Assembly (NCBI GenBank): GCA_025965975.1
Contig: JAOPVX010000075.1
Coordinates: 1-32,634 of the forward strand
Direction of reading: 5' to 3'
Source: Mycobacterium sp.
GTDB lineage: Bacteria; Actinomycetota; Actinomycetes; Mycobacteriales; Mycobacteriaceae
Length of the DNA stretch: 32,634 bases
Positions 1 to 32,634 of the stretch are shown here, in pieces (within the stretch, counting starts at the first letter, position 1; every line of letters starts with the position of its first letter). A program made the position numbers and the translations under genes. The notes beneath the pieces are model-generated. The model did not search any database and was not told the origin of the DNA. It saw only the letters and a program-made list of their open reading frames with translations.

Positions 1-256
1 AGATCGCGATGAACCGCAGAGTAGCCTTCTCCCGCGTCTCGGGATCCTTGGCGGAGAACTGCCAGGCAACCGCGGCCGCCGACGAGATCTCGACGACCGA
101 ATCGAGTCCGAAGCCGATCAACGCCGACGACGAGACGCGCGTGCCCTCGGCCAGCGCGACCACCGCCTCGATCACGTTGTATGTGATCGTTGCGCCGACC
201 AGTAGCCGGATTCGGCCTTCGAGAGTCGCGCGACGTGTCCCGAGCGGGGCCGACAT
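1..256 (-). CDS. Cation efflux (CDF-type) transporter, N-terminal part, runs off the window
   Basis: Reading leftwards from an ATG at 256, about 85 codons stay open to the window edge. The product starts MSAPLGTRRATLEGRIRLL. A hydrophobic first helix then leads into a GFGLDSVVEISSA segment, which is typical of the second helix of cation diffusion facilitator proteins; its Asp and Glu would be metal ligands. The ATG overlaps the TGA of the upstream ArsR repressor (ATGA), so the two are translationally coupled. Family knowledge: a CmtR-like Cd/Pb sensor next to a metal exporter is a standard resistance pair, so I infer export of a soft divalent metal. The C-terminal half is not in the window, so completeness and metal specificity cannot be judged. 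Confidence 0.75.
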   Translation of the reverse strand, partial: MSAPLGTRRATLEGRIRLLVGATITYNVIEAVVALAEGTRVSSSALIGFGLDSVVEISSAAAVAWQFSAKDPETREKATLRFIAI

Positions 257-585
257 CAGCAGCAGGCTTCGATCTCGGCGTCGGGGCAGCAGGTCGGGTC
301 GACCGCAAGCACCAGGCCGATGAGATCGTTGAGTGCGTGGGCGATGCGCATATCGGCCAGCTCATAGCGGCTGCGCCGACCCTCGGGTTGCGCCACGACC
401 AGGCCGCAGCCGCGCAGGCACGCCAGGTGGTTGGACAGGATCTGCCGCGACACCCCGATCCTCTCGGCGAGGTCGGACGGATAGCCAGGGCCATCGCGCA
501 GCATCAACAGGATCTCGGTTCGAGTCGCGTCCGACAGCGCGTATCCGAATCGGGCCAGGGCATCGCTGTGAGTCACTGTCCGCAT
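256..585 (-). CDS. cmtR: ArsR/SmtB-family metal-sensing repressor, CmtR-like
   Basis: A 109-residue winged-helix repressor. The recognition segment is SRQILSNHLACLRGCGLVVA. Cys56 and Cys60 (CLRGC), together with a C-terminal CC at 99-100, match the Cys57/Cys61/Cys102 Cd(II)/Pb(II) site known for M. tuberculosis CmtR. Two further Cys end the protein. I chose ATG 585 because the protein then aligns end to end with CmtR. It also follows a TACTGT -10 box by 7 nt, giving a leaderless message. A longer reading to 645 would start inside the upstream crotonase gene and run through the operator. The gene is coupled by ATGA to the efflux transporter downstream. The expected role is repression of its own operon, relieved by metal. 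Confidence 0.85.
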   Translation of the reverse strand: MRTVTHSDALARFGYALSDATRTEILLMLRDGPGYPSDLAERIGVSRQILSNHLACLRGCGLVVAQPEGRRSRYELADMRIAHALNDLIGLVLAVDPTCCPDAEIEACC

Positions 586-592
586 ACGGCAG

Positions 593-612
593 ACAGTACA
601 GCAGAATCTGTA
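593..612 (-). promoter_or_regulatory. Putative cmtR promoter and operator palindrome
   Basis: On the minus strand a perfect inverted repeat TACAG-6 nt-CTGTA spans 612-597. It overlaps a TACTGT -10 box (598-593) placed 7 nt before the ATG at 585. A repressor bound here would block a leaderless autoregulated message. That CmtR binds here is inferred from position and symmetry only. Confidence 0.5.
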
Positions 613-631
613 TCCAGAAAAGACTGAACTG

Positions 632-1453
632 TTAGATTCGCCCATCGATCCTCAGGTCTGGATGCACCCAGTCGGGGGAACGGCGTTCCTTGAACGAACG
701 GAAGCCTTCGAGCGCCTCGGGCGAGGAGTAGCTGGCCTGCATGCCGATGCGATCGAACAGGCCCATGTAGTTGTCGAGGCTGGATTTCACCGTGCTCCGC
801 GCCGCTGGCGCGGTCCTGCAGCACTGACCGAGGACCTCGTGGGCCGTGTCGAGCAGCTCATCGTGCGGGGCCACCCGCGCGACCATGCCCCAACCCTGGG
901 CCTCGGCCGCGGTCAACGTCCGCCCGGTGAACATCAGGTCCCGAGTGCGCACCGGTCCGATCAGCCGGGCCAGCATCTGGCTGTAGTACGTGTCGGCGAT
1001 GCCGCGGAACAGTTCCGGTACGCGGAACGTTGCGCGGTCACTGACCACGGTCATGTCGCTGCATAGTGCGATCTGCAACCCACCGCCCTGACACAACCCG
1101 TTGACCGCCGACACCACCGGCTTCACCGACTGGCGCAGCGTCTCGAACGGCGTGACATCCATGCCAAGCGCCGACCCGAACGTCAGCCAGTCGTCCGAGC
1201 CGTCACCGCCGCCCATGTCGCCGCCGGGTGCGAAGACGTCACCGGTGCCGGTGATGAGCAGGCCCGCGAGGTCGCGGTCGGCGTCGACGTGCCTGACGGC
1301 GTACCGGATGCCGAAGTACATCGCAGGCGTCATCGCGTTGCGCGCCTCCGGCCGGTCCAGCGTGCACACGCCGAACGGTCCCTCGCGGGTGAAGCGCAGG
1401 TATGGCGTGCCCAGCCAGTCGCCCCTGGGTGGACGTGGCGTGGTTGTCGTCAT
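632..1453 (-). CDS. Enoyl-CoA hydratase/isomerase (crotonase) family protein
   Basis: A 273-residue crotonase-fold protein. It has the first oxyanion-hole segment (DVFAPGGDM, about residues 72-80) and the second (GLCQGGGLQIALCSD, about 119-133). The first catalytic Glu of classical hydratases, in GGGCEL, is Gln127 here; the second is kept as Glu147 (VPELF). That makes ordinary 2-enoyl-CoA hydration uncertain; isomerase or another crotonase reaction is possible. ATG 1453 was chosen because it has a GGGAG ribosome site and overlaps the ribokinase stop as ATGA. A longer reading to 1600 lies in another frame inside ribokinase. The gene is co-transcribed with the ribokinase upstream; no pathway link between the two is evident. 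Confidence 0.85.
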   Translation of the reverse strand: MTTTTPRPPRGDWLGTPYLRFTREGPFGVCTLDRPEARNAMTPAMYFGIRYAVRHVDADRDLAGLLITGTGDVFAPGGDMGGGDGSDDWLTFGSALGMDVTPFETLRQSVKPVVSAVNGLCQGGGLQIALCSDMTVVSDRATFRVPELFRGIADTYYSQMLARLIGPVRTRDLMFTGRTLTAAEAQGWGMVARVAPHDELLDTAHEVLGQCCRTAPAARSTVKSSLDNYMGLFDRIGMQASYSSPEALEGFRSFKERRSPDWVHPDLRIDGRI

Positions 1454-2331
1454 AGGTGTCGCTCCCCGGCTCGTCGATTGGATACGGCGTCGTCGATGGC
1501 CTCCGCGTACGGTGCGCAGTCGCCGGCACCTGGCACCAGCGTCGACAACGCACCGGCCGCGCAGGCCCGGCGTAAAGCACCCTCGTGCCCGGCCAGCCAT
1601 CCGGCGGCAAGCACCCCGGCGAACACATCGCCGGCGCCCGTGGTGTCGATGGCCTCGACGGGCGGGGCGGGGACGTCGAACCGTTCGTCCTCACCAAGGT
1701 AGCTCGCGCCGCGCGCACCGCGGGTGATCACCAGATGCGGTACGGGCCAATGCCATTCGCGCGCTTCGGCCTCGTTAACCACGACCACGTCGGCCAACTC
1801 GGACAGGGCAAGCAACTGGTGGGGCTCGGCGCCTGCCGGCGACGCGTTGAGCATCACCACTGCGCCAGCGGCACGGGCCACCCCTGCGGCGGCGACGGCC
1901 GTGGCGATCGGGATCTCGAGTTGCAGCAGCACCACGTCACTGTCGGCGATCACAGCGCGAACATCGGCGGAGGTCACGCTCAGATGGGCGTTGGCGCCAG
2001 GCGCCACGACGATGGTGTTCTCGGCCGCGGAGTCGACGATGATCACCGCTGAGCCGCTGGATCCGGGCAGGTTGACCATGCCGTTCAGCCCGACCTCGTT
2101 GTCCCGCAGGTGTGCGCGCAACTGATCGGCCGCCGAGTCGGTGCCAAGTGCCGCGACGAGTTGCACGGCCGCGCCCGCGCGGGCGGCGGCCACCGCCTGG
2201 TTGCCACCCTTGCCGCCCGGCGACGACGAGAGCGATGACGCCAGAACGGTTTGCCCGGGCCGTGGCAGGGCATCCACCGTGAAAGTGAGATCGGCGTTGA
2301 CACTGCCCACTACGCAGATCCGCGCCACCAT
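1450..2331 (-). CDS. rbsK: Ribokinase (PfkB family)
   Basis: A 293-residue PfkB-family sugar kinase phosphorylating ribose at O5 with ATP. The N-terminal signature ICVVGSVNADL is followed by substrate-binding PGGKGGNQAVAAARAGA (about residues 38-54). The C-terminal PfkB motif DTTGAGDVFAGVLA holds the catalytic-base Asp and the anion hole. Length and sequence agree closely with M. tuberculosis RbsK. No Shine-Dalgarno is seen before ATG 2331; a TACCGT box lies 8 nt upstream, so a leaderless start is likely. ATG 2358 would add nine residues and cannot be excluded. It is divergent from proA and coupled by ATGA to the crotonase gene. Confidence 0.9.
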   Translation of the reverse strand: MVARICVVGSVNADLTFTVDALPRPGQTVLASSLSSSPGGKGGNQAVAAARAGAAVQLVAALGTDSAADQLRAHLRDNEVGLNGMVNLPGSSGSAVIIVDSAAENTIVVAPGANAHLSVTSADVRAVIADSDVVLLQLEIPIATAVAAAGVARAAGAVVMLNASPAGAEPHQLLALSELADVVVVNEAEAREWHWPVPHLVITRGARGASYLGEDERFDVPAPPVEAIDTTGAGDVFAGVLAAGWLAGHEGALRRACAAGALSTLVPGAGDCAPYAEAIDDAVSNRRAGERHL

Positions 2332-2466
2332 AACCGTCAACGGTAGTCCAGCAGACATCGGGAGGACGCCGTGATCGGTGCGCCGGATTCGGCAGCACAG
2401 TCCACGCTTGCGAGCGGCGCTCGCGCTGGCGGCCTGACAGCTGTCGAGCCGCGTAAGCAGGTCCGA

Positions 2467-2472
2467 TACGCT
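2467..2472 (+). promoter_or_regulatory. Putative -10 box of a leaderless proA promoter
   Basis: TACGCT fits TANNNT and ends 6 nt before the proA ATG at 2479, with no ribosome-binding site between. The 147-bp gap to the divergent ribokinase gene holds no other recognisable feature. Confidence 0.4.
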
Positions 2473-2478
2473 GGGTCA

Positions 2479-3726
2479 ATGAGTGTGCAAGCACCAGCCG
2501 TCCCCGGCTTGCGCGAGCAGGTGCACGACGCCGCGCGACGTGCCCGTGTCGCCGCTCGTGAGTTGGCCACCCTGAGCGCCGATACGAAGAACTCGGCGTT
2601 GCACGCCGCCGCCGACAACCTGCTGCGTGACGCGGGGGCAATCCTGCACGCCAACGCCGAGGATCTGGCCGCGGCAAAGGCGGCAGGCACGCCGGAGGCG
2701 ATGCTCGACCGGCTCGCGCTGAACCCGAACCGCGTCGACGGCATCGCCGCAGGGCTGCGTCAGGTTGCGGGCCTGCCCGACCCGATTGGTGAGGTACTAC
2801 GCGGGCGCACGTTGCCCAACGGACTTGAGCTGCGCCAGCAGCGGGTTCCGCTCGGTGTCGTCGGCGTCGTCTACGAGGGCAGGCCCAACGTGACCGTCGA
2901 CGCGTTCGGGCTGACGCTCAAATCCGGTAACGCGGTGCTGTTGCGGGGTAGTTCATCGGCGGCGCGGTCCAATTCCGCTCTGGTGAAGGCGCTTCGCGAC
3001 GCCCTGGCGATCGAGAATCGCAATGTCGACACCGTGCAGCTGCTGCCAAGCGACGACCGCGCCAGCGTCACGCATCTGATCCAGGCCCGCGGCCTTGTCG
3101 ATGTCGTGATCCCGCGCGGGGGAGCGGGTTTGATCGACGCGGTGGTACGCGACGCAATGGTGCCCACCATCGAGACCGGGGTCGGCAATTGCCATGTCTA
3201 CGTTCATGAGTCGGCCGACCTCGAGGTGGCCGAACGCATTCTGCTGAACGCCAAGACCCGTCGGCCCAGCGTGTGCAACGCCGCCGAGTCGCTGCTGATC
3301 GACAGGTCGATCGCCGAAAAGGCGGTGCCTCGGCTGACCAAGGCGCTGCAGGATGCCGGTGTCACGGTGCACACCGACCCGTCCGAGGAGGAACTGCGCG
3401 CCGAATTCCTGTCGATGGACATCGCGCTGGCCGTGGTCGACGGCCTCGACGCCGCGATCGCCCACATCAACGAGTACGGCACCGGGCACACCGAGGCCAT
3501 CGTCACGACGAACTTTGCTGCCGCCCAACGGTTCAGCCAGCGCGTCGACGCCGCCGCGGTGATGGTCAACGCGTCGACCGCGTTCACCGACGGTGAGCAG
3601 TTCGGATTCGGCGCCGAGATCGGCATCTCTACCCAGAAGTTGCACGCCCGAGGACCGATGGGCCTGCCTGAATTGACGTCAACCAAGTGGATTGTGTGGG
3701 GAGACGGCCACACCCGCCCGGCATAA
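2479..3726 (+). CDS. proA: Gamma-glutamyl phosphate reductase (proline biosynthesis)
   Basis: A 415-residue aldehyde-dehydrogenase-superfamily enzyme. It reduces L-glutamyl-5-phosphate to glutamate-5-semialdehyde with NADPH, the second step of proline synthesis. The catalytic Cys lies in [13 protein letters not shown]; other ProA hallmarks are [16 protein letters not shown], the [16 protein letters not shown] cofactor segment and [12 protein letters not shown]. The start at 2479 gives the family N-terminus; the 36 codons upstream in frame look non-coding and the ATG follows a TANNNT box. It heads the plus-strand run into the MoxR/VWA pair, from which it is separated by a duplicated start cassette. 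Confidence 0.96.
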
Positions 3727-3778
3727 AGCGAGGACACCGATGAGCGCTTGCGCGAAGAAGCGAGGACACCGATGAGCG
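3727..3778 (+). repeat. Duplicated start cassette with an 11-residue mini-ORF between proA and moxR
   Basis: A 20-bp unit containing GCGAGGACACCGATGAGCG occurs twice, at 3727-3746 and 3759-3778, offset 32 bp. Each copy carries a ribosome site (GAGGA) and an ATG. The first ATG (3740) opens a mini-ORF of 11 codons (MSACAKKRGHR) whose TGA (3773-3775) overlaps the moxR ATG as ATGA. The segment between copies, CTTGCGCGAAGA, is also the core of the 33-bp units at 6822-7019. This looks like a mycobacterial intergenic repeat that preserves translational coupling. Confidence 0.7.
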
Positions 3779-4647
3779 TCCCCGCACGCTCGGCACCGCT
3801 GTTCGCCGACATCGACGATGTCGCGCGACGCTTGGCCGAAACCGGCTATCTGCCCGACACCGCAACGGCCACAGCGGTCTTCCTCGCCGACCGGCTGGGC
3901 AAACCGTTGTTGGTGGAGGGACCAGCAGGCGTCGGCAAGACCGAGCTGGCGCGCGCCGTCGCGCAGGCCACCGGCTCCGGCCTGGTGCGGCTGCAGTGTT
4001 ACGAGGGCGTCGACGAGGCCCGCGCGCTTTACGAGTGGAACCACGCCAAGCAGATCCTGCGGATCCAGGCCGGGCACGGCGACTGGGATCAGACGAAAAC
4101 AGATGTGTTCAGCGAGGAATTCCTGCTGAGCCGTCCGCTGCTGACCGCGATCCGGCGCACCGAGCCCACCGTCTTGTTGATCGACGAGACCGACAAGGCC
4201 GACATCGAGATCGAAGGCCTGCTGCTTGAGGTGCTGTCCGATTTCGCGGTGACCGTGCCGGAGCTCGGCACCATCACCGCCGAGCGGACCCCGTTCGTGC
4301 TGCTGACCTCCAACGCAACGCGCGAGCTGTCCGAGGCGCTCAAGCGCCGGTGCCTGTTCCTGCACATCGACTTTCCCGACCCGGATCTCGAGCGGCGGAT
4401 CCTGCTGTCGCGAGTGCCTGAGTTGCCAGAACATCTGGCCGAGGAACTCGTCAAGGTCATCGGTGTGCTGCGCGGTATGCAGCTCAAGAAGTTGCCGTCG
4501 GTGGCCGAGACCATCGACTGGGGGCGCACCGTGCTGGCGCTGGGGCTGGACACCATCGACGACGAGCTGATCGCCGCGACGCTGGGTGTGGTGCTCAAGC
4601 ATCAGTCCGATCAGGTCAAGGCGGCCGGGGAGTTGAGGCTGAACTGA
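3772..4647 (+). CDS. MoxR-type AAA+ ATPase
   Basis: A 291-residue AAA+ protein of the MoxR group. Walker A is GPAGVGKT (residues 50-57) and Walker B is VLLIDE (134-139). The sensor-1 region is LLTSNATRELSEALKRRCLF, with an arginine-finger-like RRC. It matches M. tuberculosis Rv2426c. Family knowledge: MoxR ATPases act as chaperones that mature or remodel a partner, generally with a VWA-domain protein. The next gene is exactly such a protein and overlaps by one base (TGATG). The start at 3772 follows GAGGACACCG and overlaps the stop of the mini-ORF. The substrate is unknown. Confidence 0.9.
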   Translation: MSVPARSAPLFADIDDVARRLAETGYLPDTATATAVFLADRLGKPLLVEGPAGVGKTELARAVAQATGSGLVRLQCYEGVDEARALYEWNHAKQILRIQAGHGDWDQTKTDVFSEEFLLSRPLLTAIRRTEPTVLLIDETDKADIEIEGLLLEVLSDFAVTVPELGTITAERTPFVLLTSNATRELSEALKRRCLFLHIDFPDPDLERRILLSRVPELPEHLAEELVKVIGVLRGMQLKKLPSVAETIDWGRTVLALGLDTIDDELIAATLGVVLKHQSDQVKAAGELRLN

Positions 4648-6086
4648 TGGCCGTCCGCCGAACCCGCCCGCCGCAGCCGCTGGCCCCGCACGGACTTCCC
4701 GGTCACCTGGTGGAGTTCGTGGAAGCCCTGCGTGGGCAGGGGATTTCGGTCGGCCCATCAGAGACCGTCGACGCAGGTCGAGTGATGGCGGTTCTCGGGC
4801 TTGGTGACCGCGAGGCGCTGCGCGAGGGCTTCGCGTGCGCGGTATTGCGTCGAGCCGACCATCGCGACACCTATGACGCGATGTTCGATCTGTTCTTCCC
4901 TGCGGCACTGGGCGCGAAGACCGTCCAGCTCGACGGCGACGATGAGGACCACGAAGGCCTGCCTCCCGAGGACATCGAGGCACTTCGCGCGCAGTTGGTC
5001 GACATGCTCGCAGGCAACGCCGACCTGGCCAGCCTCGACGAGCGGCTGGCGGCGATGATCGCCCAGATCGTCGAGGCCTACGGCCGCTACCAATCCAGCC
5101 GTGGCCCGTCCTACTCGTCGTATCAGGCGCTCAAGGCGATGAGCCTCGACGACCTCGAGGGCCGGCTGCTGGCAGGCCTGCTCGCGCCCTACGGCGAGGA
5201 GCCAACACCGACGCAGGAACAGATCGCCAAAGCCCTTGCGGCCCAACGCATCGGGCAGTTGCGCAAGATGGTGGAGGCGGAGACCAAGCGCCGCACCGCA
5301 GAGCAGCTGGGCCGCGAGCACGTGCAGATGTACGGCGTCCCGCAGCTTGCGGAGAACGTCGAGTTCCTGCGCGCCTCCGGCGAGCAGCTGCGCCAGATGC
5401 GTCGGGTGGTGGCGCCGCTGGCCCGCACACTGGCGACCCGGCTGGCCGCTCGGCGGCGACGGTCGCGGTCCGGCGAGATCGACCTGCGCAAGACGCTGCG
5501 CAAGTCGATGTCCACCGGCGGCGTGCCGATCGACGTGGTTCTCAAGAAGCCGCATCCGGCGCGCCCGGAACTCGTGGTGCTGTGCGACGTGTCCGGCTCG
5601 GTCGCGGGGTTCAGCCATTTCACGCTGCTTCTGGTGCACGCGCTGCGCCAGCAGTTCTCCCGGGTGCGCGTGTTCGCCTTCATCGACACCACCGACGAGG
5701 TCACCGAGTTGTTCGGACCCGACGCCGACCTGGCCGTCGCCGTGCAGCGCATCACCCGCGAAGCGGGCGTCTACACCCGCGATGGCCACTCCGACTACGG
5801 CAACGCGTTCGTCTCGTTCATCGAGAACTGGCCGAACGTCCTTTCGCCGCGCAGTTCGTTGCTGGTTCTCGGGGACGGGCGCAACAACTACCGCAACCCC
5901 GAAGCGGACCTGCTGGCTCACATGGTCAACGCCAGCAGGCACGCGCACTGGCTCAATCCGGAGCCGAAGCACCTGTGGGGCAGCGGCGACTCGGCGGTGC
6001 CGCGCTATCAAGACGTCATCACCATGCATGAATGCCGGTCGGCCAAGCAGCTGGCCGCGGTGATCGACCAGCTTCTGCCCGCCTGA
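4647..6086 (+). CDS. VWA-domain CoxE-like protein, partner of the MoxR ATPase
   Basis: A 479-residue protein. The N-terminal 300 residues are helical, charged and cytosolic. The C-terminal VWA domain has a MIDAS metal site DVSGS (Asp314, Ser316, Ser318) after VVLC; later it has HSDYGNAF (MIDAS Thr/Asp region) and [11 protein letters not shown]. This is the CoxE/VWA layout and matches M. tuberculosis Rv2425c. There is no signal peptide or membrane helix. The start codon overlaps the MoxR stop (TGATG), so both are made together. Family knowledge suggests it acts with MoxR as a two-part remodelling machine, for instance in metal-centre insertion. The nearest redox enzymes are not adjacent, so the client is unknown. 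Confidence 0.88.
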
Positions 6087-6166
6087 CGTTCGCCCGAGAA
6101 AACTCCGCCAAAACGTCGACCTCGGCGATGCCATTCGCCCACATCGGGCCGTCGCCGGGCCTCCCG

Positions 6167-6172
6167 TAAGCT
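6167..6172 (+). promoter_or_regulatory. Putative -10 box of a leaderless nadD promoter
   Basis: TAAGCT fits TANNNT and lies 8 nt before the GTG at 6181. No Shine-Dalgarno is visible. The 94-bp gap after the VWA gene otherwise holds nothing recognisable. Confidence 0.4.
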
Positions 6173-6180
6173 GGCTGTTT

Positions 6181-6825
6181 GTGACTTCTCGACGGCGCCT
6201 TGGGGTGATGGGTGGGACGTTCGATCCCATCCACAACGGGCACCTTGTCGCGGCCAGCGAGGTAGCCGGCCTGTTCGAGCTCGACGAAGTGGTGTTCGTC
6301 CCGACCGGCCAGCCCTGGCAGAAGCGCCACCGCTACGTCACCGCCGCCGAGGACCGCTACCTGATGACCGTCATCGCCACCGCGTCCAACCCCCGGTTCT
6401 CGGTGAGCCGGGTGGACATCGACCGCGCAGGCCCGACCTACACCAAGGACACGCTGCGCGATCTACGCGCCCTGAATCCCGACTCGGACCTCTACTTCAT
6501 CACCGGCGCCGACGCGTTGGCCTCGATCCTGTCGTGGCAGAACTGGGCGGAGATGTTTTCGATCGCCAAGTTCGTCGGCGTCAGCCGCCCCGGCTACGAG
6601 CTCGACGGCGAGCACATCGCGGCGGCCCTGCGGGAGCTGCCACCCGACGCGCTGACCCTCGTCGAGGTGCCCGCACTGGCGATCTCGTCGACCGATTGCC
6701 GCAAGCGGGCCGAAGAGAACCGGCCGATCTGGTACCTGGTGCCCGACGGCGTCGTGCAATACGTGACCAAGCGCCAGCTCTACGCCGCCCAGCCGGTCGC
6801 GACGAAGGGCGGGAACCGGCGATGA
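6181..6825 (+). CDS. nadD: Nicotinate-nucleotide adenylyltransferase
   Basis: A 214-residue nucleotidyltransferase that adenylates nicotinate mononucleotide to deamido-NAD, the last-but-one step of NAD synthesis. The N-terminal signature [12 protein letters not shown] carries the ATP-binding HNGH (residues 18-21). The C-terminal ISST motif (168-171) followed by Arg is also present, as is the substrate loop [11 protein letters not shown]. Length equals the M. tuberculosis enzyme. GTG 6181 is the only start giving this N-terminus. The stop overlaps the ATG of the first of six 33-bp repeats leading to rsfS, as ATGA. Confidence 0.96.
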
Positions 6826-7019
6826 GGCGCTTGCGCGAAGAGCATCAGGTATGGATGAGCCGCTTGCGCGAAGAGCATCGGGTATGGATGAGCCGCTTGC
6901 GCGAAGAGCATCGGGTATGGATGAGGCGCTTGCGCGAAGAGCATCAGGTATGGATGAGCCGCTTGCGCGAAGAGCATCAGGTATGGATGAGCCGCTTGCG
7001 CGAAGAGCATCAGATATGA
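6822..7019 (+). repeat. Six tandem 33-bp start-codon repeats between nadD and rsfS
   Basis: Six units of exactly 33 bp begin at 6822, 6855, 6888, 6921, 6954 and 6987. The unit reads ATGAGCCGCTTGCGCGAAGA followed by GCATCAGGTATGG. Copies differ at only a few bases: units 1 and 4 have GG for GC at positions 6-7, units 2 and 3 have CATCGGG. Since 33 is a multiple of 3, each frame repeats every 11 codons. One frame is open from the nadD stop and encodes MSRLREEHQVW-like units. A second encodes MDEPLARRASG units and runs in frame into rsfS. The nadD frame stops in every unit. Each unit has purine-rich GAAGAG and two ATGs. Confidence 0.95.
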
Positions 7020-7384
7020 CCGCCTCCGACGAAGCCGTCAAGATGGCTACCGTGGCGGCCAGCGCGGCCGCGGCCAAGCTCGCCGAGGATGTCGTCGTGA
7101 TCGACGTGTCAGGACAGCTCGTGATCACCGACTGTTTCGTCATCGCGTCGGCGTCCAACGAGCGCCAGGTCAACGCGATCGTCGACGAGGTCGAGGAAAA
7201 GATGCGCCTCGCGGGGTACAAGCCGGCGCGGCGCGAAGGCGCCCGCGAGGGTCGATGGACGCTGCTGGACTACGTCGACATCGTCGTGCACATCCAGCAC
7301 CAGGACGAGCGCGACTTCTACGCCCTTGACCGGTTGTGGCGCGACTGCCCCGTCGTGCCGGTGGATCTGGATCCAACGCCATGA
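7016..7384 (+). CDS. rsfS: Ribosome silencing factor RsfS (RsfA/DUF143)
   Basis: A 122-residue RsfS/Iojap protein. It binds ribosomal protein L14 on the 50S subunit and blocks subunit joining when nutrients are short. The fold is recognised by VVVIDVSGQLVITDCFVIAS, the SNERQVNAIVDEVEEKM helix, EGAREGRWTLLDYVDIVVHI and the C-terminal ERDFYALDRLWRDCP. ATG 7016 gives the family N-terminus (MTASDEAVKMA). The frame stays open upstream through the repeats, with in-frame ATGs that could add 11-residue extensions of MDEPLARRASG. The stop overlaps gpgP as ATGA. It corresponds to M. tuberculosis Rv2420c. Confidence 0.93.
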   Translation: MTASDEAVKMATVAASAAAAKLAEDVVVIDVSGQLVITDCFVIASASNERQVNAIVDEVEEKMRLAGYKPARREGAREGRWTLLDYVDIVVHIQHQDERDFYALDRLWRDCPVVPVDLDPTP

Positions 7385-8061
7385 GGGTGCGCCGACTGGT
7401 GATGCTGCGTCACGGGCAGACCGACTACAACGCGGGCAGCCGGATGCAGGGCCAGCTCGACACCGAGCTTTCCGACCTTGGCCGCGACCAGGCCGTCGCC
7501 GCCGCCGAGGTGTTGGCCAAACGGCAACCTCTGGTGATCGTGTCGTCCGATTTGCGGCGTGCGCTGGATACCGCGGTCGCGCTCGGTGAGCGGTCGGGGC
7601 TGCCGGTGCTCGTCGATACCCGGCTGCGCGAAACGCACCTCGGCGACTGGCAGGGGTTGACCCATCTCGAGGTGGACGCCGCGGCTCCTGGCGCGCGCCT
7701 GGCGTGGCGGGACAACGCCAGGTGGGCGCCGCACGGTGGCGAAAGCAGAGTCGATGTCGCAGCGCGCAGCATGCCGCTGGTGGCGGAGCTGGTCGCCGAC
7801 CAGACCGAGTGGGGCGTGGACGAACCCGAGCGGCCGGTGGTCTTGGTGGCACACGGCGGGCTGATCGCGGCGCTGACCGCGGCGCTGCTTGCGCTGCCGG
7901 TCGACAACTGGCCGGCGCTGGGCGGCATGGGCAACGCCAGCTGGGTGCAGCTGTCCGGGCACAGCCGGACAACCGGGGCACCCGGCACGTCCCTGGAAGA
8001 TATCCGCTGGCGACTCGACGTGTGGAACGCCTCGGCACAGGTCGCCAACGATGTCCTCTGA
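7381..8061 (+). CDS. gpgP: Glucosyl-3-phosphoglycerate phosphatase
   Basis: A 226-residue histidine-phosphatase (phosphoglycerate-mutase fold). The motif LRHGQTDYN places the phospho-accepting His at residue 11. A second catalytic part is the [11 protein letters not shown] Glu segment, and VVLVAHGG supplies the second His. It matches M. tuberculosis Rv2419c (GpgP), which dephosphorylates glucosyl-3-phosphoglycerate to glucosylglycerate in methylglucose lipopolysaccharide synthesis. Co-occurrence with the next gene (OctT, which acylates the same glycolipid precursors) supports this over a generic mutase. The start overlaps rsfS (ATGA); the end overlaps octT by 11 bp. Confidence 0.92.
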
Positions 8062-8872
8062 CATGCGCAGACAATCCCCGGGTCGTCCCCATGCCCTTCC
8101 GGCGGGAGGTACCCCCACCGCTCTGCCCCACAAGCGGGAGGTGCCCCCAGCCCGCCGGACCCTTCTGGTCTTCTGCGACTCGCTGTCGTATTACGGGCCG
8201 AGCGGCGGGCTGCCCGCCGATGATCCGAGGATATGGCCGAATATCGTTGCTACTCACCTGGGTTGGGACGTCGAGCTGATCGGGCGGATCGGCTGGACCT
8301 GCAGGGACATCTGGTGGGCCGCCACCCAGGACCCGCGGTCGTGGGCGGCGCTGCCAAGGGCCGGCGCGGCGATCTTCGCGACGGGCGGCATGGATTCGCT
8401 GCCGTCGCCGTTGCCGACCGCCTTGCGTGAGTTGATCCGGTACGTCCGGCCGGCGTGGCTTCGGCGCTGGGTGCGCGGTGGCTACGGCTGGATGCAGCCG
8501 CGGTTGTCGCCGATATCGCGAGCCGCCCTTCCGCCTCACCTGTCCGTGGAGTACCTCGAAATGACGCGTGGGGCCATCGATTTCAATCGGCCGGGCATAC
8601 CGTTCGTCGCGTCGCTGCCGTCGGTCCACATCGCCCAGACGTACGGTAAGGCGCACCACGGCCGGGCCGGCACCGTCAAGGCGATCACCGAATGGGCCGG
8701 GCAACACGAGGTCCCCCTTGTCGACCTCGAGGCGGCGGTCGGAGAGCATGTCATGAGCGGTCGAGGCAATCCCGACGGCATCCACTGGAATTTCGAGTCA
8801 CACCAGGCGGTGGCCGAGCTGATGCTCAAGGCACTCGCAGAAGCCGGTGTGCAGCAAGAGGATTCGCGGTAG
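8051..8872 (+). CDS. octT: Diglucosylglycerate octanoyltransferase, with a repeat-derived N-terminal insert
   Basis: A 273-residue SGNH/GDSL-like acyltransferase matching M. tuberculosis Rv2418c (OctT). That enzyme transfers octanoyl to diglucosylglycerate in methylglucose lipopolysaccharide synthesis. Conserved blocks include [14 protein letters not shown] (nucleophile Ser), [30 protein letters not shown] and [18 protein letters not shown] with the Asp/His pair. Relative to the M. tuberculosis protein as I recall it, about 26 residues are inserted between MSSDMR and RRTLLVF. They are encoded by the GGGAGGTNCCCCC repeat pair at 8102-8149. GTG 8141 is an in-frame alternative start just inside the insert but has poor ribosome-site spacing. 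The ATG at 8051 overlaps gpgP. Confidence 0.88.
8102..8149 (+). repeat. Pair of GCGGGAGGTNCCCCCA repeats inside octT
   Basis: GCGGGAGGTACCCCCA (8102-8117) and GCGGGAGGTGCCCCCA (8134-8149) are direct copies 32 bp apart, differing at one base. Each contains a GGGAGGTNCCCCC near-palindrome. I recall similar elements scattered between genes in fast-growing mycobacteria; here the pair lies inside a reading frame and keeps it open. Confidence 0.7.
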
Positions 8873-8874
8873 CC

Positions 8875-9717
8875 ATGCCTGTCGTCGTGGTTACCGACTC
8901 GTCCTCGCGCCTGCAGTCAGACGAGCTCAAAGAGTTCGACATCCGGCAGGTGCCGCTGCACGTTCTCGTCGACGGGACCGATCTGCGCGACGGGGTGGAC
9001 GACGTGCCCTACAACATCCACGACCGCCCGCGTGTCACCACCGCGGGCGCAACGCCTGTTGAGCTGGCCGAGACCTACCGACAGGCGCTGCGAGACAGCG
9101 GTGACGACGGGGTGGTGGCGGTCCATCTTTCGGCCGCACTGTCAAGCACGTACAGCTCGGCCGCGCAGGCGGCTCGTGAGTTCGGCTCGGCGGTGCGAGT
9201 GGTCAACTCGCGTTCGGCGGCGATGGGTGTCGGGTTCGCCGCTCTGGCCGCGGCGCGGTCAGCGGGCTCGGGTGGCGATCTCGATGCGGTTGAGGCCGCG
9301 GCGCGTTCGGCGGCGTCGCACGGGCATGTGTTCGTCGTCGTGCACCGACTGGACAATCTGCGGCGCAGCGGCCGGATCGGCACGGCCACGTCGTGGCTGG
9401 GCACCGCGGTGTCGCTGAAGCCGCTTCTGTGCCTCGACGTCGACGGGCGGCTGGTGCTGGATCAGCGGATCCGCACCATCACCAAGGCGCACACCGCGAT
9501 GGTCGACCGGGTCGCCGAGGTCGTCGGGCAACGGCGGGCCGCGATCGCGGTACACCACGTCGACAACCACGACGCCGCAGACGAGATCGGTGCGGCACTG
9601 ACAACCCGGCTACCCCAGATCGAGTCGCTCGTCGTCACCGATATGGGGTCGGTGCTGTCGATTCACGTCGGCGGCGGCGCGGTCGGTGTGGCCGTCCATA
9701 TCGGCGATTCGGAGTGA
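8875..9717 (+). CDS. DegV family fatty-acid-binding protein
   Basis: A 280-residue DegV-fold protein. It begins VVVVTDSSSRL, the usual DegV start, with TTAGATPVELAETYR and the central VAVHLSAALSSTYSSAAQAA, whose Ser contacts the fatty-acid carboxylate in known structures. Then come VNSRSAAMGVGFAA and RLDNLRRSGRIGTATSWLG. Family knowledge: DegV proteins bind a long-chain acyl group, and in firmicutes the homologue FakB presents it to a FakA kinase. No FakA is visible here. It follows octT by 2 bp and matches M. tuberculosis Rv2417c, so it lies in the same run. Confidence 0.9.
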   Translation: MPVVVVTDSSSRLQSDELKEFDIRQVPLHVLVDGTDLRDGVDDVPYNIHDRPRVTTAGATPVELAETYRQALRDSGDDGVVAVHLSAALSSTYSSAAQAAREFGSAVRVVNSRSAAMGVGFAALAAARSAGSGGDLDAVEAAARSAASHGHVFVVVHRLDNLRRSGRIGTATSWLGTAVSLKPLLCLDVDGRLVLDQRIRTITKAHTAMVDRVAEVVGQRRAAIAVHHVDNHDAADEIGAALTTRLPQIESLVVTDMGSVLSIHVGGGAVGVAVHIGDSE

Positions 9718-9722
9718 CACTG

Positions 9723-10340
9723 GTGTCCACGAAGCAGATGGCGCGTGACGAGCGCGAAGAGTTCGCCGCGCTGCTGGATGGATTGACGCCGCGGCAGTGG
9801 GAGAGTCCGACACTGTGCGAGCTGTGGCGGGTCCGCGACGTCGCTGTGCACACGGTCAGCTACGACGAGCTCAGCACCGCGGGCTTGGTTGGCCGCTTCC
9901 TGAAGGGTCGGCTCAACACCGACCGCATCAATGCAATTGGCGTCGCCGACTACGCCGACCGTGCGCCGGAGCAGATCACCGCGATGATCCGAGCTCATGC
10001 CGAACCGCACGGGCTGACCGGCGGTTTCGGCGGCAGGATCGCACTCACCGATGGCATGATTCACCAGCAGGACATCCGACGGTCGGTCGGCATACCGCGC
10101 ACGATCGACCCGGAACGTCTGCGAACCGCACTGGATTTTGCGCGCTTCGCGCCGACCATCCGCGGTGCTTGGCGGGCTCGCGGTGTGCGACTCGTGGCCA
10201 CCGACCTGGATTGGAGCCACGGCAGCGGACCGGAGGTCCGTGGCAGTGGCGAGGCGTTGCTGATGGCGATGGCCGGGCGCCGGGCCGCACTGGACGACCT
10301 CGACGGGCTGGGTAAAGCCAAGTTCGCCCAACGGCTTTGA
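9723..10340 (+). CDS. Maleylpyruvate isomerase-like (DinB/mycothiol-type) protein
   Basis: A 205-residue protein of the actinobacterial DinB-like superfamily (TIGR03083-type, mycothiol-dependent isomerase N-terminal domain). Signatures are LCELWRVRDVAVHTV near residue 40, DGMIHQQDIRRSVG near 115 and a late DLDWSHGSGPEVRGSGEALLMAMAGR block. The His residues in these segments would form the metal site. The function is not known for this subgroup; mycothiol-linked transfer or isomerisation is a family-level guess. GTG 9723 has GGAG 9 nt upstream; GTG 9714 overlapping the degV stop is the alternative. It ends the plus-strand block and converges on the DapB-like gene. Confidence 0.75.
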   Translation: MSTKQMARDEREEFAALLDGLTPRQWESPTLCELWRVRDVAVHTVSYDELSTAGLVGRFLKGRLNTDRINAIGVADYADRAPEQITAMIRAHAEPHGLTGGFGGRIALTDGMIHQQDIRRSVGIPRTIDPERLRTALDFARFAPTIRGAWRARGVRLVATDLDWSHGSGPEVRGSGEALLMAMAGRRAALDDLDGLGKAKFAQRL

Positions 10341-10348
10341 CCTCGGGC

Positions 10349-10388
10349 GCCAACACGCCAACACGCCAACACGCCAACACGCCAACAG
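10349..10388. repeat. 8-bp tandem repeat (five GCCAACAC units)
   Basis: GCCAACAC is repeated four times without change and a fifth copy ends in AG. The array fills most of the 53-bp gap between two convergent genes. It is a likely length-variable locus. It marks the left edge of the catabolic island but shows no terminator-like stem. Confidence 0.9.
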
Positions 10389-10393
10389 TACGA

Positions 10394-11446
10394 CTACACC
10401 GCGGCGCGGCCGGTGATCGGCGGCAGGTCCGCCAGCGTCACGATGCCCGGAGCGGCCGCGACGACCGCGGGCACCGCGTTGGTCACCGGCATCGCGGTGT
10501 AGATCATGCCCAGCCCCATGAATCCGGGTTCGGTCCAGTCCCTCGGCGGCAGGCAGTGCAGCACGGTGCGCATGTTGGGCAGGCCGAAGACCTGGATGAC
10601 ATGGCCGTGCTCGAGCGGTTTGGGCGGGGTGACGGCCTCACCCATTGTCCAGTTGAAGCCGACGCTGACGACGTTGCGGTCACCGACCCAGCCGCGGTGG
10701 TAGCCGTAGACACTGCCGACGGTGCCCTTCGGGATCTGCATGAACCCGAGATCGGTGTCGCCGGTGGCGGCCGTGAACTGCACGTCAAAGGTCATCTTGT
10801 CGAGCTTGGCGCCGATCGCGTCGGCCATCATCGCGGCCGATTCGGCGAAGACCTCGCTTTCCCGGCGAACGCTCTCGGCCAGGCCGGGGGTGTCGGGATC
10901 CTGCGAGAAGCCCATCGCTGTTTGGGTGCCTGCCGATTCGTATGTGGAGCAGTCCACCGACTCGGTGATGCGGATCTCGTCGACCCGCTCGCAGGACCCA
11001 CTGAGCACCATGCCGACCATATTCGTCATGCCTGGGTGCGCGCCGCTGCCGAAGATTGTCGAATTGCCCTTCTCGCAAGCCTTCCGGATGCGTTCCAGGT
11101 CTTCCGGCGACTGCTTGCCGCCCGTGATCCAGGCCGCGCTCGAACACACGTTGACACCCGACTCGAGGAGCCGGGACAGCTCGTCGATGTCGGGCCACAG
11201 CGGGTTGTAGCAGCAGGCGTCGGGCTTGAGCGCGATCAGCTCGTCAATGTCGTTGGTGGCCGTCACCCCGGTGGGTTTGGGCCAGCCGGCCAGCTCGGCG
11301 GCGTCGACCCCCACCTTGTCTTCACCGTGGGCGTAGACACCGACCAGTACCATGTCGTCGCGTCCGATGATGGCGTGCAGCGACCGCCGCCCGATGTTGC
11401 CGGTCGTCCACTGAATCACGCGAAGGGGTTGGTCAACGGTATTCAT
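10394..11446 (-). CDS. DapB-like NAD(P)-dependent reductase/dehydrogenase
   Basis: A 350-residue protein of the dihydrodipicolinate reductase / 2,4-diaminopentanoate dehydrogenase-like group that is frequent in mycobacteria. The N-terminal Rossmann domain starts LRVIQWTTGNIGRRSL. A central GSGAHPGMTNMVGMVLSG and a C-terminal GYHRGWVGDRNVVSVGFNW domain follow. It is not expected to make lysine precursors; the true substrate is unknown. ATG 11446 lies 16 bp after the SDR stop with no clear ribosome site, so it is probably the last gene of the KstD-like - SDR operon. An extended reading upstream overlaps the SDR in another frame and is rejected. Confidence 0.78.
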   Translation of the reverse strand: MNTVDQPLRVIQWTTGNIGRRSLHAIIGRDDMVLVGVYAHGEDKVGVDAAELAGWPKPTGVTATNDIDELIALKPDACCYNPLWPDIDELSRLLESGVNVCSSAAWITGGKQSPEDLERIRKACEKGNSTIFGSGAHPGMTNMVGMVLSGSCERVDEIRITESVDCSTYESAGTQTAMGFSQDPDTPGLAESVRRESEVFAESAAMMADAIGAKLDKMTFDVQFTAATGDTDLGFMQIPKGTVGSVYGYHRGWVGDRNVVSVGFNWTMGEAVTPPKPLEHGHVIQVFGLPNMRTVLHCLPPRDWTEPGFMGLGMIYTAMPVTNAVPAVVAAAPGIVTLADLPPITGRAAV

Positions 11447-11462
11447 TCGCAGAAATGTATAC

Positions 11463-12269
11463 CTACATGTGGGTGCCGCCGTCGACACGCACCTCGGTGC
11501 CGGTGACGAAATAGGCGTCCGTCGAACCGAGCATCGCGACAACGGCGGCGACCGCGTCGGGGTTGGCGAAGATCCCGCCACCGTCGAGCGGCAGGCTCGG
11601 GATGATCTTGCCGAACAGCGAGTAGTCCGCATCGGCTGGCAGCCCGGGGCCGATGCTCTGTTTGGACTCGCCTGTCCCGTCGGTCATTCCGGAGGAGATC
11701 GATCCGGGCTGCACCGAGTTGAACCGAATGCCCTCCTTGGCGAACTCCAGTGCGAGCGCGTGTGTCATCGCTTGGATCCCGCCCTTGGAGGCCGCGTACG
11801 CGGACATGTACGGGTGCGCAAAGGCCGCCGAGGTGGAGCTGAAGTTGACCACCGCGGGCGCGTTGCCGGCCCGCAGTGCGGGGATGGCCTCGCGGGTTAC
11901 CAGGAACGTGCCGATGAGGTTTATCCGCAACACCTGCTCGAAGTCGGCGAGCGTGGTTTCCACGAAATGAGCCGACCGCAAGATCCCGGCGACATTGACC
12001 AGGGTGTCCAAGCCGCCGAGGGCCTGCACCGCATGGGCCACGCCGTCCCGTACTGATTGCTCGGCGCCGACGTCCATGACGACAGTGGTGAGCCGATCAC
12101 CGTGCGGCTCGGCGTTCGCGATGGTGTCCTTCAGCCCAGACTCGCTGATGTCGGCGGCGACCACCCGGCCGCCTTCGTCCAATATGCGCAGCGCGGTCGC
12201 CTGCCCGATGCCGGAACCACCGCCGGTGATCAGGACACGACGGTCGCTGTATCGCTGAAGAGATGCCAT
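11463..12269 (-). CDS. Short-chain dehydrogenase/reductase
   Basis: A 268-residue classical SDR. The NAD(P) glycine motif is TGGGSGIG near residue 15; LVNVAGILRS holds the NAG-equivalent and YAASK (after SSTSAAFAHPYMSA) holds the catalytic Tyr and Lys. The C-terminus is TGTEVRVDGGTHM. Asp after VVAAD suggests NAD preference. ATG 12269 follows AGGAG by 9 nt. It lies 31 bp downstream of the KstD-like gene in one unit. Context suggests a hydroxysteroid or similar alicyclic alcohol dehydrogenase, but the sequence alone does not fix the substrate. Confidence 0.85.
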   Translation of the reverse strand: MASLQRYSDRRVLITGGGSGIGQATALRILDEGGRVVAADISESGLKDTIANAEPHGDRLTTVVMDVGAEQSVRDGVAHAVQALGGLDTLVNVAGILRSAHFVETTLADFEQVLRINLIGTFLVTREAIPALRAGNAPAVVNFSSTSAAFAHPYMSAYAASKGGIQAMTHALALEFAKEGIRFNSVQPGSISSGMTDGTGESKQSIGPGLPADADYSLFGKIIPSLPLDGGGIFANPDAVAAVVAMLGSTDAYFVTGTEVRVDGGTHM

Positions 12270-12300
12270 AGGCAGATACTCCTGGGCGGGATGCGAGTTG

Positions 12301-13842
12301 TCAGCCCCTTGTCCCTTTCGCCACCATGTGCTTGGCGGCGAGATGGCTGAACAGCATCGACGCCCCGATCGGACTGCCGCCGCCGGGGTAGGAGGTTCCG
12401 GTGACCGCGGCCATCGTGTTGCCCGCGGCGTACAGCCCATCGATCGGGTTGCCGTCGGTGTCGAGCACGCGCGCGTGGGAATCGGTGACGAGTCCGCCCT
12501 TGGTGCCCAAATCGGAAAGCCCGAACGCGGCGGCATGAAACGGGGCCGTCTCGATCGGCACCATCGGTGACCGGCCGCCCGAGAACGCGCGATCGTAGGC
12601 CTCGTCACCTCGGCCGAAATCCTCATCGACACCCGCGGCGACGAACTCGTTGAACCGCTTCACCGTCGACACCAGGTTCTCGGCGTTCACACCGATTTTC
12701 GCCGCCAACTCGGGCAGAGTGTCGGCGGTACGCCACAGACCGGCCTCGATGTACTGGTCGGGCTCGACCATCGACACATTGGTGGCCTTCACCGGCGGAA
12801 CCACGCCCTCCCGGTTGTCGTAGATCATCCAGTAGGGCAACGTCATTGCACCGCGTGCCATCCGGTCGATGATCGTTTTGCCGATCCGGTCGTAGGGTGC
12901 CGACTCGTTGACGAACCGCTTCCCGTCTTGAGTGACGAAGATCCCGCCGGTGAACCACAGCGAGAACGCTGAGCGCCCGTCGGGATGGGTGAACCCCGGC
13001 GACCACCACGCCTGGTCCATGAGGTCGATCGCTGCGCCTGCGGCCATTCCCGCCTCGAGGGCCAGCCCCATATTGCCCGGCGCGCCCATCGTGTCCCGCA
13101 CATCACCGGGCACTCCGAAGCGCCGGCGCAGCGCGGGATTGTTTTCGAAACCGCCCGCCGCAAGAAGCACACCGGCGCGGGCCCGGATTGCGCGCCGACG
13201 GCCGTGCTCCTCGACGACGGCACCGGCAACGCCTTCGCTCGAAGTGACCAACTCCACCAGCGGACTGTCGAGGTGCAACGATGCGTGCGGATTTGAGGTG
13301 ATCGCCGACAGCAGCCGGCCGATCAGGGCCCGTCCGCCGATGAGGTACTTAGGTGTCTCGGTGCCGAGGCGTTCTCTGTCCAACGGCCCGCGCACCAGGT
13401 GCGCCAGCTCGCCGAGGCGTTCGGCGGGAAGCGGTTTGGACACGGTGTGACGCAGACCGTCGAGGCGTGCGTGCGGCAACCCGCCAAAATAATCCGGCCA
13501 CGGCAGCACGTCGAACTCGAAGTGATCGTCTTGTTCGAGGTACGCGATCAGGTCGCTGCCCCGGTATACGTAGGTGCGCTGCAGCTCCACCGGGGTGCGA
13601 TCACCGACCGCGGCGTGGAAATAGGCGAACGCGGCATCGAGGGTGTCGTCGCTACCTGCGCGCCGCAGGACCGGGTTGCACGGGAACCACATGCCCCCTC
13701 CGCCGGAGTATGCGGTGGTGCCGCCGAACTGGTCGCTGGCCTCGACAACCATGACGGACAGCCCTTCGCGGGCGGCCGTGTACGCGCCGACCAGCCCGCC
13801 GCCGGATCCGGCGACGATGACGTCGGTTTCGTCGTGCCACAC
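12301..13842 (-). CDS. 3-ketosteroid delta1-dehydrogenase-like flavoprotein
   Basis: A 513-residue FAD protein of the KstD family. The N-terminal dinucleotide motif is VIVAGSGGGLVGA, then SDQFGGTTAYSGGGGMWFP, the KstD-type FAD loop. The C-terminal GLYAAGNTMAAVTGTSYPGGGSPIGASMLF contains Tyr-Pro-Gly-x-Gly, matching the catalytic Tyr487/Gly491 of the characterised Rhodococcus enzyme. NESAPYDRIG supplies a further likely catalytic Tyr. It would introduce a C1-C2 double bond into a 3-ketosteroid-like ring A using FAD. GTG 13842 gives the family N-terminus and follows AGGGGC; a reading to 13911 would cross most of the divergent promoter region. It is first in a three-gene minus operon. Confidence 0.85.
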   Translation of the reverse strand: MWHDETDVIVAGSGGGLVGAYTAAREGLSVMVVEASDQFGGTTAYSGGGGMWFPCNPVLRRAGSDDTLDAAFAYFHAAVGDRTPVELQRTYVYRGSDLIAYLEQDDHFEFDVLPWPDYFGGLPHARLDGLRHTVSKPLPAERLGELAHLVRGPLDRERLGTETPKYLIGGRALIGRLLSAITSNPHASLHLDSPLVELVTSSEGVAGAVVEEHGRRRAIRARAGVLLAAGGFENNPALRRRFGVPGDVRDTMGAPGNMGLALEAGMAAGAAIDLMDQAWWSPGFTHPDGRSAFSLWFTGGIFVTQDGKRFVNESAPYDRIGKTIIDRMARGAMTLPYWMIYDNREGVVPPVKATNVSMVEPDQYIEAGLWRTADTLPELAAKIGVNAENLVSTVKRFNEFVAAGVDEDFGRGDEAYDRAFSGGRSPMVPIETAPFHAAAFGLSDLGTKGGLVTDSHARVLDTDGNPIDGLYAAGNTMAAVTGTSYPGGGSPIGASMLFSHLAAKHMVAKGTRG

Positions 13843-13934
13843 GCCCCTAGCTTGACTGAATCCGGCTTCCCGGTGAGCTGAACGGAGCATGCTGGTGGAT
13901 GACCCAGCCATCGAGATCGAGGACGGTATTGGCG
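13843..13934. promoter_or_regulatory. Divergent promoter region between kstD-like and kshA-like genes
   Basis: These 92 bp separate the GTG of the KstD-like gene from the ATG of the Rieske gene, so both promoters must lie here or overlap neighbouring codons. I find no KstR-type box (a TNNAACNNGTTNNA palindrome). A weak inverted repeat GCTGG-8 nt-CCAGC is present in the right half (about 13891-13908). A regulator cannot be named. Confidence 0.4.
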
Positions 13935-15074
13935 ATGACGGCGCAGGTGGACACCGACGAAATTCGGCAGATCGAAGCCGAGGCGGCCCCGTCCCGGTTC
14001 GCCCGTGGCTGGCACTGCCTGGGGCTGACCAGGGACCTCGGTGACGGTAAGCCCCACGCCATCCACGCGTTCAACCAGAAGCTCGTTGTCTTCCGCAGCG
14101 GTGACGGCAGGATCAACGTGCTCGACGGCTACTGCCGACACATGGGCGGGGACCTCACGCAAGGCGAGGTGAAGGGCAACGAGATCGCATGCCCCTTCCA
14201 TGACTGGCGTTGGGGCGGCGACGGTCGGTGCAAGAGCGTTCCGTACGCCCGGCGGGTACCCAGACTCGCCCGCACCGCGACGTGGACCACGCTGGAGCAG
14301 GACGGGATGTTTTTCGTCTGGAACGATCCCGAGCACAACCCGCCGCCGCCCGAGGTGACGATTCCGCGGATCGAGGGCGCGACGAGCGACGAGTGGACCG
14401 ACTGGCATTGGTACACCACGCACGTCAAAAGCAACTGCCGCGAGATCATCGACAATGTCGTGGATATGGCACATTTCTACTACGTGCATGGTTCTCTGCC
14501 AACGTATTTCAAGAACATCTTCGAAGGTCACATCGCCACCCAGTACATGAACAGTGGCGTCCGCCCGGACGTTGGAACTCCTGACGGGCCTAAGATGCTC
14601 GGCACCACCTCGGTGGCGTCATACTTCGGCCCGTCGTTCATGATCGACGACCTGACGTACCACTACGAGGACGGCGATCAAAAGTCCATCCTGATCAACT
14701 GCCATTATCCGATCGATGCCAATTCCTTTGTGTTGCAATACGGCATCATCGTCAAGAAGTCCGAGATGCTGCCCGACGATGCGGCGATGCAGACCGCGAT
14801 CGGCTTTGGGGACTTCGTGAAGGTGGGTTTCGAACAGGACGTCGCGATCTGGAAGAACAAGGCGCGCATCGACAACCCGCTGTTGTCTGAGGAGGACGGA
14901 CCGGTATATCAGCTTCGGCGGTGGTACGAGCAGTTCTACGTCGATGTCGCCGGCGTAGCGCCGGACATGGTCGACCGCTTCGAATACGAGGTGGACACCA
15001 CGCACGCGCGCGAGGAGTGGCTGAAGGAGGTCGAGGCGAACCTCGCCTCGATGTCGGCGGGAACCGGCCTGTGA
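13935..15074 (+). CDS. Rieske oxygenase, KshA-like (3-ketosteroid 9-alpha-hydroxylase oxygenase)
   Basis: A 379-residue Rieske non-heme iron oxygenase closely resembling KshA. The Rieske ligands are Cys67-His69 in GYCRHMGGDL and Cys86-His89 in ACPFHDWRWGGDGRCK. The mononuclear iron site is NVVDMAHFYYVH with Asp177, His180 and His185, plus an Asp in GFEQDVAIWKNKARIDNPLL. It keeps the KshA blocks PTYFKN, SYFGPSFMI and ILINCHYP. It would hydroxylate a steroid at C9, which with delta1 unsaturation opens ring B. No KshB-type reductase is nearby, so electrons must come from elsewhere. ATG 13935 aligns with KshA; upstream ribosome-site evidence is weak. The stop overlaps the next small gene (GTGA). 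Confidence 0.9.
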   Translation: MTAQVDTDEIRQIEAEAAPSRFARGWHCLGLTRDLGDGKPHAIHAFNQKLVVFRSGDGRINVLDGYCRHMGGDLTQGEVKGNEIACPFHDWRWGGDGRCKSVPYARRVPRLARTATWTTLEQDGMFFVWNDPEHNPPPPEVTIPRIEGATSDEWTDWHWYTTHVKSNCREIIDNVVDMAHFYYVHGSLPTYFKNIFEGHIATQYMNSGVRPDVGTPDGPKMLGTTSVASYFGPSFMIDDLTYHYEDGDQKSILINCHYPIDANSFVLQYGIIVKKSEMLPDDAAMQTAIGFGDFVKVGFEQDVAIWKNKARIDNPLLSEEDGPVYQLRRWYEQFYVDVAGVAPDMVDRFEYEVDTTHAREEWLKEVEANLASMSAGTGL

Positions 15075-15385
15075 CCGTCCGGACCGACAACCGGCTCGCC
15101 GACGCTCCGATGGTGCCGGTGACGTGCAGGCGCTGTGGGGCAGAAGTGATGGCGCGCAAGAGCAGTTGGCAGCAGACGAGCGTGCAGTGGGATGCGGCCG
15201 CGCTTTCTCGGTGCCCGCAGCGTCGCGAGGCTCGAGTGCTCTCGGCGCACGGCACGCGGAGCGTCTTCCTGTCGTGCTCGGAGTTGCGCGAGTCGATTCT
15301 CAACGCCATAGTCAGCGGCGCGCTCCCGGTGCTCGACGACGGTGATCAACCCTTGGCCGCGGAGCGCCCGGCGCGGCGGCCATAG
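15071..15385 (+). CDS. Small Cys-containing protein coupled to the KshA-like gene
   Basis: The GTG at 15071 overlaps the KshA-like stop as GTGA and opens a 104-residue frame. The product has a CRRCG knuckle near residue 19, then ARKSSWQQTSVQW, a third Cys (SRCPQRREA) and a fourth (FLSCSELRESIL). The four Cys could bind zinc or an iron-sulfur centre. I recall small proteins of this type beside actinobacterial oxygenases, but no function is established. It might help the oxygenase with electron transfer or assembly. Its last 40 bp overlap the tail of the convergent Kst4D-like gene, which supports tight packing but leaves its exact end less certain. Confidence 0.65.
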   Translation: MTVRTDNRLADAPMVPVTCRRCGAEVMARKSSWQQTSVQWDAAALSRCPQRREARVLSAHGTRSVFLSCSELRESILNAIVSGALPVLDDGDQPLAAERPARRP

Positions 15386-16815
15386 AAGCTGCCGTCACCG
15401 AGCGAGACACCGCTGGCGTAGCCCCACGCAGCAAGGCCGGAGGTGGCGCGACCGGCGGCGAACAGCCCGGGAATCGGATCACCGCTGACATGAAGCACCT
15501 CGGCGTCGAGCGTGGTCAGCAGCCCGCCGAGGGTGAACCCGGCGCAACTGGCACGCAGATCGATCGCCCCGACCGGTGTGCCGATCGGCCTGCACCATTC
15601 GGGTTTCTTGTGCAGCAGCGGATCCTCGCCGCGCTCGGCCGCAGCGTTGTAAGCCCCGACCGTCGACTGCAGGGACCCGGTCGGCAGCCCGATGTCGGCT
15701 TCCAGCTCGGCGACCGTCTCGCACACCCATGTCGCCGGGCGCTTGAGGAACGGGGTCGCCGACGTCGCGGCCATGGCCTCCTCCTGCGCGTCACCGTCGA
15801 TGATCAGGTACGCCACGTCGTCCTGCTGGTAGAGCGTGAGCTGCCCGATCCTGCCGGAGTACATGTCCTCGGGGACGTAACGCTGACCCCGCGCGTTGAC
15901 GAGGATGCCGCGGACGATCTGCTGCGGGTCGATAAGGAACGCCACCTCGGTGGCGTCCATGTGGGCCAGGTCGGCGCCGAGTGCCTGGGCCATCCGGATG
16001 GACTGCCCGTCGTGTTGTTCGATGGACGCGGCGGGCCGGCCGACGATGCGGGGCGCGTACTGGGCGACCATCGCGTCGTTGTAGGCGAAGCTGCCCGAGG
16101 CCAGCACGACGCCGCGGCGCGCGCGGACGGCGAGCGCCTTTCCGTACTGGCGGGCGAGGAGTCCGGCGACGCGGCCGTCGGTCTGCACCACGAGTGACGA
16201 TGCGTGCACGTCGTAGACCGGTCGAACGCCAACCGAGGTGGCGGTGTCGACGAGCGGCTTCATGAGCATGAAGCCGCCGCTCTTCTCGCCGACTCGCTTA
16301 CCCGACATCTGCGGGACGTGTCCGCGCGGTGCGGGTTTCGCGATGGTGTTGAACGGGAACGCGTTTTCCCCGCCGGTGAACATCAGCCCCTCGTCGCCGG
16401 GCGGCTCCCAGCCCGGCTCGCCCCAGAATTCCGGCTTGAACGGGACGCCCCACCGCACCAGCCAGTCGAAGTGGTCGACGCTGCCCGCGCAGTAGTCGGC
16501 GATCCGGTTCTCGTCGGCGCCCGGCCCCATGGCGACGTTGAGGAATGCCGACATGTTGTCGACGGAATCGTCGAAGCCGCAGGCCTGTTGCAGTCCGGTG
16601 CCCCCGCCGAGGTAGATGAACCCGCCCGCCATCGCGGCGGCCCCGCCCCAGCCACCGGTTCGCTCGAGCACGAGGACGTCGGCACCGGCCGACGCGGCCT
16701 CAACCGCGGCGGCGGCGCCAGCGATCCCGTACCCGGCGATCACGACATCGGCTTCGAAATCCCAGTTCGCGATCTGATCAGCTGGCGTGGGGCGCACGTC
16801 TGCACTTATCGTCAC
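15346..16815 (-). CDS. FAD-dependent dehydrogenase, Kst4D-like (3-keto-5-alpha-steroid delta4-dehydrogenase family)
   Basis: A 489-residue flavoprotein. The FAD motif is VVIAGYGIAGAAAA, followed by GGWGGAAAMAGGFIYLGGGT. Blocks LMFTGGENAFPF, PAPRGH, AGFTLGGLLTTLDAEVL and GYASGVSLGDGSFYGRRAG match the actinobacterial Kst4D as I recall it. Kst4D's proposed catalytic Tyr and Ser in GYASG and a Tyr in ED-x-Y (EDMYSGR) are kept. The reaction would be C4-C5 desaturation of 5-alpha-3-ketosteroids. GTG 16815 overlaps the HsaC-like stop (GTGA), making it the last gene of the hsaD-A-C-like operon. A more general fumarate-reductase-like role is the alternative. Confidence 0.8.
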   Translation of the reverse strand: MTISADVRPTPADQIANWDFEADVVIAGYGIAGAAAAVEAASAGADVLVLERTGGWGGAAAMAGGFIYLGGGTGLQQACGFDDSVDNMSAFLNVAMGPGADENRIADYCAGSVDHFDWLVRWGVPFKPEFWGEPGWEPPGDEGLMFTGGENAFPFNTIAKPAPRGHVPQMSGKRVGEKSGGFMLMKPLVDTATSVGVRPVYDVHASSLVVQTDGRVAGLLARQYGKALAVRARRGVVLASGSFAYNDAMVAQYAPRIVGRPAASIEQHDGQSIRMAQALGADLAHMDATEVAFLIDPQQIVRGILVNARGQRYVPEDMYSGRIGQLTLYQQDDVAYLIIDGDAQEEAMAATSATPFLKRPATWVCETVAELEADIGLPTGSLQSTVGAYNAAAERGEDPLLHKKPEWCRPIGTPVGAIDLRASCAGFTLGGLLTTLDAEVLHVSGDPIPGLFAAGRATSGLAAWGYASGVSLGDGSFYGRRAGRSAAKG

Positions 16816-17720
16816 GGACGGATCGCCACCGGCAGCTCGCCCGTCCACTGGTGGCCCCAGTAGCTGTCGGCGGTGATTTCCTCTGCGGTGTAATACGTTT
16901 CGTCAACCCGCATGCCGTCCGTGCCGAACTCGATGTCCCACCCCCCGGGTGCGCGCACGTAGAACGACACCATCTTGTCGTTGGTGTGCCGTCCGAGCGT
17001 CGACGACAGCTGGAAGCCCTCGGCGTTCACCCGGTCCAGCGCAAGCCCGACCGCGTCGAGGCTGTCGACCTCGACCATGATGTGGACCAGTCCGGGCGCG
17101 CCTCCGCGGGCGGCCGGGCAGACGGCGAGGCTGTGGTGTCGCTCGTTCACGCCGAGAAACCTGATCCGCACCGGGCCGTACTGCGGTGGTGCTGGCACCC
17201 GCCACGCGCCGCGGGAGACAAAACCCAGCACGTCGGTGTAGAAATCGAAGGCGGCGTTGGGATCTATTGCGGGCAGGACCACGTGCCCCAATCCCTGTGC
17301 ACCGGTGACGAACCGGGCGCCGAACGGCGTGACGACGGGGCTGTGGTCGAGGACCGCCCCGTGAAACACCTCGATCGTGGTTCCGCTGGGGTCGGCGAAC
17401 GTGATGGCCTCCTCGACGCGCCGGGCGTCGGCCTCTTCCTGCGGAAGTGGTTTGACGCCAACACCCGCGGACTGCAGCGTTTCGGAAACGCGAAGCAGCG
17501 CAGGCCGGTCCCGGACCTCCCATCCGATGGTGACGACTTCATCGGTTTCCCCTTGGGTCACTACGATCCGCGCGGCGCGCTCGTCCATGCGTAGGTAGAG
17601 GGCGGATTCGTCAGGACCGGTTCCCTTGGCGAATCCGAGCACGCCGAATGCGAACGCGCGCCAGCGGTCGATGTCGTTGGTCTGAACCTGGATGTAACCG
17701 AGGCTCTTGATATCAGCCAT
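16812..17720 (-). CDS. Extradiol ring-cleavage dioxygenase, HsaC-like
   Basis: A 302-residue two-domain type I extradiol dioxygenase, the usual HsaC/BphC length. The Fe(II) ligands are all present: His146 (GLGHVVL), His213 (GLVHIMVEV) and Glu264 (GWDIEFG). NERHHSLAV, holding the second-sphere catalytic His, and TLGRHTNDKMVSFYV are also conserved. It would meta-cleave a catechol such as 3,4-DHSA, the ring-A catechol from steroids. It starts 19 bp after the HsaA-like stop and is coupled to the Kst4D-like gene by GTGA. Similarity to HsaC runs across the whole length, including FADPSG-x(4)-EVFHG. Confidence 0.9.
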   Translation of the reverse strand: MADIKSLGYIQVQTNDIDRWRAFAFGVLGFAKGTGPDESALYLRMDERAARIVVTQGETDEVVTIGWEVRDRPALLRVSETLQSAGVGVKPLPQEEADARRVEEAITFADPSGTTIEVFHGAVLDHSPVVTPFGARFVTGAQGLGHVVLPAIDPNAAFDFYTDVLGFVSRGAWRVPAPPQYGPVRIRFLGVNERHHSLAVCPAARGGAPGLVHIMVEVDSLDAVGLALDRVNAEGFQLSSTLGRHTNDKMVSFYVRAPGGWDIEFGTDGMRVDETYYTAEEITADSYWGHQWTGELPVAIRP

Positions 17721-17739
17721 TGTGTTGTCCCGTTCTCGA

Positions 17740-18921
17740 TCAGATCAGGCCCGCCAGCGGACCCTCGGGCTGGACACCGAACGAGCTGAGCGCCGAGGCG
17801 TGGAAGGTGGTGCCGGGCACGTGGATTGCGTGGGCGAGTCCGGCGTGGGCGTCTCGCCAGTAACGTTGCAGCGGCTTGTCCATCCGCAACGCGTTGCCAC
17901 CGGAGCGGGAGAAGATCTGGTCGACGGCCATCACGGCGCGCCAGGCCGAACGCACCTGTGTCCGGCGGCCTGCCGCGCGGTCGGCGAACGACACCTCGGT
18001 GCCGGAGTCCACCAAGTCGTAGATCCGGTCGACGTTGGCGAGCAGCTCCTGGCGCGCCGCGTTGATGTCGGCGGCCGCTTCACCGATCGCATACATGACG
18101 TAGGGGTCGTCCTTGATCGCCGTCCCCGCGGCGCCGACACGGTCGCGCTGATAGTCCAGGTGGGCGGCGAGCGCACCCTCGGCGATCCCGATCACCGCCG
18201 AGGTGATGCCGAGCGGGAACATCGTCGACCATGGCATCAGGTACAACGTCTCGGTCATCCCCGCCTTGCGCTGGGCGGTGCCGTCCATCACCTCGGTGGC
18301 ATTCATCGTCCGGTACTCAGGCACGAAGGCATCCTTGACGATGATGTCCTTCGATCCTGTTCCCCTCAGGCCCACCACATTCCAGGAGTCCTCGACGATC
18401 TCGTAGTCCCTGCGTGGCAGGATCATGTGCAGCATCCTAGGCGGCATGAGCGGTCTGCCGTCCGCGTCACCGACCATGGCGCCCAGGAAGATCCAGTCGC
18501 ACGCATCGGTTCCCGAGCTGAATTGCCAGCGGCCGTTGAAGATGTAGCCCCCGTCGACCGGTTTCGCCACACCCTGCGGGGCGTAGGGAGAGGCAACCCA
18601 AGTGTCGGTATCGGTGCCCCAGATCTCTTCAGCGACCTTTGGGTCGGCGTAGCCGAGCTGGTAGGGGTGTACACCCACGACACCGGTTATCCATCCCGAC
18701 GCCGGATCCAGTGACGCGACCGCCATCACCGTCTCGGCGAACTCGTGAGGATGCACCTCGAAGCCGTTGTACTGCTTGGGTTGCAGCAGCCTTATCGCGC
18801 CGACGGCCTTGAGTGCCTTGACCGTCTCGTCGGGCAGTTGGCCGAGCCGCTCCGCCTCCAACGCCTGCTCGCGCAAGTGCTCGGCGATCGCCGCCACCCT
18901 GTCGAGAACCCTGTCGGCCAT
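17740..18921 (-). CDS. Flavin-dependent monooxygenase, HsaA-like
   Basis: A 393-residue protein with the acyl-CoA dehydrogenase fold, the same length as M. tuberculosis HsaA. Typical blocks are RLLQPKQYNGFEVHP, ASLDPASGWITGVVGVHPYQLGY, GRWQFSSGTDACDWIFLGAMV, NVVGLRGTGSKDIIVKDAFVP and a C-terminal HAIHVPGTTFHASAL. HsaA hydroxylates the phenol 3-HSA to the catechol 3,4-DHSA with FMNH2 supplied by HsaB. No flavin reductase gene is in the island. The ATG follows AAGGA by 6 nt. The gene lies between the HsaD-like and HsaC-like genes, giving the order of a meta-cleavage operon. Confidence 0.9.
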   Translation of the reverse strand: MADRVLDRVAAIAEHLREQALEAERLGQLPDETVKALKAVGAIRLLQPKQYNGFEVHPHEFAETVMAVASLDPASGWITGVVGVHPYQLGYADPKVAEEIWGTDTDTWVASPYAPQGVAKPVDGGYIFNGRWQFSSGTDACDWIFLGAMVGDADGRPLMPPRMLHMILPRRDYEIVEDSWNVVGLRGTGSKDIIVKDAFVPEYRTMNATEVMDGTAQRKAGMTETLYLMPWSTMFPLGITSAVIGIAEGALAAHLDYQRDRVGAAGTAIKDDPYVMYAIGEAAADINAARQELLANVDRIYDLVDSGTEVSFADRAAGRRTQVRSAWRAVMAVDQIFSRSGGNALRMDKPLQRYWRDAHAGLAHAIHVPGTTFHASALSSFGVQPEGPLAGLI

Positions 18922-19015
18922 GATGTGTCCTTATCTGTCGGCGCTAGGAGATGGTGGACCCCGCCGAAGCCATCATGGCTCGCTGTCCCGATCAGCGGAA
19001 CCGGAATCGGGTTCG

Positions 19016-19879
19016 CTAGCTATCGCGCAGCAGAAAAGCCAGTACTGCGGCTTCGAACGCCGCCTTGGCCTCGATCATCGCCCAGTGCCCACAGTTGGGA
19101 AACACGTGCAACTCGGCGTTGGGAATCGTGCGCATTGGGATCAACGCCATGTCCAGCGGGCTGACCCGGTCATCGCGCCCCCATGTCAACAGCGTCGGCG
19201 CCTTCACCTTGTGCATCATCGCCCATGGCATCGGGGCATCCGATGCGCGCATCGCTGCCATCATCTGGCCGAAGGCGGCCTTACCGTACATACGGCGAGC
19301 GCTCGCCAACGTGGGCGGGTCGGTGGCCAATGCCCAGCGCTCCTCGATCAGCTCATCGGTCACCAGTGCGGGGTCGTACACCATCGAATGCAGCCAGTCG
19401 ACCAGCCGTTGGCGAGTCGGATTCTCGGTGAACTCCTGCAACAACCTGATGCCTTCGCTCGGGCCAGGGCTGAATACATTTGTTCCGATTCCGCCGATCG
19501 TGACAAGGCGTCGAACCTTGGCCGGGTGCCGGATCGCGTAGTTGATGCCGACACCGCCGCCCATGGAATTGCCGATGATGTCAACGGAGTCGAGTCCCAA
19601 CGCTTCGACAAAGGTGACCGCTGCACCCAGTGCGGTCACCATCGGGTGACCGCCGAAGTCGTCGCTGACGCCGAAACCGGGGAATTCCAGAATTAGGCAA
19701 CGGAAATGCTTGCCGAATGTGTCGAGCATGCCGCGGAAGTTCCGCCAGCCGGTGACACCGGGACCGGAGCCGTGTAGAAGCAGCAGGGGAGGGCCCTCGC
19801 CCGCCTCGTGATAGCGCAGGGCACCCGCGTCGGTGGAAATCTCACGAAGCGTGCGGTCGTAGGTCAGTTCCTCTGCCAT
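19016..19879 (-). CDS. C-C bond hydrolase, HsaD-like (alpha/beta hydrolase)
   Basis: A 287-residue alpha/beta hydrolase of the meta-cleavage-product class. The oxyanion region is LLLHGSGPG, the nucleophile Ser105 lies in GNSMGGG, the acid Asp237 in WGRDDRVSP, and the base His265 in PNCGHWAM. HsaD hydrolyses the ring-cleaved 4,9-DSHA. ATG 19879 gives the family N-terminus (MAEELTYDR); ATG 19909 would add ten residues and is possible. It is first in a four-gene minus operon; 94 bp separate it from the HsaA-like gene, a gap with a small palindrome (18968-18980) but no clear terminator. Confidence 0.88.
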   Translation of the reverse strand: MAEELTYDRTLREISTDAGALRYHEAGEGPPLLLLHGSGPGVTGWRNFRGMLDTFGKHFRCLILEFPGFGVSDDFGGHPMVTALGAAVTFVEALGLDSVDIIGNSMGGGVGINYAIRHPAKVRRLVTIGGIGTNVFSPGPSEGIRLLQEFTENPTRQRLVDWLHSMVYDPALVTDELIEERWALATDPPTLASARRMYGKAAFGQMMAAMRASDAPMPWAMMHKVKAPTLLTWGRDDRVSPLDMALIPMRTIPNAELHVFPNCGHWAMIEAKAAFEAAVLAFLLRDS

Positions 19880-19961
19880 CACCGATCCCGTCGCTGACAA
19901 ATGGGCCATACCTCAGATTGGCATCGTGACACACCGCCACGCAGTCGCTGTTCCGATCAGC

Positions 19962-19980
19962 GGGCCAGTGTTACTGGTCC
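19962..19980. promoter_or_regulatory. Candidate operator palindrome upstream of the hsaD-like operon
   Basis: GGGCCAGT-GTT-ACTGGTCC is an inverted repeat of two 8-bp arms with one mismatch and a 3-bp spacer, 83 bp upstream of the ATG at 19879. Symmetry and place suit a dimeric repressor. It is not a KstR-type box. Confidence 0.45.
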
Positions 19981-19996
19981 ATTTGAGATTTCATGG

Positions 19997-20029
19997 CGAA
20001 GGGGCACCCCTTGTGGGGGTGCCCCTTCG
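19997..20029 (-). terminator. Strong hairpin terminator after the small secreted protein gene
   Basis: CGAAGGGGCACCCC pairs perfectly with GGGGTGCCCCTTCG across a 5-nt loop, giving a 14-bp GC-rich stem. It lies 12 bp beyond the stop of the minus gene ending at 20042. There is no long T tract, which is usual in mycobacteria. Confidence 0.8.
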
Positions 20030-20041
20030 TATTTGGGCGGT

Positions 20042-20371
20042 CTACTTGACGTCGACGTAGATCGTCTTGCCGATGACCGTGGTGCCGAAATTGTCACCGG
20101 GGCTACCGGAATCGGTTCGGCTGTAGGTCTGGCCGGGCCGCACGGCGACCACGGTGGCCTGATCCAGCGGGGTCGAACCGACGCGGTTCACGATCACGTG
20201 GTAGCCGTCGGCGTGCAGCTGGTTGATGGTGTCCTGGGCGTTGCCTGGACCGGTCGGGGCGGCCCCCGCCGGTGCGGCAAGGCCGAGGATCGCGGCGGTC
20301 AATCCGCCGGCAAGGACAGATGTGAATGTCGCCGCCCTCGCGGCTCCAGTCGCAAATCCGAACTTCTTCAT
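20042..20371 (-). CDS. Small secreted protein of unknown function
   Basis: A 109-residue protein. The N-terminus MKKFGFATGAARAA is basic, followed by a hydrophobic stretch (SVLAGGLTAAILGLAAPAG) and an Ala-x-Ala-type cleavage site near residues 36-38, so it is a Sec signal-peptide substrate. The mature part of about 70 residues begins APTGPGNAQDTINQLHADGY and contains VIVNRVGSTPLDQATVVAVRPGQTYSR, resembling a family of small mycobacterial exported proteins of unknown role. It has no cysteine and no lipobox. ATG 20371 follows AGAAGG by 8 nt. A 14-bp stem terminator follows, so it is monocistronic. It is divergent from the amidase gene. Confidence 0.85.
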   Translation of the reverse strand: MKKFGFATGAARAATFTSVLAGGLTAAILGLAAPAGAAPTGPGNAQDTINQLHADGYHVIVNRVGSTPLDQATVVAVRPGQTYSRTDSGSPGDNFGTTVIGKTIYVDVK

Positions 20372-20583
20372 TGTTGCTGCCTTCTTGTTTCGTCTTCTTC
20401 ATTTGTTTCGAGCCGTGGCATGGGTGTCGCGGTTCGGACGCTGCGCAGCTGTTTTCTTTAACCAACAAGATCACCGCTTTCATTCCACTGGCAGAATTTG
20501 ATCGGCGGTTGGCAGCAACAAATCTGTTGACGCATGTGCATGCTGGCGGCGACGCCATCGGCACCGACTGGCATGATCAACCG

Positions 20584-21642
20584 ATGGTGCTCAGCCATAC
20601 CGAATCGCCGACCGTGCACCGGCTGCCGGCGACCCCGTCGACCGTGCACTGGGGCTACTTCGACCCGCGCCTTCCGCCGGTACTCACCGTCGCCTCCGGC
20701 GACTTGGTGGCGATCGAGACCCTGACCCACCACGCAGGCGATGCACCCGACCTCCTGATGGACGGGGGCATCAGCGACGTTTTCGACCGCGTCACCGACC
20801 GCGGCCCCGGTCCGCATCTACTCACCGGCCCGATCGCCGTCGACGGTGCCCGTCCGGGAGACGTGCTGCAGGTCGACATCCTGGAGGCCACACCGCGGCT
20901 GCCGTATGGCTCCAACCTGGCGGCGCACTGGGGCTATCTGTACGGCGAGATCCCGGTCGAGCGGGTGACCATCTACGAAATCGACAGCGATGCCAGCCTC
21001 GGCCGGGCCCTGTTCGCGTACGACTGGACCGCGACACCGCTGGCGGATCAGCCAGGAACAATCGTCAGCCCCGATAACGACGCACGCCAGCCCGCGCTGC
21101 CCGGCGTCGTCGTGCCCTTGCGCCCGCATTTCGGCACCATGGGCGTGGCCCCGGCCAAGGCGGAGCGCGTGTCATCGGTGCCACCAGGCGACCACGGCGG
21201 CAATGTCGACAACTGGCGCATTGGGGCAGGCGGACGGATGTACTACCCGATCCAAGTGCCCGGCGCACTGCTGTCCGCAGGCGATCCCCACGTCTCGCAG
21301 GGCGACGGCGAAATCAGCGGCACCGCGCTTGAGGCATCATTGAATGGTCTGCTGCGCTTGACCATTCGCCGCGACCTGCCGTTCACCGTTCCGGTGCTCG
21401 AGACCTCCACCGAACTGCTGGTGCACGGGTTCGGCGACACGCTGGACGAGGCGATGAAGTATGCGGCACTGCGCACACACGGCATTCTGCAGAGCTACCT
21501 TGGGCTTTCGCGTGCGGACGCCTACTCGTTCATGTCCGTCGCCGCCGACTTCACCGTCACTCAGGTGGTCGACCAGCGTCAGGGCGTGCACGGCCGCATC
21601 GACAAACGCTGCTTCCCACGCTGGACGGGGATACCGGGGTGA
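20584..21642 (+). CDS. Acetamidase/formamidase family amidohydrolase
   Basis: A 352-residue FmdA/AmdA-family protein that hydrolyses short amides to ammonia and the acid. Characteristic blocks are VHWGYFDPRLPPVLTVASGD near the start, HLLTGPIAVDGARPGDVLQVDILE, RPHFGTMGVAP, PPGDHGGNVDNWRI, YYPIQVPGALLSAGDPHVSQGDGE and the late AYSFMSVAADFTVTQVVD. The His and Asp residues in GDHGGN and GDPH-x(4)-GDGE are expected zinc ligands. ATG 20584 follows a CATGAT box by 6 nt; the longer reading from 20326 overlaps the divergent secreted-protein gene. The 212-bp gap upstream shows no further feature. It is coupled to ridA-like by GTGA. Confidence 0.87.
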   Translation: MVLSHTESPTVHRLPATPSTVHWGYFDPRLPPVLTVASGDLVAIETLTHHAGDAPDLLMDGGISDVFDRVTDRGPGPHLLTGPIAVDGARPGDVLQVDILEATPRLPYGSNLAAHWGYLYGEIPVERVTIYEIDSDASLGRALFAYDWTATPLADQPGTIVSPDNDARQPALPGVVVPLRPHFGTMGVAPAKAERVSSVPPGDHGGNVDNWRIGAGGRMYYPIQVPGALLSAGDPHVSQGDGEISGTALEASLNGLLRLTIRRDLPFTVPVLETSTELLVHGFGDTLDEAMKYAALRTHGILQSYLGLSRADAYSFMSVAADFTVTQVVDQRQGVHGRIDKRCFPRWTGIPG

Positions 21643-22064
21643 GCGCCAACGCGATTCGCTCGTTCACGTTCACTCCCGCCGATGGCGTGCCACCGGCCGT
21701 CGCGCCGTTCGCCCACGCCACAGCCGCCGGGCCCACGTTGTACGTGACGGGCCAGATGCCGACCGACGTCACCGGCGCCGTGGTCGGCGATTACGTCGCG
21801 ATCCAGACCGATCAGGTGCTGCGCAACCTGCTGCGGGTCACCGAGTTGTGCGGCGGGGGACTGGCCGATGTCGTTTCGGTCCGCGCCTACCTTCTGGACT
21901 GGAATGACTACGGTGCCTTCAACGCCGCCTACACGGCCTGGTTTACCGACCGGCTGCCGTCGCGCACGTGTGTCGGTGTCACCGGTCTCGCGGTGGGTGC
22001 CCTCGTGGAGATCGAGTGGGTGTGCTGGCGAAGCGACGGCTGGAGGGCCACAATCGGGTCATGA
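21639..22064 (+). CDS. RidA/YjgF-family protein
   Basis: A 141-residue RidA-fold protein. It has LYVTGQMPTDVTGAVVG, QTDQVLRNLLRVTELCGGGLADVVSVRAYLLDWNDYGAFNAAY and SRTCVGVTGLAVGALVEIEWVC, where the Arg matches the imine-binding Arg of RidA. RidA enzymes hydrolyse reactive enamines/imines to ketones and ammonia; relatives act as small-molecule deaminases. The start GTG overlaps the amidase stop (GTGA), so the two likely work on the same nitrogen compound. The exact substrate is unknown. Confidence 0.85.
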   Translation: MSANAIRSFTFTPADGVPPAVAPFAHATAAGPTLYVTGQMPTDVTGAVVGDYVAIQTDQVLRNLLRVTELCGGGLADVVSVRAYLLDWNDYGAFNAAYTAWFTDRLPSRTCVGVTGLAVGALVEIEWVCWRSDGWRATIGS

Positions 22065-22115
22065 GGCCTGCGGGGCCGAATGACTGCCGCGGGTTGGTCC
22101 CTCGAGGAGGACACC

Positions 22116-23012
22116 ATGAGCATCCTCTACACACTGGCAGTGGCCGGGGCGGCCTGCCTCGGAACGATCTGGCTGACCCTGCAGAACATCCGGGTCATCA
22201 AGCAGTTCGAACGGGGCGTCGTGTTCCGGTTCGGGCGGTTGCAGAACCGCGTTCGCCAACCGGGGCTGGCCATGCTGATCCCGATCGCCGATCGCCTGCA
22301 GAAGGTGAACATGCAGATCATCACGTTGCCGGTGCCAGCCCAAGACGGCATCACCTGCGACAACGTGACCGTGCGCGTCGACGCGGTCATCTACTTCAAG
22401 GTGGAGGATCCGGTGCGCGCGGCGGTCGACGTGCAGGACTACATGTCCGCCATCGCGCAGGTGGCGCAGACCTCCCTGCGCTCGATCATCGGAAAGAGCA
22501 ACCTTGACGACCTGCTGTCCAACCGCGAACTGCTCAACCAGGGCCTCGAGCTGCTGATCGACAGCCCCGCGCTGGGCTGGGGCATCCACATCGACCGTGT
22601 CGAGATCAAGGACGTCGTGCTGCCCGACTCGATGAAACGCTCGATCGCCAGGCAGGCCGAGGCCGAGCGTGAGCGACGGGCCCGCGTCATCACCGCCGAC
22701 GGCGAACTGCAGGCGTCCGAGAAACTCGCCCAGGCCGCCGCGGTGATGTCGGTAGAGCCGGCGGCGCTGCAGCTGCGGCTGCTGCAGACCGTCGTCGAGG
22801 TCGCCGCCGAGAAGAACTCCACGCTCATCCTGCCGTTCCCGGTCGAGCTGCTGCGATTCCTGGAACGTTCGACACCGGAACGCGGCGAGGAGGCGACCGC
22901 CTCCACCAACGGCGAGACGCCGGAACTGACCGCGCCAAAGGTTCCCGACGATGTTCGCGGCATCTCGCTCGACGAACCGCTGAAGGGACGGCCATCCGGC
23001 CAGAACGCCTAG
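22116..23012 (+). CDS. SPFH/Band 7 (stomatin-like, slipin) membrane protein
   Basis: A 298-residue protein. One N-terminal membrane helix (about residues 4-22) is followed by the SPFH domain: RVIKQFERGVVFRFGRLQ, RQPGLAMLIPIADRLQKVNMQ, DNVTVRVDAVIYFKVEDP and the AEAERERRARVITADGEL coiled coil. The C-terminal 40 residues are low-complexity and acidic. Slipins oligomerise at the membrane and organise or protect protein complexes. There is no NfeD partner next to it, which slipins often have. ATG 22116 follows AGGAGG by 5-6 nt, one of the best ribosome sites in the window. It lies 51 bp after the RidA-like gene. Confidence 0.88.
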   Translation: MSILYTLAVAGAACLGTIWLTLQNIRVIKQFERGVVFRFGRLQNRVRQPGLAMLIPIADRLQKVNMQIITLPVPAQDGITCDNVTVRVDAVIYFKVEDPVRAAVDVQDYMSAIAQVAQTSLRSIIGKSNLDDLLSNRELLNQGLELLIDSPALGWGIHIDRVEIKDVVLPDSMKRSIARQAEAERERRARVITADGELQASEKLAQAAAVMSVEPAALQLRLLQTVVEVAAEKNSTLILPFPVELLRFLERSTPERGEEATASTNGETPELTAPKVPDDVRGISLDEPLKGRPSGQNA

Positions 23013-23043
23013 CACTGGCAAACGTTTGGGGCATGATCGCCTC

Positions 23044-23442
23044 ATGTCTTTGGACGCCGCTACCGTCAGCCGCTGGATCGATGAATATATCGACACCTTC
23101 GCCGCCTGCACCCGAGGCGATCGGGACATGTCCGTGCTGCTGAGCCACTACGGTGTCCCGCTGATCGTGACCAGTGACGACGGTGTCATCACGGTGATGA
23201 CCGACGACGAAGCGGCCGCGGTGATGCAGAGCCTTGTCGACGGCCTGCGGGCCAACGGCTATGACCACACCGATGTGCTGCATTCGGAAGTGTCGGTACT
23301 CAACGCCGTCTCGGCGCTCTACCGTGGCACCTTGTCCCGCCGCAACCGCGATGGCGGGGAAATCGACTGCCCCACAATCACTTATCTCGTTACCGACGAC
23401 GTCGCCGGGTTACAAATTGTATCGCTGGCAACTCACGGGTAA
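23044..23442 (+). CDS. NTF2-like small protein
   Basis: A 132-residue protein starting MSLDAATVSRWIDEYIDTFAAC. The N-terminal helix, short central sheet and C-terminal strands ending TITYLVTDDVAGLQIVSLATHG fit the NTF2/SnoaL cone fold of many small mycobacterial proteins. No catalytic residue set is recognised; binding of a small hydrophobic ligand or simple scaffolding is possible. The ATG follows a CATGAT box by 6 nt. It lies 31 bp after the SPFH gene and ends 3 bp from the convergent nitrile hydratase accessory gene. Confidence 0.7.
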   Translation: MSLDAATVSRWIDEYIDTFAACTRGDRDMSVLLSHYGVPLIVTSDDGVITVMTDDEAAAVMQSLVDGLRANGYDHTDVLHSEVSVLNAVSALYRGTLSRRNRDGGEIDCPTITYLVTDDVAGLQIVSLATHG

Positions 23443-23445
23443 TGG

Positions 23446-23736
23446 TTAGAGCGGCGTGCGCGCGGTCGGCGCGGCGTCGTCGAGCGCCGCGGGCGTTGTC
23501 AGATCCAGGTCGACGACCATGGATTCCAGTGCCGCGCCCCAGCTTTCGTAATAGGGGCGCTGAGGGGCCTTGGCGATCTCGTCCATCAACCGCAGGCGAA
23601 ACGCGTCCCACGGCAGACCGAGCTTGTCGACAAGGGTGACCGCGATCGCCAACGCGCGTGCCTGCCACGGTGCTTCGAAGACGAGCTCGCCGTTGTCGCG
23701 GGGCAGCGACGCGTCGTCGAACGGTGCGCCGGTCAT
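23446..23736 (-). CDS. Nitrile hydratase accessory protein (beta-subunit-like activator)
   Basis: A 96-residue protein resembling the N-terminal part of the nitrile hydratase beta subunit. It contains [31 protein letters not shown] and [14 protein letters not shown]. Such small proteins form a complex with the alpha subunit and deliver cobalt, by subunit swapping, to the apo-enzyme. It comes last in the beta-alpha-accessory operon and its ATG overlaps the alpha stop (ATGA). Ala/Pro-rich residues end the protein. The longer reading to 24150 is an out-of-frame shadow of alpha. Confidence 0.85.
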
Positions 23737-24323
23737 AGCCGCTGCACACCGATCATCGAGTCGCGGGTGACGATCGCGGCGAGCTGCTCCTCGGACATGT
23801 CCGCCGTCCCGTCCGGCCGCATCGGCAACACCAGATAACGTGCCTCGGCGCTGGAATCCCACACCCGGATCTCGACGTCGGCGGGGATCACCGTGCCCAT
23901 CTCGGCGAGCAGCTTGCGCGGTTCGCGCACGGCCCGCGCCCGGTAGGCAGGCGCCTTGTACCACTTCGGCGGCAGCCCGAGCGTGGGCCACGGGTAGCAC
24001 GAGCACAGCGTGCACACCACGAGGTTGTGCACGTCTGGGGTGTTCTCGACGACGACCATGAGCTCGCCTTGGGGCCCGTCGAAGCCGAGTTCGGCGATCG
24101 CCGCGGTGCCGTCCGCGAGGAGTCGCTCCTGGTAGGACGGGTCCGACCACGCCAAGGCCACCACCTTCGCGCCGTTCATCGGACCGAGGTTGTCCTCGAA
24201 ATGCTGGACGATCTGGTCGAGGGTGTCGGTGTCGAGGATGCCCCTTTCCACGAGCACCGACTCGATCGCGGCGACCCTGGCTTCGATCGGTGCCAGCTCG
24301 GCGGGGTGGTGGTCAGCCGTCAT
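23733..24323 (-). CDS. Nitrile hydratase alpha subunit, cobalt type
   Basis: A 196-residue alpha subunit that hydrates nitriles to amides. The metal-binding motif is Cys104-Thr-Leu-Cys107-Ser-Cys109 in [11 protein letters not shown]. Thr after the first Cys marks the cobalt class; iron enzymes have Ser there. By family knowledge the second and third Cys are oxidised in the mature enzyme. Other conserved parts are [46 protein letters not shown] and [18 protein letters not shown]. Both ends overlap neighbours as ATGA, showing tight coupling with beta upstream and accessory downstream. Confidence 0.93.
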
Positions 24324-24958
24324 TGCGGGTCCTCGAGGTAGCGCTCGAACAGGTCGACGTGCATGACTTCGCCGTCGGCTCCGGCCTCGCCCCACAACTC
24401 GCGTGACGTGAAGCGCACCGAATAGAGGGGATCGGTCACGGATCCGCCGCCGTGGGCCTCGATGTCGTCGATGGTGAACGCACCGTCGACGCGCACGACC
24501 GTGCCGCGCCTGCCCTGCACGTAGCGCGGCGCGCGCGTATGTCCCGGCGGATGCCACTCGCGAACGCGGACGTCGTCGCCGAGCGCGTAGCGCGGCTCCG
24601 TGCGATCGGTGAGGTCCTCGGGCAGTAAACCGCGATCGGGCCGGGAGAGCGGGAAGCGTCCGCCGGCGCGGTGCTCCAGTTCGTCTTGCGTCGCGAAGCC
24701 CGATTCGACGGCCAGCGTCGTGACACCGGTCAGCCAGTGCTCGTAGTACGGTGACGACAGATAATGCGCGGGATCCATGCGCTCGATCGAATGGCGGAAC
24801 CGTCCGCCGGGACCGCCCAGTGCACCGATTGAACCGACCATTAGCCGAAAGACCCGGCGCTCCCACGGTTCGCGAAAGAACGGCTCGGCGTCCTCGTGCT
24901 CGACCGGGCCGAACCCGTCCAGGCCGCCGAGGTCGTGCACGCCGTCCACGCCGAGCAT
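24320..24958 (-). CDS. Nitrile hydratase beta subunit
   Basis: A 212-residue beta subunit, slightly shorter than the usual 220-230. The N-terminal signature [16 protein letters not shown] is diagnostic. [25 protein letters not shown] and [16 protein letters not shown] carry the Arg residues that contact the oxidised cysteines of alpha. SRELWGE and [10 protein letters not shown] end the beta-barrel domain. It heads the beta-alpha-accessory operon, the order seen in cobalt nitrile hydratases of actinobacteria. No good Shine-Dalgarno precedes ATG 24958. A reading upstream to 25474 has no family support. Confidence 0.9.
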
Positions 24959-25056
24959 CCTACGGTGATCGTCTTGTGGAGATTCGAACTTTCGGCCGCT
25001 ACGGCGAGCTAGCCGCCGACCACAAGCCGCCTCCACTCGAGCACTTCCCTTCCCGC

Positions 25057-25076
25057 GCGTCATCATTTGTTGACGC
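25057..25076. promoter_or_regulatory. Inverted repeat upstream of the nitrile hydratase operon
   Basis: GCGTCA-8 nt-TGACGC is a perfect 6-bp inverted repeat in an AT-richer patch, 99 bp upstream of the beta start and 41 bp beyond the stop of the membrane protein gene. It may be an operator for the nitrile hydratase promoter. The rest of the 158-bp gap shows nothing clear. Confidence 0.35.
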
Positions 25077-25116
25077 CCCCGAGAAGCTGCATCGGGCAGG
25101 CCGCACCCTCCGCGAC

Positions 25117-25761
25117 TTATTCCTGAACCTCCGCCGGCTGCTCCATGGACAACGCGACGCCAAGAGCGAGGAAGAAGACGATGAACAGCGGCCCGCCGAG
25201 GTAGAAGTTCATCGCGCCGCCGGGGGAGATGAAGCTGGCCGGCGGGCCGATGATCGTGATCGTCTCGATCAGCTGCTCGACGGCGAACACCGCGGCCAAA
25301 ATGCCGAGCCATCGCGGGAATCGACCATCGTTGGCCGCCAACAAGATTGGTGCCGCCACCATGATGTCGGCGACCGTCAGGATCGGCCCCCACATGGTGG
25401 CGATGTCTGTGATGGTGCGCGCGGTCGCCGATCCGAGTTGGTCGGGATGCAGGGCGAGCCCCGCCGTGAACCACGTCGCGATGAACACCTCGACGACCAC
25501 GACGGCAGAGCCGATGGTGAACATATAGCCCGGCGGGCCTGTGAGGCGATCACGCGCATACCCGAGCACCACGACCAACGCCAACGACCCGAACGTCACC
25601 AACAGCGCCTGCATTCGCATCGCACCGGAATGCTCGTTTACGTGCGAGACGATGTCGTAGCCCGGCTTGTCAATGCCGGGCAGCGTCGGAACGGTAAGCA
25701 GCGCAGCGGCGAACAACACCGCAAACGCGATACCAGCGATCATCGGAATACGACGATCCAT
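25117..25761 (-). CDS. Six-helix integral membrane protein, unknown function
   Basis: A 214-residue protein with about six hydrophobic helices. The first is MIAGIAFAVLFAAALLTV, then a polar loop IDKPGYDIVSHVNEHSG and helices near residues 50-68, 80-100, 120-142, 150-172 and 185-205. It has no HX4DH motif, so it is not a NiCoT cobalt importer despite lying upstream of a cobalt enzyme. It shares loop and helix order with the membrane protein at 31418-32143, suggesting distant paralogy. It resembles DUF4386-like proteins, but I do not recognise it firmly. ATG 25761 is the only reasonable start. Confidence 0.75.
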   Translation of the reverse strand: MDRRIPMIAGIAFAVLFAAALLTVPTLPGIDKPGYDIVSHVNEHSGAMRMQALLVTFGSLALVVVLGYARDRLTGPPGYMFTIGSAVVVVEVFIATWFTAGLALHPDQLGSATARTITDIATMWGPILTVADIMVAAPILLAANDGRFPRWLGILAAVFAVEQLIETITIIGPPASFISPGGAMNFYLGGPLFIVFFLALGVALSMEQPAEVQE

Positions 25762-25888
25762 ATCGAGTCACTGTAGACAACGCGGCTCCCCACAGACTGG
25801 ATTTCATCCACAGGAAGCCGCCGCCGGCGACGCCAACGGCCGCTTCACCGGTGTCGGGGCTGTCGGGCGACCATGACACGATCGTGGG

Positions 25889-26860
25889 GTGAGCGATGAG
25901 GCCGCGGGCCTGCACCTGGTGTTGGGCGACGAAGAGCTGCTCGTCGAGCGTGCCGTCGCCGCCGTCCTTCGGCAGGCGCGCAAGCGGGCCGGCACCGACG
26001 ACGTGCCGGTGGATCGGTTGCGCGCCGGCGAGGTCAGCACTTCCGAGCTGGCCGAGCTGCTGAGCCCGTCACTGTTCGCCGACGAACGCGTGGTGGTGCT
26101 CGAGGCCGCCGCGGAGGCGGGCAAGGATGCGGTCAGCCTGATCGCGGTCGCCGCCGCCGACCTGCCCCCTGGCACCATGCTGATCGTCGTCCACGCCGGC
26201 GGCGGCCGCGCCAAGGCGCTGGCCGATCAACTGAAAAACCTTGGTGCACAGGTACATCCGTGCGCGCGCATCACGAGGGCCAGCGAGCGAGCCGACTTCG
26301 TCCGCCACGAATTCCGTGCGCTGAAGGTCAAAGTCAGCGACGACACCGTCACCGCCGTGCTCGACGCGGTCGGCTCCGACATTCGCGAGCTGGCCGCTGT
26401 CTGTTCGCAGTTGGTCGCCGACACCGACGGCACCGTCGATGCCGCCGCGGTACGTCGGTATCACTCCGGCAAGGCCGAGGTGAAGGGCTTCGACATCGCC
26501 GACAAGGCCGTCGTTGGCGATGTCGCCGGAGCCGCCGAGGCGCTGCGCTGGGCGATGATGAGGGGCGAACCGCAGGTCGTGCTGGCCGACGCGCTGGCCG
26601 AGGCCGTGCACACCATCGCAAGGGTGGCGCCGATGTCGGGCGACCCGTACCGGCTGGCCGCCGAATTGGGCATGCCGCCGTGGCGGGTGCAGAAAGCGCA
26701 AAAGCAGGCACGACGGTGGTCGCGGGCATCTGTCGCCGAAGCCATGCGGCTGGTCGCGACGCTGAACGCGGATGTGAAGGGGGCCGCCGCCGACGCGGAC
26801 TACGCGCTGGAGGCGGCGGTCAGGAAAGTAGCCGAACTCGCGGCCGATAGCGGCGGGTGA
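25889..26860 (+). CDS. holA: DNA polymerase III delta subunit
   Basis: A 323-residue HolA protein of the clamp-loader complex; delta opens the beta sliding clamp. The N-terminus [16 protein letters not shown] is typical, followed by [34 protein letters not shown]. Then come the central [15 protein letters not shown] and the C-terminal domain with [32 protein letters not shown] and [15 protein letters not shown] 25889 gives the family start; no Shine-Dalgarno is obvious and a CACGAT box lies 6 nt upstream. It corresponds to M. tuberculosis Rv2413c but is not preceded by comEA/comEC. It converges on rpsT with a 13-bp gap. Confidence 0.94.
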
Positions 26861-26873
26861 GCTTGTTGAGCGC

Positions 26874-27134
26874 TCAGATCCTGTTCAGAGCGCGCGAGAG
26901 CGCCGACTTGCGGTTGGCAGCCTGATTCTTGTGGATGACGCCCTTGCTGGCGGCCTTGTCCAGCTGGCGGTTGGTCGACACCAGCAACTCGGCGGCCTTG
27001 TCCTTGTCGCCCGACTCGACGGCCTCCCGGAATCCACGGACCGCCGTGTGAAGCGATGACTTCACCGACTTGTTGCGCAGTCTGCGGCGCTCGTTGGTGC
27101 GATTGCGCTTCTCCTGCGACTTGATGTTGGCCAC
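26874..27134 (-). CDS. rpsT: 30S ribosomal protein S20
   Basis: An 86-residue S20, the usual length. It starts [22 protein letters not shown] after the initiator and has [48 protein letters not shown]. It binds 16S rRNA helices 9 and 44 in the small subunit. GTG 27134 follows GAAGGA by 8 nt; longer readings to 27212 cross this ribosome site. The 158 bp to the divergent ATP-grasp gene must hold both promoters; it also has a small TGCCCG/CGGGCA stem at 27185-27200. Confidence 0.97.
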
Positions 27135-27292
27135 GCGTGTATTCCTTCGTAAATCTCGACGGGATTGCTTAAGTCTGTGTGAGGTGCCCGGCGACGGGCA
27201 GCGAGTGTTCACGGTACCAGCGCGCCCCCGAATCTCCCAAAGCGATGCCCACTGGCCTGCCGAAACGGCTCAGGTGGTGCAGCATGTGATGG

Positions 27293-28996
27293 GTGAGCCT
27301 TCGAACCTTGCCGACCGAGACCGCACGGACGTCGCGCACCAACTCGCGGACGCGTAAACGGTACGAGGGCATCTTCGACGGCTACAACAGTCTGGGTAGC
27401 TATTCGCAGGCCTTCGACGAGATGTTCGACGGGCAGGGCAATGTCCGCGGGCCGTACAAGGGCATCTTCAACGAGCTTGCTCCGTCGGATGCGTCCGAAC
27501 TGGAGGCGCGCGCCGATGCGCTGGGTCGCGCGTTCGTCGACCAGGGCATCACGTTCTCGCTGTCGGGTCAGGAACGCCCGTTCCCGCTGGATCTCGTGCC
27601 GCGGGTGATCTCAGCGGCCGAGTGGACGCGGCTCGAGCGCGGCATCACGCAGCGGGTCAAGGCCCTTGAGCACTATCTCGACGACATCTACGGCGAGCAG
27701 GAGATCCTGCGCGACGGGGTCATCCCGCGGCGGCTGGTGACGTCCTGCGAGCACTTCCATCGTGAGGCTGTGGGCATCGTCCCGCCCAACGGCGTACGCA
27801 TCCACGTCGCAGGCATCGACCTCGTCCGCGACGCACAGGGCAACTTCCGGGTGCTCGAGGACAACCTGCGCTCGCCCTCGGGCGTCTCCTACGTGATGGA
27901 GAACCGGCGCACGATGGCGCGAGTCTTCCCGAACCTGTTCGCCACCCACCGGGTGCGCGCCGTCGGCGACTACTCGTCGCACCTGCTGCGGGCACTGCGC
28001 AACGCCGCGGCGTCCAACGAGGCCGATCCGACCGTCGTCGTGCTCACGCCAGGCGTCTACAACTCGGCCTATTTTGAGCACTCGCTGCTCGCCCGCCAGA
28101 TGGGCGTGGAACTCGTCGAGGGCCGCGACCTGTTCTGCCGCGACAACACCGTCTACATGCGCACCACCGACGGTGAGCGGCAGGTCGACGTCATCTACCG
28201 CCGCATCGACGATGCCTTCCTTGACCCGATGCAGTTCCGGCCCGACTCGGTGCTCGGTGTAGCGGGCCTGCTCAACGCCGCACGCGCAGGCAACGTCGTC
28301 ATCTCCAGCGCGGTGGGCAACGGCGTCGGCGACGACAAGCTGGTCTACACCTATGTGCCGACCATCATCGAGTACTACCTCGGGGAGAAGCCCCTGTTGG
28401 CCAACGTGGACACCTACCGGTGCTGGCTGGACGACGAACGCGCCGAAGTGCTCGACCGGGTCGACGAACTGGTCATCAAGCCCGTCGAAGGCTCAGGGGG
28501 GTACGGCATCGTGTTCGGCCCTGAAGCGTCCGAGAAGGAGCTCGCCGTGATCACCAAGAAGGTCCGCAGCGACCCGCGCGGCTGGATCGCCCAGCCGGTC
28601 GTGCAGCTGTCCACCGTGCCCACCCAGATCGACGACAAGCTGGCACCCCGCCACGTCGACCTGCGACCGTTCGCCGTCAACGACGGGGACAAGGTGTGGG
28701 TGCTGCCAGGTGGCCTGACCCGCGTCGCGCTGCCCGAGGGCTCGCTGGTGGTCAACTCGAGCCAGGGCGGCGGCTCCAAGGACACCTGGGTGCTGGCGTC
28801 GCGCGCGTCGGTGGCCGACCGCGAGCTCGCCGCCGCCGAGGTGGTGCGGTCCCTACCCAAGACGACCAAGGGCCCCAAGGCCGAGAACGGGTCGGACGGG
28901 TCGTCCCAACAACGCCAGCAACAGCAATCGCAGGTGCTGGGGCCGACGGACAGTTCGCAGCAGAGCCAGCAGCAACAGCAGGCGGTGATGGACTGA
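27293..28996 (+). CDS. Circularly permuted ATP-grasp protein
   Basis: A 567-residue circularly permuted ATP-grasp (CP_ATPgrasp_1) protein matching M. tuberculosis Rv2411c. Blocks: GPYKGIFNELAPSDASELEARADALGRAF, FPLDLVPRVISAAEW, RVLEDNLRSPSGVSYVMENRR (metal/ATP part), VVVLTPGVYNSAYFEHSLLA, ELVIKPVEGSGGYGIVFGP (grasp loop) and HVDLRPFAVNDGDKVWVLPGGLTRVAL. The last 35 residues are a Gln-rich tail with runs such as QQRQQQQSQ, likely disordered and variable between strains. By family it should join a carboxylate to an amine using ATP, and it always travels with alpha-E and transglutaminase genes. GTG 27293 aligns with the M. tuberculosis start. The stop overlaps the alpha-E gene (TGATG). Confidence 0.9.
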   Translation: MSLRTLPTETARTSRTNSRTRKRYEGIFDGYNSLGSYSQAFDEMFDGQGNVRGPYKGIFNELAPSDASELEARADALGRAFVDQGITFSLSGQERPFPLDLVPRVISAAEWTRLERGITQRVKALEHYLDDIYGEQEILRDGVIPRRLVTSCEHFHREAVGIVPPNGVRIHVAGIDLVRDAQGNFRVLEDNLRSPSGVSYVMENRRTMARVFPNLFATHRVRAVGDYSSHLLRALRNAAASNEADPTVVVLTPGVYNSAYFEHSLLARQMGVELVEGRDLFCRDNTVYMRTTDGERQVDVIYRRIDDAFLDPMQFRPDSVLGVAGLLNAARAGNVVISSAVGNGVGDDKLVYTYVPTIIEYYLGEKPLLANVDTYRCWLDDERAEVLDRVDELVIKPVEGSGGYGIVFGPEASEKELAVITKKVRSDPRGWIAQPVVQLSTVPTQIDDKLAPRHVDLRPFAVNDGDKVWVLPGGLTRVALPEGSLVVNSSQGGGSKDTWVLASRASVADRELAAAEVVRSLPKTTKGPKAENGSDGSSQQRQQQQSQVLGPTDSSQQSQQQQQAVMD

Positions 28997-29973
28997 TGTT
29001 GGCGCGCAACGCCGAATCGCTGTACTGGATCGGCCGCTATGTCGAGCGGGCCGACGACACCGCCCGCATTCTCGACGTGACGGTGCATCAACTGCTCGAA
29101 GACTCAAGCGTGGACCCCGACCAGGCATCCCGAACACTCCTGCAAGTGCTCGGCATCGAACCGCCCAAAGACACGCTGGACCTGTGGTCGTTGACCGACC
29201 TGGTCGCGTTCAGCCGCAACACAAAGGGCGCCTGCTCGATCGTCGACTCCATCTCGGCCGCGCGGGAAAACGCCCGTGGGGCACGCGAAGTCACGTCCAC
29301 CGAGATCTGGGAGTGCCTCAACACCACCTACAACGCGCTGGCCGAACGCGAGCGCGCGGCCAAACGGCTCGGCCCCCATGAATTCCTGTCCTTCGTCGAA
29401 GGCCGTGCGGCGATGTTCGCCGGGCTGGCCGACTCGACGCTCAGCCGTGACGACGGGTACCGGTTCATGGTGCTTGGCCGCGCGATCGAGCGGGTCGACA
29501 TGACGGTGCGGCTGCTGCTCTCCAGGGTGGGAGACAGCGCCACCTCGCCGGCCTGGGTCACCCTGCTGCGGTCTGTCGGCGCCCACGACACCTACTTGCG
29601 CACCTACCGCGGTGTGCTCGACGCAAGCCGTGTTGTCGAATTCATGCTGCTCGACCGCCTCTTCCCACGGTCCATCTTCTACTCGCTGCGGCTGGCCGAG
29701 CACAGTCTCGACGAGTTGATGAAGAGGCCGCACAACCGGGTCGGGGCAACGGCGGAGGCGCAGCGCGTGCTCGGCCGGGCGCGCAGCGAACTGGAATTCC
29801 TGCGCCCCGGTGTACTGCTGGAATCGCTGGAGAAGCGGCTGGCCGGTCTGCAGACTACATGTAGCGATGTCGGAGATGCGTTGGCGCTGCAGTACTTCCA
29901 CTCCGCACCCTGGGTGGCGTGGCACGATGCCGGGCAGATCGGCTCGTTGGTCATCGAAGAAGGTGAAGTCTAA
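28996..29973 (+). CDS. Alpha-E domain protein
   Basis: A 325-residue all-helical alpha-E protein matching M. tuberculosis Rv2410c. The N-terminal hallmark is LARNAESLYWIGRYVERADDTARILDV. A second similar motif, MVLGRAIERVDMTVRLLLSRV, lies in the middle, so the protein is a two-repeat bundle. ENARGAREVTSTEIWECLNTTYN and RRPHN-like KRPHNRVG are conserved too. No catalytic activity is known; it is thought to assist the ATP-grasp partner. Its ATG overlaps that partner's stop (TGATG), and its TAA overlaps a mini-ORF start (TAATG) leading to the transglutaminase gene. Confidence 0.9.
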   Translation: MLARNAESLYWIGRYVERADDTARILDVTVHQLLEDSSVDPDQASRTLLQVLGIEPPKDTLDLWSLTDLVAFSRNTKGACSIVDSISAARENARGAREVTSTEIWECLNTTYNALAERERAAKRLGPHEFLSFVEGRAAMFAGLADSTLSRDDGYRFMVLGRAIERVDMTVRLLLSRVGDSATSPAWVTLLRSVGAHDTYLRTYRGVLDASRVVEFMLLDRLFPRSIFYSLRLAEHSLDELMKRPHNRVGATAEAQRVLGRARSELEFLRPGVLLESLEKRLAGLQTTCSDVGDALALQYFHSAPWVAWHDAGQIGSLVIEEGEV

Positions 29974-30005
29974 TGACGAGCGTCTCGCACGAGGAACAGC
30001 GCTGA
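29973..30005 (+). CDS. Ten-residue coupling mini-ORF between alpha-E and transglutaminase genes
   Basis: The 33-bp frame ATG...TGA encodes MTSVSHEEQR. Its ATG overlaps the alpha-E TAA (TAATG) and its TGA overlaps the transglutaminase ATG (TGATG), so ribosomes could pass through without release. It contains GAGGA, the probable ribosome site of the next gene. Its role is likely coupling rather than making a functional peptide. Confidence 0.4.
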   Translation: MTSVSHEEQR

Positions 30006-30844
30006 TGTGGCGGCTCCGGGTGGTGCACTCGACGGGCTACGCCTACAAATCCCCTGTGACCGCGTCGTTCAACGAGGCCCGGCTGACGCCGCGCTCCGAC
30101 TCCAGGCAGAACGTCATCCTCAACCGCGTCGAAACCGTACCCGCCACAAGGTCATACCGCTACGTCGACTACTGGGGCACCGCGGTGACCGCGTTCGACC
30201 TGCACGCCCCGCACACCGAACTCGAGGTCACCTCGTCGTCGGTGGTGGAGACCGACGGGGGCGATATGCCCGAGCACAAGGCGACCTGGGACGATCTGCG
30301 CGCCGAGGCGGTCATCGACCGGTTCGACGAGGTGCTCACCGGCACCCACTACACGCCAAACAGCAAGAGGATCCGGCGGGTGGGGGAGCGAATCGCGAAT
30401 TACCACGATCCGCAGGAGGCGGTCACCGCCGCGGCGAACTGGGTGCACAGCGAACTTGAATACGTACCCGGCACCACCGGTGTGCACTCGTCGGGGCTGG
30501 ATGCGCACCGCGAAGGCAAGGGCGTCTGCCAGGACTTCGCCCATCTGACGCTGATCCTGTTGCGCAGCATGGGAATTCCTTCGCGCTATGTGTCGGGCTA
30601 TCTGCATCCCAACCGCAAGGCCGTCATCGGGGACACCATCGACGGCCAGAGTCATGCCTGGGTGCAGGCCTGGACCGGTGGCTGGTGGAACTACGACCCA
30701 ACCAACGACGCCGACATCAACGAGCAGTACATCAGCGTCGGGGTTGGGCGTGACTACTCGGATGTCACGCCGTTGAAAGGCATTTACTCAGGGGAGGGGT
30801 CGACCGACCTTGACGTCGTCGTGGAGATCACCCGGCTGGCTTAG
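30005..30844 (+). CDS. Transglutaminase-like cysteine peptidase family protein
   Basis: A 279-residue protein with an N-terminal beta domain (VVHSTGYAYKSPVTASFNEARLTPR) and a transglutaminase-like core. The triad is Cys175 in GVCQDFAHL, His217 in QSHAWVQAW and Asp231 in NYDPTND. It matches M. tuberculosis Rv2409c. There is no signal peptide, so it works in the cytosol; by family it is expected to cleave amide/isopeptide bonds, perhaps those made by the ATP-grasp partner. The ATG follows GAGGA by 9 nt and overlaps a mini-ORF stop. The end overlaps the tail of the convergent MarR gene by 3 bp. Confidence 0.9.
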   Translation: MWRLRVVHSTGYAYKSPVTASFNEARLTPRSDSRQNVILNRVETVPATRSYRYVDYWGTAVTAFDLHAPHTELEVTSSSVVETDGGDMPEHKATWDDLRAEAVIDRFDEVLTGTHYTPNSKRIRRVGERIANYHDPQEAVTAAANWVHSELEYVPGTTGVHSSGLDAHREGKGVCQDFAHLTLILLRSMGIPSRYVSGYLHPNRKAVIGDTIDGQSHAWVQAWTGGWWNYDPTNDADINEQYISVGVGRDYSDVTPLKGIYSGEGSTDLDVVVEITRLA

Positions 30845-31329
30845 CGGGAGTTGGTGGCGCGTCCCAACGTGCGGTAGCCCGGGTGAACGTGCGGCCTGAG
30901 GCCCTGGTGCTCGGCCATGGTCGCCAGCAGTTGGCGCATGGTGTCGCGCTGCTGCGCATCCAGCCCCGCGGTGAGCAGCCGGTCGTGCTGACGCCCCAAC
31001 TCGCCGATCTTGCCAATCACCTTCTTGCCGGACGCGGTCAGATGCAGCGCATGCAGTCGGCGGTCGTCGGGGTTGCGGCGACGTTCGACGTAGCCACGGT
31101 CCTCTAACTCATCGACGTAGGCGACGACCCGACTCGGTAACAAACCCAGCTCGCCGCTGAGCGCCTGCTGGCTGCGCCCGGGTTCGGCCGCGATCGCGCG
31201 CAGGATCCCTGCGTGCGGCGGAGTGAGGTCGATCGACGCGATCAGGTCGGTGAACACCGAGGCGGAACGGTGGCCGAGTTGGGACAGCAAGAACGCCACA
31301 CTGTCACCCTTGCTTGAGGCTGCTGACAC
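30841..31329 (-). CDS. MarR-family transcriptional regulator
   Basis: A 162-residue MarR winged-helix protein. It has LTPPHAGILRAIAAEPGRSQQALSGELGLLPSRVVAYVDELEDRGYVERRRNPDDRRLHALHLTASGK, the full helix-turn-helix plus wing with the DDRR tip. GTG 31329 lies 6 nt after a TACGAT -10 box on the minus strand, with no Shine-Dalgarno, so the message is probably leaderless. Operator-like palindromes cover this promoter and that of the divergent membrane protein gene, pointing to autoregulation and control of the membrane protein - LLM oxidoreductase unit. The ligand is unknown. Confidence 0.9.
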   Translation of the reverse strand: MSAASSKGDSVAFLLSQLGHRSASVFTDLIASIDLTPPHAGILRAIAAEPGRSQQALSGELGLLPSRVVAYVDELEDRGYVERRRNPDDRRLHALHLTASGKKVIGKIGELGRQHDRLLTAGLDAQQRDTMRQLLATMAEHQGLRPHVHPGYRTLGRATNSR

Positions 31330-31335
31330 GAACGA

Positions 31336-31362
31336 ATCGTATCAGTCGTGAACGATTTATCT
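31336..31362. promoter_or_regulatory. MarR promoter and first operator-like site
   Basis: The minus-strand -10 TACGAT (31341-31336) ends 6 nt before the marR GTG. It forms one arm of an imperfect inverted repeat ATCGT...ACGAT (31336-31340 and 31352-31356). The block TGAACGATTTATCT (31349-31362) is repeated exactly at 31419-31432. Confidence 0.6.
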
Positions 31363-31404
31363 CGCAAATCATTGAAAGTTCTTGTCCATGACGTCGATCA
31401 GGCA

Positions 31405-31432
31405 TATCGTTCACAACATGAACGATTTATCT
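31405..31432. promoter_or_regulatory. Membrane protein promoter and perfect operator palindrome
   Basis: ATCGTTCA-CAACA-TGAACGAT (31406-31426) is a perfect 8-bp inverted repeat. It overlaps a TATCGT -10 box (31405-31410) and the ATG at 31418. The right arm extends into TGAACGATTTATCT, the second copy of the direct repeat 70 bp away. Confidence 0.7.
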
Positions 31433-32143
31433 GTGAATACGAATGGTGCGGTTGAACGACGACAGCAAGGCGGCCCTCCGCTGGCGCTGCTTGCCGCGAT
31501 CTCCCTGGTACTGCTGCTCGCCGGACTCGTGGTCGGGGTCGCACTGGCCGGCGTCATGCCGCTTCCGTACGGCTCCGCCACCGCGATACAGGACTACGTC
31601 TCCGGTCATCACGCGGCGGCCGTAGCCATCGCGGTCGGGACGTTCGGGTCATCGATACCGCTCGCCATCTACGCGGCCACCGCAAGCGCTCGCCTGCGTC
31701 AGCTCGGCGTCACCGCACCTGGGGCGACGATCGCATTGGCGGGGGGCCTGCTCGCGTCGGCCGGGCTGGCGTTATCGAGCTTGACGGCATGGACGCTGTC
31801 GCGGCCCGAGGTCACCTCCGACACGGCGTTGGTCCGCGCGCTGTACTACCTCACGTACCTGACCGGAGGTCCCTGGCATGTGGTCACGCTCGGGCTGTTG
31901 ATCGCCGGGATCGCGGTGCCCGGCCTGATCGTCGGGTTGCTGCCAAGACCGGTTGCGTGGACCGGCCTCGTCATCGCGGGTGTCGCCGAACTGACCACAC
32001 TGGTGCTGATCTGGACCGCGCTGACGCCGTTGTTGCCGGTCGCCCGGTTCACCGGACTGATCTGGCTGATCGTGGCCGGTGCGCTGCTCCCGCTGCGCCG
32101 ACCGAACCGGCAGGCGGCAGAGGCGACGGGGGCGCGGCGATGA
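31418..32143 (+). CDS. Six-helix membrane protein under MarR control
   Basis: A 241-residue protein. After about 28 polar residues come hydrophobic helices near LALLAAISLVLLLAGLVVGVAL, AAVAIAVGTFGSSIPLAIYAA, TIALAGGLLASAGLALSSL, VVTLGLLIAGIAVPGLIVGLL, WTGLVIAGVAELTTLVLIW and FTGLIWLIVAGALLPL. The loop YGSATAIQDYVSGHH parallels GYDIVSHVNEHSG in the 25117-25761 protein. Function is unknown. ATG 31418 sits 7 nt after a TATCGT box and within the operator palindrome; TTG 31382 would place the promoter inside the gene and is less likely. Its stop overlaps the LLM gene (ATGA). Confidence 0.75.
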   Translation: MNDLSVNTNGAVERRQQGGPPLALLAAISLVLLLAGLVVGVALAGVMPLPYGSATAIQDYVSGHHAAAVAIAVGTFGSSIPLAIYAATASARLRQLGVTAPGATIALAGGLLASAGLALSSLTAWTLSRPEVTSDTALVRALYYLTYLTGGPWHVVTLGLLIAGIAVPGLIVGLLPRPVAWTGLVIAGVAELTTLVLIWTALTPLLPVARFTGLIWLIVAGALLPLRRPNRQAAEATGARR

Positions 32144-32634
32144 AACTCAGTGTGAGCGTGACGAATTACTGGTGGCCCGATCGCCTCCACGACCGGCTCG
32201 CGTCGCTGGCCGCCGATCTCGATGACACCGCGGTCGACACCCTCTAGGTGCCCGACCACCTTCTGCAGGCCGACCCGGCCAGCCGGCTCGACGAACCGAT
32301 GCTGGAGGCCTACACCGCGCTGGGATATCTGGCGGCCGCCACGTCGCGGATCCGCCTCGGCACCATGGTCACCGCGGCGACCTTCCGCGCCCCCGCCTTG
32401 TTGATCAAGGCCGTCACCACGCTCGACGTGCTGTCGGCCGGCCGCGCGTGGCTGGGCATCGGTGCCGGCTACAACCGCGACGAGGCCCGCGCGATGGGGC
32501 TGTTCCTCCCCGACACCGCCGAGCGGTTCGCCAGGATGACCGAGTTGCTGCGACTGGCAGGGCACATGTGGAACGGCGACGAAACCCCGTTCCGCGGCGA
32601 GTATCTGGATCTCGAGCACCCGCTCGGCAGCCCG
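32140..32634 (+). pseudogene. LLM-class F420-dependent oxidoreductase with amber codon 36, cut by window end
   Basis: ATG 32140 overlaps the membrane protein stop (ATGA). The frame encodes MKLSVSVTNYWWPDRL and continues to DTAVDTL, then TAG (32245-32247), then VPDHLLQADPASRL. It stays open to the window end with clear luciferase-like monooxygenase blocks: EAYTALGYLAAATSRIRLGTMVTAATFR, AVTTLDVLSAGRAWLGIGAGYN and ERFARMTELLRL. Relatives usually have Trp before VPDH, so a single TGG-to-TAG change explains it. GTG 32248 directly after the stop could restart translation but would lose the first beta strand. A sequencing error is possible. Such enzymes use coenzyme F420. Confidence 0.8.

Follow-up and report, generated by a model that had tools for sequence, protein, structure and literature searches.

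The window analysed here is a 32,634-nucleotide stretch of a Mycobacterium sp. assembly (7.44 Mb in 449 contigs). Between nadD and rsfS it carries a tandem array of six 33-bp units, the coordinates of which are given below with those of the flanking genes, the reading frames across the array and a second copy of the same repeat.

Features of the nadD-rsfS junction and the second repeat copy (positions in the window)
Feature	Position	Strand	Remarks
Second family copy in the window, single 32-bp unit	3739..3770	+	directly before AAA ATPase start codon 3772
nadD, nicotinate-nucleotide adenylyltransferase	6181..6825	+	NF000840, 324 bits; TGA 6823-6825 within ATGA
Shine-Dalgarno-like stretch in nadD 3' end, before ATG 6822	6802..6818	+	predicted duplex -11.5 kcal/mol
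Six-unit 33-bp array of the dispersed family	6821..7018	+	unit starts 6821, 6854, 6887, 6920, 6953, 6986
Putative bridge ORF, 65 codons	6822..7019	+	ATGA overlaps at nadD stop and rsfS start
Alternative frame, RsfS plus up to five 11-aa N-terminal repeats	6851..7384	+	weak predicted initiation sites
rsfS, ribosome silencing factor	7016..7384	+	TIGR00090, 104.7 bits; start position as in relatives

Tandem Repeats Finder reported the array with a period of 33, 6.0 copies, a 96% match and a score of 361. The first-pass annotation had placed the same array one base further on (6822-7019) and had described nearly identical units that connect the stop of nadD with the start of rsfS and leave two frames open. 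The match score, curated gene models and the sequence bear out this description: the two open frames are those of the bridge ORF and of the alternative frame, the latter encoding five MDE[P/A]LARRAS[G/D] units followed by RsfS, and the nadD frame is closed by a TGA in each of the six units. The rsfS start codon itself lies within an ATGA, with the bridge ORF stop at 7017-7019. The GAAGAG motif, earlier taken for a ribosome-like site, does occur in all six units, but it is predicted to pair only weakly with the 16S rRNA end (-2.5 kcal/mol). RNA across the junction folded no better than shuffled sequences (z = 0.60), and between window positions 5800 and 8200 Rfam gave no match with an E-value of 0.1 or below. 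Four contigs of this assembly (L171, L173, L008 and L192 of G000) end within arrays of the repeat family, and copy numbers are therefore doubtful here, the exact six at nadD-rsfS included.

The array is one member of a dispersed family. Searching the source genome at the DNA level gave 40 scored matches, 39 of them outside the array, and the pattern GATGAGN{0,3}GCTNGCGNGAAG matched the 7.44-Mb assembly 107 times, compared to 0 for a reversed-pattern control. Within the genus, 167 of the 248 genomes searched (our own included) carried the core, with 3 control matches in total and a highest copy number of 133 (genome G147). In a family-wide search it was found in 15 of 21 Mycobacterium genomes versus 1 of 230 genomes from 30 other genera, the sole outside hit being one odd single match. 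Among 42 named genomes, which we picked from the 80 relative nadD-rsfS loci, 29 carried the repeat; the 13 repeat-free genomes and five with 1-2 copies belong to Mycolicibacter and to slow-growing species, among them M. gordonae, M. persicum and M. europaeum. Plasmids and phages gave no match to the repeat at E 1e-5. Core strings and peptides of the family had no match in the open-access papers searched, and no paper on the family was found as judged by titles and abstract openings. The family is thus an interspersed repeat of small size (32 or 33 bp), non-palindromic and here found only in Mycobacterium. A role particular to RsfS, as first proposed, was not borne out, with the core at 55 distinct loci among those examined in the same genome.

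We examined 57 loci with 95 cores in this genome (55 after removal of two duplicate contig ends; the set omits 7 of the 107 pattern matches). The first 19-20 bases of the unit are near-invariant; the next ~10 differ among loci and are similar within one array. Unit spacing was 32 bp at 50 of 84 sites, 33 bp at 22 and 22 to 47 bp at the remainder, the 84 sites being drawn from the first 150 matches listed, in 12 genomes, of a 60-genome search. An apparent avoidance of spacings of 1 mod 3 (0 of 20 arrays in our genome) was dropped, as such spacings occurred at 3 of the 84 sites, and at 3 of the 12 outside 32/33 bp. Four unit sequences folded no better than shuffles on either strand.

Gene calls around the 55 loci, made with our own simple codon-usage gene finder, placed 28 in sense orientation where an upstream gene ends; for 13 of these, the last base of the upstream stop codon is core position 2 or 5. 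Some copies are antisense or lie within proteins, which speaks against the explanation favoured below. The second copy in the window contains an 11-aa ORF whose stop overlaps the start of the AAA ATPase gene (assigned by Pfam AAA_5); the 21 bases on each side of its centre form a direct repeat. At L004, a succinate dehydrogenase-like pair (Pfam) has a similar bridge with its stop on the downstream start, the upstream stop lying two bases before the bridge start without overlap. The family 2 glycosyltransferase of L003 (612-1763, minus strand; Pfam) has four 10-aa N-terminal repeats that come from a 30-bp array near 1504-1620, of which M. moriokaense has one unit. A pyridoxal-phosphate enzyme gene (PALP, Pfam), presumably cysM-like, holds the repeat in frame in 2 of 30 compared loci, our own included. 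At L002 (1483-1600), three antisense units lie in the N-terminus of a class-V aminotransferase, which we assume to be cysteine-desulfurase-like. A proposed preference of a 23-base core for positions within genes (2 of 14 versus 1 of 41, p = 0.16) was rejected; the strict test misses N-terminal sites.

In 75 of 80 relatives, nadD and rsfS overlap by 4 nt, with rsfS starts taken from the search match. Allowing 3 mismatches, the repeat was missing from this junction in 108 of 109 relative loci (80 + 29 from two sets, with possible species duplicates). The exception, L156 of genome G182 (another species), has a decayed single copy that lacks the ATG (minus strand, ~1494-1531 of the reverse complement), with 21 of 24 bases matching on visual comparison; NadD reads through it and ends in GTGA, a 4-nt overlap with rsfS. 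The likelihood that this match arose by chance is small but not nil, since the reversed control gave 6 such matches in 3.17 million bases. Four of the 80 relatives (L063, L067, L070 and L139) carry the repeat on the opposite side of rsfS, at its 3' end, near 6355-6395.

The nearest genome by alignment, M. moriokaense GAS496 (87.5% over 11.6 kb), has an empty junction (...CCGGCG-ATGACC). Compared to it, the insert in the window lies exactly on the ATGA and leaves an ATGA at either end. About a quarter of the M. moriokaense genome entered the comparison, with 14 alignable family sites, ten of them empty in M. moriokaense and four filled in both species. At the ten empty sites, a native GCGATGA stood exactly at the insertion in three (nadD-rsfS, L203 (+33) and L021 (+32)), a near-miss target in two (the 3739 copy and L186) and no native GATGA in five (L018, L022, L180, L188 and L200); ~10-17% divergence blurs some of these sites, and L180 and L188 are poorly aligned. 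The two species differ in tandem unit number at the three of the four shared sites where it is clear (4 versus 1 in M. moriokaense at L003, 3 versus 1 at L194 and 2 versus 1 at L195), in line with the variable copy number that the first-pass annotation had implied. This variation is between species; the genome collections contain one genome per species.

The Shine-Dalgarno-like stretch before ATG 6822 lies where relatives have the ribosome site of rsfS; its M. moriokaense equivalent has a predicted pairing of -7.4 kcal/mol. At the rsfS start at 7016, predicted pairing is only -2.5 kcal/mol compared to a median of -6.4 in the 80 relatives, 76 of which have a site as strong or stronger. Together with the value of -11.5 before ATG 6822, this suggests that the bridge ORF inherits the signal and that rsfS would depend on reinitiation.

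We think the array is probably a MIRU-like interspersed repeat, tandemly amplified on the nadD-rsfS overlap and passable by termination-reinitiation. The comparison with relatives shows an insertion exactly at the native -4 overlap (GCGATGACC) of the two genes, with ATGA on both sides; a single unit would have gone in first, and tandem amplification would have followed. The putative bridge ORF would take over the former start codon of rsfS together with the ribosome-binding site before it, and end on the displaced rsfS start codon, so that a ribosome finishing nadD could reinitiate on the bridge and again on rsfS. Because 33-bp units hold the bridge ORF in frame at any copy number, we infer that the insertion is near neutral for RsfS. 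Going by the codon layout, ribosomes likely pass through the array, which would be tolerated for this reason. With this, the reading shifts from an rsfS-specific switch to one site of a genus-wide MIRU-like repeat.

As a rule for the whole family, such coupling was not supported. A -4-coupled ORF layout is present at nadD-rsfS, at L021 and at the 3739 copy; the L203 repeat was inserted at an ATGA and is fused in frame. Among 25 sense loci, the chain of ORFs extends to the next gene at 16 in their native state, compared with 18 and 14 when one or two bases were added as a phase control. This indicates that coupling is not above chance across the family, and a family-wide coupling rule was rejected. 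The predicted pairing before the first-core ATG was stronger at 15 junction loci (median -5.7), a group picked after its contexts were known, than at 40 others (-3.95; p = 0.0017). Landing of the repeat on native starts would produce such a difference. The 40 non-junction loci also exceeded random positions (-3.0; p = 0.0016).

The phase control fits a neutral reading, in which the junction bias reflects purging of in-gene insertions, the array is untranslated and RsfS starts independently at 7016. The spacing data agree, with 32 or 33 bp at 72 of the 84 sites and no clear frame bias at other lengths among the matches listed. This reading is harder to reconcile with the exact placement on ATGA and the strong ribosome site retained before the array, and it would leave the rsfS site at 7016 among the weakest, given the 76 of 80 relatives that equal or exceed it. 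We regard it as rather unlikely, though the best of the alternatives.

The first-pass annotation had also proposed that starts at in-frame ATGs within the array could add one to five MDEPLARRASG units to the N-terminus of RsfS and that copy number could alter its form or dose. The part of this that stands is the frame from 6851 to 7384, which is open and in frame with rsfS, and the family does encode N-terminal repeats elsewhere, as in the L003 glycosyltransferase (four versus one in M. moriokaense). However, predicted ribosome sites are weak (-2.5) at all in-frame ATGs, none of these ATGs falls on the stop codon of nadD, the start that relatives use for RsfS is preserved and the unit is not RsfS-specific. 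The most ancestor-like layout, with -4 overlaps at both ends, would keep the RsfS start at 7016. Whole 33-bp units can come and go with both overlaps unchanged, so this layout does not predict that copy number sets the dose. A repeat-extended RsfS and copy-number dosage are unsupported, and we consider this proposal unlikely. Mobilisation as a REP-type element by a RAYT/IS200-like Y1 transposase, which the short, dispersed form and the short preferred target at some sites might recall, is very improbable, because four unit sequences show no fold beyond shuffles on both strands and the repeat does not follow Y1 genes (by hand count, 28 of the 44 genomes with Y1 genes, or 64%, have the repeat, versus 167 of 248, or 67%, overall; G147 has no Y1 gene despite its 133 copies).

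Unit length may define two translational designs. In arrays of 33 (30, 24) bp units, as at nadD-rsfS, the element would be a single in-frame bridge ORF, insensitive to copy number. Units of 32 (29) bp are each their own 10-11-codon ORF with a TGA overlapping the ATG of the next unit, which would make the array a chain of termination-reinitiation steps. If this is true, expression of the gene downstream would be scaled by the efficiency of reinitiation once more for each extra 32-bp unit. That 32-bp arrays act as a mobile attenuator set by copy number is a speculative idea to which we give low odds.

The MIRUs of mycobacteria offer the closest parallel. A 2025 review (PMC12548453) describes MIRUs as apparently mobile elements that insert at start codons, with a MIRU ORF coupled at -4 nt, and credits Supply et al. 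1997 for the start-codon insertion; the repeat at nadD-rsfS looks to work in the same way. It also shares with MIRUs a mycobacterial, dispersed and tandem character and variable copy number (between species here; MIRU copy numbers are given in PMC9392950 and PMC8107269). In contrast, spacing is 32-33 bp here compared to MIRU lengths stated as 40-100 bp (PMC2734929) or 46-101 bp (PMC3914561). Unlike MIRUs, our repeat also lies in frame inside proteins, is common in Mycolicibacterium-type species and is rare or absent in the sampled slow growers. We do not file it as a MIRU, since its units are shorter and the comparison was one of published descriptions; a pattern search for M. tuberculosis-type genomes found none among 8 and none among 396 genomes tried. 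Small repeats in frame in proteins are also known as Rickettsia palindromic elements, which are palindromic and longer than the repeat described here, itself without a notable hairpin. The variable rnc-fpg1 (PMC2734929) and leuA (57-bp unit; PMC2704214) repeats of M. tuberculosis are likewise tandem repeats that lengthen a few-base junction or a protein in one lineage, but they are described at single loci, unlike the dispersed core.

Two thirds of the sampled Mycobacterium genomes contain this repeat, which sits on the start or stop codons of numerous genes and adds in-frame residues to some proteins. Start-codon prediction and protein annotation can be misled by it. Its sites supply natural length-variant alleles for termination-reinitiation studies and could serve as copy-number markers in non-tuberculous species. 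Little change is expected for rsfS itself. A different repeat, five perfect copies of the 8-bp unit CGCCAACA, lies at window positions 10348-10387.
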